A stretch of DNA of 64,000 nt from Viridothelium virens. Lineage: Eukaryota; Ascomycota; Dothideomycetes; Trypetheliales; Trypetheliaceae. The stretch lies in NCBI GenBank assembly GCA_010094025.1, contig ML991844.1, positions 62,001 to 126,000 of the forward strand. Direction: 5' to 3'. A program made the translations under genes and the position numbers. The notes under the pieces were generated by a model. The model saw only the letters and a list, made by a program, of their open reading frames with translations, did no database searches and was not told where the DNA came from. Shown piece after piece: positions 1 to 64,000 of the stretch. Position 1 is the stretch's first letter. Every line of letters starts with the position of its first letter.

Positions 1-1150
1 ACTAAGAGGTGACCTCTCACTGTTTCGGTAAAGGCTAATTAATGTTCTGCGATAATCCTGCTCGACTTGCACTTCGTCACCTACTAGGTACACTTGAGGT
101 CAGGTGGCTGGAGAGAAGAAAGACCAGTGGACGTCATCATGTGAACGGCCTAACACCACTACGCAAGCAATATCGAGTATGATGACACAACTCGTGTTCT
201 CCAGTACCTACCTAGGTACCTATAGGTAGGTACCCTAGCTAGTCTTGCCTGCACTGATCTCAAGTCCAGCCTAGACAAGCCGCACGACCGCAGACGGAGT
301 GAACAACTGGCAACGAATAATGAGACTACTGGAACTTGGGAAAGATGTCAATGATTGCAAAATGCATTTACTAGTCTTCAGCATTTATCAGTGTAGTTAT
401 TCAAAATTCAGCTGCCTCATTGCCAAACGAGTCCTATCTTGTGATTTCCACAAAAATTCTATTTTCATCGGCAAATATCCGGAGGAGGAGCGTATCTGAG
501 ATTGGGGTGCAAACTAAAGAAAGGGATGTCAAATCAGTATCACGGCAGGCGACATACACGTCTCGCAGAGAAGCAACCTGTTACACAATCATGCTTCGTT
601 GGTTGGCTATGAATCGAAACGAAGCACCTAGTTGAAGTATGAATTGCGATTTTTACCTGGCGCCCAGTCATCCTTGAGTATCGTTTAGAGTAAACAAAGC
701 CTCATTCATTGCCAAAGTTCGAGACTATTATTTAATGCACCTTGTTGTTGTTTGAGGCAACTACATTTGGCTCGTCTGATCATCTATCCCAAGTCCCCTG
801 ATGATTCAGGTGCTAGGCAGTCGGGACAGTTTCCAACGGAATGGTCCCGTACCTCGTGTGAAAAGGATCCACCGACTTGGAGATCGGGATAAGTCTCGAG
901 TTACCGCCCACATCTCTGCCTATCGATGTCAATCTGGAGACCAGTCCACACAGCACTTATTTGTGATCCCGTGAACATAGCTGTCAGAGCATTGGCATGC
1001 AAATTGTCGAACTCTTTCCCCAAACCGGTTTGAGCCGTTGCCAGCATCAGTCTAAGAGAACCTATGAGTTTTTACAAGCATTACAAGATTCCCCCATAAT
1101 AAAGCTACCTCCCGAATCCAAGACATCTTTCTCCGGAAATAGCTCTAAAA
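1..1150. other. intergenic, no gene seen
   Basis: Only short overlapping open frames are present, without recognisable domains or splice-linked continuations. The one structured element is a short inverted repeat at 204-233. The right part lies downstream of the transcription factor stop and probably holds its 3' untranslated region. Confidence 0.6.
204..233. repeat. short inverted repeat (11-bp arms)
   Basis: GTACCTACCTA at 204-214 and TAGGTAGGTAC at 223-233 are perfect reverse complements around an 8-nt spacer that itself carries GGTACC. It could fold into a hairpin. TACCTAGGT-like words recur in other intergenic parts of the window, so this may simply be local low-complexity composition. 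Confidence 0.6.
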
Positions 1151-3762
1151 TCATCCTCCGTGCACCCCACTCCTCCCCTGGTTTTCTTGCATTCCTGCCA
1201 AATCTCCACCAACCATGTCCCACTTTAGGGGTGCGAATCCTTCTGGTCGAAAAGCCTGTAAACCCGGATCTTCTAACAGCAACATGCCCGTATTGCCCAT
1301 TACTGTATCACCATAACGTAACGCGACTGTAGCGTTCTGCCCATTGGCGTTGACAGCACTTTCCCCTCCTTGCTCAGTCCTAACATTGTTTCGTCCTGCC
1401 CTGGACGTCCCACTTAAACTTTCGTTCTCCTGTCGCATTCCGCGCTCTTCCGCATTGTCTTTACGTTTTTTTGCCCATACCTCTTGCACACTCCCCAGGC
1501 CTTCCCCAACTTTTCTTCGCGCCAGCGCCGCCAGCTTGTGCACTCCGTGCTCCTCAAGACCCTTGAAGACGCGCCAACAAACGTGAACCTTGTGCATATT
1601 ATTGCGAGATGACTCGGTTGGGCCCATTTCCATGGCATCCAGTAGTAATATCATTGACGCATTAAATGCACCCTGGCAGATGCTCCAGCAGATGAGCGCC
1701 TGTGGCTCGCGTTTACTATAGAAGACGAAAGCTGTTAGTAGCGCAATCGACGATATGATTACGGCAGGGCGACCTCGCGGGATCGGAGCACCAAACGCAG
1801 GACCTGATTGCGGAGAGGACGAAGAGGGAGTAGTGGCGGCCGAATGGTTGGAGCGCGAAGAGTGCGAAGGTGGATATTGTTGCTGACTTGGGCGCCGAGA
1901 TATTGGATAGGCACTGTTGTATGCTTGATGGTATTGTTGCGGGTGGTAGTACTGTGCAGCATATTGCTGAGAGCTCGAGACTGACGGAAAAGGGTACTGG
2001 GGATGACCATGTAATACAGTCGGGGATGCCAACGGAGATTCAGAGCGCTGTGTGTTTTCGAGACGCTGCCGATTAAGGAGGATAATGTAATTATGAAGTT
2101 TACTATAGAAGACTGAGTTGCATCAGCTTCAATGATCGGCAATTTAACAGTCGCATGAAGATGTATGTGTATACGTACGTCCAGCCATGACATTCAATGG
2201 CCATTCGGGCACACTTTTATCCTCATCCAGCCATGTTTCGTCAAATTGTAGCATCTCTGGCAGCGTATCCCACAATGACTGCAACTTGTCGGTAAAGTCG
2301 TCGATCTTCCCGTTGCTTAGGCGATCACTACTGAGAACCTGACGGGCCAGCACTGTGAATTGGTTCACAAACTCACTAAATCGTAAGATGGTCGGATCAG
2401 TCGTGAGAGGCTCTGGAGGAGGGCAATCACCAATGCCACTAATTCCTAACGGCCTTCCCAGAGTCATACTGTAATGCTGATCCATGTGCAAGATCCACCA
2501 CCATAATGTCTGTCTGGTGGCACATTCACGCAGTGGAGGAGCCGGTTCGAGGTAACGCGGATTTCTATGCAGTCCAATGGAGTGAGCCAGTCGTATGGTT
2601 GAGCCGAAAAGGGTCCAGGCATCAAGAAATCGTCCGCTATTGGTAAGATACGGGCTAATGATGATCAAACTCTGGATAGCAAGCAGCGTCGGACGGCTCA
2701 TGAAAGAAGCCATACGAAGAGCCTGCATCGCCGCTGCAACTACCGCGATCAAAGTCATTTTCAAAGATCGTGGCCAGCTCATGAGACTTGCAGACTTACT
2801 GTAAACATCACCTCGTGATATTTCTACTTCCAAAGATTCACGAGTCCAACGCCCGCCATTCCTATCCCACGAGCCAAGTTGAAGTCCCAGCGCTAAGGCA
2901 GCAAAAATGAAAGCAAGCATATCGGGGAATAGCTCGGCGTTTCTTCTTGGATCTGAGAGAAATCGATCCACCTCTTTTGTGGTACTTTCATCAAGGACGT
3001 GGGGAAACGAGCAGCTTGGAGCTCGTCGTTGGAATGAATCCAGATATTCAAAAAGCTCAGTCTTGTTGGGCAGACAAGTTACCAACGCTTGAGAACAAGC
3101 TTGTGGAAGAGCAGGCCACATCGTCGCAAATGGATATGAATGCGCAGTATGCGTCGTGTAGATGTCTGCAGGTCTCGGCATTGTATGCGTGAGTGATCGG
3201 GAAGAGGAGAGCGAGAGGTTCGCAAACTATGCTAATTAGTCAAGCTTCATAACACTTAGGAGAAATCTAAGAACTTGCATCGTTAACGATATTGGCCAAG
3301 CCTGGACTACCAAAGTACAAGCTGTCTGCGGCATCCTGGCTCTTGAACTTCTTCTGTCGATTACCAAGTTTCGAACCGCCATTTCCCCCATTTCTAAAGG
3401 GACCGTCTACCGGGGAGTAAGGTTCATCTTCATCATCAGAGCATGCAGATTTTTCTGCCCGTAGTTGTTCTTTCAGCCGAAGATTCTCTGCTCGAAGCTT
3501 ACGAAGTTCGTAGGACTGCTGGATGGGACCGTAATCGCCACCTTCGCCTACGACGAAATGGCACTCCTTAGGTTGCCCACGAGCACAGCATGCTGAACAT
3601 GGCTTTGTTCTATCACACTATCCAGCCCCTGTGGTCAGCTGGTTTGGAGCCGCCCTAGAGTAAAGACAGACAAACTTTGACCTTGCGCTCACGACATTTG
3701 GTACAAGAAAGCAGCTGGCGAGGCTGTTGCTGTTTCTTCTTCCTAGTGCTATTGAGGAGCAT
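1151..3762 (-). CDS. Zn2Cys6 fungal transcription factor
   Basis: Four exons (3762-3676, 3617-3288, 3226-2175, 2102-1151) give 806 residues. A basic N-terminus leads into a complete Zn(II)2Cys6 binuclear cluster, CTKCRERKVKC followed by DRTKPCSACC and a final Cys. Intron 1 (58 bp) splits the cluster between KVK and CDR. A short heptad-like linker (ELRKLRAENLRLKEQL) then suggests dimerisation. Exon 3 carries the fungal transcription factor middle homology region (PF04082 type), with LFGSTIRLAHSIGLHRNP and RQTLWWWILHMDQHYSMTLG. Exon 4 resumes with LHNYIILLNRQR, then a Ser/Pro/Gln-rich stretch and a C-terminal activation-like tail. The ATG at 3762 is the only one close upstream of the cluster. 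The family acts in the nucleus as a sequence-specific regulator; the target genes cannot be read from sequence. Confidence 0.88.
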
Positions 3763-6568
3763 TTGAGGGTCCTGGAGGAAGACGAGAACCTCTTGACGAA
3801 GGGCTTCGAAAAGTTGAAATGCAGGGAGGAGATTAGACACAACGACTGCTTGATGAAGCCTTTCCACTGGGTTTACAGGTCGTGAGGGTCGGAAGCTGTT
3901 ATAGAATTCAGATGAGAGGGAAAGCTATAAGCCGTCGCGGCTCATTAATTGCGAAAATTGTGAGGTATCCGTGGAATTGAAAAATAATCAATTGACAAAT
4001 ATGAGCCCATCATGAATTAATATATATCATGTCAATTCACAGTAGTAAAGAGATTATTGTGTATCGTGACCGTAGATGTAGTCATGTCTCATTGAGATTC
4101 CCAACAACCAGGTCAGCTCGATGTTGTGCAACAAGAGGCGTACCCACTGTAAGATTCGTCCGATCCCAAGACCAGGCAGCGTCTCCACTTGTACCACGCT
4201 CCTGATCATTGGCGGAAAAGAGCTCTATCCAATGATACGGAAAACTTGTCTGTTACTTGCTTTTCCTTCCCCAAGTTCTCGGAGATTTTATCAATGGACT
4301 CAGCTTTGGGCCAGTCAGTCCAAGAATTGCATTGGAAGCCGTGAAGGGCGTATAAATTCGCATTGCCCATTGCACTGCTAAAGAAAAGCGGGTTCAAACA
4401 TCAATGCTCTTGACCTATTGACATGTGCTGGGCACTTCAACGAAGGCCAAGTGTGCGGAAGAGGCATTGAAGGAATCGGAGGCGCCATTCCACTGCTTCT
4501 AAGCGATCAGCCAGTGCCATGGGAAGCCAGTCGGATGAAAAGCCACAGTTCTCTTGCAGCGAAGAGGTGGCGATATGCGGCGTCATCTAGTCGAGGATGG
4601 TTCGGGCAATAAAGGAGGAGGGCTCCAGGGCCCGGAAGGCAGAGCAAAAGGCGGTCTTAGCTCGAGTTGAGCCACCTTCCCTAAGCGAAGAAAAAGACGC
4701 ATAGGGCATATTGAAAAAGGAAAAGAACTCCCGCCAAAGGCGGAAGAAGCCTGACATTGATGAGTCATTAAATAACACGATGTGGAAGGACATGGTCGTA
4801 TACTGTGGTGAGACAAGAGACTACAAAGACAGGGCGACTGTTAGGTAGATCTTGTCGCCTATTATCAATGCCAGTCGTTGATGTGTTCCAGGCAGTGGAG
4901 TGTTGTGCAGATCTGAGTACCAGTGACCTGGTTCATCGTACCACGGAGCCTTGCAGCTGGGCACATACGCGCGTGGCGTCGGTGACGTCTGGGCACGAGG
5001 AGGAAAAGTACAGGGAGCCCCAGCAATCAAGACAGGGTAGCCTGCTATTCCCATCCAAGGCCGCACGGTCAGAGTGCGGAGGGATTTTTGGAGATGAAAA
5101 GTGTAAAAGTACTCCGTAGACGGTAGATGATCCCTCCTTCTGGGATGAGGCGGGTGGCGCCTCCGTTACCAAGATCTGCACTGTCACCTGAAAGCGGACA
5201 AGCTCATTGCTTCAAGAATCCATCTCAGACCCTTTTCCAGCTCGAGCCGACCGAGATGCTTAACCTTGCATTGTTTAGCGCCCAAGATTTCAGTCCCCGG
5301 TATCTGGTCTGACCATTCGTCACATTCAGCAGCCGTGTCTCATCGCCATGCCCTTTTCTCTAGGTACATTCCCCGACAAGGGTTACATTCACTCGTCAGG
5401 GTCGGTGGGTCGCCATTGAGTTATCATCTGAGGAGGAAGGCTTGGTGAGCGCCATCATTTCGTATCCACTGTGGCTGCCGGTATTTGTCAATTGGAGCTG
5501 CAAAGCCGTTCTTGCATCGAATGCCAGTTTGCAACAGACGTTGCGCAAACATCTCGTTAACAACCTTAGCCCCGGAGAGCCGAGTCAATTTTCCACTTGA
5601 CGGAGCGACTGCATTCTCGCATCGTCTTGGGTCACAATACAATGCTAGATCCCTTTCCCTCGCGCCTTGTGATCCTTCAACCTAAGGGCCTACTTGCAGC
5701 CCTTGTACGAGATGCAGCGACTTCCCGTGTAGGGCAGCAACCCCTGTCGACATGAATGCCCAAATGCACGTCTAAACATTGGCCTGCAAAGAACCTATCA
5801 CATGTTCTGTCATAGTCCTCTCGTGGATTAGTAGGTAGGCATACCTCGACTATGCGAGGTGTGGTTCGAACTTTCATCATCCTGACTAGGTAGGCTTCTG
5901 CGAAACTGGAGATCCGTGACGAGGTGACCCGTATTATCGAGGTAAGCGAATGGGATAGTCGTGAGCATGGTATACGCAGCAAGTCTTGCCTTCAGACAAG
6001 GCCGACATGAGCAGAATTGCGACTTACTCTCCACCAAGCCCATGTCATCTCCAGCTGTAGAAGGTGTCCAGCCGGTTCCCCGACTCTGGGATCCCCTGCT
6101 ATAGGCCGCATCACCTTTCATACGTACCTAGATCTTGGGTAGGTTGCCTGCGCTTCGTGCTGTTGCACGTTGAAATCCCTGATATTGCTATTTCGAGCTG
6201 AGGGCTCGATATGAAAATTAGCAGGCATTCAACCACGGCAAAAGGCTCGAATGCATTTCAGAAACCTCCGTCAAAAGGCATGGTAACAATGAAGAAGGAG
6301 AAAGCAGTAACCCTACACGAAGGTATCTGACAATTGGCGAGTTAACCGGAATTTTGATACAACAGCTAGCAGAAGTTGCGAAGCTCTAATTTTAGGGGCA
6401 CCGACTTACCCTCCGTTCAGTAAAGCGACTTAGCCTACTGTCCCTGCGTCATGCTCCATCATATCTATGAAGAACAGTTCGCGACACGAAAGTCTCAAGA
6501 CCTGCACACCGCTCCCATTTGGTCAGATTGCGCTTCGAGCGACTGCGTCAGTACTTAATTCGGTATCT
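3763..6568. other. 2.8-kb stretch without a supported gene
   Basis: The AT-rich segment at 3900-4080 probably belongs to the promoter of the transcription factor to its left. Between about 4200 and 4800 the minus strand has two short frames with protein-like composition (4206-4397, and 4587-4793 ending in EPSSFIARTILD). I could not join them by splicing or assign them to a family. The rest has only short overlapping frames. A lineage-specific or decayed gene is possible. Confidence 0.4.
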
Positions 6569-9500
6569 TTAGCCTTCGTTGCTCCGATCGAGAAGCTTGA
6601 TTGGCTGCAGAAACACCCTCCTTTCATACACATCCACTTCGAGCAATTGCGCTTCCCATGAATCTCCCTCTCTAGCCCCTTCCGCAAGACCCTCATCTTC
6701 TGTTCCAGATGGGACCATGTATGCAAACGCGCCCCATTCCTTCACAAGAACACTACACAGCTTGAACCCCCCTCCTGCGCTTCTATAAACCAAAACCTCG
6801 AATGTTTTTGGTAATTCCGCTTCACCGTACTTCCAGGCGCGCCATAGAAGCAAGCTGTACCAAAAGCTCTGAGCGCTGACCTTTGCCCCACGGATCAGCC
6901 TCTCTCGAGGTTGGAGCCTTTGAATAATGAGATCGATGTCGGCGCGCGAGAAGGGTAAATAGCTGGGAGAGTGCGGGGAAGTCTTGATGGGAGCTCCCGC
7001 AAGTGACCTGCCAGTCCGCGCTTCTTCCCGTAGCACAGCTTCAATTTGCCAATGTGCAATCATGTCACCATATCGTCGCAATGGAGAAGTGACGCGTGTA
7101 AAATGGGGCAGCCCCAAGGTCCGATGTGAGAGGGACTGCGAATTGAAGACAACTTGGCCATGGAGTCGCAAATACTTGTACGAAAGATGTAGAGGGACTG
7201 GTATTCCTGAATCCATTAATGGTCGTAAGGTGGTGTCGTAGTAAGCTTGCGGGTCTGCAGACTCGGAGCTACGGCCAATTCCACGATACACAACAGGAAT
7301 ACCGCGATCCTTGCACCAGGAAGCACTTACTTCGCAGGCAAGCAACATACTTTCTTCAACAAGGGCCGAAATCGGATTGCCAGCACTGAGGGTGGTCGTC
7401 AGTCGGTAGGGGTTGGTTCTCATTTGGATGACGGGATCGCCATCGACAAATCGTGCAACGTGTCGATACGGAGGACTATGTCCGAGACCCTCGGAACCTG
7501 GGCGGTTATATACTTTGATTTCGGGTTCACCTACCCCAAACGATAAGGCCCCGGCCTCTTCTCTTAATTTCCTCCTCGCCTGGGTTAAATCGATGAGTAG
7601 GCGCAAATCCTGGATTTGTCCACTGTCCAGATGAACAGGACTGGCCTTGTATAGAGTCGGAACCTTCCCACCAACGGTTATGGACGTCTCGCCTTTGCTC
7701 AAATCACGTATTCCCAATGCATTTCTGCAGTCATGAGGAGTTAGTCGGATTACCCTACGCAAAATGCTCGGTGTTATTTTCCTCTCCAATATCTCGCCAG
7801 TCCGGTTTAGTCGAGCGCTAAATGTTATGGCAGCGCGATCATTCTGGAGACTGAACTTCCCGACGGAGAATTTTCGGGGTAACATGAGGTAATTTCTTTC
7901 TGGCATGTATACGGTCTCAGTCATATGGCCTGAAATCTTGGCCAGGAGGTTGTCTCGATTGAAGAAGGCAGTAGGATTGGCAACGTGTACGTGAATCCAA
8001 AGCTCGTCAGAAGACTGAGGAATCCGCTCCACGGATATTCCGTCGTCAATTTCAACTGCCGACGAAGAGTCAATGCAAAAAACCGCGTCAGTCCACCGTG
8101 TCCTAAGACCCTGCATGGAATCCGCCATCCCGTAGTCTTCCTGTTCAGTCTTTGACTGTAACCTTTCCAGAACCGGAGAATGTTGAGAAGTTGGCAGAAG
8201 TAAGTGTTCATCATACTTTACGCGATTTTCATAAGGAAGGAGAACGCCGATTTCCTGCAAAAACATGAAACCAGTCGACATTTGGAGCTTGTGGCTCTCG
8301 TATTCGCCAGTCGCTCGCAAAACGACGGGGCCCAAAGCAGAGAGCCCAGTATGTCGAAGAAAAAGTCGAGACACAGACCATGCCTCCATGAATCGAATGA
8401 TTGCTTGGTCGGTCTCCGTGAATTGAATTGATTTGTCAACTCGAGTGCGAATACTGTCGCTTTCAATTGGGAAACGAACACTCGAAGGGCCCACGTTGCC
8501 AGACTGGGTTGCTTCGCGTGTACGGCGGCTACGACTAATCAACTGCTTGGCTTTTTCGACAAAAGTCTGGACGTTCCGGGCGTCCGGCTGCCAGTCAATT
8601 CCTTGACCATGACTAGCCTTTCGAGTCATGTCTTCCTGGTACGCTCTCAACCAGCCTCGCACCTTCTCCACCATTTCAACTTGCTGTCTGGGCCGAATTT
8701 GGAAGATCCCTGTAGATCCATGACTCCGTTTGTCGAAGCTGAAAGCGAAACCACTGCGATTCAAAGCCTTATGAACAGCATATAGAGTAGACTCTGGAAT
8801 TTTGCCGTTTTCCGAGTCTGAGTCTGAAACCTTCCCAACGAGCCTTCGAGCAATACGCTGGATATGTCCAAAGCGGAGGTCATTCGAGTGCGCCAGCAAA
8901 GGATGAGCGTTGTCGAGTGCTGACGCATGTTGCCTATACGCTGCTTCTGAATCTCTCCAAAAAGTGACCATGCGCTCGACAAGCTTAGCGCCAACTTCCC
9001 GAGGCACATCGAGTTCAAAACTGTGAGCCTGATCAAGTTCTTCTTCGGTAACTTCATGATCAGGCATGTATGGTAATATCTCCTCTACCATCGACGATTC
9101 TACAAAGGACCGGACTGAGTATTGATCGACTGGCAGCGTACGGTGTATCCATTTTCCTCGCATAGTATAGTACTGAGACTGTCTGTCAAATTCCTGAACG
9201 AAGATCGCCAATTGACCGTCACGGTCGCTCTGGTCGGCACTAGCTGGAGATGAGTAGCTCAACTTGGAAGCTCGGAAGCACAGTGCTTACGAGATCTCGA
9301 CAAGGTCTCCTCGTCTCAAGAACTGACGCCTGACAGCTTCATCTTGTTCGTCGACGTTACCAGCTCCCATAGGCATACTGGTCTCTCCGTCGTCTGAACT
9401 ACGCCTGGCTCGAAAGTCATCTTGAGAGCTTAGACGGATCATATCGTTCGATACATTGACTGAAGAAATTTCGTCATAGGCTTCCTCAAATTTGGGAAGT

Positions 9501-9809
9501 TGTTTTAGATCGTTCTCGCTCTGCCATCTCTTAAGCTGTTCACGAATGCTCGATCGAGGGGGCATTGGAGATAATAGATCTCCATAAGTAGGACGTGTTT
9601 GTTGTGCGATATGCTGCATCGCCTGCCGGTCCCTTTAGCTTTAGAAAAATGCACGACAAGGGTCTCGAAAAACGAACCACATTTGTACTTCCAAGTTCTC
9701 GCCATTGCTGAACCAGAGCAGGTGCCTGATGTAGACATTTGCGTTTCCGCCAGGTTGAGTTGATGCCCTTAGAATTGAGTTGACAGACACAGCCAAGCCT
9801 CATAGGCAT
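6569..9809 (-). CDS. DSS1: mitochondrial 3'-5' exoribonuclease II (DSS1/MSU1, CYT-4 family)
   Basis: This is a large RNB-family (RNase II/R) hydrolytic exoribonuclease. In yeast Dss1p pairs with the helicase Suv3p in the mitochondrial degradosome, and Neurospora CYT-4 is the close filamentous homologue. The RNB core is seen as FCIDSSSAVEIDDGISVERI (catalytic acidic residues), then WIHVHVANPTAFF, YMPERNYLMLP and, later, SPLRRYGDMIAHWQ. The main exon is 9239-6569. Exon 9622-9291 (RRGDLVEIS end) joins it through a 51-bp GTAAGC...CTAG intron in phase 2. The N-terminus is less sure: a first exon 9809-9681, starting MPMRLGCVCQLN and basic like a mitochondrial presequence, joins through a 58-bp intron with a weak GTGGTT donor. 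That model gives 1043 residues, close to family size. The fallback start is the ATG at 9619. Confidence 0.9.
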
Positions 9810-10362
9810 AACGTGAGTGAAGTATAAATGAGGGAGAAAACGAGAAAATCTTCGCCGCCGGGAAGACGCGAACAGTCCACCACACGACGTCACCAACTCA
9901 CGTGACGACGAATCATGGTCCCACTTCCAATTACCATGCCATCTCCTCTGCCTGCATCTCCTGCAGTTTCTTACCGCTGTTCATGACCACACAACCAGCC
10001 ACATACTCTCAACGCCTGGACGTTCTTCATTTCGAGTCATCATCGATCATCTCCGGTGTTCCCTCGTCGCGACATTCGAGGTACCAATTCAAGGCCCCGA
10101 TAAGAGGGAAACCTAAAAACCGGAAGGTACACATCGTTCAAATCTATCAGTCCTTCACGTCTTCCTCGAGCCACCATGATCTCCCAAATGATGAGAAAAT
10201 ACCCAAAAGCATGTATTATCTGAGTCAAGATTCATCTTGCCGCTGCAGATGTTCTATATTGTCTCTGACAAGCAGCCGAGCTTACTCTCATTGATAATTG
10301 TTCCAAGTCAAATCAAACCAAGTATCTAATTTCCCTTTCTTAGGTCGGTACTAAAACCGATC
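9810..10362. other. divergent intergenic region, DSS1 / MOCS2A
   Basis: About 550 bp separate the candidate DSS1 start from the MOCS2A start on the opposite strand, so both promoters must lie here. Open frames in both directions are short and show no domain. No distinct regulatory motif stands out. Confidence 0.5.
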
Positions 10363-10677
10363 ATGACCGCGCCTTGTCCTCCATCAGGCCACTTCACGCT
10401 CTTATATTTTGCTGCTGCCTATTCATACACGCGAAGGCACTCGGAGTATTTTGAAGCTCCAATGAAAGCTACAGAACTTTTCGCGACTCTTGAAAGCAGG
10501 TATCCGGGCATCAAGACGAGCGTTCTGGATAGCTGTGCTCTCACCGTCAATCGTGAGTATGTCAATGTTGAGGAGAACTCCCTGTCGACCGAGAAGATAT
10601 GTGACACTGTCTCTGATATCGTGGTAATCCATGCCGGAGACGAGGTCGCGATTATTCCTCCAGTCAGTTCCGGTTAA
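10363..10677 (+). CDS. molybdopterin synthase sulfur-carrier (small) subunit, MOCS2A/CnxG type
   Basis: The single exon encodes 104 residues with the ubiquitin-like beta-grasp pattern of MoaD/MOCS2A: FTLLYFAAAYSYT at the start, LFATLESRYPGI in the helix region, CALTVNREYV in the middle, and GDEVAIIPPVSSG at the C-terminus. The family carries sulfur as a C-terminal thiocarboxylate and, with the MOCS2B subunit, converts precursor Z (cPMP) to molybdopterin in the cytosol. Fungi need this for nitrate reductase and xanthine dehydrogenase. The last residue is the required Gly, but the penultimate one is Ser rather than the Gly of bacterial MoaD. The length is normal for the family. The ATG has purines upstream and no in-frame ATG lies close before it. 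Confidence 0.85.
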   Translation: MTAPCPPSGHFTLLYFAAAYSYTRRHSEYFEAPMKATELFATLESRYPGIKTSVLDSCALTVNREYVNVEENSLSTEKICDTVSDIVVIHAGDEVAIIPPVSSG

Positions 10678-12517
10678 GGTTTGGCTACGAAAGAATTTCG
10701 GCGGCTACCTCCTACATCAGCAGAACATAGCTCGTACAAAAGCCTTCATCATTACATTGGGTGGGAGGTTGTCGCGAAACATGCTTCTTCAATCCGGGCC
10801 AGTATGAGACAAATGTTTGCCCCCAAGTCTCTCCCAGGAATTGATCTCTCTAGAATACAGTCGACAAGCCACGCTTGCATGAAGCTATGTGTGTAACGAG
10901 ATGAAATATGCTGGGATGGAAACGCACTGCGCCAAGCCGCCAAGCAAGGAAAGTGCAAAGCCGCATCCATTGGAGTTCCGGACCTGGTTTATTGCTGAGC
11001 GAATGCGTGAGACTTATTTATACGTGAAAACCGCCTCATACTCTCGTATAACATTTCGGCAACCCGTCAGAAATCAGATGAGCGCCATCCGTTGACGATT
11101 GTTCAGTGGTGAATGATCCAGACATCAATTCCAACTATACTGACACCAAGCTTGCTGCAATATTAGTTGTGGGCTTGAAAACGATTCGGTCCTTACTGAG
11201 ATTCTTTGTTATGGCTTACCCCACTCATACCTGACCCATGCACTGGTCTGGTAGGTAAAAATAATGACATGTTGCTTTCCGGGCTTTCTTGGAAAGAACT
11301 TCAGAGAAAAAACAGTTTGGACTTTGTCCTCCAGTGTTTCGACTTCTGTCAATTTCGAAGCATTGTTAATTGATCACCTTAGTAATCCATTAGAAAGTAT
11401 CGTCTTTTGGCTGGCCGGAAAACGCGCTTTCCGTTTGTTCTAAAGTCGTATCAGGATCAAGCGATGCATCCTCTAAGGTCGTAGATCGATGGTTCAGCAG
11501 GCCCAAGAGTCTCGCCAAAGGAAGGTCTAGTTCCGCCGTGAATCACTTGCAGCTCAACTGAGCTGGATACCGTTGAGAGCGGTAAGATCGTGATGTCATT
11601 CGTCCTCTACACAACGGATGTGTCTACACTGAGCGGTAGCTCTTCAAGGAGAGAGAGATCGCAGGGGTGGGCATCTATCTAATCCGCCGCTGTCTTTTTT
11701 TCGATCTCTAGTCAAAATCCTGGAGATCAGTCGATATAGGCGCATATCCATAGGTTGTGGATTACGTATTGAATACGGTTTCGCCTCCTAAGCGATAGTC
11801 GTAGGTCCAGAAATATCTACTTTAGTATATGTGAATATATAGAACAATCGAGCGAGAGTAGCAGACACAGCTCGTCATCTAGCTCTTCTGAACACCACTC
11901 ATTTTCATCTTCAAATTGATATCCTCTTAGTGAAAAGCTTCAAACGTTGCTAATCTTAGTTTAGAGACGTTGTTAATAATACTCAGCGCATTGTACTATC
12001 GAGAAACGAGATGCTGCCAATACTGTCTAGTAGTTTACGAGAGCTGCGTCTTAGTGAAACCAGATAGAATGATGCAAGACGAGGCTAATAGACGACTACT
12101 TTAATTTTGCTCCAGCGAAAAGGCGATCGTGTACAGGTCATCTGATTTAGGTACTCTGGTGTACTTGAGGATGAGCTATACAATCTCGAACTCGGTTCCA
12201 TCGTTCTTGTGCTTGTCTTCTTTTTCCCGGTGCTGCCCTTTTACTACACCAGGGTATCTACCATACAGGCATCCCAAGATAACGCTATGCAATACCGAAT
12301 GCATCACTGCATCGTGAGCATTGAGGCGGGGCAGGAGCAGGGGCTGTTGGGCGCACGAGCCACCTTGCCCGCTAGCTTCACTCTAATTCATCCATCCATC
12401 CTTCTCCCCACCATTCGTGCTCTCAGAATACCCTAGCATCAATATTCCCTGGGAGTTACTGTGTAAGACGCTTCGTCCACATCGCTAGATTTGTACACCA
12501 CTGTGCACTTAGCTGCA
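10678..12517. other. 1.8-kb intergenic region, nothing recognised
   Basis: This lies between two plus-strand genes. Only short frames are present. It should contain the MOCS2A 3' end and the RRP41 promoter. I see no tRNA, repeat array or conserved motif. Confidence 0.5.
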
Positions 12518-13345
12518 ATGCCTCTCGATGTTTCTACCTACTCTCTTGCTCTGCTCCGTCTTGATGGCCGCCGCTGGAACGAGCTTCGGCGCATCTACGC
12601 CCAAATCTCGATCCAAGCAGCTGCCGACGGATCTAGCTATCTTGAAATGGGTAACACTAAAATACTATGCAGCGTTACAGGCCCCGAAGAGCAGAGGCGG
12701 ATGGCAACAGGCGCACAGAGAAATGGAGCGGAGGTGGCAGTGGAGATTAACTTTGCTGGCTTTAGTGGGCTAGAAAGGAAGAAGAGAGCAAAGGGTGACA
12801 AGTATGCAGAATCCTGTCACTTAGGCTCATAGGCACATGTTCCAGCTAAAACGACCCGGCTTCACAGACGCACTACAGAAATGCAATACATAATTGCCTC
12901 TACCTTCGCCAATACCCTCTCTGTCCATTTGTATCCGCACTCAACAATTCAGATCACTCTACAAATCCTCGCTCAAGACGGCTCGCTTCTCGCCGCATGT
13001 TGTAATGCCGCGACTCTCGCACTACTAGACGCCGGTATCCCGATGTCCGACTACGTTACTGCCTGCACCGCTGGTAGCACTGCGTCATATGCATCCAATG
13101 ATGAGGTGGCAGATCCACTACTCGACTTGAACAGCCAGGAGGAACAAGAGCTACCGTTTCTGACCGTGGGTACGTCTGGTCCGGGGGAAAAAGTCAGTCT
13201 ATGTTTTATGGAGACAAAGGTTCAGATTGGGAGATTGGAGTCGATGCTAGCGGTCGGCGTAGATGGGTGCAAACAGATTCGACAAATTCTCGACGGAGTT
13301 GTAAAGGCGCATGGAAAACGAGTGCTGGAGGGTGGGATGACCTGA
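12518..13345 (+). CDS. SKI6: exosome core subunit RRP41/SKI6 (RNase PH fold)
   Basis: Two exons (12518-12801, 12868-13345) give 253 residues. The 66-bp intron (GTATGC...CACAG, phase 2) lies where the family reads GDKRTTEMQ, and splicing restores exactly that. The RNase PH fold is clear: LLRLDGRRWNELRRI at the start, then SSYLEMGNTKILCSVTGPEE, AEVAVEINFAGFSG, and GSLLAACCNAATLALLDAGI with MSDYVTACTAG. Rrp41 is one of six RNase PH-like proteins in the nuclear and cytoplasmic exosome ring, which channels RNA to Rrp44 and Rrp6. Eukaryotic ring subunits are catalytically inactive. The gene converges with the MJ1316-domain gene, with only 103 bp between their stops. Confidence 0.95.
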
Positions 13346-13448
13346 TAGATTTTGCGGATCTGGCAGGAGTCCCCCGCTGGACTTAGCCCTACAGCCGTTG
13401 GTAGTGGTGCATATTGTCGAAAGATTCATGCTGTCGAAAGCATCGAGT

Positions 13449-14336
13449 TCAGCCCCAGATCAAGTCAATGCGACGCCGGCGATCCCAAACGATTTCCGAA
13501 GTGGCTTTCTTTTTGAAGTGGACGATTCGATGTAATGGGATGAACTCGTCCTCCGTCGTCTCTACCTTCCAACTACCAAGTGGCATCTCCATGATGCCTA
13601 TGAAGCGGTCCTCATAGCCAACAAGAAAGTCGTCAACGCTAAAATCAGGATCGTATCGAATACGGCTCATGACTTCTCTTTCCGTGCGAAACTTCTTGCT
13701 TGACTTGGCTACCATGCAAGTCTTTTCAGAGTCACTACCAGCTAGTCGAGCAAGATCACCGGTTATTTCTTCTTGGTCAGGGCTCTCGGAATGCAATGAG
13801 TGAGTTAGCCTTACAGCGTTGGCCGCATCTGCATGCTGAATCAGTTTTGGTGCTGTAGCATGAAATATTTCCCGCTCTTCAACAGCGGCAGCGTCCGAAT
13901 TGATGTTGTCAAATAAGGCTGCCTCTTTCAGCGACATGGCATCTGCAGATAGCCATTCCTGGTGTTTGCGATCCACAAGGGGAGTTTCGTTTCGCTCGAC
14001 CGTCCTGATATAGACTGAAAGCAAATGCAAATTATCTCTAATAATAGGCTGGGCTTTGAGATATGTCATATACTGATCAAGTATGCCGTCAATACTCTCG
14101 CTATCACTCTCGAAATGGATGATATAGAAGACACAGTAGAGGGGATCCAAATGGTTGCCTGCTCTGACACCACGATTTTGCCACAACAGGGGCTTCGAAG
14201 AGCATTGACACTCCAGTTTATATAAAAGAGGGACAAGGCGTGGCTCGAGCCATCGAAGTACAAGGCTTGCGAAAGAGAGTGCGTCGTCCTGGAAGCGGAC
14301 TTCGATGAGGAGGTATCTCTCAAGTGGCGTAGCCAT
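13449..14336 (-). CDS. MJ1316/DUF504-domain protein
   Basis: An open frame of 295 residues counted from the ATG at 14336 ends in a clear MJ1316 (PF04457, DUF504) domain: VMSRIRYDPDFSVDDFLVGYEDRF, then a GIMEMPL segment, PLHRIVHFKKK and EIVWDRRRRIDLIWG at the extreme C-terminus. The domain is described as an RNA cyclic-group end-recognition module, and in animals it occurs in LENG9 with a 2'-5' RNA ligase-like domain. The N-terminal two thirds contain a segment around DQYMTYLKAQPIIRDNLHLL that I cannot place in a family. The frame stays open upstream to 14612, but that part is low-complexity. An intron near the N-terminus is possible, so the start is uncertain. RNA binding is an inference. Confidence 0.7.
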   Translation of the reverse strand: MATPLERYLLIEVRFQDDALSFASLVLRWLEPRLVPLLYKLECQCSSKPLLWQNRGVRAGNHLDPLYCVFYIIHFESDSESIDGILDQYMTYLKAQPIIRDNLHLLSVYIRTVERNETPLVDRKHQEWLSADAMSLKEAALFDNINSDAAAVEEREIFHATAPKLIQHADAANAVRLTHSLHSESPDQEEITGDLARLAGSDSEKTCMVAKSSKKFRTEREVMSRIRYDPDFSVDDFLVGYEDRFIGIMEMPLGSWKVETTEDEFIPLHRIVHFKKKATSEIVWDRRRRIDLIWG

Positions 14337-15513
14337 TTGCAGGATAAGAGTAGCTGAAGGATCAGAATTGGGAAGACTAGAGCAAATAAAAGCAAAAAAG
14401 AGGAGAGACAGAGAGAGGGGGGCTTTCAAACTTAAAAGTTTCACACGCCCGGTTGACTTCTCGTGAGTCACCGTGATGGGCAGTGCTGACCTGACACGAG
14501 TTTCGCGGGCAGGACCTTTATAGAGCATAGCCGCGGTGTTTGGTCCAACGCAGCCAACCAACGTTTGCAAATCTTTACCTCTGAGGGAGCAAAAGATTCG
14601 CTGATGAGTCAATTGTCTTGCTTCAGCGGGGTGGGGTCCATGTGCTTTGCAATGAAGCTTGCTAAGGTATTTTTATTCTGAAGGTGTTTAAAGTCGGTGA
14701 TACAACGCCTACTCTATTCGTGGATCAAAAGTACGATATCGGGTAATAAATCAAAGAGATGAGGTGACTTCTAGAAGACTTCAGATTACCTTCCATTATA
14801 CCAATCCTGGTTTCGGGCTCAGACCTTGGTTGGCCATATGGTGGATCTGGAGGTCGTATCGAAACTTCGGAGCCTTATAGGGTTCGGAAGGCAGGTAATT
14901 AAGGTATGCACGTAGGGTACAACGGAACCTGAAATTACCAACAAGCCTTGTGCGGTCACCGAGACCGAGAACGGACTGCATCCAGCCGCATCCCCTTCAT
15001 TACAGCCTAAATGATGAAAAGCGCAACTTCCATCCGAGCCTCTCGTGCCTCTCCACCAAGTCAGCTAGGAATCAGATCAGCATCGAATTCGTGACAAAGC
15101 CGCTCCCCCAACGCCTTCCCCGCCCCTCCACTCCGCTGGTCTTAGCCTCCCGTCCGCCTTGATTCGAAACGTCCAAAGCCGGCATTGGCCGAAATTCTAA
15201 CGGTGGACAAATCCTCCTCCTGGGACCATTCTTTACTAGGAAAGCGCAAATTACCCAAGGCAACTATTGCTCGCTGGAAAGAAGAGAAGTGCAACGTCTG
15301 AGGGCCGTGTCATTCGCCAACGCACTTCTTGCGACGTTGTTACGCCACACTGAGAGAAAAGGGAGGGTATACGGAGTAAGATGGCTAAGATCGCATGATT
15401 CATCTGGTCCAAGGTGCCTGCCGGTGGTCCCTATCGCAACGGATCGCACCGATTACTACGATAACAATCGATTGTCTTAAAGTGGGCAGTGAAGAAAGAA
15501 GCATTCACACACA
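14337..15513. other. divergent intergenic region
   Basis: This lies between the divergent MJ1316-domain gene and the cyclic-nucleotide/F-box gene, so both promoters should be here. The first 280 bp on the minus strand remain open (a Leu/Ser-rich stretch), which leaves the start of that gene open. Nothing else is recognised. Confidence 0.45.
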
Positions 15514-18447
15514 ATGCGCCGTCAGAGTCGGCCTGGCGGCGCGCTTCTTGCGAATAAGCCTTCTCTGAGCCCTGTACCTGATTCCGTATCTCTCATACGA
15601 GCTTTTGACTCGGAATCGAACCCGACTCGTCCAGTACGACCCTCTCCTCTTACTGCATCTACAATACAAGGCATTCCCCTCGACCTACTTGATCGCCTAC
15701 GATCCTTTCCGCTCTTCCAATCCGCGCCGGATTCCTTCTTGGCGGCAGTCGCGACGCATCTGCGACCCCAACTACACCAGCCTCATGACTACATTCTCAC
15801 GGAGGGTGACGATGCGAAGGCCATGTATTGGTTGGTGCGAGGAGTCGTCAGGGTGACCTCTCGAGATGGCGAGAGTACTTTTGCTGAGCTTAAGCCAGGC
15901 GCCTTCTTTGGAGAGATTGGAGTTCTCATGGATATGCCACGCACGGCGACAATTGTTGCCAAGATGAAGTCTCTAGTGGTCAAGTTGAACAAGGAGGATT
16001 TGCAAAAGGTCCTACCCAAATATCCAGAGATTGAGCTCGCGATCAGAGATGAAGCCAAGGAAAGGCTTCATATCCTGGAGAGGAAGAAGAAGGAAAGCGG
16101 CATACGTCCTGCGACGAATTCTACTAAAGCTGGACAGACAAGCAGTAAGCGACCACGTGATAGGATGGCTGGTGATGTCGAGATGGGGGACGCAGGGATT
16201 TTGCGAGACGGCGAAATTCTGAGCAATAAGAGAAGGAAATCACCGAGTCCGGGCTTGGCTGAAACGGCAGCATCTAGTGCTTTTGGAAGTGGTCCACGGA
16301 CGGTGCGACAGATTCTGAAGGAGTTGCCGCTTTTCTCTGGGCTGCCACCACGCGACCTTCACTTCCTCGGGCTGAATGTCCAGCCACGAACCTATCCCCC
16401 ATTTACTGATATTATCGAGCAAGAGTCGCAAGGGCGAGATGTATACTTTATTGTCAGTGGCGAGGTTGAAGTGGTTGCAGATCGCGGTCCGGTAGACAGC
16501 GCGGTCACGTCTCCCAAGCACGAGAACGGCCCCGGGAGGGCGAACAATAGAAGACAGCAACGCGTTGTTGCTCGTTTGAAGACTGGGCAATACTTTGGAG
16601 AGGTCACCAGCTTGGCGTTGGCACCCCGGCGAACGGCGACAGTCCGATCTATCGCTTCAGTTGAATGCCTGATGATCAGTGGTGACGTTTTGACTGAGCT
16701 TTGGGAACGATGTCCGCCAAATCTACGCCGCGAAGTCGAGCTCGAGGCGAGATCTCGTCTCAAAGCTTCCGATGATCTTGATATCCACATGCCAGATGCA
16801 TTGGACGGCACGCCACCTATCAACGAGCTAGAGATTGCAGACGCAGGATCGCGGATTCCAAAGAGACCAACGCCTCCCTTGGTTACAGTCTCAGAAAGCA
16901 GGATAGAGACATGGTCGAAGGAAGAAAAGCCCGTTGTTGAGCCCTTTGATCCGGACCCATTTCTTAATGCTGATCTGGATAACATTCGCTCCAAGTCGCG
17001 TCGAAGCTCAATAGCCCCTCCGACAGCGACGGTCGATAGCAACCAACCCCAGGGAAATGATTCTCAAGCACAGCAAACAACAGTGCCATGGTCAACAATG
17101 GCCATGCCTTCATCGCCACTCAAACCACGGGTGAAACATCATCCGAGTACCTCACCAGATAACGAATCTCCTAAACGAACTAAAACACTTTCTCGACGAC
17201 CTAGCCATTTCACGAAGGGAAGCCTTCCAGATACCGCCTTGATACAGATATTTCAATACTTGGATCTCCATGACCTCATGTGCCTCCGACTTGTTTCTCC
17301 GCATTGGTTAAAATTACTCGCAAATTCACCGGATATTCTTCACCATCTCGACCTCACCAAATATAATCGCTTCGTTACCGATCAGACCCTCATTCACGCG
17401 ATATGTCCATTTGTTGGACAACGACCTCGTACGGTAGATATCAGCAATTGCTTTCACGTAACGGACGAGGGGTTCAGCGCTCTTGCATCGACATGTGGGG
17501 CCAATGTAAAATCCTGGAAGATGAAGAGCGTCTGGGATATTACAGGCCAAGCTGTTCTCGAGCTTGTCAATAAAGCCCATGAATTAGAGGAGATCGACCT
17601 CAGCAATTGTCGCAAAGTCGGAGATAATCTCCTTGCACGCGTCGTTGGCTGGGTTGTCCCAGAAATGCCGCACCATCAACAACATCAAATGAACGGCCGT
17701 CCACGGCGGGGACACACGAAGCATGCACAGCCACAGCAACAGATACCACCTGGAACTGTCGTTGGCTGTCCGAGACTAACAAAGATTACACTTTCATATT
17801 GCAAACACATCACGGATCGCTCTATGGCGCACCTTGCCGTTCATGCCGCATCGCGCCTCGAGGAAATCGACTTGACCCGCTGCACCACTATCACGGACCA
17901 AGGCTTCCAGCACTGGAGCGTGTATCCATTTCCGCGATTGCACAGGTTATGTCTCGCCGATTGCACGTATTTAAGCGACCAGGCCATCATTTCACTCACG
18001 AACGCAGCGAGGGGTTTGAGGGAGCTGGATCTAGTGAGTCATTCCTCTTCTGTCTTCTATTATCTGGACTGATGTCATGCTGATTTACTATTGTGGTAGT
18101 CTTTCTGCTGTGCCCTGTCTGATACGGCTACCGAGGTGCTGTCGCTCGGCTGTCCTAACCTCACACATCTCAACCTCGCCTTCTGCGGATCCGCCGTCTC
18201 GGATGCCGCCCTTCGCTGCATTGGCCTTCACCTGCTTGAACTTAGAGAACTGTCAGTGCGTGGCTGCGTCCGCGTTACGGGAGTTGGGGTAGAAGCAGTC
18301 ATTGATGGCTGCAACGACTTGGAAGCCTTTGACGTGAGCCAGTGTAAGAATCTAACAAGGTGGCTTGAAGCTGGCGGTGTTCAGCGGAAAGGGGGGGCAA
18401 TCAAGTTTGAGACGGTGGCAGATGGGAAGTGGAGAGTTCATCGGTGA
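15514..18447 (+). CDS. cyclic nucleotide-binding, F-box and leucine-rich-repeat protein
   Basis: Two exons (15514-18033, 18100-18447; 66-bp phase-0 GTGAGT...GGTAG intron) give 955 residues. Two cyclic-nucleotide-binding domains come first, at about residues 64-180 and 269-410. Each has a phosphate-binding-cassette-like motif: FFGEIGVLMDMPRTATI in the first and YFGEVTSLALAPRRTATV in the second. An F-box follows at about 568-610 (LPDTALIQIFQYLDLHDLMC...SPHWLKLL), then AMN1/GRR1-type leucine-rich repeats (IDLSNCRKVGDNL, ITLSYCKHITDRSM, IDLTRCTTITDQGF) into exon 2. F-box plus LRR proteins are substrate receptors of SCF ubiquitin ligases. The cyclic-nucleotide module suggests that cAMP or cGMP could gate this one, but ligand binding is inference. 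The long linkers are Ser/Pro-rich and may be phosphorylated. Confidence 0.92.
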
Positions 18448-19262
18448 CGGGTCGGTGAGTTCACGAATTGATGGACGTCGCTCCCTCGCATTCTTTTTCA
18501 AGGGATCGAGTCACGATTTCCGGCCTTTCGCTCTGCATTCGTAGGCGTTTAGTCATGTTTTTTCAATGTCGATCGCAAGATACCAAATTCTGTCGCTTTC
18601 GGAGTACAATGCATAGCGTGGTGTCGAAGATTATGGTTCAGTCGGGCGTCGAATTTTGGAAAAATAAAATCTAGTTATACCAAGGATTGTATTGCCTATC
18701 CTATAAGCTCGGGCAAATCGGACCGCTGAAGCAGCTTCTGAAAGCATTACAAACTCACTGGATAGTCTAAATCGATCATGCTTTTGAAGTCACGAGTCCT
18801 GCATATGGATTTCACCCACCGCTAGAAAACGTATCCACTTAGTCCCGGGAATGCGATTGGAAGCAGGGTAGTGGTGCGTCGATTTGACACACCTTTAATA
18901 TGAACTCATCTCAGCAGAAGGATGTACTGAGATAGATTCAACAGCATCGGGTCACGGCCCGCAACTTGGAGTCCCCGAGCCCATAACATCTTCATCAACT
19001 TTCTTGAATAGAGCCTCGATAAAGACTATGATTTTTGTAGGGGAAAAGAAAAGGGCTTTCATCGGTCATATTTGGTCGTCCGTAGCTTTGGGCTTGCACG
19101 TAACTGCTGTTTCAATTTATACTTGATATACTCTACTGTTCAACGTGAAGTGGTTTGAGATTACGAACGGTCACAAAGACGCACCCATCTAAATTCTAGT
19201 ATAACTCTCCTAGCATCTCAAGCTAAATACCTCTGCATCTATGTCTATTTATCCGCCTGTCC
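18448..19262. other. convergent intergenic region
   Basis: This separates the 3' ends of two convergent genes and should hold both terminators. Only short frames are present. The right half is AT-rich, as expected of a fungal 3' region. Confidence 0.5.
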
Positions 19263-20435
19263 TCATAGCTTCGCGTTCACATTGACTTCGTTTACCAAGG
19301 TATACCTGTACCTAGGTTTTCCTTCCTCAAAGTCGACTACTGCCTGATTTGCTTCCTTTAACGGTCGCTCTTGAATCCAAGGCCTGACCTGCTTATCTGC
19401 CGCTAGCTTCAACATATCCTCAATCTCTTTTGGAGTCCCGATCGTCGATCCCCCGATCTTAGCCCCCTTCTGGATCAAGGCAAAAGCGTTGAATCCAGGC
19501 ATCCGATCTTCTGGAGCACCCACCTGGATGAACTGACCTCGAATCCGGAGCAATTGGAGGTATTTCTGCAACGGCATATTCGGGCTGGACACAGTACAGA
19601 TAATAACGTCCAAACTTCGTGCATGCCGCTTGTTCCAGCCTTCGTCCTGATCAATGGCGATGAAATCATCTGCACCCATCTTCTTCGCATCCTCCATCTT
19701 GGCGTTGGTGCGCGATAGGGCAATGACCTTGTCACAGCCTAATGCCTTTGCCCAGAGAAGACCAAAGTGGCCAAGGCCCCCGATACCGATGATGCCAACG
19801 CGTTTGCCTGGACCTGCGCCATTATGGACAAGCGGGGCAAAAGTGGTAATCCCCCCACACAGCATTGGTGCAGCTTCAGCGCTAGGAATAACGCCTGGAA
19901 TGGGGATCACAAAATGACCAGGACCGCGCCAGTAGTTTCCGTAACCACCGTAGGTTTTCCCTATTACCTCCCCAGTATTCCGATTCTTGTATTGAGCATT
20001 GTAAGTAGGCGTCATATCGGCGCAGTAGCATTCGAGACCAGAGCTACACTCTTCGCAATCGGGTTTTAGACACGAGGACGATTGCGCCCCAACTCCGACG
20101 CGATCACCAACTTTAATGCCTTTTTCTACCTGGGAGCCGACGCGGACGGCATGGCCAACGATTTCGTGACCGACACAGCAGGGGTACAGGGTTGGTCCCC
20201 AGCCAGAGCGGAGCTGGATAGATGGTCAATTTCTCATCTTCCATGGTTGGAGAAGGAAACGGTTACCCAGACGTACAGTGTGAATATCGGTACCACAGAT
20301 ACCGCAATGGGTAATGCGAATCTCGACATCGGTCTCTTCCCATTGTTTAGGCTCGTATGCTTGCCAGACCATTTTGCCTTGGCCAGCAGAAGGATCAAGG
20401 CCCATCCAGCCTTCGTACTTTGGTACAGTATGCAT
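19263..20435 (-). CDS. zinc NADP-dependent alcohol dehydrogenase (ADH6/cinnamyl alcohol dehydrogenase type)
   Basis: Two exons (20435-20277, 20213-19263; 63-bp GTACGT...CCAG intron, phase 0) encode 369 residues of the medium-chain dehydrogenase/reductase family. Catalytic zinc ligands are visible in HCGICGTDIHT and in VGHEIVG. The structural zinc lobe is the cysteine cluster CLKPDCEECSSGLECYC. The nucleotide-binding motif is GIIGIGGLGHFG, followed by ALSRTNAKMEDAKKMGADDF. The LRSGWGPTLYPCCVGHEIVG segment and overall length match yeast Adh6/Adh7 and fungal cinnamyl alcohol dehydrogenase-like enzymes, which reduce aromatic and aliphatic aldehydes with NADPH. Substrate and cofactor here are inferred from family. 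It lies divergent from the glycine-zipper gene with about 600 bp between the starts. Confidence 0.93.
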
Positions 20436-21036
20436 GCTGTATGGGTGAAGCCGGGAAGAGATCGAACGCGTTCAACTGTGGAGGTAAGTGAAAGGCAAGG
20501 CAATTCTTCTTCTTGGGAAGCTGGCGCTTCTTATCGCCTGGAATTAAAATCATGACGGAGATTATTTTGATCCACACGTGGTGGATTTTCGAAGTGTGAG
20601 AGTAACCCTGGTACCTTAGATATATGTACTACCTTACGGGCAGGAGCAACGTGATGGCGCGAAGGGAACCTACGAACTAGGTAGGCGTGGTAGGTAGGGG
20701 GGGGTACGAATTGCTCGACGTCACTGTCTTCGGGAAGCTGTGGGGAATCACGGGAATGCACCGCCATGGAGTTTACGTCATTTGGCCCTTCCAGGAGCGT
20801 GCAGATGGATGCAGGCGGGTCGCATATTGGGAAGCCAGCCATTGGTCTGCCAAGTGGCAGCGGGCGACATGCACCACTCACAAGGCAGAAAGACACAGTG
20901 GCGCCAAGCCGCAATTGTCGCATTCCTCCTTGACCTGCTTTCCGTTCCGTATCAAGATTGCTCGACTTATCTCGTCATATTGTCTCTCCCAGGGTGGTTC
21001 CGACAGACCCTTCATCCCAGCCCTGTACTTCTCCTC
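20436..21036. other. divergent promoter region
   Basis: This 600-bp region is shared by the divergent alcohol dehydrogenase and glycine-zipper genes. It contains a run of TAGGTA/GGTAGG-like words near 20620-20705, similar to those near 204-233. No recognised binding site can be named with confidence. Confidence 0.45.
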
Positions 21037-22208
21037 ATGGCTGCCGCCTTTGCTGTACGATCGCTTTAAAGCTCCTAAGCATACTCTTCCGAAGCCCCAT
21101 CGTTGACTCTCATCCGTAGGAACTTGGTTTCACGGCCTTCGACAAAATCTCCGACCGCTATCACGACCAAATCTACGACAAGGCCGGCGAACTTCCCCGC
21201 AAAATCGTCAGAAAGAAGAAAACTACTACGCAGGGTCGCAAGCGTTCATCTTCCCAGCCTGCTCGGCAAGAGGTGACCTACGACTACGACGAACAAGCGC
21301 CTGAACGATCGCGCGAGTTAAAAGAAGAAGACTGGGAGGCGGTAGACGACCGCCGTGATCGTCGCCGTAGTCGTGAAGGCTATTTACCAAGAAAAGCTAT
21401 GACCGAAACGCCATACGGTCGCAATGGGAGCACCGACGCTGGTTATGACCAGCGCGGGCCCCCAGCTTACGACACTTACGGTGTTCCACCACAGGCAGCG
21501 CGTGGCGGTCCAGAGGTATTACATACTTCTTCCCTTCTTCCACTCCTGCAAATTCCCATCAAATCAGCCAGTCTTACGGATTCCTAGGAGTATGCGCGTG
21601 GCTATCAAGGCGAAATGCGCAACTATGATCCAGCCGTCGCGGCTGCTGCAGGTGGAGCCGCTGCCTACGCCAGCAACTATGCCCCCAACACTGGCCGCAG
21701 AGCACATGACGACTATTATCGGCGCGGCTCGGATGAGTACTCCTACTCAAACCCGGACCGACGGGATCCCTACGACAGGCGCTATGATGACCACAGCGGA
21801 CGCCGTGACGAATCCGAACCATCGTACTCCTCGCGCCAGCGCGATCAATCCCGCGGCCGTCGAGAGCGCAAAGCGAAGCGTGGCGAAGGTGAAAAGTCGC
21901 GTCCGCGTAGCCCCAGCGCATTCCGGAAAGTCATGGATGACAATTTCGACACATCGGAGAAGGGTGCAGCAGCGGGACTGGCGGGTGCGCTCGTGGGCGG
22001 CATCGCGGGCAAGAAGTTCGGCGATGACAGCATGTTGGCTACCATCGTTGGGGCTGCTGTGGGGGGTATTGGCGCAAATGCACTAGAATATCAGTGGAAG
22101 AAGCGGCAAGATCACAAAGAGGCAGGGCGGAGCAGGAAGGACGTATATGCGTATGGTGGTGGGTACGACGACGGGAAATATGAGAGGAGGAGAAGACGGA
22201 GTCGGTAG
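21037..22208 (+). CDS. Arg/Tyr-rich glycine-zipper protein
   Basis: Three exons (21037-21054, 21120-21515, 21588-22208) give 344 residues. Exon 1 is only 18 nt, MAAAFA, and splices in phase 0 into ELGFTAFDKISDRYHDQIYD. The second intron is 72 bp. The protein is very hydrophilic, rich in Arg, Asp, Tyr and Ser, and probably disordered. The exception is a glycine-zipper segment near the C-terminus (GAAAGLAGALVGGIAGKKFG, then TIVGAAVGGIGANALE) that could form a membrane-inserting hairpin. The tail is Arg-rich. Proteins of this design are common and uncharacterised in filamentous ascomycetes. Function is unknown. Confidence 0.8.
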
Positions 22209-23101
22209 AGAAAGATATCTGTTCAGGCTACGAATCTGGGCTTGTGCGAGGGGAGCGGATAGCGGAATTCCATATTTCCTAAGTAGGATCTACGAGATAT
22301 GACTGGATCTCCTTCCCAGGTCCCCATAGTGGATCTGTACTATGTCCCTCTTTGATTCCTTTCGGGGTTATCACAGTCTCTTCCTCTATCGAAAGAAAAA
22401 TCCGCGCATATACTCTATCTAATTACGACAATCACGATTTTCTTAGCATTTTGCAGCACCATGGATTTTCTATTCGGGCCGTTTGGGAATCTTCAAACTT
22501 TTCACTTGTATCAGTTCAGCTGCTCTAAATTAATGAGGACATGCTATGATCTATCGTTCTTCCGCAAACCAGGGCTTTGAAAACAACACATGGAAAAACA
22601 TGGTCAGTTCAATGTGTTGGAAAAGAAACCCAGGGAGATGTTGCTGTATTCTTCTAATTCAAGGATACCAGGGATATCACGATCAACGAAGCATATTCTT
22701 GCTTTATCAGTATCTATGATGTTTTGACGACCGTCGACTGTGTCTTATCCAGTCTGATATTAGCTTCAAACACAGTGGCTAAAGAAGAGCAAACCGAAGT
22801 CGCACCAGCATTGAGGATCAGGGGATCATTCTACACGTCGTTGCCCCCTCGAAGCAGACATGAAGAGCTGGCGCCTGACGATAGGGATGCATCCCCATGA
22901 GCGAGATACATTCTCCAAGGTTTGGTTGACGAGTAGCCAAAATCGAGGATCCAAGATCGAAGATCCAAGATCGAAGGTCTTCGGAATCAATGATTGGCAC
23001 CGACCGACTTCACGGTTTACGGGCGTACACAGCACGACTGTGACAAAGATTAGGTGCAAAGCTCGCTGCACATGTCAAGGAGAAAGCAAGGCTACAACTT
23101 A
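22209..23101. other. convergent intergenic region
   Basis: This is 3' flank of the glycine-zipper gene and of the methyltransferase. A short direct repeat of CGAGGATCCAAGATCGAAGA-like words occurs near 22944-22976. No coding evidence is seen. Confidence 0.5.
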
Positions 23102-24411
23102 CTACTCCTGCCAGACATGCGTTTTCCGATCCCTCAATTCCTTCCTCACCTGCCCTAAAAAGTCTTGTACCTCCTCATAACTCCATTTCAATTGCCGTGT
23201 ATACAATGCCATAACCCACCCCTCCATTCCTTCTTCCCAATTAAGCAAATTCCACCTTCCCAACTCTTTCAATTTTGGGTCCGAGCTCCAGGGTCCCAGA
23301 GGCCAGACGAAACGCTTTTCGACAACGTCTACAAAACCAGCGTCTCGGATCTTCGTGGCCATCTCCTCACAGATGCGCATCGTTTTGCCAAAGTGATCGG
23401 AGGCACTGTAGAAGGCGGCGGTCCAGCGGTGAAAGACGGAGCTGGTAGGAAGAGGGGGCCCGGTGCCTTGGATATGGACGGAGCATTCAAGCTGTTCAAG
23501 GTAGCCACCAGGAACGAGGTGGCTGGGGTGGTCCTGGTCAGTTGTTGATAATGTTTCGTTCTAGTCGACTTGTGTGCAGGGAGGAGCTTTTCGCAACAGG
23601 AACAAGGGGTATGTGCGTAAACGGGGACAAGGGCGCCACGCACTCGTAACATTGCTTGTACAGTGCCGGCCAGTCCGGTATACTGGCCATTAAGACACGA
23701 ATGTGAACAAAGTCAAAATGGTCTTTCGGGTATGTCCATTCACTAACACAATCGTCGACCTCGAAATGGACATTGGGGGGCTTATCTTCAGCTTGGATGG
23801 GCGAGAGGTCGGTTCCTTGCATGCTGTTAGGGCCAATTCCTTACTCCTCTATCGGATGACCATAATTGTAGGATTTACCTATGATTTCTGCGTTGGGAAA
23901 TTTGTCGCCCATGTCTCTATGAAGTTGAAGTCAGCGCTCAGACTTGGAAATGGCTTCATATCTGTCTCACATGGCCCATATTCCAGTTCCAGTGCCAATA
24001 TCGATGATTCGTTTCGGATTTTGGATCGGTGCTAAGTAGAGTTGATTATCCAGAGTTAGAAGCATGAGATGGTGCCTGGAGGCAAAGTTTATTAGTACAA
24101 GGCTATTGAAGTTTTAGCTATTTTGTCGATTCGCCTACGTAAGAGCTTCGTGATCATTCGACTGCTCATCGTTGGGCTGCCAGTATTCTCCATCCCCTGC
24201 ATTTCGTGAGCAAGAGCAGGCACAATGATTGCAGAGATAGACCAACGAAAAGCATGATACCGTCTGCCATTCTCATAACGATAGTGGGTAATGGTAGAGG
24301 CTAAGGTTCGTCCCCTCCGGAATTGTTAGCTACCTCTAAGGAAACGTGGCACCTTCCATACATACGAGATGAGACTTTCATGATCTGGCCGTCCATCAGC
24401 GTAGCGATCAT
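23102..24411 (-). CDS. LaeA-like SAM-dependent methyltransferase
   Basis: Seven short exons (24411-24366, 24300-24247, 24196-24139, 24075-23971, 23916-23879, 23815-23644, 23522-23102) give 297 residues. Every junction keeps phase, and the total length divides by three. The order of motifs is that of fungal TAM/LaeA-like methyltransferases: YRYENGRRYHAFRDGEYWQP, LTLDNQLYLAPI, the SAM-binding DIGTGTGIWA (about residues 78-87), FPNAEIIGTDLSPIQ, PPNVHFEVDDC, FDFVHIRVL, HLVPGGYLEQLE and a C-terminal WPLGPW segment. LaeA is a nuclear regulator of secondary metabolism, but most paralogues, probably including this one, have unknown substrates. The N-terminal exon is the least certain. Intron 6 (121 bp) is longer than the rest. 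Confidence 0.85.
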
Positions 24412-25531
24412 CCTGCCATCACTCAGTAAAATGCACAGAGATTGGAATAGTGGGGAATACAATTGGAATTTCCACACGTTCGTTAGAGTCCATGGCCGCC
24501 TTCATGGTTGAGGTTCTTTGATACGGCGGTACCGCGGGATGTGGCTTGACTCATATGGCCATTTCCTGGGAAGTAGGCCATTAATTGGCCCCTCCTGAAA
24601 GTCTGCCTTGAGTGGGGCTATCAAAGCCGATCATAATCAGTAGCGTTTGGCGATAACCGAACGCAGAATCAGATGAGGTTAGTGCATCGCAGATTGAGAA
24701 TGAGACGATGATTCCAGATTTACTCTGAGCTCCGTACACAGGTTTACGAAAAAGGTACGGAACAATTAGGTACTTGGTTCCGGAATGGAAAAGTAAAGGG
24801 CGAAATACACTATTGTGGGACGTAGAAATCATCAAACCCCTAAAAAGTTCTTCACTTACAAGGCTGGAGATGACAGCCGGATATAAAGAGCCTCACTCAA
24901 TCTGCATAGAGCGACTGATCTCCCTTTTGCCTTGATGAGAAGCCTGCGGTAGTTTCCAGAACTTCTTGTAGGGTGTTCTTGAAACGTAGGATGGTGTTCT
25001 TGGCGTGTGCAGAGGGTGAATTTCTCTGCGCAGTCAAGAGCTAAGTGTACTAAGGTAGGCACGAAGAAGGCGGATACGATGTAATATCGTACAGTGCCGT
25101 ACATCCTAATCCCAGCTCCACAGCCTCGGATCGCCTCAATTGACAATCGCTCTCCGCCACGCCGGTAGCGAAGCTCCAGGACAGAGGGTTCCGGTCTCGC
25201 TAGAGATTGTCAAGCCAGGCACAGCAAGAGGCTCTGTCTATCTCTCAACATGGCTATCACACTGTCCGTTCAAGAGACGATTTGACGGTGCGACGTTGAG
25301 CCTTTGTACCACACTGCAAGTGCAAAAAAACGCCCTTGGCTTGCTTGTTCCAGGCGCTCACTGGCACAATCGCACCATCCTTTTCCCCCTCCTCCAAGTG
25401 CCGAGCTTCAGGAGCGCTGGACTGTACGCTACTGTATGCGCTTGCCTACCGCACCAATCCGGACAGCTTCTTGAGGGTCGGATGAGCCTGCCGATATGCA
25501 ATTTCCTCGAACGGGTTCGGTTCACCGCGCT
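24412..25531. other. intergenic, nothing recognised
   Basis: Only short frames occur on both strands. The first few hundred bases should hold the methyltransferase promoter. No RNA gene or repeat is seen. Confidence 0.45.
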
Positions 25532-26017
25532 TCAGGATACATAAATTCGGGGGGTCTGCAGCATTTCCTCATCAAGGCCATCTTCGATCCATTCTGCGGA
25601 GATGACCGCTTTGGCGCGACCACTTTGGCTCACGGAACCGCCAAAGGTGTCAGACAAGACCAGTATGGCCCATGCGACCGATCGCACCTGGTTGAGGAAG
25701 GTACCAAGCAACAGGGAAATCATCTTTTGGTGCAGTCGCGCGTCTTTTACCGAGAGAAAGGGACTGGCCCCAACGCCTGCATAGGTAGTGGCATGAACCG
25801 GGACCATGGCCTGCACTTTATGGCCAACTAAGCTTAAGGAGTCGCATATGCCGGCAAAGTCTATGTACGATTTCAACCTCATAGACTGCATGCTGCATAA
25901 TGGAGCGCATACGAAGATGCTGACGGATGTCGGTGAGCGAAGCTTACAAGAAGTACAGAGTACAGGCATCAAGAGGCCGACTGAGCCTAGTGTGTGTAAC
26001 AGAAGGAGAGGAGACAT
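25532..26017 (-). CDS. hypothetical protein with hydrophobic segments
   Basis: The ATG at 26017 opens a 161-residue frame. It has a hydrophobic N-terminus (MSPLLLLHTLGSVGLLMPVL) and a second hydrophobic stretch (LLLGTFLNQVRSVAWAILVL), so it could be a small membrane protein. I recognise no family. The opposite strand is also open over part of this interval, which weakens the case, and no intron was found. It may be a chance frame. Confidence 0.3.
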   Translation of the reverse strand: MSPLLLLHTLGSVGLLMPVLCTSCKLRSPTSVSIFVCAPLCSMQSMRLKSYIDFAGICDSLSLVGHKVQAMVPVHATTYAGVGASPFLSVKDARLHQKMISLLLGTFLNQVRSVAWAILVLSDTFGGSVSQSGRAKAVISAEWIEDGLDEEMLQTPRIYVS

Positions 26018-26534
26018 TGAATGGTAATTAGCATTAGGTCGCAATTACAGATTCAATTAGGGCTCGCCATGACCGTAAAGGAAGGACAGCCATCTCGAAG
26101 ACTCCCTACCACCGCGAGCAGCTGTACTGCATGGCCAGCTTTTGATTACACTACCTCATGCGAGCCAAAGTCCGACTAACTGGCGATCCGTGAGCCATTT
26201 CACGACACCGCCATATCTCGACCAATCCATCTTCTCCGTCCTGCATTATATTTGATGCAGCCTTTAAGACGTGGAACTGGAGCAAGCCAATCGCTTCCGC
26301 CGAAAGAAATGAGCAAGGTGCGCCGGTCGCTATGTCACAGCCGTGCCGCCAACGCCATGTATGGTGTCCCTGGCCTTCTCATCAAGCCATGAAAGAAAGA
26401 AAATGCAAAGTGCAGACTTGACGTGGCTATTCTTTTAGATAAGCCAACCATCGGAAAGAAGCAAAGCGAAAACGCCATCCTTGGCCACCTTTGCGTCGCC
26501 CACGCGCGTTACGCCGTCCTGTCCTATTGTAACC
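26018..26534. other. intergenic, nothing recognised
   Basis: This is 3' flank of the ABC transporter gene and 5' flank of the hypothetical frame. There is no coding, RNA or repeat signal. Confidence 0.5.
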
Positions 26535-29492
26535 TTACTTGAGCCCATCCCCATGCTCCGTGTTCCCCTTTTTGGATATGGAAGATGATGCTCTCCTTTG
26601 CCCTTCCCTCGATCGCACTTCCTTTTCGTCCTCACTGGTCGGACTCGAGCTCCCGCTACCCATCCCATCTCCTACGACCCCGTCTCTTGATTCTTTCCGC
26701 AACCTTTCCGCCTTGTCTTTCAGGACTCGAGCTTCTTCGGCGGCCCGTTGCGCCCGTACCTGTTTCTTCCACATGGTTGCATAGCGGCCTTTTCTTGCGA
26801 GGAGCTGCTCATGATTGCCCTGTTCCGCAACCTTGCCTTCGTGTAGCACAAGAATCTGATCAGCCATAGTAATTGTACTGAGGCGATGGGCAATGACCAG
26901 CATGGTTCGGCCTTCAGCAAGAGTGGTGAGTGCCTCCTGGATGTGTTCTTCAGTCTCAGTATCCAATGCTGCGGTGGCCTCATCAAGCAGGATAATACGC
27001 GGATTCTTGAGGATAGTGCGCGCAATGGCTACTCTTTGCTTTTCGCCTCCGGATAGACGCAGACCACGTTCCCCAACTTTGGTTTGATAGCCATCTGGAA
27101 AGCCAAGTATCTTCTCGTGTATGCTGGCAGCACGACATGCCTCATGTACATCTTCTTCAGTTGCGCTGGGGTTTGCATATTTTAGATTGTACATGAGCGT
27201 TTCATTGAATAGGACGGTGTCCTGTGGAACCACACCGATGTGCCTTCGAAGGGATTCGATTGTCACGTCCTGAACATCCTCTCTATCCACGAGAATTCTT
27301 CCCGACTTCGCGTCGTAGAACCGAAAAAGAAGTCTGAAGACGGTTGATTTGCCTCCCCCTGACTCACCGACTAGAGCCGTCGTTGTGCCGGGTGGGCAGT
27401 GAAATTCGAGGCCGGAAAGTGCTGGCTTTCGTTCATCGTACGCAAATTGTACGTCTTGGAAGTGAATATCGCCCTCACAGGATGTCTTTTGTTGAGCTGT
27501 TGGGCTGTCGACAACCGTCGGCTCTTCCTTGAATAATTCCAACATTCGCTCCGAGTTGATCATGGCCGATTGAATCAAACGATAAAATGTACCAAAGAAG
27601 TTGAGTGGTCCTTGCAGTTGGGCAAAATATGTCAATAGCGACACGAACTTGCCGACTCTTCGCTGACCCGAAGTGACTTGATATGCGGCGATAAAACACG
27701 CGACCATGAGGCCTACCATGAAAACCAAGTTCTGCGTCACATTCATCAAGTTGAGGGAGAACAGTACATGGTACTCGGCCCTCTGATATTTGCTAACCGC
27801 TTCTCGGTAACGATTGAATTCGTAATCTTCAGCGTTGAAGTACTTCACCGTCTCATATGAAACCATGGAATCGTTCCTGATTCATGTCAATACTACTGAA
27901 CTGTGAGCAGTTGGGTACTTTTGAAAGACTGACTTAACTGCATCCTCTTCTCTGTCGGCATTGACCATTTGACGACGTATCTCTGCACGCCATTGGGCCA
28001 GGCGAATTGTGAGATAAATATACCAGAAAGTCACGACGGCTACAACAAGGGCATAGTATGCATCGAATTCGATGAGAAAGTAAGCAATGGCCACGCCTAA
28101 ATCGACGAGCATGGGGACCACCTGGAAAGTCACTTGTTCGAGGAATGTATTAATGGAATTGCCCTTTCCCAGAGCAGAGAGAACTTCACCAGTCTTTTTG
28201 CCCAGGTGAAAATCTAGACTCAACCCGTGAACATGTTCGAACGCCGCCACGGAAAGCTCACGGTACGAGTATTGGCTGATAGGAATCCATAGGGTAGACC
28301 GGAGAGCTCCGAGAAGTCCATTGCTTCCTTGAAGCAGTCGATAGAGGATGTAAAGACAAATTGCATCCCAAGGCATACGCACTGGCCCATTTTCTCCCGA
28401 AAGGTCGTCGGTTATTACTCCGACTTGATAAGGCACCAGTACGTTGATACCGCGCTGCAAAATAACAATGACGAAGCATATCACCACCAAGACCTGTAGT
28501 TTTCTATCCTTGGAAGGCCACAGATAGGGGAAAAACACCGAGTAACTCCGAAGGTATTCCCACCAACTCCGTGAAGGTGTGGAGGTTGGTCGACTCCATC
28601 CAGCTGGGGCCCCTTCATCATGCGCTTTCTTAGCAGGATGTGGCGCTGAGCCATAGCCATTCGCAGATCCATTCTCGGCGTGATGTTCGCTTAAAAGCCC
28701 TGTCGTCTCCTCAGGATCCTGTACCGAGCTATCTTTGGTCTTCCTCATGCAGGAAACGAAGAGGATGTAAAAGCTTATGATCGCAAGTAGTAAGATTATC
28801 CGTAGAATGTCAATTACGACCTCGGCGATCTCCCATTTCGTCATGTTCCATCTCAATGCTCCACCTCGCGGATTGCCAGCTACGGGTTCGTGATGTTCGC
28901 GCGTGTAAAGAGCCAATGAGGTCGCCAACAGAACGAGCTCCAGAAGTAAGGCCACACTCCAGGTAGCAAGATGCGCTACATTAGGCGAGGGTTTCCCATC
29001 GAGCAAAGAGATGACGAAGAGAGCGTATATGAAAAAGGACCCTATTATGTATATCTAACATTGACAGATTAGCTTTTACCCGGATTGAATTTCGACAATG
29101 TCGCTGCGTACGGCGTCTGCTTGACCACACCACCACCGTTCTTTGCGCATGATGAGCGCGTGCGCGATGACATTGACGGCATTCGCAATGAAGGTACAAG
29201 CAGCGAAGACGGATAACCAGTCGAATACCAGTTTCTGAAAACGAGTGAGAGTTGGCACTTCCGTCGAGGCTCTGGGTTTGTTTTGGTTCCTCTGTGGGAG
29301 TGGTTTGCCGCCGGGACCCGTGCCAGTGGGTGTGGGTGAGGTAGTGGACTGATCTTTTCCAGCCGTGAGCAAGCCATAAGCAGTGAATGCTGCAAGGAAA
29401 AACAGGAGGAGGAGGATGGGATAGGCATAGTGAAGGATCTTGAGGGTGCTCCGGGCGCCATGGTGAAGGGTCGAGGCGTCGACGAGGGCCAT
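26535..29492 (-). CDS. vacuolar half-size ABC transporter, HMT1 (ABCB6/ATM-like) type
   Basis: Three exons (29492-29112, 29054-27934, 27876-26535) with 57-bp introns give 947 residues. The N-terminal TMD0-like region spans exons 1 and 2 (ILHYAYPILLLLFFLAAFTA; IYIIGSFFIYALFVISLL; TWSVALLLELVLLATSLAL). The six-helix ABC membrane domain comes next, with NDSMVSYETVKYFNAE typical of the ATM/HMT subfamily. One nucleotide-binding domain has Walker A GESGGGKST (about 672-680), signature LSGGEKQR, Walker B IILLDEATAAL and H-loop VIAHRLST. Schizosaccharomyces HMT1 is a vacuolar transporter linked to phytochelatin and glutathione conjugates and cadmium tolerance. That role here is by family. The charged C-terminal tail is longer than in yeast relatives. 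The start is divergent from RTC1, 690 bp away. Confidence 0.94.
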
Positions 29493-30182
29493 GGCGGCGG
29501 GTTCTTACAGACAAGCAGTCGGGGGGAGGGGAGAAGTGGGGAGCAGTTGCACGAGCACGTCCTTTTGGATCATTATAAAGAGAAGGACATGATGGCGAGA
29601 GTGACGATGAGCGGGTACGCCACACTGCAGAGGTGAGGAAGTAGTCGGTATTACTAGTACTAGCAGGAAGCAAGACTAGCTGCTTAGCAAGTTAGCACTT
29701 AGGTACACAGTCGCGAGCGCATGAGGTGATGAGGTGGATGTACCGAGTCGTACTCCGTAGTGCATGTACTCAAGTAGGTAGTCGCGGTCGTGCACATGCA
29801 GGCCCACGGTCTGGACTAGAAGTCACTAGAGGGACTAGAGAAGCGCTACTAATGCCGGTCGCGGGATTGGCCCGCGCTCCTGCGTGTGACTTCCATTTGG
29901 ACTCCCGAATCAGCACCTGACCCTGCAGCTTGGTACTCAGTTCTGTACATTTGAACGTTCCTTCCCACCTCAACCACCAAACAGGATTCTACTAGGCATC
30001 AGTCGCGTGTTCGCCGTGCCTTCCCCGACGCTTTCCGCCAGTTCCTTCTGCAGCCTGTGGCCCGTCGTCGCGCAACCACTGCGGATTTCACAGAGCATGT
30101 TGTCGCGCGCAGCTCATCACCGGCATCAGGCTGCTGCCCTAGTTTGCCAGATTCCTCCATCCTCGTCCTCACCCTCGTAACA
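29493..30182. promoter_or_regulatory. divergent promoter region of HMT1-type transporter and RTC1
   Basis: Both genes start outward from this 690-bp interval, so it must carry both promoters. It is GC-rich close to the RTC1 start. No TATA box or named regulator site can be assigned with confidence. Confidence 0.5.
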
Positions 30183-33100
30183 ATGGCTGAGTATCCACGT
30201 CGCGCGTCCGCGGCTTCCCCCATTCCTCCAGCGCCGCCGCCACCGCCCTTTCCAGCGCGTCGCGCCGCTCCTCTCCGCTACAACAACGCCTTCACCAAGT
30301 TCATCATCCAACCATTCAATTACGCCGCCAGGCCCCCGAATGCGCCCGCTCAACACGATACCACCCGACCTCATACCAGCATACCCCGGATCGTAGGGTG
30401 AGTTCACCGTCGAAATCTGCCCAGACACAATCTCATGCTGAGCTTGGTCGAGACCACTTTCCTCCCAAAATGCCACCCACAGGACGGGGCTGGAGATTAG
30501 CGCTCTGGACATATCGCCCGCCGGTACACACGCCATCCTTGCCGGGCGTGAGATCCTCAAAACAATTCTCGTCGATGGAACTAAATGTGCTGAAGAATTC
30601 AATCTTCTGGCTACGATGCGACAGTATGCCTCTCACAATTCTGTCCGCTCCAGACCAAAAGACGCTTTGGATATTCACGACGTGAAGTGGTCACACGGCG
30701 GCTTCGATTCACTGATAGCGACAGCTGCTAGCAGTGGGAAGGTCGTCTTGTATGACATTAATCGGCCCGGCGTGGAGCTCGCCCGTCTTCATGAGCACCC
30801 TCGCCAAGTTCACAAGGTCGCCTTCAATCCCCATCATGGAGCGTTGCTACTTTCAGGTAGTCAGGATGGTACGACGAAACTTTGGGATATGCGTGATTTG
30901 AAGAGGGTGGTTGGCGTCTGTCCCAGCCAATACACTCACAATGGCCAGAGTGATGGAGTTCGGGATGTGAAGTGGTCGCCGACTGACGGGGTTGAGTTTG
31001 CCTTTGGCACGGATAGCGGCATCGTACAACGGTGGGACTACCGGCAGCCTAAGGCACCTAAGTTGAAGATCAATGCCCACAATAGAACGTGCCACGCAAT
31101 TGATTGGCATCCGGACGGTACACATCTGGTAAGTGCTGGCTCGGATAAGACTCTGAGGGTGTGGAATTTCGCCTCTGTTGTTCGACGACAAAGACCTGCG
31201 TGGACGTTGCAAGCTCCATATCCTGTACTCCATGTCCGATGGAGGCCTCCCTGCAGGTCATCTGGAGATGAAGATACTCGTGCATGGCAGAGTACCCATC
31301 TCGTCACTTCATACGACCGTGATCATGCCGCTGTTCACGTTTGGGATTTTCGAAGGCCGAACATCCCATTCCGCGAATTACTTCACTACAATGCTGCTCC
31401 TACTGATCTTCTTTGGCACTCGCAAGATCTGTTATGGACGGCAGGCCGCGAAGGTGTGTTTAACCAGACCGATATCAAGTTTGCACCGAAACCTACGGAA
31501 CGGCGAAACCTGCAGGCCTTTGCAGTTGCTTCCCACGGTGAATTAACCTGCGTATCCGGTGAAGCGCCCTTGAGAAAGAAGCCCGTCCTGGAGCCGGATA
31601 CGTCCGAAAGAGGTTTATCTAGTCATTCTCCAAAGGGACTTAGCCCGGAGAAAGGAAGCTTCGGACGTAGTTCAATCGATGATAGCATAGATGAAGGCTT
31701 CCTAAGCTCGTCCTTCAAGAAACGTCATACTCGATCTGGCAGCAACAGGTCTACTAAATCGCTCAGTAACACTCCGCCGTCTTATGATGAACTGCCAAAG
31801 ATAAAGTCATTCGATGAGTCTCTGCCTCGAGAGCAACCTATCAGCCCGAATCAAATAGCTGCGAGATGTTTGACGGCTGTTAGCATACCGAATCCACTTC
31901 TATTTACATTACTTGCTCATACATACATTTCGTCTCTTTCTGAAGACAGACATGACTATCTCGACCTGCATGCCATCTCCAAAGTGCTTGAAGGGAACTT
32001 CATACAAGCCAAACGCACCGGGCTGCACCGGGTCGCTCAGTCATTTAAAGTTCTACGCCAATTTCTAACCCAATTGCCAGCTGCTCTTGCTTTGGATAGC
32101 CCACGGACTCGCAAGGAAGTTCGTCTGCCCCATCAACTTGATACTTCACCTTCCCCAATCCCGCCAGTCATGAAAGAGAACAGATTTCCGGCTAATAATC
32201 AACATCCAAGGTTTGCAGACACAAAGGACATCAACCCGGAGAATTCCTCCAATGTACCAACTCCACTGGCGAAACCGCTTTCTGACAGAGGACCAGCACA
32301 TTCAGTCTCTGCAGCTGCACTTCCAGACCCAGACAAAGATGCCACTCTTGTTCTGCCTCCATCACTTGTTGAACCTGCCACAACAACTAGTATGTCGCCC
32401 TTGCAATCTGATGCCGACATAAACCACCGTTCTCCATCCAGGTCCAACGATATGGAGTGGGCTAACCGAAACGATTCGGATGAGAGACCCAAGCTACTGC
32501 ACGACTGGCAGAGGCAGCCAAAGACTTTGCTGAATCTCGAACCACCACCTTCGAGTCAGGGTATATACATACCGCCTTCCCTTGATCGACACGATTCCAA
32601 CGAAAGCTTCCCAATGTTTTCGGCTTCTACAGACTCTCATAAAAATTCTGTTCCGAGCTCGTCCTCCAGTGCTCGATCAAGAACTGATCTGAGCGCCGGT
32701 GCCAGAGGACAGCCGGACATATTAGCGGCAGCTGGTAGAGGGAGTTGCGACAGTCCCATTGTGGATAGTCAGATGCCGAGCTCTACGGATATTGTTGGGG
32801 ATGACTCCTTTCAACCGTCTCCTTCGAATATGTCTGGAGTTGCCAACCACGGCATGGGCACACACTCCAGTCCAAGACATGCGGTAGTCTTGAATAATGA
32901 TGACCGTGAGCAGCCATCAAGTCTGACATCCATGAGTAGCTCTCCTGAAGAGTTGCGAAAGCAGCAAACTCAATCAAGGGCAATACCTCGAGCAGATGGC
33001 AGCTTACCAAGGCGGCAGAGTGTCATCCTCGCCCCTGATAGTAGCAAAGATCTCTATCCAAGCTATGATTCTCCCATGTCCGTCCCTGGTAATACTCGGT

Positions 33101-34308
33101 CACCTGTGATTAGTGCCCGTTTTCCTACCCAAGAAAGCCATTCTCCTAATTGCGCTGCGTCTTCACTTGGCAATTTCTCAAAGCTTCCGTCCAAATACTT
33201 TGTCTCTGGACCTCGGGAGTCTGATCCATCAGTTGCTGGTGTTATTCTGTCTCAGCTAATGTCTTATCATACAAATCAATGCCCTGACGCTCAGACGGCC
33301 ACCCATATTCTCCTTCTCTTCACACCACTACTTTTAGAAAACATCTCAACTTCTAGCTCTGAGCAACAAACCTTCCGAGGAAATGCTGTCTATTCGAATG
33401 AATCCAGTACAGACCAATCCCAGGAGATGATTCACATGTACGAGAAGAAACTGGAACAAATCGGCATTTCACTTCTGCAAATGGAAAGCATCATGATCAC
33501 ATACCATGACCAACTTATATCCCTACGCCTTTACAATACAGCTACGCAACTCCGCCGCCTCTGTTTTCCTCTCTATCCCAGTCTTTACCAACAGTTCCAG
33601 GATCGGAAACAGATCGGACTTCTTTGCCAAATCTGCAAGAACCCTATCAACTCTCTAAGCCAGGACAATATTTGCAGCCTCTGTAAGTCTCGTCAATCGT
33701 CCTGCCCCATTTGCTGGTGTGAATGCTCGCCATTCGAAGCTTCGACTACCGTGGAAGACCGCACCAAACGCAGAGTTCGCGGCAGGAATACTAGCATCAT
33801 CAGTGAACGGCACCACTCCGAATCCATTGTTCCGCCTTACACTTCTTCTCGTCGGGTCTCGCTCGCGAGATCATTTACGATGCACTTCACCACAATATCG
33901 TCGATAGTGTCTTTCCACTCATCCGATCTTGAACGTTCGTCCTCGGTCCAACTCAAATCGCAATCCGACGACTCTACAATACATTCGAGACTGCACACGT
34001 CGTGCACGCTCTGCAACCACTCATCGCACTCGTCTTGCCGTTATGCTTGGCTCACACGCATTTCTGACGGTGGATGCCCGACGCCCGGGTGTCTGTGCGA
34101 CTGTGCTAGAGGCGGTTGGCGGGATGCTAAATCAGACTGGAGGGCACAGCGAATGAGCAAGTCCAGTGGTGGAGTAGTGCGGGGGGACAGGTGGGGAGTG
34201 AAGGAGAGTAGGGCTGTGGCTATGGTGAGGGGCACGCTAGGTGCGGGCGGAAGTGCAAGAGGGGAAGAAGGAAGGCGGGTGAGGGTTGTGGATCCTGCTT
34301 TGGAGTAG
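30183..34308 (+). CDS. RTC1: WD40/RING-like SEA complex subunit RTC1 (WDR24 homologue)
   Basis: Two exons (30183-30397, 30483-34308; 85-bp GTGAGT...CACAG intron, phase 2) give 1346 residues. The join restores TGLEISALDISPAGTHAILA, typical of the family. WD40 repeats follow in about the first 330 residues of exon 2 (IHDVKWSHGG, KVAFNPHHGALLLSGSQDGT, WHPDGTHLVSAGSDKTLRVW). A long Ser/Pro-rich middle comes next. The C-terminal zinc region has paired cysteines (CQICKNPIN, CSLCKSRQSSCPICWCECSPF) and the RING-like CTLCNHSSHSSC with CPTPGCLCDC. In yeast Rtc1 belongs to the SEACAT half (GATOR2 in animals) of the vacuole-associated complex that signals amino-acid status to TORC1. Localisation and role here are inferred from orthology. 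Confidence 0.94.
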
Positions 34309-34592
34309 CTGGTCAGGTCACAAAAAGGGGAAAGGCAGATAGGTGCTGAAGAATTGTCGCATGAATTCGACCCTCACACGCTTTGAAGTGGGCTGAGTGG
34401 TAAACCAGTCATGTCGTCTGGGCTTCCAATTCAGCTCATCTTACCCAGAAAACGGGTAGCTGCAGACCATCCTCGTATAGACTGGTGTGTACTATCAGAT
34501 AAATGCACTGTGGTACGATCCACTCGTGAACGCGTACGTGTAAACTGAACGCTCTACAATATATCCAAGAGCTAGACGACAGCTTTCTTTTC

Positions 34593-36049
34593 TCAGGCAT
34601 ATATGTAACAAAGAGGACCACCTATCGTGCTCAATGTATCCTTGATCCTAATCGGAGGTGCATTCACTCCCAAATCGATCAGGTCATCCTTGGTAGTGTT
34701 TCTGCTTGGAGGCACGTTGTTCAGTGTGATGGTCCCGCTCAAACTATTATCTCCGAATGTACGCGGCTTAACGTCCTGATTCTGCCATGTCCAGAAGACA
34801 CGATCAATCATCGCATGATGCAGGAAGAAGTACGGATCTGCGGGACTGGAGAAGAGATCGCCGCCTGGGTCACCACCGACAACGAAATGACCGGCTGTGT
34901 GGACTCCAAGGTAGTTCGATGACGCAAAGAAGTCGCCCTGCATGAAGGTCTGAAACCAGTATATATCGGCATTAGCGCTAATGAGAGATGAGACGTTGGC
35001 ATCAGTAAGGAAGTGCGATGTGACGTATTGCGAAATGTCGCGGCGGAGGCAGCGCGGGTTATAGCCGAGTCCAGATTGCAGAGGATTGACGGGAGTGTCA
35101 TTGTATGCTGGAGAGACAGGACCGAGGTTCACCGTCCAGCTAGAGAAGTTTCAGAACGGTGTTCATCAGACAATTATAGCGGGCTTCAAAGAATTATCCC
35201 AACATCCAGAACTTACTTGAAGGGTCCAGAGGTCACACACCCGCCACCTTGTTGGGGAGGGAGAACAATCGATGGAGCAGCATTGCTAGGAATATTGACT
35301 TCACCTTCTTTCACGTATTTGCCGTTACCGCCGATGCTATAGTCGCTCCCGTCAAAGAGTGATGAGCCTAGGGGATCTTCTGAGTATCTAGCCCAATTCC
35401 AGTACTTGTTCAAATTAGCAATCAAGGCGTGACATTTGAAGACTTGAACCATACTGGCTGGGAGCCCTGATAACCGCACTCATTCCGCAGAGCTTGCTCA
35501 TAAGCCCAAGTAAAATATCGATGCCAAGTCAAGAAATTCCCCTAGGAAAACGAGGTCACAAGCGTGCTCCGAGAAGGGTGAGGTCATGTCACCTACCGTT
35601 CCGTGTATGGTCGTGGTTTGGTTTATGTGAACGGCGACAAAATCGTCATATCTGTTTCTAGCACCGGGTGCGAAGTCTGGTGATGATTTGGATGGCTTCT
35701 TCGACATACATTGCACCGCAGCAATATACTCTTGCTTCTGATCATCAGAAAACGTACTCCTGTAGCGAAATCATCATTACTGATCAGCGTTACAGCTAGC
35801 AGATACGAAAAATCCATACCATTCACTCCGAACCCTGAGTTTTTCGAATGTGCAGCTACGTGGATTGGGGAATCCGTTTTCAGCAGTGTACGCCACTAGA
35901 TTTCCGAGGCCCGTATAAGCCAACAAATCAGTCTCAGTACTATTGGGATCTTGCAGTCCCCAAGGCCAGCCCCATTGCTGCGTTGTCGGAGCTGCGGAGG
36001 TGAATGAGAGCAGCACTGTCACGGCTGCAGGGACGCCCCTGATGCGCAT
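34593..36049 (-). CDS. secreted tyrosinase-like copper protein
   Basis: Five exons (36049-35820, 35759-35597, 35541-35455, 35404-35217, 35139-34593) give 404 residues. The N-terminus MRIRGVPAAVTVLLSFTSAAP looks like a signal peptide; an upstream in-frame ATG at 36115 is the alternative. The CuA site lies over FVAVHINQTTTIHGT and GNFLTWHRYFTWAYE. The CuB site is GVHTAGHFVVGGDPGGDLF followed by PADPYFFLHHAMIDRVFWTW. This is the short extracellular tyrosinase-domain family common in ascomycetes, ending in a conserved GGPLCYIY-like tail. It oxidises phenols or catechols by family. I cannot tell monophenolase from catechol oxidase activity. It converges with RTC1, 284 bp apart. Confidence 0.93.
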
Positions 36050-36770
36050 GCCGAAGTTTAGTCGAAGAGAAATGACAAGGTCGGAGAAGAAATGCAGGAT
36101 GCGAAACGCTACCATTAACGGTCAACCCACAGTCTTTACCGTAACACGACAATTGCCCCCCTTAATATTCTGGCTTCGGTGTTCTGCGGTAGCAGGTGCA
36201 AATTCAGAGCTTATCGAAGGTTATTACACCCACGTCCTGGCATATCTAACCCATATATACGCCGTACATGGGGTTAATTGGGCCTGATCGCGAACATGCG
36301 ACCCAGGCCATGGCGATTGTGACAAAGGTATTACGGGCTGCGTCGGTAGTTGTACAGGCATCCTAGGCGGACAACGGCTGGTAATGCGAGCTGCAAGGTT
36401 GGTGAGCACACCCTCGAGGAAGCGGCACGTTCTAGATAATTAATTATGCCTCATTAAGACAAGAAGCTCGAGCCAAGCTGCACGGCTGACCAGACCGGAC
36501 TATTCCTTGCCAGAAAGTCGCTCAGCTGAGATCAACTTGTTCTAGAGTACGGACTACGGAGTTCAAGACAGAGAAAGCAGATGCCACACTTTTTCGCTGC
36601 TTTCAGCCTTCCTCGACTTATTTTCTCTGTGCGCGGTAGAGTAGTGCGCGGTTAAGACACGATCCGCCGAAACCCCCGCGTAACGTCAAGATTCACGAAC
36701 CTCACCAAATTTAGCAGGGAAGTTACAATTTTACTATTTCAAATATGGGGCTGTTTGGATGTTAAGCTTG
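36050..36770. other. intergenic, upstream of tyrosinase gene
   Basis: This is the promoter side of the tyrosinase-like gene and then unassigned sequence up to the inverted minisatellite. The frames are short, and no domain is seen. Confidence 0.5.
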
Positions 36771-37318
36771 GTCTAGAGATCTCTGCTTTAATCTCTGCGT
36801 AGGGTTCACCTCTCTGTAGGTCTTCGCTCTCTGCATAAGCGTCTCATCTCTACATAGTCGTCTTATCTTTGCCTAGGTCTTGCACCTCTGCCTGGGTCTC
36901 GTACCTCTCTATGTAAGTAGGCCTCGTACCTCTACGTAAGTAGATCTTGTATCTCTATATAGGTAGGTCTTGTGCCTCTACCTAGGTCTCTTATCTTGAT
37001 ATAGCGAGATCTACGCAAAGAGGCGAAACCCGCACAGAGAGGCGAGACCTACGCAAAGAGGTGAGACCTGCGTAGAGAGGCGAATCCTACGTAGAGAGGT
37101 GAGACCTGCGCAGAGAGGTGAGACTTGAGCAGAGAGGCGAGACTTGGGCAGAGAGGTGGGACCTGTATAGAAAAGCGAGACCTACACAGAGAGGCGGGAA
37201 CTACCTTCACAGAGAGGCGAGACCTTCACAGAGAGGCGAGACCTACAGAGGCAAGACCTGCGTAGAGATGAGAGGTCTACACGAAAAAGCGAGATCCACA
37301 TGGAGATAAGATAGGAGG
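36771..37318. repeat. inverted 19-bp minisatellite (two opposed arrays)
   Basis: The right arm, from about 37004 to 37318, is about 15 diverged head-to-tail copies of a 19-bp unit close to GCGAGACCTACGCAGAGAG. Some copies carry 3-6 extra bases. The left arm, about 36771-37000, contains about 10 copies of the reverse complement, for example CTCTCTGTAGGTCTTCGCT and CCTCTGCCTGGGTCTCGTA. The two arrays meet head-on near 37000, making one long imperfect palindrome that could fold into a hairpin or cruciform. The plus-strand open frame inside it only reads through the repeat and is not a gene. Confidence 0.9.
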
Positions 37319-39474
37319 CCAATATAAAGGTCAGGGATTAGATCAACTTAGATTAAGATTAAGAATAAATCAAGGATCTTTGGGAACCAAGGTTCTTCCA
37401 TTTGTGCAGCAAGGTACAATAATATCCACAACTCTCTACAAATTAGACAAATCAGGCGTATATAGTAAAGTAGGTCAACAGCAAGGCGGATTGGTTTGCA
37501 ACTTTCAAATTGGGCAATAAAAGTGGTGCAAACTGTGTGAAACAGTGAAAATTGTAGTTTGACTAGTAAATTTGGTGAGGTGTGTGAATTTTGACGTTGC
37601 GCGGGGGATTTGGTGGATCAAGTCTTAATCCCACAACGTTGGGCGGTCTAGCAGAAGCATGCTCGACAGAGCCGACAAATTTTGACAGGACAACAAACCA
37701 ACCTCTAGACTGATATGTTAGTGCTCAAGACGCAGGAACGCAGGTCTGCTAAATGTCACTCGGCCGAAAATTAATGTTTAGATCTCGATCCATTCGTAGG
37801 GAGTGTGTGCTCAAAGTGCTGGCTAGATGATGATCAAGTCTGTGCAGTCAAGTACAGTAAGGTTAGAAGGCTGGCACTGAAACAGACGATGGAGAAGAAT
37901 CCAGTAGTGTTTTGGGAGACTGGAGAGCTTTGTCTTGCTGTTGTCAGAATAACGGCATTTCAAGAGCACTCAACGCAGTTGGTGAGCGTCGACTTGTTGA
38001 ACAGAGTTTGGTACAAGTTTTGCATACCCTGTAGAGCATCGAGAATGTGGAGTCCGGGGGTCAGGCCCCTCTTTCAATGATCGAAACAGGGTGCCATTTC
38101 ATATTCAAATTGTTACAGAGTATCAGTCAGGAAATGAAGAAGGCGAAGAAGGTGAGGTAGGGTACAAAGGACGCCAAGGAGTCACGCGTCAGAGATCCGG
38201 CTGGGCCGGTTCAGGATACAATTGGCACAGCGGACCAATGAGAGACCGCTCAATTTGGCACACTGGGGCGAGCTCCGCACCTCCGCAGGTCAGATCGAAT
38301 CAAACTTTGGATGACGGCGTGGGGTCCGACGGCGATCTGTTGAACGAGCCGGGCACTCAGGGAACTCGACTGGCACCAGGATGACTGAGAAAGACGGTGG
38401 GCGGCGTGGCCGGGCAGGGAAGGTTCCCGAGGTTATGCCGACCTAGATATCTATCTGCACTGCTCTCCATGTCTCCCTCCAATCCTTTCCCTTTCCCTTA
38501 TGCGTACCATGGCACGGCCCAGTGGCTCCAACGACCCCTCGTACGCCACAGTACCACATGTTGAAAACTTTATTCCGCGAACCCATGCCAACTACTTCTC
38601 TTTCTGAGACGCTCCACGAACGGTCCTTCACATTGCAGTGGCTTAGCCTGCAACCCTGTACCTGCCCCAAGCTGCTGCTACCGAACTCTTTCTTCAGACA
38701 CAGAAGATTCACTCCACAATTCTCCTGTAGGATCAAACTCCTTTCGTAGCTCCTTAGGAGCAACATAAAACTCGTTCGTTCCGTTACGTGATCTAATGCC
38801 ATGGAGAACCCGGTTAAAACAGGCGTCCAGCAAATTATGAAAGATCTTCATCCTGGGCGAGCCATTCCGGATCATGTAGGGTGCGTATCGGAAGGAAAAA
38901 AATCCTCAGACTCGAGCACAAAAGTCTCAGACCATGTCCAATTATGATTTGCGGTTCATCATCTTCCGGTCCGGCTCGATTTTCGCTGTTCTCGCTATTT
39001 ACTCCTTTTAGCTCCCATGTGCGTAGCAGCGAACCCATTGGATGCCCTTGAACTAGGTCTGATGGCGGAGAAGGAGCGCGTAGATAGTGATGATCCATGG
39101 TTCTCGGGTCAGACGTGAACATGCAGATGACTTAACGCTACTCGGAAAGACTTCCCCGTCCCGTGGTCGTAGGGATTCTCGCTACGCTTCAATGCCCCAT
39201 TATTTTCTTGGTCCTGGCGCGCTGATGATCTTCGCTCACCCTGCTCTTGATGTACTGGACGCCTGCCCAAGGTGCTTCAAATTCCTATTGTGGTATATAT
39301 GTTTTTTTTTTCCTTCGCAATGTCCCAATGATGCATCAATGATTCCCCCAAATTCAGCTCCCCTCCAAGTGCCAGATAGCAGTTGTACAAAAGTATCTAA
39401 TACGTTCGACTCATCACGGTCTTTCTGTCGATACCACTCAATAGCCCGGTAGTAATCGCGAGCGCTCAGCACTC
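37319..39474. other. gene-poor region beside the minisatellite
   Basis: Over 2 kb without a supported gene. The part at 37320-37560 is AT-rich with short direct words (TTAGATTAAGATTAAG). The part at 38090-38440 is GC-richer with an unremarkable 97-residue frame. I found no terminal repeats and no family resemblance, so I do not name an element. The right end should hold the promoter of the receptor gene. Confidence 0.4.
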
Positions 39475-40971
39475 ATGCCTGCACTTCTCTCAGTTAGAGA
39501 CAATGGGCCGCCGCCACTGCCTTCTAGCTATGTTGAATACAGCAACGCCAGTGGCATTCTCGCCATTGTTGGCACTCTTACAGCGCTGGCGCTGTTGGTA
39601 GTGCTGCTGCGAATCTACGTGCGAGCATGCATGTTGAAGGTCTTTGGCATCGACGATCATCTCATGGTTTTGGCTATGGTGAGGGAACTGCATTCATTCC
39701 TAGTTACGTTAATGTTAACACCCACAGTTGCTATCATGCATGCTACTGGTCTGCTTTGTGGAAGAGACGAAGAATGGTCTTGGCAGGCACTTCATTGTTG
39801 CTCTTTCAGATCCAACAACATATAGGACATTCCTGATTGTAACGGCAATCCATCAATCCGGCTCGAAATCTTTTATTTACTAACCGCACACTAGTGGAAC
39901 TGGGTTCATGCCATCCTCTTTGTGCTTTCAAATAGCACCCTCAAAATATCCGTTGCTTTTTTCCTAATGCGAATCACTGCAAGAACGCACTATCATCGCT
40001 TCCTCTGGGGAGTGGTCAGTGAGTGGTCCACTGACCTTGCAGCATCGAACCTACTAATCTTCCTCACAGTCTTCATCATCCTCTTCACCATTGCTTGCTT
40101 TGGTACACTCCTGTTCCAATGCATTCCTGTCTCTGCAGCATGGGACAGTTCGCTGCGACCCCCACCCTTCGGCCACGGAACGGCAAAATGCTATTCGCTT
40201 ACAATCTTTCGCGACATCGGGGTTTTCAATAGCAGTATAATGATGGCTACCGACGTACTCTTTGCCTCTCTACCGGTGCCACTCATTTGGTCCCTACAGC
40301 TCAACAAACGTCAGAAGATATCTCTGATTTGCGCTCTGGGTCTAGGATTCTTTAGTTGCGCTGCGAGTCTTGTCAAAACGGTTCTGCAGTTCAACTTTTT
40401 AAAGAACAAAGACTGGACGGTTCATGATAGCTTCGATGTCTGGGCCTCGGTTGAAGTGAACGTTGGCATTCTAGCAGCAAGTCTACCCGCACTGAAGCCT
40501 TTATTGAACGGGATGCTTGAGCCGGTCAAACGAGCTCTTACCGGATCATCAAAACTTCCCGGACTGGACTCGAAAGGCAGTTCGAACCGCTCCAGAAAGG
40601 CATCATCGATGTTTGGAGTTCGCGTCATCAATGGCAGAAGTGCAAGCAGTCTCGGATATCTCAAGCACTCGAGTGATAAAGACATACCAATGAATCTGCT
40701 CCCAAGCGAGACAATCCACGCCAATCACCGGGGTTCCTTCTGCGAAGGACCAAAAGGAGGATTTGGGGTTGGCGTTTCTAGCGGAGAACTTTATCCTTCG
40801 CACAGAACTGAGATTGCAAGCACATCCGACGACAGAAGGGAATATGGCGGAGGCGTTACGTGGTTGAATTACGCGGCTCAAGGCAGTGACGACAATCTTA
40901 ACTATTCACAGCCAAGTGGTGCGAGTGGAAAGAATGGGATCATGAAGACTACAGAAGTCAGACTTACTTGA
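39475..40971 (+). CDS. Pth11-like/rhodopsin-domain seven-helix membrane protein
   Basis: Four exons (39475-39678, 39728-39838, 39895-40018, 40070-40971) give 446 residues. Seven hydrophobic segments can be followed: ILAIVGTLTALALLVVLLRI; the LLSCMLLVCF stretch in exon 2; WVHAILFVLSNSTLKISVAF; VIFIILFTIACFGTLLFQC; the DVLFASLPVPLIWSLQL stretch; ISLICALGLGFFSCAASLVK; and VEVNVGILAASLPALKPLL. The order and motifs (CxPxxxAWD-like CIPVSAAWD, SLPVPLIW, EVNVGILAASLP) are those of the fungal rhodopsin/Pth11-related family (PF20684 type) at the plasma membrane. The cytoplasmic tail is Ser/Gly-rich. Pth11 itself senses host surface cues; a sensing role here is inferred. The third intron is 51 bp, in frame and stop-free. 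Confidence 0.9.
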
Positions 40972-41392
40972 ACTGAAGACTTTCATCCATCTCTCGACCA
41001 TCCATCGAGCTTGGATTCTCGGACCGCATTTAATGGGAGGCGACGGCGTTGCATTTTTATGTATGGCACAAATGTAAGGATGTAAAGTGATCACTGGGGT
41101 TTTTTTTTTTTTTTTTTTTTTTTTCTCTATTTCGAGGAATTGGGGTTCGATGGACGAATATGGCATATCTGGAATATGACGAATGTACTGTACTAAACAC
41201 CTCGATTTTCCGTTCTCGGAGCATGTAAATCTAATATACCTATAGATAAAAGAGGAGCAACTTGATGATTTGATAGCGTCTCTGCTTGAGCTACTGCATT
41301 ATTGATGTGGTATGCCATTTTGGAGTTTCAACACGGCCTTGCTAGCGGTGTACCGGGATATCTCATGCAACACTCAGTCGCTCCCTTCGAGT
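40972..41392. other. convergent 3' region with poly-T tract
   Basis: This separates the receptor and carboxylesterase 3' ends. It contains a 25-nt T run and AT-rich sequence that would suit transcript ends on both strands. Confidence 0.6.
41100..41124. repeat. T25 homopolymer
   Basis: An uninterrupted run of 25 T. On the minus strand it is poly-A. It has no flanking duplications that I could see, so it is a simple microsatellite rather than the tail of an inserted retrocopy. Confidence 0.9.
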
Positions 41393-43304
41393 TCACATTG
41401 TCGAAGGATTTCCGCCACCTAACGCGGACAAATTCGCGAAATTATTCAGCCCACCGAGGAAGGCTTCCGCGGCAGGAGAGGCAGATCCACTGCTCAATTG
41501 ATTCAAGGCACCGAGGAGGCCTCCTGGAATTGGTGCTGCCAGAGTCTCCAACGTCGAACATGCGTAATCGAAAGTGATTGGAGAGATGTAACTAGGCTGC
41601 GTTTGGTTCATGTAGGCGAACCGAATCAAAGTTGACATGTTTTGGTCGTATGTGGGAAATTCATATGGTGCCTCGTCGAATCCGCATTCTGGATTCTTGG
41701 CAAAAGAGGCCCAGACACCCATCAGGTAAGACGAGATAGACTGTTCCACGGGTGTGTCTTGCTGCTGACTTGCGTTCTGTGCGGTTCCCCACACAACAGA
41801 GATTTCAGAACCGTGCCAAGCGCCCGAATTTGGTACACTCGTCAAACGCAGGTTTGGGAATTCGCCAAAGTAGCGGTACCGCCAGACAGGTACATTGTGT
41901 GTAGCACGAACGTTCGCAGCGTCAGACGCGGGACAGGTGAAGACGGCAAGGTTGAAGATGGCCCAAAGAATGTCAGGGATGCGCTCATTGCCTGCTTTAG
42001 CAAGGACCTTGAATAAACCCGCTTCATAATCGTTGTTACCCGTAAAATACGGTTTTTGGATGAATTTTCCCTCGGCGGCACGGGTGCTGTAATTGGAAAA
42101 GACAACCTGCTCGTCCGCGGTGGGTCCAAATTGACCAAGTACGGCCATCAGCGGATTGGTGGTTCTAGTGGCGGCGAGGATCTCAGAGGTGCTTTTGTTG
42201 CGCACGCAGGCGAGGGTTACCGGGATGCCTGCTAATTCGCCGCCACATCCAAGTATCTGAGAGGCGTTGAACCAGGCTGCAGTATTATTCGGAGGCGCAG
42301 GGGTTGCGAATGATACTGCGGTTCCAGATTCGGGAATGAAACCTGCAACAATTGGATTTTCAGTCCAAGCATAGCTGTAATAGTCGACGCTGGTACCTCC
42401 AGCAGATTGTCCAAAGATCGTAATACGATTAGGATCTCCTCCAAATGCAGCAATGTTATCCCTAACCCATTCGACAGCTAAGCGTTGATCGAGTAACCCA
42501 GGATTTTGGGGTGCATCAGGCTGATCAGGTAGACCTGGAAAACCGAATACGTTCAAGCGGTAGCTATTCGGCCGTTAATGATGACGAACGAAAGTAGAAT
42601 AGAGAGAGGTGACCCACTTCGCACTGACCACGATGACATCCTCCTCATCTGCAAAATATTCGCCGTCATAGGTAGGATTGTTTGTGTTCCCGGTTTGGAA
42701 GCCTCCACCATAGATCCAGAAAAGCACAGCCTTTGCTTTTTCTCCTGACTGTGGTTTGGTCCAGATGTTTAGTGTCAGACAATCTTCGCTTGTGATGTCT
42801 CCAGATTGGATAAGTTCGGCAAGTACAAGGTCAGAATTGGTACCGGCCAAGCCCAAGCTTGAAGCTTCAGATGTTGAGATTGCTTCGAGGTTGGCTGCAC
42901 AGTCACTGCCCTCGGTGTCAACTTAAGATTCGAAATCTTGCCGAATGTCGGTGATACGTACGGAGACTGTGGATTATTAGTCTCAAATGGCAACTGAAGA
43001 TGACTCGACTCACAAATTTGGTGGCGTTTATAAAGCCTGAGCCGAGAAAGGGTCTCGGGGCTGCAAATCTCAAGGCTCCCACCGGTGGTTGGGCAAAAGG
43101 GATACCCAAGTACTCAGAGACCTGGTCACGATACGTAGCTACTTTCCCTATGACCGTACCACTGGTAGTTTTCACGGGCTGACCAGGAGTGAAGCAATAC
43201 TGATCATGCACGCCATTGTATCTTTTTGGTTGTGGTGAACCAAGAACGAGTTGAAACTCGTTGAAGAAACTGGCAACCGCAACAAAAACTTGGAGAATCT
43301 TCAT
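41393..43304 (-). CDS. secreted type B carboxylesterase/lipase
   Basis: Best model: exons 43304-43014, 42962-42966 (a 5-nt microexon), 42905-42618 and 42563-41393, giving 584 residues with all phases kept. The N-terminus MKILQVFVAVASFFNEFQ is a signal peptide. Family motifs follow: YLGIPFAQPPVGALRF, SEDCLTLNIWTKP, FWIYGGGFQTGN, VVSANYRLNVFGFPG and the nucleophile elbow FGQSAGG (Ser about 248; most relatives have GESAGG). The catalytic His is probably in GAWHGSEI. The microexon is needed because the 47-bp and 56-bp introns on each side are both canonical. Splicing them yields FSPDC, which fits the FxPxC seen in relatives. The family hydrolyses carboxylic esters or lipids; the substrate is unknown. 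Confidence 0.92.
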
Positions 43305-44233
43305 TCTGCTAGAGAAGAGAATGTTGAATTGATGAATTGAAATGTGAAAGTGGATCGATTGTAGAGGTGTTTTGGAAACTAGTGGGTCTGCAGGAAGCAG
43401 GTGAGAGGGAGGTATACACTAGTACAAATGAGGTAATAACGACCAAGGTCTCCACTGCGACTGCCTTCCAATAGAGAATGCAAAAAGCAGAAAGGAATAA
43501 CGAAAAACATAGGAATGAACATTTCGCTTTTTATCTAGAAGACGTCTTCATGAGTATGGGATCGCAATTTGCAATCTTTGATGTTTGCCAATCCCCAAGG
43601 TAAGCCGGTAACTACTAGGCCTTTTGTGTCACATTGGCTGATGCGGGGAATACATTTGGGTGGTTTTGGCCCTGGATTACGGATATAGCAAGGCAACAGT
43701 CTAATAAAGGCCGTGCACGACTAAGGGATTGAAGCGATTCAGAAAGTAATCCTCTTTTGCTGATTTGGCTCGGTATTTTTTGTAGCCATCAAGGACTGGC
43801 ACGACGTAGCGTACATAAGATAAAGCGGCGAGGAAATGGTTCCTAGGTAGGGTGATGCCATGATTGCTGATGGCACTGCATCGCAATCGATGATGCAATC
43901 TACGTCTGTCTCTACAATGGCTGGAGTAGGAGACAACCTCGGTCTCTGTAAAATAAGGAGTACGAAGTGCGGTGGCTTGTAGATTAGCACCCAAGATTCA
44001 ATTGCTCATACTCTACAAGAGTGGGAGATTGTTGAGTTTCACATGATGAGACGAACAGGAGAACATGTGGTTCTAGAGGAATGAGGTCTGACGTCACACT
44101 CGAGTCGCCTGCGTAGTAGCCTGTGTTACGTGCCGCTAACCTTTTTAGGAAAAGTGGTAATCGCCTCGTCTCTGCTTCGACTACGGAGCACAGTATCATT
44201 GCTGGGGGCAGGTCCACGCATGACACGACTGCT
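43305..44233. other. divergent intergenic region
   Basis: Upstream of both the carboxylesterase (minus) and the F-box/WD40 gene (plus). Only short frames are present. The plus-strand frame stays open from 44123 to the chosen ATG, but without an ATG in frame. Confidence 0.5.
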
Positions 44234-46108
44234 ATGTTGGCAGACCTTCCCTTTGAGCTTCTCGCCCATATCGTAGCCCATCTATCCACCGCGCGTGCCG
44301 TTCGAGCTCTTTCTCTTACTTGCCGTACTTTGAAGGAATTTGTCGATCAGGAAGCATGGCGAATTTTTACGCACTCCCGCTTCCCCTCAATATCTACTCC
44401 TGGGTTATGGAAAGAGGCAGCCCATGTTCTCACGACCTTGTCGAGGAACTGGGATCGTCGTTCACTTGTTGCCAGATACCTGGAGCCTAATGGAGCCATC
44501 ACTACCCTTCCTACCGGAAATCAGATCCAAAGATGGAAGAGGCCCCAAGGCCAGAGCATGGGCTACCAACCTAGGATCGAAAGCTTTACCGAGTGGATCG
44601 GCCCCAAATGGATTGACCAAAAGGAACTCCTGGCTTGGAGCGCCGGTACTGAACTTGTCTTGCGGATCCAGCAGACAACACAAAGAGCTGCCCGTCAATG
44701 GCGGCGAGCTGCTTCCGATTCTCATCGATTATTCTGTCAGAACAGGTGGTTCACCTTCAAGTCGCCCGACACCAGCGAGGGAAGAGATGACATCACTTCG
44801 CTAAAGCTGCTGCGACCTTGGCAATGTGATGTCGAGTCGGTAATTGGCGAGGTTCAGCATGTAATCTTAGGGAGAGCCAACGGGGACCTACGTCGCTTGG
44901 AGTTTAATTTAACCTCACCTAGTGCGCCATATCAACAAGTATACGCGACGAGACGGCAAAGTGTATTGTCGATAGATGTCTCCCCATCATCCTCTCCACT
45001 ACTCGCTTCCTGTTTAGGTGACTCTCGAGTCACGTTATACAACGTGTATAATGACAAAACCTTTAACGAGCCGATTTCTGAGACTACACTGTCTAATTCA
45101 CAGCCGAATAGTAGGCTCTGGTCAACCAAGTTCCTTTCTGATACTTGTCTCGCTGTCGGTACAGGACCGTCGAGGAATCCTTTAAGCATTTACGACGTCA
45201 CCCCGACTGGCATTCGCCAATACTCTACCCGGAAATTGGATCAGCTCAGTTTGGAATATAGTGCAGAATGTACCTGGCCGTCCTCAACGTCCGTGTACGC
45301 AGTCACACCACTGCCATCTTCCTCAGTTGCGAGCGCTCTACCTGGCGAAGTTTTTCTTAGTGGTGCCTTTGACGGTAGGATTAGGCTTCATGATCTTCGT
45401 TCACCAAACGCAGCCGAGCAGTCGTATTTTGATGGTGCTGATGAGTCTGCTATCTACTCTCTTGCTACTGTTGGCCGCGAACGTCTAGCGGCGGGCACGG
45501 CGCGTCATAGTATGGTCAAGTTCTTCGATTTGCGCGTAGATGGTGGCCGCGTCTATCACTATATCGATGCTCTTGCACAGGAACGGAAAAATCGAAACGA
45601 CAAATTGCGTTCATCTGATGTAATTGCAAGATTTACGGACGAAGCTACAGAGTCCGGGTTCAAGAACCTGGACGGCGGAGCAGGCTGGAACTTATTCCTA
45701 AATCCACGTGAGATGCATGCTGCACCTGGCCGTGGTCACTCGACCTGGTCGTCTCGTCGTGCTGTCGAATCGCCAGTATATTCGCTTTCCATGCCATCTA
45801 CATATTCACCAACCCTCTTCGCTGGCGTTGAAAATGCTCTTGTGCAGCTTGACTTTGCTTCGGTGCTGGACCGGCATCCTGACCCCACGCACGCTACCAG
45901 TATGAAATTTGATGCGACTGGCGACGTAGATATTAGACAAACATGGAACAGAAAAAGTGATGTGCTCAATTTGGGCATGTATGAGCAGATGAATGGCATA
46001 AATGCAGAGACGCTGCGGCTAAAGGTCCAAAAGAGTCTTCAGAGCAAGGACTGGGAAGTGAGACCCAATGGTCTTGATGAGCGCTGGCGAGATAGCAGTG
46101 AACTATGA
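44234..46108 (+). CDS. F-box protein with WD40-like propeller
   Basis: An intronless frame of 624 residues from the ATG at 44234. The F-box is at the extreme N-terminus: MLADLPFELLAHIVAHLSTA with RALSLTCRTLKEFV. WD40-like blades follow from the middle onward (VLSIDVSPSSSPLLASCLGD, FLSGAFDGRIRLHDLRS, RLAAGTARHSMVKFFDLRV). The blades are weak, as in other fungal proteins of this kind. F-box plus WD40 proteins recruit substrates to SCF ubiquitin ligases through Skp1. The substrate cannot be inferred. The upstream open segment to 44123 lacks an ATG in this frame. Confidence 0.88.
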   Translation: MLADLPFELLAHIVAHLSTARAVRALSLTCRTLKEFVDQEAWRIFTHSRFPSISTPGLWKEAAHVLTTLSRNWDRRSLVARYLEPNGAITTLPTGNQIQRWKRPQGQSMGYQPRIESFTEWIGPKWIDQKELLAWSAGTELVLRIQQTTQRAARQWRRAASDSHRLFCQNRWFTFKSPDTSEGRDDITSLKLLRPWQCDVESVIGEVQHVILGRANGDLRRLEFNLTSPSAPYQQVYATRRQSVLSIDVSPSSSPLLASCLGDSRVTLYNVYNDKTFNEPISETTLSNSQPNSRLWSTKFLSDTCLAVGTGPSRNPLSIYDVTPTGIRQYSTRKLDQLSLEYSAECTWPSSTSVYAVTPLPSSSVASALPGEVFLSGAFDGRIRLHDLRSPNAAEQSYFDGADESAIYSLATVGRERLAAGTARHSMVKFFDLRVDGGRVYHYIDALAQERKNRNDKLRSSDVIARFTDEATESGFKNLDGGAGWNLFLNPREMHAAPGRGHSTWSSRRAVESPVYSLSMPSTYSPTLFAGVENALVQLDFASVLDRHPDPTHATSMKFDATGDVDIRQTWNRKSDVLNLGMYEQMNGINAETLRLKVQKSLQSKDWEVRPNGLDERWRDSSEL

Positions 46109-47154
46109 ACTAAATTATTTTCCAACTGGTGTTTATTGCTTTGTCACAAGCACTCTGCCTCACTTTTTATGATGAAACCAGATGAATGAACAACTTTCCC
46201 AAGACAGTGACAGAATGAGTGCTGTGTGAGAAGGCGATTCTTTGAGAAGGGGTACTTTTGTATTTGCGTCTTATGCGAAGATAGCCGAGAGTACTGCTTT
46301 TATACTAATTGTGCAATGCCATTAAGAGAGCGCGTTCTGTCATGGCCATGTGGTGACCAACATGATTTTTCTCGATTGAAGATCGACCAGGCTGCGGAAG
46401 CAACGCATAGAGACCACCAATCGTCTATCAGAACGATAAACCAATGATCTTACTTCCTCATCGTATTCAAATGGAGTGCGGGATGAGGTAACGGACCACT
46501 GACACAGAGCTCAGTTAGATGATGCATAATTGCGGCAACCCGACGGCATGCCGGGCATGGGTTGAATGGTCGACCTCGGATCTATTCATTGTTCAGTATG
46601 GAAGTTAGCTGTCTGGTTCATATACTGGCTGGTCATAATATCTCTTGCTCCTTTTCAGAGAAAGACGAAAGTAGAAGCTACGAAATAAACAAGGGTCCTG
46701 GGGTTACTATCTTGGTGGTCTTTCTCGGCACGTCTGGCACTGTCCGTTCTCAAAAGTCCTGGAGAAAGATAGGATAAAAGATAAGAAGATGTGAAAGGAT
46801 ATAGACTAAAATTTTTGGCACATCCTAAATATTGTGGGACATGGGAGTAGCGCCACCTATATACAGAGCTGCGCAGAGGTCCATGCGCATAGCCTGGTGA
46901 CACATTACATGACCTTTCATCTCATCTCCAAGCACAGAGATCAGAAGCACAGCTGCATAGAATAATGGATGAGAATAGAAAGCTGTAGATATGCATAAAT
47001 TCAATCGCAAAATCATAAAAAATAATTCTCATGAAAAGGACTTTTTGGTAAAAAAAAAAAGAGACGAAAGCTAGATAGAAGAGATGAAAAGTGAAAATAT
47101 TAAAATTATCAATTATTTATATAATTTTACATGCTCTGAAGCCCAGAATGCGGC
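46109..47154. other. intergenic, AT-rich toward the tRNA
   Basis: This is 3' flank of the F-box gene, then increasingly AT-rich sequence with an A10 run at about 47050, typical of the upstream flank of a Pol III gene. No coding evidence is seen. Confidence 0.5.
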
Positions 47155-47299
47155 GGCATTGTGGCCGAGCGGTTATGGCGCAGGTTTCAGGATTATCCGT
47201 GTTTACCTGTGGGAAACTTCGTGGGTTCGAGTAAGTTGTATGAGTGAATTGTTTTGTTTACATCCGTAATAATTGTGGACGCAGATCCCACCAATGTCA
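47155..47299 (+). tRNA. tRNA-Leu(CAG) with anticodon-loop intron and a 54-nt T-loop insert
   Basis: Acceptor stem GGCATTG (47155-47161) pairs with CAATGTC (47292-47298), with one G-U pair. Discriminator A is 47299, as expected for Leu. D stem is GCC/GGC (47164-66, 47177-79). Anticodon stem is CAGGT/ACCTG (47181-85, 47205-09). Anticodon CAG is at 47188-90. A 12-nt intron (47192-47203) sits at the canonical 37/38 position. The variable arm is 47210-47220. T stem is GTGGG (47221-25) / CCCAC (47287-91). The T-loop is interrupted: TTCGA (47226-30), then 54 nt (47231-47284), then AT. With both inserts removed, a 79-nt type II tRNA results. A-box TGGCCGAGCGG is at 47162-72; the insert breaks the end of the B-box. 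The gene may be functional, spliced by an unusual route, or an interrupted pseudogene. Confidence 0.85.
47231..47284 (+). other. 54-nt insert in the tRNA T-loop, GTAAGT...GCAG
   Basis: The insert begins GTAAGT and ends GCAG, a textbook spliceosomal donor and acceptor, and its length equals that of nearby mRNA introns. Its inner sequence is AT-rich, with a weak TAAT branch-like site about 16-18 nt before the end. Two other placements, shifted right by one or two bases, give loop TTCGAGT instead of TTCGAAT and would not be GT-AG, so the exact borders are not proven by sequence alone. Confidence 0.75.
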
Positions 47300-47309
47300 A
47301 TTGCTCTTC

Positions 47310-47318
47310 TTTTTTTTT
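47310..47318 (+). terminator. Pol III oligo-T terminator
   Basis: A run of nine T begins 11 nt after the tRNA discriminator base. That is the normal place and form of a Pol III stop, and it supports reading the tRNA 3' half at 47285-47299 as part of one transcription unit with the 5' half. Confidence 0.75.
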
Positions 47319-47810
47319 CCCCTCCCAGGTCAACATCATGTATCAGAGGGTCCCAAGTCTTTTGAATTTCTGAGAACAGTACCCTGCTTTTTTCTTTTTT
47401 GCTTCAGTGTGTCATAGCGAGGGTATTCACTGACGGTAGAATATTATTTGGTTATAGAACTAATGGAGTGCAACCTCAACTCTACTGCCAGAATCTTTTG
47501 AGTCAACTCATGTCTATTTGCGACGTAGCGATAATCACACTGGTTTAGAGGTAAGCGATGCTTTGCTTTCTTGAGGAATTACTAGTGGTGGATTGGTCGA
47601 GCCTTAAGCTCCGAATAGCGGGCAGCTCCGCGGATGCGCTCCTCCCAACTAACGTCTAGAGCTCCTCGCGCTCCTCTACGATATGACTATTTCATCTTCC
47701 TTCTGTCTTTCCCTATGCCTCGCCTGTCATTCTCGGTTACGGAGTCGAGATATGGTGAACGTGCTACGCTCCATACTTTGATTGATTTACGATAGAAGCT
47801 GGCCCACAGA
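47319..47810. other. intergenic between tRNA and GH76 gene
   Basis: About 490 bp that should hold the GH76 promoter. No gene, repeat or motif is recognised. Confidence 0.5.
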
Positions 47811-49613
47811 ATGGCGTTCTTGTTTGGTTGGCGAAAAGTACCCGCCCACTTAATCCTTCTGGTATCTATATTTGTTCCTGTTCACGCTCTCATTATTTCA
47901 AGCCCAATAACAATACTCACGAGATGGAGCTCCGAAGCATCTCTTAACCAAGGCCAACCCATGCGCCACATCGATACCAGCGACCAAGATGAGCAATACT
48001 CCCGCGCTTTCCCATCTCCTGTGAGTACAACCAACTTGAATCCTGCTCCCGGCTTTGGGGTACTTGAGGACCTTCACGGTGCGCTAGAAACTCTACAGTC
48101 CCGTTTCTTTGAGGTATGGCTTGGAACATGGCCAGACGCGATAGATTGGACCGCGGCGGTCATAGGTACACACATCTCAGACGGGCTCAGCTCGCTCACC
48201 AAATCTCTCGAATATCTCTTGCCCTTTGACGGCACTTCTGCAGAAGAGAACCCGATCGCAAGAGCGCAGGCAGTAGAAAACGAAATCAACAAGTATTTTT
48301 CGCAGAGCGTGGCGTATTACTTTGGGGAGGATGCATTCGCAATCCGCACTCAAGCATACGATGACATGCTTTGGGTTGTACTGGGCTGGCTTGAAAGCGT
48401 GAAATTCATTAATTTCCACGTTAATAAGCATTACCCTAGGATTCTGCATTCGACTACACTAAAGCAATCACCCTGGTACGGACACCAATTCCAGCCATCG
48501 TTCGCTCATCGCGCGCGCGTCTTTTACGAACTCGCTTCAAAGGGCTGGGATACCACGCTTTGCGGGGGCGGCATGGTCTGGAATCCCAATCTGGGCCCCT
48601 ACAAGAACGCCATCACGAACGAACTCTTTATCGCCGCCGCAATCGGCATGTACCTTTATTTCCCAGGCGACCCGAATGACTCTCCCTTCCTCGACGGCGT
48701 CCGTACGCGCTCGATCCCAAGAAAACGTCATGATGATCGCTTCCTCGCCGCCGCTATCAATGCCTACGGCTGGCTCCGTAACGCCAACATGACCAATACA
48801 CAAGGCCTTTATGTCGATGGCTTTCACATCAAGGGGTGGGGCAAGAACGGTTCTATCGGTACGGGTGAGTGCGATGTTCGGAATGAGATGGTCTATACCT
48901 ACAACCAAGGCGTCATTCTCTCCGGCTTGCGTGGACTTTGGGAAGGTACTGGTAATACCTCATACCTCACAGACGGACACCGACTTGTCCGGAACGTCAT
49001 TGCGGCAACTGGGTGGTCAGCGACAAACGGAAAGCGCACCAGAAGTTGGTCTGGTCTTGGGCGCGATGGCGTGCTCGAGGATTACTGTGATAGCAGGGGG
49101 GATTGTAGTCAAGATAGTCAAGGTTTCAAGGGAATCTTTTTTCACCATCTCACCCTCTTCTGCGAACCGCTCCCATCAGAGGCGACTATGCCAGGTAGGA
49201 CCTATCCAGCCACACCCGAGGAAAGGTTTCTCCACGCGCAAAGCTGTCGGGAATACGTGCCTTGGGTCGCGCATAATGCGAATGCCGCTCTGAAAACAAG
49301 GAACGACGACGGCCTTTTTGGGATGTGGTGGGGATATCATACGGTCGAAACTACCTCCGATTCTTCATTCGAGATACCGTCACTACCGAATTATGCGGAG
49401 GATTACCGAAATACTGCCAAGGTACCTTTGGATGGCTTCTATGGCGAGCACGACTCATCGATTAGAAAGAAAGAAGACCATGACTGGGCAAATGCAAATA
49501 TCCAAGACGTAAATGATCGAGGGAGGGGTAGGACTGTAGAGACGCAGGGAAGTGGCGTTGCTGTTGTCAGGGCATTGTGGGAATTCATTCATATGTTCCG
49601 GCATGATAATTGA
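47811..49613 (+). CDS. GH76 family alpha-1,6-mannanase-like protein (DFG5/DCW1-related)
   Basis: An intronless frame of 600 residues. The N-terminus (AHLILLVSIFVPVHALIISS) is a signal peptide or anchor. The glycoside hydrolase family 76 (alpha/alpha)6 barrel is recognised by QAYDDMLWVVLGWLES, with the catalytic Asp pair at about 184-185. Further motifs are GGGMVWNPNLGPYKNAITNEL, YTYNQGVILSGLRGLWEGTG and KGIFFHHL. Dfg5/Dcw1 act in transfer of GPI-anchored proteins to the cell wall, while bacterial members cleave alpha-1,6-mannan. No C-terminal GPI-attachment tail is visible here, so a soluble secreted or wall-associated form is more likely. Substrate is inferred only. Confidence 0.92.
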   Translation: MAFLFGWRKVPAHLILLVSIFVPVHALIISSPITILTRWSSEASLNQGQPMRHIDTSDQDEQYSRAFPSPVSTTNLNPAPGFGVLEDLHGALETLQSRFFEVWLGTWPDAIDWTAAVIGTHISDGLSSLTKSLEYLLPFDGTSAEENPIARAQAVENEINKYFSQSVAYYFGEDAFAIRTQAYDDMLWVVLGWLESVKFINFHVNKHYPRILHSTTLKQSPWYGHQFQPSFAHRARVFYELASKGWDTTLCGGGMVWNPNLGPYKNAITNELFIAAAIGMYLYFPGDPNDSPFLDGVRTRSIPRKRHDDRFLAAAINAYGWLRNANMTNTQGLYVDGFHIKGWGKNGSIGTGECDVRNEMVYTYNQGVILSGLRGLWEGTGNTSYLTDGHRLVRNVIAATGWSATNGKRTRSWSGLGRDGVLEDYCDSRGDCSQDSQGFKGIFFHHLTLFCEPLPSEATMPGRTYPATPEERFLHAQSCREYVPWVAHNANAALKTRNDDGLFGMWWGYHTVETTSDSSFEIPSLPNYAEDYRNTAKVPLDGFYGEHDSSIRKKEDHDWANANIQDVNDRGRGRTVETQGSGVAVVRALWEFIHMFRHDN

Positions 49614-51106
49614 GTAGAGAGCTTCCTAAAGCTCAACTCTTACTACAAAATTCCTATATTAAGGACGGACTGTAGTCGAAAATGGATGGCCACCAGAACC
49701 ACCATCGTAGATATTCGTCAAGGCTCGGCATATTGGGCTCTGACATACAGGTCCAATGCCCTTCCAGCGTAATGCTTTCAGGTCAGCGGCAGCAAGAAAG
49801 TCTGTCTACGTGGTTGTAAATGCTCAGCAGTGACCAAAGGATTGAATAATCAGACGTCAATAACCCAACCACAGGAAGAGCACTCTTGGGAGTTGACGGT
49901 GAGCGTACGACTGGGAACGATGCCTCACGTAGTGGCAATTTCGTTATCCTGACTCCTCTTCGCTGGTATCAGAATTTGGTCGTAACAAACTCCCTTCAAA
50001 CTGCCAAAATTACAAATAGACCCATGTAACATTAGCGGAGAGGAAATCTTGATAAGCGACAAGCCTTGCTACCTTGCCGTCGGCTCTTCCCATTTACTGC
50101 CTTTATTCGGAGATTCGTTCACACAGAATTGGCAAACAGGCAGCTGTACGGCGTTCCAACCTGCTTTTCCAACTGGCACGCTCTTGCTACTAGAATTCTA
50201 TCAGTTTTGAGAACCGGTTTGGATCTATATACTCTTCACAAGAACTCGATGGAAGGCAACAACACCATGCTATCATAGACGGACACGTCAAGGAAATTGT
50301 TCACAGACCCTTTTCAATGGGCCAAGTAAGATGCATCCCATATGCTGTAAGTTCTAGAGGCATATCAAAGTTTTAGTTGAATTGCATCTCGGGATATGTA
50401 AACCCTCGTTGCATACCTGTCAAATTGAAACCGATTCAGAATCAGAAATTTGACTGATCACATCAGTCCGACCGCTACGACCATGACAGTGGGTTATGTA
50501 TTGAAGTCACCCTGAAACCGCCAGTCCATCAGCACGTGGCGAAGCTTCACACACATCATGCTTCGCACCTCGAGAAGAGAGTACTGACCTGGTATAGCCA
50601 AGCCATTGCAAAAGTGATGGATTTGACAAGACGCGCCGGGGAGTTGTCCAATTTCTGATAGACTTATGTGTTGGAATTTATGAGACAGGTGAAGAGGCTG
50701 CCAAAAAGCTTCATCAGAACATCGCCATACAACGACACAGGAATGAGTTTCCCTTCGCTGCAATCGATTTTAAGAGAAAGCTCGCCCGTGTTGCGGCTTA
50801 AAATACCCTTGGACGTAGGACTAAGCAAAGACCTGCCGATTTGCATCTCGACATTCTACAATCTTTCAGGCATTTTTGAGAAATCGAGAATTCTAATGTA
50901 GATACTAGTAATCGTAAGAACGCGAAAATGTCGGTGGGGAAAAAGAAGCACATACCTGTTTTCGAAAGAGACCGCCAACCCATCATATTGTAGACAGATT
51001 GGCTTTCACGCTTTGAATTTGCTGCGAAGACCATATTGCAGCCGCGTTTATAGTACCGCAGTATTACTTTCTGGAGATCCGGATACAATAGTCAGTGCTC
51101 CGTGCA
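49614..51106. other. 1.5-kb convergent intergenic region
   Basis: This lies between the GH76 and Y14 3' ends. All frames are under 90 codons and unconvincing. No RNA gene or repeat is recognised. It is unusually long for a convergent gap in this window. Confidence 0.45.
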
Positions 51107-51748
51107 TTAATCAACTTCGTCGACATCCTCTCTCTTCTCATCTCCAGGACTCCTGCTCCGATTCCTGCCTCCTCTGTTCGGTGCTCCCCTTCCCCCAGCC
51201 CTTCGCGCTCCTTTTTCCGGCGGTGGTCGAACGAAAGCGAAATCTACCGAAATTGTCTGGTCAAGAAGTTTGGTTCCGTTGGCGCCTTCAATTGCTGCCT
51301 TCGCTTCTGAGTGGGTAGGATACTCGATCAGGACGTAGCCCTAGAATAATGGAGCTTGTTAGCCTTACTATTCAAAGGGAACGAATGTCTAGAAGGAAAG
51401 AGGCAAATGTGAAGTGCACAGAGCTCTGCGCTGCCAGAGTCTTAAGGTCAAAGGATGTGTCTTGAATTCATGCCGCCCAAAACGCCTTAAATCCATGCAA
51501 CTTACTTTCACGTATCCAGTTCTTCGATCGAGATTGAGGTGTAAATTCTTGATCTCCCCATAATCGCCGAACAGCTCCGTCAAATCCTCCTCCGTCGCCT
51601 CCTCATGCACATTGGTCACCATGATAATCCAGCCCTCTATGGAACGTACTGCAACAGCTCCATCCGTGGTACGTGTATCGGGAGCAGCACTGGTACCATT
51701 CTTGGGGGGTGGGGAGGCAGCGTCAATGTCCATTTCGGTGTCTGCCAT
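51107..51748 (-). CDS. exon junction complex protein Y14 (RBM8A)
   Basis: Two exons (51748-51506, 51340-51107) with a 165-bp GTAAGT...CTAG intron in phase 0 give 158 residues. The single RRM is complete across the junction: [20 protein letters not shown] with [20 protein letters not shown], then [23 protein letters not shown] and [16 protein letters not shown]. The C-terminus is Arg/Gly/Ser-rich ([16 protein letters not shown]), as in animal Y14. Y14 binds Mago and is deposited with eIF4A3 upstream of exon junctions, marking spliced mRNA for export and surveillance. Budding yeast lacks it, so its presence fits an intron-rich filamentous ascomycete. The ATG at 51748 matches the usual acidic N-terminus. 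Confidence 0.95.
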
Positions 51749-53006
51749 AGCTATAGAAGATAGCAATTGGCAGGTCGCAATTGAGGTTGCGATACAACGA
51801 AACGAGATAAGTAGTGTCTGTCACAGCCGACAATGTAGTGCTGACGAGTCCGGTGGAGCTTCGACACAATTATTCGAGAGACAATGAGTGGATCTTCGAG
51901 GGGAAAGGCCAAGAGCTTTGTTTGGAGAGGCATGAGAGGGCAAGGTCAAGCTACCAGGTATGCAGTGAGTGCGGGAAAGGCTCGCGTCCCGCCGCCAGGA
52001 CCACCACCGTACCTACTACTTATCGTACGCAGTATTATGTACATTGCTACACCCGGTACGCTGGTGCAATTATGCAATAATACGCAAAGAACTCAATACG
52101 CTAGATTCTCTTGTAGAATAAATACTGCTTTGCATTATCACATATTTCACACACATGTGTCAGAGGGCACATTTCAGAGACCATCCCCATTCTCAGCTCA
52201 GGGTAAAGATGATGCGCTAGGATATTTTAGGCACGATGTGAAGACAATATCTTGAAGGGAAACGAAGGAGGCGTCATGGTACAGTCCGTACTCTTGACCC
52301 TAGCGAGCTCGTTTCATCTCAGAGGATGCTGTCTGTCGAGCTTAGGACAAGCGGTCTATTGGATGACAGTACAAAACACCAAAGCATGTCGCAAAGTATT
52401 TCGAGGTATCCTTCCAGCGTCTGCATCAACAGTGCATCTGGTCAAGCGTTGTGTCAATTCAAATATCTCCCTATCAAAAACAAAGAAAAGGACAATGCTT
52501 GCCCAAGAGATCCGAGCAGCGAGTGACGCACTTGGGCTACGTCTTCAGGGTCCTAGTCGAAGTCGGCACGGCGATATTTTGTTCGTTGCGGAAGAAATCA
52601 TACACTTTACAGTTGTTGCTACCTGTGAAAAGATTTGATTTGTTATTTAGCAGCAGATAGAAGTTCACCGGGCTTAGCTTGTAGATACAATCTAAGGTGA
52701 CAGACAATTGATGCATATCTTCAACCAGCTTGTCGGAGCAGACCATAACCTGAATGCAAATTTTATGATTCAGACCACTCCCCAGACGGTGACTCCGCAA
52801 ATCTTGGGCGGAGATTGAAAATTGGGCAGATACCGAGACACTGTAGTTTTGTTGGATAAACCCGAGTTTGTGTGCGTAAATATACGCATTGATTAGTAGC
52901 TGTACTAGATAGACAGCCCGGGGAGTGTAACTTCTTGTTCTGCCGCGAATGAAATGTAGCTGACTCTCACAGCTTTGCAGAATCCCACAAAACCGCGATG
53001 AGATCT
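51749..53006. other. 1.26-kb intergenic region
   Basis: The Y14 promoter lies at the left. Frames on both strands are short, and those over 100 codons (plus strand 52252-52638, minus strand 52537-53010) show no domain or codon pattern I trust. Nothing else is recognised. Confidence 0.45.
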
Positions 53007-55493
53007 TCATGGAGGTCGTTTCAAATTGGCTGTCTTCCGCGATGTAAACGCTCGAATGTCATGTAAGCTGTCGCGAACTAGTGCTGGTTCCTTTTGTGGG
53101 GAATCCGTCGAGTCACTAGTAGTAGAATCAGTGTTGCTCCGCCTTAAAGCCTCTGTTTGCGTCATTCTCGACTGATCAAGCCACCACTCGACGTCTTCAG
53201 GAGACTTTAACCGCGGTTGCTCAAATTTATGCGTCGCACATAAGTGGCTTCTGAGGGCGTCCTCGTCCCGAAAGACATGAATGCCGTAGTGAGAGCAGGT
53301 ATCATATACACACGCGTATTGATATCGACGAGGCGGGTTCTTGATTGGAACCAGTGGCACAAACTCGTGCTCCTCGATAGCATGACGTCGGAGATCATCT
53401 CGGCCGAAGAATGAATGAGAATTTGGTCCTTTGCATGTTTGTTCTTGGCACACGTAAACATAATCATGGGCGAATGCTTCCCATCTATCGCCACGTGCTC
53501 GCTCACGGCGAACCTGCACAAGCTCCTCTGCACATCGTAGTAGGTCCTCATGCGCGTTCCTGTGTTGTAGATGTCTGGGAGTTAGGCTGGTTAGCTAAGT
53601 GAAGACACCACTAGTGCTTGTAATGTTTGCGTACTTCTTTGTAAGACTAAGAATGCGTTCTTTTGTTCTGGCACCGCTCGTACTTGGCTTCCATTCGTCG
53701 AGCTTCATATCTTTGAGAGCGGACCCTACGTTCTGGCGAAAATAAGTGATCCCAAGGGCTTTGCAGTCATCTCGTACATCCTGATGTGTTGATTCGGACT
53801 GAGTTGCGAGCTTACTGAGCAGCCCCACGAGGTTTCCCCAGTCACGAATGTATCCCTGATTGCGTGGAACTTTACCTTTATCTGAAGGCCGGCCGGTACC
53901 AACTGAGAGTAATAGCCTTGGATTCTGAGCATGCATCTGACGAACTTCCTTGAGCGCGAGTGAAGAGGGGTTATTAGCCCCCATACCGCCATCCCGGAAT
54001 GTACGGTCACCAATTTCGATGTTCGAGAAGTATTTGGGAGCTGCGGCAGTAGCCCGAGCAATCCTCCAGATCTCATGGGTGTGAGCAGGACCAGGATTTT
54101 TATGACCCCTGATATCATCCCGCTCGGAAAGAGGAGAGGGATGAGGATGATCATATGTGCGGAAAAGGTATGAGGACTCGTAGGCTTTATTCGTCCCTGG
54201 CCCGTGAGCTATAATGATTCTATTTAAGACCGTCAGTCTGGAGCCAATATCGTCAGGACCGAATCTGCTTGGGAAAGACCGTTTGGGATTCGCATAGACC
54301 TCAATCACCACAATGACTCTTGGAAGCTTGGAAGCTCCAATGCCATAAAATGACAACGTCTCAATTCCCACAGTATCTCCTCCAGCCTGCTCCAACATTG
54401 TGGCAAACCATGTATTTTCCACTCTCACAGAAAAAGGAGGCTGCACTTACGTCCTGCATTTCTTTGGATTACTCAAAAATGGTATCTTCTCCTTCGTATA
54501 CGGCTCCTCGTTATTATGTTGTCCCATCTCCTCGGCAAGTCCTACGTTGATGACCTTCTGGATGGCTCGTTCCATCTGCTTTGGACCGTATTTTGGCGCG
54601 AGTAGATCTGCGAATTTAAGTTGAACATGAAGTGGTCGTGGCTTTCCAAATACGTCGTTCCCCACTGTATCGTATTGACTGAGCGCTGCATCAATGTTCA
54701 TTTGCATTCGGCCAAGCATGATAGCACTGAGTCCGCCTGTACTTGTGCCCGCAATGTAGTCGAAGTAATGGTGTGGCTTGTATGCTGAGTCGCTCTTCTC
54801 AAAAGTTGCGTTAACGGATTCAGTAAGATCATGCTCGTCAGGATTGGTCTTCGTTCGAGAGGGTGGCCGTGATGAAGAAGCAGGTGGCGTCATTGATCTA
54901 TACCAGGGGTAATCTCCACTACTGATATTTGGCTGCCAGTAGTCATCCTCTGAAGGCATCTGACCCGGATTGATCTAACGAGATTCAGTATTGTCCGAGG
55001 TCAAACACATGAGTATCGGGGAGCGTAGGATGTGCAAGGGATGGTCGATTTAGTCAATCGAGCCGCTGGAAAGTATCTGCGAACACGTAGCGGTATAAAT
55101 TAAGAAAAAAATTGTTTGTTGGCCTGCGATGGGTTCTTCCTCGGGAACTAGATTGAGTCGCAATTCCCATTTCCTACTACTGACCTTATGCTTCGGACGT
55201 AACCCCTGCTCGATCTGAGCAACCAGGCTCATCAGCCTCTTGACTATCAGCAGCGAGGAGTAGCCTTTGACTCCACCACCGTCTAGACTCAATATCATCT
55301 TTCGGGACCATGGTGAGTCGCGATCATTATCGGAGACGTCGACTCGCGTTCGGGTAGGCAATGGAGGCTGAGAACCTTCGTCGTCCGGGTATCCGTGCGT
55401 TTCTTCTGTGTCCGCTGGACTTGAATCCAGAGAGCCCTCCTGTGTTGGAGTTGGAGGATGTGTATTTAACAGTGGAACGATTCCTCGCAACAT
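53007..55493 (-). CDS. patatin-like phospholipase with C-terminal C2H2 fingers
   Basis: Four exons (55493-55185, 54974-54451, 54219-53635, 53559-53007) give 656 residues with consistent phases. The patatin domain has the oxyanion motif DGGGVKGYSSL (Gly-rich loop 72-77), the nucleophile elbow GTSTG (Ser about 181) and the dyad Asp in FRDGGMGANNP (about 354), so the catalytic dyad is complete. After LTKKNAHEDLLRCAEELVQV come two C2H2-type fingers: a CQEQTC motif with HAIEEH, and a CVYDTC motif with HLCATH. The tail is charged. Patatins are calcium-independent lipid acyl hydrolases. The fingers suggest nucleic acid or protein binding. Introns 1 and 2 (210 and 231 bp) are far longer than others nearby. 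Confidence 0.9.
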
Positions 55494-56560
55494 CGTTGCC
55501 GCTGATGGCACCGCCAGGAGTAGGGACAGCTATGAACGGTCCCCAACATATCCAAGAGGATCGCTCCACGAGGCAATACAACACTTCTTATGCGCGAAGT
55601 CGAAGGACGTTTTCGAGGCGTTGAGGGAGGCTGCGATTTGGTCTCCAAAATTGGGGGCCACAAGGAAACTGAGGTCGCATCGTGTTCTGCATCAGGATGC
55701 ATAGAAGCACTCACTCTATGGAGTGCGAACAGCCAATTAGAGAAAGGCGTCAAAATAGTAAAGGAGGCGGAGTCGCACGGCTCCTGCATAAGAAAAGTCA
55801 GGGGTATCAGCCCCAAGAGGCACCGAGACGTGCTAAAGCGTTCAATTTACATAACGAAAACCCTCAGCAGTATTTAACCGTCTTGTTGCGTTATGCCAAG
55901 TAAATAGGACACATGGGTGAGCAGACTGAGCAGGCCTGACAGGTATGGTCAAAGAGCGTTTTTTTTTTTTTTTTTTTGGAGATCTTTGGAGATCTCCTTG
56001 CTCCGAGTATGGCGATGGTAAGGTACCTCACTTGTATTCATCCTTTGGAGCAACTAATCGGTATAAAGTTGCGGGTATGACCGGAGAAGCTGGCCGCACG
56101 GCCACAGTGGTATTAACCACTTCGGGGTGTTAGCTTGCAAGACAATTAATGGTGTCTGAGTTAGGTCTCATCTCTGCCCACCCACGGTGCCACCTGTTGA
56201 GGCTCATCGGTTGGTCGGTTGTTCTGTGACAATTCCACGTCATTTGATCGCCGCCATTCGCGGATCCAGAATCTGCCTTGTCCACAATCACTCGAAGCGA
56301 CACAGCCTCCTGAATAATTGAACTCGTCACTTGCACCGTCGCCGTCGTCCTCTCTTCTCTTTCCCATTATTAAACCTTGTGATATCAGTGGTTTCGCCTT
56401 GTTTCGCAATCAGCGTCCCGCGCTTTGAGTCAAAGAATTACAAGTCACCAGCCTTAACTTACGCCCAACCGACTTTCTCCTCGACTCGAGATCTTCTTCA
56501 TCGAATTAGAAGCGAATATTCCAAATATTGAAGCATTTTCTGTCTTCTTGTCACGCAGTT
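55494..56560. other. divergent intergenic region
   Basis: This holds the promoters of the patatin-C2H2 gene (minus) and the two-exon hypothetical gene (plus). It contains a T19 run at 55959-55977 followed by a repeated GGAGATCT word. Short open frames on both strands have no recognisable product. Confidence 0.45.
55959..55977. repeat. T19 homopolymer
   Basis: An uninterrupted run of 19 T, followed directly by two GGAGATCT copies. It is a simple microsatellite, and no target-site duplication is visible. Confidence 0.9.
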
Positions 56561-57051
56561 ATGAGCATAGACTCATCCCCAATGGAGTCAAATAATGTGG
56601 AGAAGACTGTGATTCCTGAAAGCAGCACACAACATAATTTAGGGCATCCCCAGCGCACACGATCCTGGGGCCGCAGAAGGAATTCTCAAGTCGTCGTGCT
56701 CGTCACCAGCAATGAGAGTCTCTACTTAGTCAACGAGGAGAGCCTAGATCGTAAGTGCCCTTAACGACGCCGTTACGTCCTCGTGAACGAAAGGCACTGA
56801 TAAAGGTGGATACTTTAGATTACTCAAAGCCTTTAAAGACAATCTCTCTGCCTCGTACCCCCTGGATACAAAGTCAAGACGTTTATGTCTCGGATGGACA
56901 CGCTGAAGAGCAATATGTGGGTACGGTCAAGGTAAACAGGATAGGTCGTGGGATGACTTGGAAACGATTTACCGGAAGCGTAAAAGAGATGTATGTCTAT
57001 GACCGTCCGCCCCGGGTGAACATGCGGGCTGGGAGTATGGTACCGGCATGA
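56561..57051 (+). CDS. hypothetical protein, two exons
   Basis: Exons 56561-56750 and 56819-57051 join through a 68-bp intron (GTAAGT...TTTAG, phase 1, with a CTGAT-like branch site) to give 140 residues. The N-terminal third is polar, with a basic patch (TRSWGRRRNSQ) followed by a short beta-like hydrophobic stretch (VVVLVTSNESLYLV). The C-terminal half contains LPRTPWIQSQDVYVSDGHAE and GRGMTWKRFTGSVKEMYVYD. No signal peptide or membrane segment is seen, and I recognise no family. A near-perfect donor and preserved reading frame are the reasons for calling it. A second ATG at 56582 would shorten it by seven residues. Confidence 0.55.
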
Positions 57052-58063
57052 AGAGAGAATCTAAAAGATCTCGGGAATATTCAACTGATAGTCTCTTATG
57101 AAGTCATGTAATGGAGCGGTCACATTATTAGCAAGTGCATAGTGGGCTTGAAAGCGTATAGATTCCCAGGGAAAGCTTGAAAATGGACTCGGCTTGTAAT
57201 ATCACGATGCAATCACACAGGTCACTCGGATCCTCACAACCTTAACCAGTTGCTGCTGAGGAAATGTCCTAATGTTCAGACCATACCTTGAATGCCCAAG
57301 ATCAATGTAGAAATGTCTGCTGAGATATGGAGGCAGTCGTCTAAGGTGAAAGGTATGAGCCAACAAACGGAGGAACAAGCACAGACGCATGGACGTTAGC
57401 GTCTGTGTCGACCTGATTAAATACATTTCCTTTGACTTCAAGACCAAGAATTAACGTAACATACACGTAATTCTAGAGTCTCCACAGAGCCATGTATTGA
57501 ATATGTAGCAGTAACTGAGCTCTTATTGCAAAATACACATAAATGCAATAGAAATGCAAAAATGTGGAATTTGGGATATATACAAAAGCGTGAGTATCCA
57601 AAAGAATAGAGACAAAAAATACCTATGGCGATGGAGTTGTGGTAGCAACTTCATTGTTAGTTGAATTATCTGATGGGGATTGACAAATGGCCAATCAAGC
57701 AAGAGCAATCAAGCTTCCTCGAACTCCTAATACAGATGGATGCCGTGATGGTGAAGAGAGTACCAACCTCGTCGCGACTTACTTAGAGTGAGTCTAGAGG
57801 TGTCTAACGTCATGCTGCCGACTCATTATACTGCCTTTTGGATTGAGCGTCCCACCTCAAAAGCACCGCAATTCAATGCCACTTACTGAAGCCGTGGATT
57901 TATTCGTAAGTGAAAGCTTCCTCCAGGACCGTGACGCCTGTGTACAGTTGAATAAAGTAATGACAAGTCAAGGTCGAGAAAGGTGAAAGAAGCCAACGAA
58001 CTTAGCTCTCGATTTTCAAGTCTCCGTGCTGAAGCATGTGCAAGGTAAGCTTCAAACAGATGC
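57052..58063. other. 1.0-kb convergent intergenic region
   Basis: This separates the 3' ends of the hypothetical gene and the zinc-finger gene. It is AT-rich with only short frames. Nothing is recognised. Confidence 0.5.
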
Positions 58064-59542
58064 CTAATCCGCTGTCGCATCCACGGGGTTTGTTTGCTTG
58101 GCTTCAATGTCGCCCGTTGTGGTCTCTACAGCAGGTCGATGGAAAGCATATTTTGGCAATTCCGATAACTTCTCCTCAGGGCTGACCTCGTCATCGGGAT
58201 AAACCATCTTTGTGCGCTTGTTTTGAGCCTTCTTGTCCGCGCGAGGAGCTTCCTGGACTGCAGATGTTGTAGCAGTTTCGCCGTGTTGGACAGTACCCGA
58301 AGCTAAACCACTCGGAGACATTGTGTTAGCAGGAACTTGATGAGCTTCACTTAGGTACTTCTGCATTTCCGGATTGGGGGTTTGAGCAGGTGTCTGTTGG
58401 ACGTGATGACTTGGCACACTGTTCTGTCCAGGCATATGGCCGTGGTGAAGTTGCTGCATCTCAAAGGCATTGACTGAAGGCGTACCAAAGGCAGGACGGG
58501 GGGGCAAACCAGGTGCTGGTGTTAAATTGGTTTGGCGAGGTGTATTGCCATTCTCAACTGGACTCTGACGCTGCTGGGGAGCTTGATACGGATTTACAGA
58601 AGCAGGAGATCCAGCGCCGAAACGCGAAGGCCCTGTCTGAAAAGGCTGCTGGAAAGGAGTTGCTGGGCCAGGGTAAGGCTGTGTATTATAGGTTTGGCCG
58701 GGCGCTGTATATTGCTGTCCTGGAGGTCCGAATACAGGCTGCGGAGGAGGAGTCTGAGTGAAAGGCTGTAGCACTGTGGGTGGCTGCGAATACGAGTAAT
58801 GCGGTTGAGCAAACCCTGGTTGAGGGGGACTAACTTGAGATCCGGGATACGGAGGCTGTATATACGCTGCAGAGGTCGCATGCTAAGAAGTGTAAGTATA
58901 GAAGAAAAATCTACTACAGTGAGGCGAACTTACAAATTGTTCCTGGCTTTGACTAATCTCTTGACTGGCAGTGACGTCGCTTCCTCCCTTTTGCGCCTCT
59001 AGCTGCGCGGCTCGTCTGGCCTTAGATTCTGCGATACGTTCTGCGAGACGTTGTTTGATTTCCTGAGGGGTTTCTTGCTTCAATTTCTTTGATGCGTGAC
59101 TGGTAGCCCCACCTCCTGATGGAGGATTACCAGTTAATGCCTGATGGGCGGCTTGTTCTTCGTGAAATTTGAGAATGACACGTTGACGGTGTGCTTGTAA
59201 AATGTCGTCTGGAATACCCTCCATAGCAAAGATTTCAAGAGTAGGGTCGCGACGGCTAACCACAGCGCCTTCAACTTCATCCAAGGTATCCTTGTGGACT
59301 TGATTCAGATGAACAGAGAGCCCTAAAATGAAGCCTGCTTTAGCAGAGTCAAGATATCTGAATCAGACATACTCACCACCAGCTGTGTTTAGGCGTCGTG
59401 TGCATTTTGGGCATTTGAAATGTTTTGCCTTTTGGTGCGAGATGAGGACGCGAACATCTTCAAAATCGCGCTCACAGTAATAGCACCACGGACGATCGAG
59501 GAGATCATCCAGATCGGGGCCACGTTTCTTCTTACTGGCCAT
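58064..59542 (-). CDS. C2H2 zinc-finger protein of the ZNF207/BuGZ type
   Basis: Three exons (59542-59377, 59322-58934, 58882-58064) with 54- and 51-bp introns give 457 residues. The N-terminus is the family signature: [20 protein letters not shown] begins finger 1, which reads [19 protein letters not shown], and finger 2 is [20 protein letters not shown] with a final VH. A helical segment follows ([20 protein letters not shown]) with a charged coiled region ([20 protein letters not shown]). The last 270 residues are rich in Pro, Gln, Tyr and Gly and probably disordered. Animal BuGZ binds Bub3 through a GLEBS motif and phase-separates on spindle microtubules. I do not see a clear GLEBS here, so only the finger module is assigned. 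Confidence 0.88.
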
Positions 59543-60316
59543 CTTTGTCGCGTGAGGAGAGGTAGTTGCGTTGATGTTGTGGTGTGAAGTCGTAATGGCA
59601 GGTATCTAAATGAACAAAGTGAAGTTGTTGCACAAGAAAGTCCGGGCGGCGAGTGGCTACTAACCAACCAAAGTTAGCGTTGGGACGCTAGCGCGCTGAC
59701 TCGGTCATCACGGAGTCCCATGGTAAATTGTTTGGTTTTCATCTTGTATTCGTTCTCCACTTTGAGCTGCTCCACAATGTTGGGAGCGAGAGAGCTCTGA
59801 GGCAGATACGAGCAAAATTAGTCTGTACAGACTCTCTATGTGATTCACTTACGCTCAGCTGGACGCAACTTACATATTCGACTACTTGGCCTTTGGCAAT
59901 TCTACAAGTCCTTTTGAGGTGTAGTCTATCTGGAGAATATCTTGTCCTTCAGACGATTGCGAGTTGATGTGCTATTCTGTTGCAAGATGAAAGAGTCTAT
60001 CATAGTTCTCATACGTCCTTCTTGATAACGTCCATGATGGATGAGACTCCTTTAGGACCTACATTCGGAGATATGCAGTCTATTGTGGTGAACGTCCTTC
60101 CATGTCAAATTTGAGTCCATAATTTTTAAGGAGGCATGAATAGGTATTACCCCTTCCTGGTCTTTCTGCTCTTCAAAGGCGACGAGACTATATATGTCCT
60201 TTGGGCAAGCAAAGACGCTCTGCACTGAAGACGAGATCGTTTCAATATTATACGGTCTTCCGCGATTAATTGAGAACTCCTGTGAATCCGTCGCCAATGC
60301 GTGAAGACATTTTGAT
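59543..60316. other. intergenic, nothing recognised
   Basis: Promoter of the zinc-finger gene and 3' flank of the NDUFAF3 gene. Short frames only. Confidence 0.5.
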
Positions 60317-61112
60317 CTATTCTCTCCAGCCCACAGGCACGAGTGCTGCTGCTACTTGTGTAAGCCCTCGCTCCGTAGCAAGTAAATTGAATTGCGCCGC
60401 TGCGTTCCTTGTATCCTGCACTTCCAATCGTATCCCCAGGTCATGTAAATATCGTCTTGTTATTGGAGAGGGGGCTCGGGTTGAAGGACCAGTGCCAAGA
60501 ATCAGAAGATCTAGTAGTACAGTATCAATATTTAATTCGTTGCGTCTCTTCGCGACGCTGAAAGGACTTACCGGGTTTCGGCCAGACCAAATCCAGAATA
60601 CCCCAAGCTTTGATGTGAGCTTCCCACATTCCTCGAGAGTCTTTCAACCTCTTTACAAGGTCGTTGTCTCCCTTTCCACCCTCTGCGATTGTTCCCTCCC
60701 TTCTGCTAGCACCAATCCATGGTCTCCATCGAAAAGCTTCTCCACTCACGAGAAGCACACCGCTACCCGCTATTCGGACATCATTATTCAGTACAAAACC
60801 GTCATTTGTGCATGCATCAATGCCTGTAGTAGGCGGCGCAGCACTACCAAGGACATTCAAGGCAGAAAAGTCGGTTTGGGTGTCTTCGGAGCTTGGGGGA
60901 CCTCGATCGCGAGATCTGGGAGGACGTGCTGCGAAAGTCCTAGTTGTCAAGTGAATAGACCGTGTATGTAGCCGGGTCCTGCAGTAAACGTTGCCTGGAT
61001 GCAAGCGCGGAGATTTCTTGGGAAGTGTGGCGGGTTGTAGGGTTCGCAGCGGTCGAGAAAGGAAGGAGAGATGCGAGCCTTTCGTTCGTAAAGACAGTGA
61101 TAGTGGTAGCAT
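60317..61112 (-). CDS. mitochondrial complex I assembly factor NDUFAF3 (DUF498/Mth938 family)
   Basis: Two exons (61112-60572, 60510-60317; 61-bp GTAAGT...CTAG intron in phase 1) give 244 residues. The basic, Ser/Leu/Arg-rich N-terminus (MLPLSLSLRTKGSHLSFLSR) is a mitochondrial presequence; an in-frame ATG at 61157 is the alternative. The DUF498 core reads DFSALNVLGSAAPPTTGIDA, GFVLNNDVRIAGSGVLLV, KAWGILDLVWPKPD, then LLILGTGPSTRAPSPI, LHDLGIRLEVQDTRNAAAQF and NLLATERG. NDUFAF3 acts with NDUFAF4 in early assembly of the peripheral arm of respiratory complex I. Presence fits a fungus that retains complex I. A 233-codon antisense frame covers this gene and is a shadow. Confidence 0.92.
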
Positions 61113-62600
61113 TTTATTGGGGCCAATTGTGCACTCGAAAAGGCATCTTGACGACATGTGGTGGGGAGTGTCGCAATATCAACGACCGCATTTTCTTAAT
61201 CCAAGGTGGTGACAGCTCGATCAAACGTCATAGCACTCCTGGTCTATTTACAGCTTTGGATTTTAGCGAGGCAGAGCATCTCAAACTACGTCGATGACCT
61301 GATCGATCGAATATGAGCGTCTTGAAATGCCACAATATCTAGCCAATGGCTTCTGAGGTGCTCTTCGGAGATTTTTTACTCCGTTGATAGGTTTACAAGT
61401 ATGGAGGGTTACCGCCACACGGTCGCTTTCACGGTGGATGGAACAACTCTTTTCAGCCTCGTAGCTAGGAGTTCCGCCCCACATTGGCAACCCGAGTTCA
61501 AATGAATGTGCGCTGCCCGACATAGTATGGATGGCCAGTGGAGATCATCCCTGAAGCAGATTTCTGGGACGCAGGTATAGCATCACGTATCGTAGAGAGG
61601 TAGATGCTTTTCGTCGGCACCCATTACCATCAGTGCGACTATGCTCGACATGTTTTCCTCCCGGAAAGGTCACGACAAACCATCAATCTTGCCATGTTTC
61701 CTCACACGTGAAGCGAAGTGCTTTATAAATTTCGGATTACGATGGCATTGGGCAAGCCTCGTATGAGACTTTGAGGTTCAGCTAGCTGGCCCATTTGCCT
61801 TGCAGAGCTCAAAAATGGTGGAAATACCGAACGTATGAGCCGTGCACTAAAGTAAATATGGCGCACATTCACATATAACAAATTAGAATTTGTTCAGGAG
61901 AGTGGCTTTGACAATACGTATCCAAAAGCCGCTTCGAGGAGCTGCCGAGCTTCATAACAAACCTCATTGCAAGACTGTAGCCAGCTTCTTGCGTCGGATC
62001 CGATCTAGATTTTATTAGTTTTTTGTTGATATGTTTGGATGCTCAGCAGATGGTGTTGTTGGTCGTTTTCATGGGTCGCGGCCCAGATCCGCTGTTTCGG
62101 CAAAGGGAATGAAAATTTTAAAGCTTTTTCTTTTCTTTTACTTTCCACATCTTCATTGACGTGTCGCTGGAGTTTTCTTGTTCATCGGTTGGGATGTTGG
62201 TCCAGCTCCGTAATGGCTTGTTCTACATACGCGTGCGCAAGTCGCAGTTTCGCAACAGAAGATGTTTCAGCGCAATGTGATACACGCTACTCCCCTGCAA
62301 GGAACCGCTCGCGAACCACCTCATTGCTAAAATTGTAGTAGATTCCTTTTCTTTCATTGTTTCAAGCGCATGATCTTCAACTTCTGCAGTGCCAAAACGT
62401 CGCAGCCAGGAGTTTACCAGTGTCAGCTCACTCCATTGCTGCGCTCCTTGGAAATATCAATTTCCCAACTCATGATCACTTAAACATGAAAGGTCCGAAC
62501 TTTCGAATAGCAAAGTCAGCGTTCCAAATTCTCATACTCTCTTTCCAATACCCATCCTCTACTTCGTAAATCCCATTCGACAATTTCGCTTGTGTCAACA
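61113..62600. other. 1.5-kb divergent intergenic region
   Basis: Upstream of the NDUFAF3 gene (minus) and of the coiled-coil gene (plus), so it should hold both promoters. The frames are short and unassigned. No RNA gene or repeat array is seen. Confidence 0.45.
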
Positions 62601-64000
62601 ATGTGGACTCCACGAAGCCGTGATTCAAATGGCCCACAAGACGTAAATCGCCCTTATTCAGTACGTGCAATGGCACGCAATTTTTCGATTAGTTCTCAGC
62701 CCTCTCAGCCCGGTTCTGGAGGTTATGAGTCCGATCAAAGCAGTGATACTACCGGCGAGGAGCAGATTACTCAAATGCAAAATGCAACTGTTCCTCTTGT
62801 CTGGCAACGGCAGGATCGCCTGTCCCAAAAGCTCGGAAACACATTAGTGCAAGTGAGTTCAATGGTACATCACTCAGAGGATGCAAATCAAACGGACGAC
62901 GATGTCCGTTCCAGGGCGTCAACACTCGCTGGAGATGACCGCGACTACGACTTTCCCGAGAAAACGCCCACTGCCACCGAACATGTTAGAGAACTCAACT
63001 TCGATGATGAAGACGTTCTATCCACTCAGCAAGATGATCGAGACCAGTCGGAAGAGGATGAGCCACCAGCACCACATATCCCAGGGCCACTTGAGCAGCA
63101 ATTAGCGGCTCTGATGTCCAAGGTCGTATTCCTTGAACGAGAAAATCCCACGATAGCTGTCTCTCCAGAAGAATATGACGGGCTTAAAGAGAAGGTTTCG
63201 GTCCTTGAGGCCGAAAAAATCCAGTGGAATAAACGACACGAAGCTCTCTTTGCCCTCCGTGATGAAGATGTCGAGAATAACATCCTGATCCGAGGCCTCC
63301 TAGCCAAAGAACGTTATGACCACGAATCGATGAAGAAACTCCGCGATGACGACCTCAACAACGTACTCGTACTCCGTTCAAAACTCGCCGACGCAACACG
63401 CAAGCTACAGCGACTAGATGGAACACCACAGAATTCGCCCTCGGCCCGTGGCTCTTCGACTCCACGCGAACGACCCCGAAGTATTGTCATGGAAAGACGT
63501 GATACTAGCAATGACCTTTTCCAGGCTGCTCGTAATGCCGCCTTGGAGCAGAGAGCCCTCGAACTTGAACAGGCGAATGATACTCTCTTGAAGCGAGTGG
63601 CAGAGATCCGGAAGACTGAGGTTGCACATGAGAAAGCGTGGCAACGTGCACTCGAGCTTGAGAAAGAGAACCGTGTCCTTACTCAAGAAAATGCCGAATT
63701 GAAGAAAGATCGTGTAGCGGGTGATAAAGCATGGAGAGCTGTGGTTGATGGGTTGCAAGAGAGGCTCGGCGAAATTCGAAAGACCGAGGTCGCTGGTCAG
63801 AAGGCGTGGCAAAGAGGATTGGAGTTGGAGAAAGAGCATCAGAGATTGGTCAAGGAAAACGCAGAGATGAAGCGGGATCGTGTTGTAGGAGACAAGGCAT
63901 GGAGAGCAGTCATCGGAGGCCTGGACGAGAAACTAAAGACGCCACCCTCGTCTAGCACATCTCCGGATGCGAGTACTTTCCCTCCGAAAGCGATGATGGA
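62601..64000 (+). CDS. coiled-coil protein (partial, runs off the window)
   Basis: The frame opens at the ATG at 62601 and is still open at the window end, at least 466 residues. The first about 160 residues are acidic and Ser/Thr-rich (SDQSSDTTGEEQ, DDRDQSEEDEPPAP). From about residue 170 the sequence becomes a long charged coiled coil (EQQLAALMSKVVFLEREN, LKEKVSVLEAEKIQWNKRHE, LRSKLADATRKLQRL). It includes a tandem 56-residue repeat at 63603-63770 and 63771-63938, both starting EIRKTEVA and containing KAWQR, LELEKE and GDKAWRAV. An internal ATG at 62670 is an alternative start. The composition suggests a structural or scaffold protein. I recognise no family, and the missing C-terminus may hold a domain. 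Confidence 0.85.
   Translation, partial: MWTPRSRDSNGPQDVNRPYSVRAMARNFSISSQPSQPGSGGYESDQSSDTTGEEQITQMQNATVPLVWQRQDRLSQKLGNTLVQVSSMVHHSEDANQTDDDVRSRASTLAGDDRDYDFPEKTPTATEHVRELNFDDEDVLSTQQDDRDQSEEDEPPAPHIPGPLEQQLAALMSKVVFLERENPTIAVSPEEYDGLKEKVSVLEAEKIQWNKRHEALFALRDEDVENNILIRGLLAKERYDHESMKKLRDDDLNNVLVLRSKLADATRKLQRLDGTPQNSPSARGSSTPRERPRSIVMERRDTSNDLFQAARNAALEQRALELEQANDTLLKRVAEIRKTEVAHEKAWQRALELEKENRVLTQENAELKKDRVAGDKAWRAVVDGLQERLGEIRKTEVAGQKAWQRGLELEKEHQRLVKENAEMKRDRVVGDKAWRAVIGGLDEKLKTPPSSSTSPDASTFPPKAMM
63603..63938 (+). repeat. two tandem 168-bp coding repeats
   Basis: Two adjacent 168-bp units each encode 56 residues, an exact multiple of the seven-residue coiled-coil period (eight heptads). 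The protein copies are clearly alike, but the DNA copies differ at many synonymous sites, so the duplication is old and kept under selection on the protein. Confidence 0.85.

Follow-up and report, generated by a model that had tools for sequence, protein, structure and literature searches.

A tRNA-Leu(CAG) gene interrupted at 37/38 and by a 54-nt GT-AG insert in the T-loop, possibly a spliceosomal intron

Layout of the tRNA-Leu(CAG) locus

The stretch of DNA analysed (the window, 64 kb) carries, according to Pfam, cyt-4 domains with an RNB domain, a fungal transcription factor domain, a fungal rhodopsin domain and GH76, among others, and from these genes we infer that it is nuclear DNA of a filamentous fungus. 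An open frame at 13449-14672 (-) contained the MJ1316 RNA cyclic group end recognition domain (PF04457) near its C-terminus, and an ABC transporter gene at 26535-29492 (-), with ABC_tran and ABC_membrane in 26535-27881, had two predicted introns of 57 nt each.

A tRNA-Leu(CAG) gene was located at 47155-47299 (+), flanked by an F-box frame that ends at 46108 and by a GH76 frame on the other side, and was interrupted twice, by a 12-nt intron at 37/38 and by a 54-nt insert in the T-loop. The parts of the locus are as follows.

47118-47125, +, TATA-like element TATATAAT, from -37 relative to the tRNA start
47155-47191, +, 5' exon: acceptor 5' strand, D-arm, anticodon stem 5' strand, anticodon CAG (47188-47190) and G37
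47162-47172, +, A-box TGGCCGAGCGG, 11/11 against TRGYNNARNNG
47192-47203, +, ordinary 37/38 tRNA intron, 12 nt, given by ARAGORN on the joined flanks
47204-47230, +, middle exon: position 38, anticodon stem 3' strand, variable arm, T-stem 5' strand GTGGG (47221-47225) and T-loop TTCGA (positions 54-58)
47224-47234, +, B-box as it stands in the DNA, GGTTCGAGTAA, 9/11 against GGTTCGANTCC, the last 4 letters being those of the insert
47231-47284, +, T-loop insert, 54 nt, GTAAGT...GCAG, between positions 58 and 59 (alternative register 59/60: TAAG...GCAGA)
47266-47273, +, GTAAT / ATAAT, weakly resembling a branch site, with the candidate A at 47269 (15 nt from the insert 3' end) or at 47272 (12 nt)
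47285-47299, +, 3' exon: T-loop AT, T-stem CCCAC, acceptor CAATGTC and discriminator A
47310-47318, +, T9 run, Pol III terminator-like, 10 nt behind the discriminator

In its unjoined form, the gene was not recognized as a tRNA. ARAGORN, run with three option sets (with and without intron mode) on the unspliced gene and 100 nt of each flank, returned no tRNA, nor did it for the whole 64-kb window (bacterial code), and an Rfam tRNA match was absent from the whole window at the gathering threshold and at E<=0.1, and from the locus at E<=1. When the flanks of the insert were joined, ARAGORN in intron mode gave a complete cloverleaf of tRNA-Leu(cag), 79 nt in its mature form and with the 12-nt 37/38 intron; without intron mode, the same letters were misread as tRNA-Pro(agg). 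The CAG anticodon, the A discriminator and the full cloverleaf thus come together as a tRNA-Leu(CAG) only once the flanks are joined. The acceptor, anticodon and T stems were fully paired in the joined form (ARAGORN). The variable arm, the 11 nt between the anticodon stem and the T-stem, was drawn without a stem by ARAGORN and by the folds, and it seems short for a Leu tRNA, of which a long (class II) variable arm with a stem is expected. An Rfam match to SodB_thermometer at 47295-47387 scored 20.5 bits against a gathering threshold of 98 and was taken as chance.

The T-stem and the acceptor stem also have their partners across the insert. A 12-nt partner of the T-stem GTGGG plus the acceptor GGCATTG with at most one G-U pair occurred at a single place on both strands of the window, which is the locus itself, and in none of 20 simulated strands of 64 kb. 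With any number of G-U pairs allowed, there were 10 such places on both strands of the window and 93 in the simulated strands. An earlier note on this DNA had described a twice-interrupted tRNA-Leu(CAG) with an insert in the T-loop and had judged the stem pairing too long for chance. Both points are borne out: the coordinates, the 54-nt length and the two flanks agree, the joined cloverleaf is complete, and the window has no second partner with one G-U pair or fewer.

The promoter boxes were scored against consensus letters for the A-box and the B-box. The insert starts after A58, so that its first letters fill positions 59-62 of the B-box GGTTCGAGTAA; the GT of the insert occupies 59-60, and the box loses only its last two C. 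Matches of 9/11 were found 44 times on both strands of the window, so this score shows just that the core of the B-box was spared. The earlier view that the insert splits the B-box was therefore overstated, the core being uncut and 9/11 letters being kept, although the last two C are indeed lost. A perfect B-box-like GTTCGATTCC at 15612-15621 (-), on the opposite strand within a cNMP-binding/F-box frame (15493-18072), was put down to chance, since neither ARAGORN nor Rfam gave a tRNA in the window. An upstream TATA box is described as conserved and important for the tRNA genes of some plants and fungi (PMC3978253).

Form of the T-loop insert

Eight registers of excision leave a 7-nt loop, and three of the eight keep the consensus T-loop TTCRANY, which gives two distinct joined products. 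In the 58/59 register, the insert is exactly GTAAGT...GCAG, with GT...AG ends and a consensus donor, and the joined T-loop is TTCGAAT. In the 59/60 register, the joined T-loop is TTCGAGT and the joined product reads TTCGAGTCCCAC. Among the 127,892 intervals of 54 nt on both strands of the window, nine had the form GTRNGT...YAG, the insert included, and one had the form GTAAGT...CAG, which is the insert. The GT-AG form claimed for the insert therefore proved real and far above chance. The GT-AG form by itself is no proof of splicing.

For comparison within the window, introns were taken from a home-made gene finder, trained on 15 chosen open frames, with a donor score favouring GTAAGT and allowed lengths of 40-160 nt. 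Of its 16 gene models, 11 contained introns, for a total of 16 introns, all of which had a frame-shifting length or an in-frame stop. The predicted introns were 42-105 nt long, a range that includes the 54 nt of the insert, and one of them was also 54 nt. Their donors were GTRNGT in 8/16 and GTAAGT in 2/16, in statistics that lean to the consensus by construction of the finder. The GC content of the insert (0.35) lies at the low edge of that of the predicted introns (0.35-0.53). The insert contained no exact YTRAY branch site, with near matches in GTAAT, ATAAT and TTTAC. Among the predicted introns, YTRAY at least 15 nt behind the donor was carried by nine and missing from seven of the 16, and shuffled cores of the insert carried it in 38% of cases. 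Judged from these letters, the missing exact branch site would weigh mildly against a spliceosomal reading.

The insert did not fold better than its shuffles (z 0.52), and neither did the precursor (z -0.30). The free fold of the precursor reached -39.2 kcal/mol compared to -37.1 kcal/mol with the cloverleaf enforced, 2.1 better, and it breaks the T-stem. In precursor folds, a small GGA/TCC hairpin was seen at 47190-47200, formed by the first bases of the 37/38 intron and the end of the anticodon loop.

As for traces of origin, no second copy of the insert was found in the 64-kb window. The flanks of the insert showed no exact direct repeat of more than 4 nt, which speaks neither for nor against a pseudogene. 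The heptamer ATTGTGG, shared by the tRNA start (47158) and the region near the insert 3' end (47272), was rejected as a trace of duplication because it occurs 18 times on both strands of the window. Repeats near the locus held nothing bearing on the insert, and exact-piece scans of viral contigs gave 0 matches. A variable-gap pattern scan of contigs from other genomes yielded at least 116 bacterial or archaeal stretches; the 14-letter core is expected hundreds of times by chance in a collection of this size (hand estimate), and none of these stretches was used.

Weighing the explanations for the insert

The reading that best fits the anatomy, the restored cloverleaf, the splice-site letters and the length match is that the insert is a GT-AG intron cut by the spliceosome from a Pol III transcript, and we give it about an even chance. 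On this reading, the T-loop of a nuclear tRNA-Leu(CAG) gene would have gained an mRNA-type (GT-AG) intron, the probable route being either reverse splicing or the arrival of an introner-like element. The gene would still be transcribed by Pol III through the TATA-like box, the intact A-box, a 9/11 B-box helped by letters of the insert, and the T9 run. The spliceosome would then remove the 54-nt insert to leave the T-loop TTCGAAT, the tRNA endonuclease would separately remove the 12-nt 37/38 intron, and the mature tRNA would be used by the cell. Somewhat more tentative, at a little short of an even chance, is the fuller claim that this nuclear fungal tRNA gene depends on two unrelated splicing systems, with the tRNA endonuclease acting at 37/38 and the spliceosome in the T-loop, and that the insert's first bases replace part of the internal Pol III B-box.

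The main rival is a young insertional pseudogene: a 54-nt piece, intron-like or random, would have inserted into one tRNA-Leu(CAG) gene out of several redundant ones and would never be removed, leaving a dead gene that has not yet had time to decay. We regard this as unlikely, yet its share is considerable, because a review supposes that the short D- and T-arm insertions of eukaryotic tRNA genes, found mostly in one of many synonymous genes, are for the most part pseudogenes (PMC4090602). The missing exact branch consensus fits such a dead gene, whereas the three stems, the A-box and the T9 run are all intact. Taking 40-50 positions as constrained (our estimate) and all of them as undamaged, the 95% bound is about 0.06-0.07 damaging changes per site since the insertion, a bound that still leaves room for a young pseudogene. 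The chance that a random insert shows GTRNGT...YAG in any one register is about 7e-5 (9/127,892) and has to be multiplied by the two distinct joined products. Nevertheless, the intact GT-AG letters count solely against a random insert, since an intron-derived insert that is not removed would look identical.

If the insert were an ectopic tRNA intron of the bulge-helix-bulge type, as in Cyanidioschyzon merolae or archaea, the endonuclease would cut at 59/60 and leave the T-loop TTCGAGT. Archaeal introns are known at this position (PMC4090602); here the entire T-stem serves as the outer helix, each bulge can have 3 nt, and three of the four central pairs form (TTCG/CGCA). However, about 22% of random inserts would form at least three of four central pairs with G-U allowed (hand calculation), and three of four also formed in the register after four loop bases, which fails to restore the T-loop, so the signal is weak. 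The inner helix at 59/60 has one of five pairs, the 58/59 register has two of four central pairs, a strict 3-4-3 motif was found at neither 58/59 nor 59/60, and the GTAAGT...CAG form is left unexplained. We consider this origin improbable. Thus, among the options of the earlier note, a spliceosomal-type intron fits best, an endonuclease-removed one finds no support at 58/59 and weak support at 59/60, and an insertion that killed the gene keeps the lesser but considerable share given above.

Slightly more improbable still is an intron of a Pol II transcript that merely crosses the tRNA, for example in the 5' leader of the downstream GH76 gene. Fungal 5' leaders can hold introns, and the first long open frame after the tRNA on its strand is that of GH76, with its first ATG at about 47811, some 510 nt behind the tRNA (gene finder start 47961). 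Against this, the T9 run lies between the tRNA and the GH76 gene, the boundaries of the insert coincide with those that restore the T-loop of the tRNA, and the three + strand frames through the joined site run for 59, 78 and 91 codons from stop to stop. A protein-coding exon junction at the insert is not supported, the longest of these frames being the 91-codon one. A group I intron has a U before its 5' splice site; here the cut would follow A (58/59) or G (59/60), and a minimal group I intron was set aside on this letter. Minimal group I introns in the SSU rRNA genes of Phialophora are given as 63-75 nt (PMC3160393).

The enzymes that splice tRNAs are described as separate from the spliceosome (PMC13149111). 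If the spliceosome does excise the insert as a GT-AG intron from a tRNA made by Pol III, then such pre-tRNAs are able to enter spliceosomes, and intron gain by insertion into transcripts of any kind would gain support. Such genes could also escape tRNA finders, as ARAGORN missed the tRNA-Leu(CAG) here; for tRNAscan-SE 2.0, a search for noncanonical introns is described for archaeal-model candidates (PMC8450103). Among the open-access literature matches listed, no title or abstract start named a spliceosomal intron in a tRNA gene.

Comparison with known systems

An mRNA-type intron in the U6 snRNA genes of fission yeast was reportedly found by Tani and Ohshima in 1989 and 1991. Fission yeast U6, which is made by Pol III, is described as carrying an mRNA-type intron (PMC10484740). 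U6 is itself a part of the spliceosome, with the intron near its catalytic bases, whereas the host here is a tRNA with no such proximity. The introner-like elements of Dothideomycetes are presented as spliceosomal introns newly inserted in fungal genes (PMC4457414), a paper in which the word tRNA is absent. Many near-identical genomic copies would be expected of such an element, and the 64-kb window holds no second copy of the insert.

Ectopic T-arm introns with bulge-helix-bulge motifs are reported from nuclear tRNA genes of C. merolae, where processing was traced by RT-PCR (PMC9602550), and excision of non-canonical tRNA introns in the Guillardia theta nucleomorph is reported as confirmed by RT-PCR (PMC4090602). 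In both, as would hold for this locus if the insert is an intron, a further T-arm intron is described besides the 37/38 intron (PMC9602550, PMC4090602). However, the introns of C. merolae tRNA-Ile(UAU) are described with hBHBh' motifs (PMC9602550), whereas the insert here fails the strict motif and resembles an mRNA intron, and the T-arm introns given for G. theta are 3-24 nt long (PMC4090602) compared to 54 nt here.

The rDNA of lichens is reported to hold spliceosomal introns, one of them of 57 bp, with removal by yeast from a Pol I transcript (PMC8527467). Like the proposed T-loop intron, these introns are ectopic and of mRNA type, similar in length (57 bp) and hosted by a structural RNA; unlike it, they belong to rRNA and Pol I rather than to tRNA and Pol III. 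Taken with U6 in fission yeast (PMC10484740), the lichen rDNA introns (PMC8527467) indicate that fungal spliceosomes act on RNAs other than those of Pol II.
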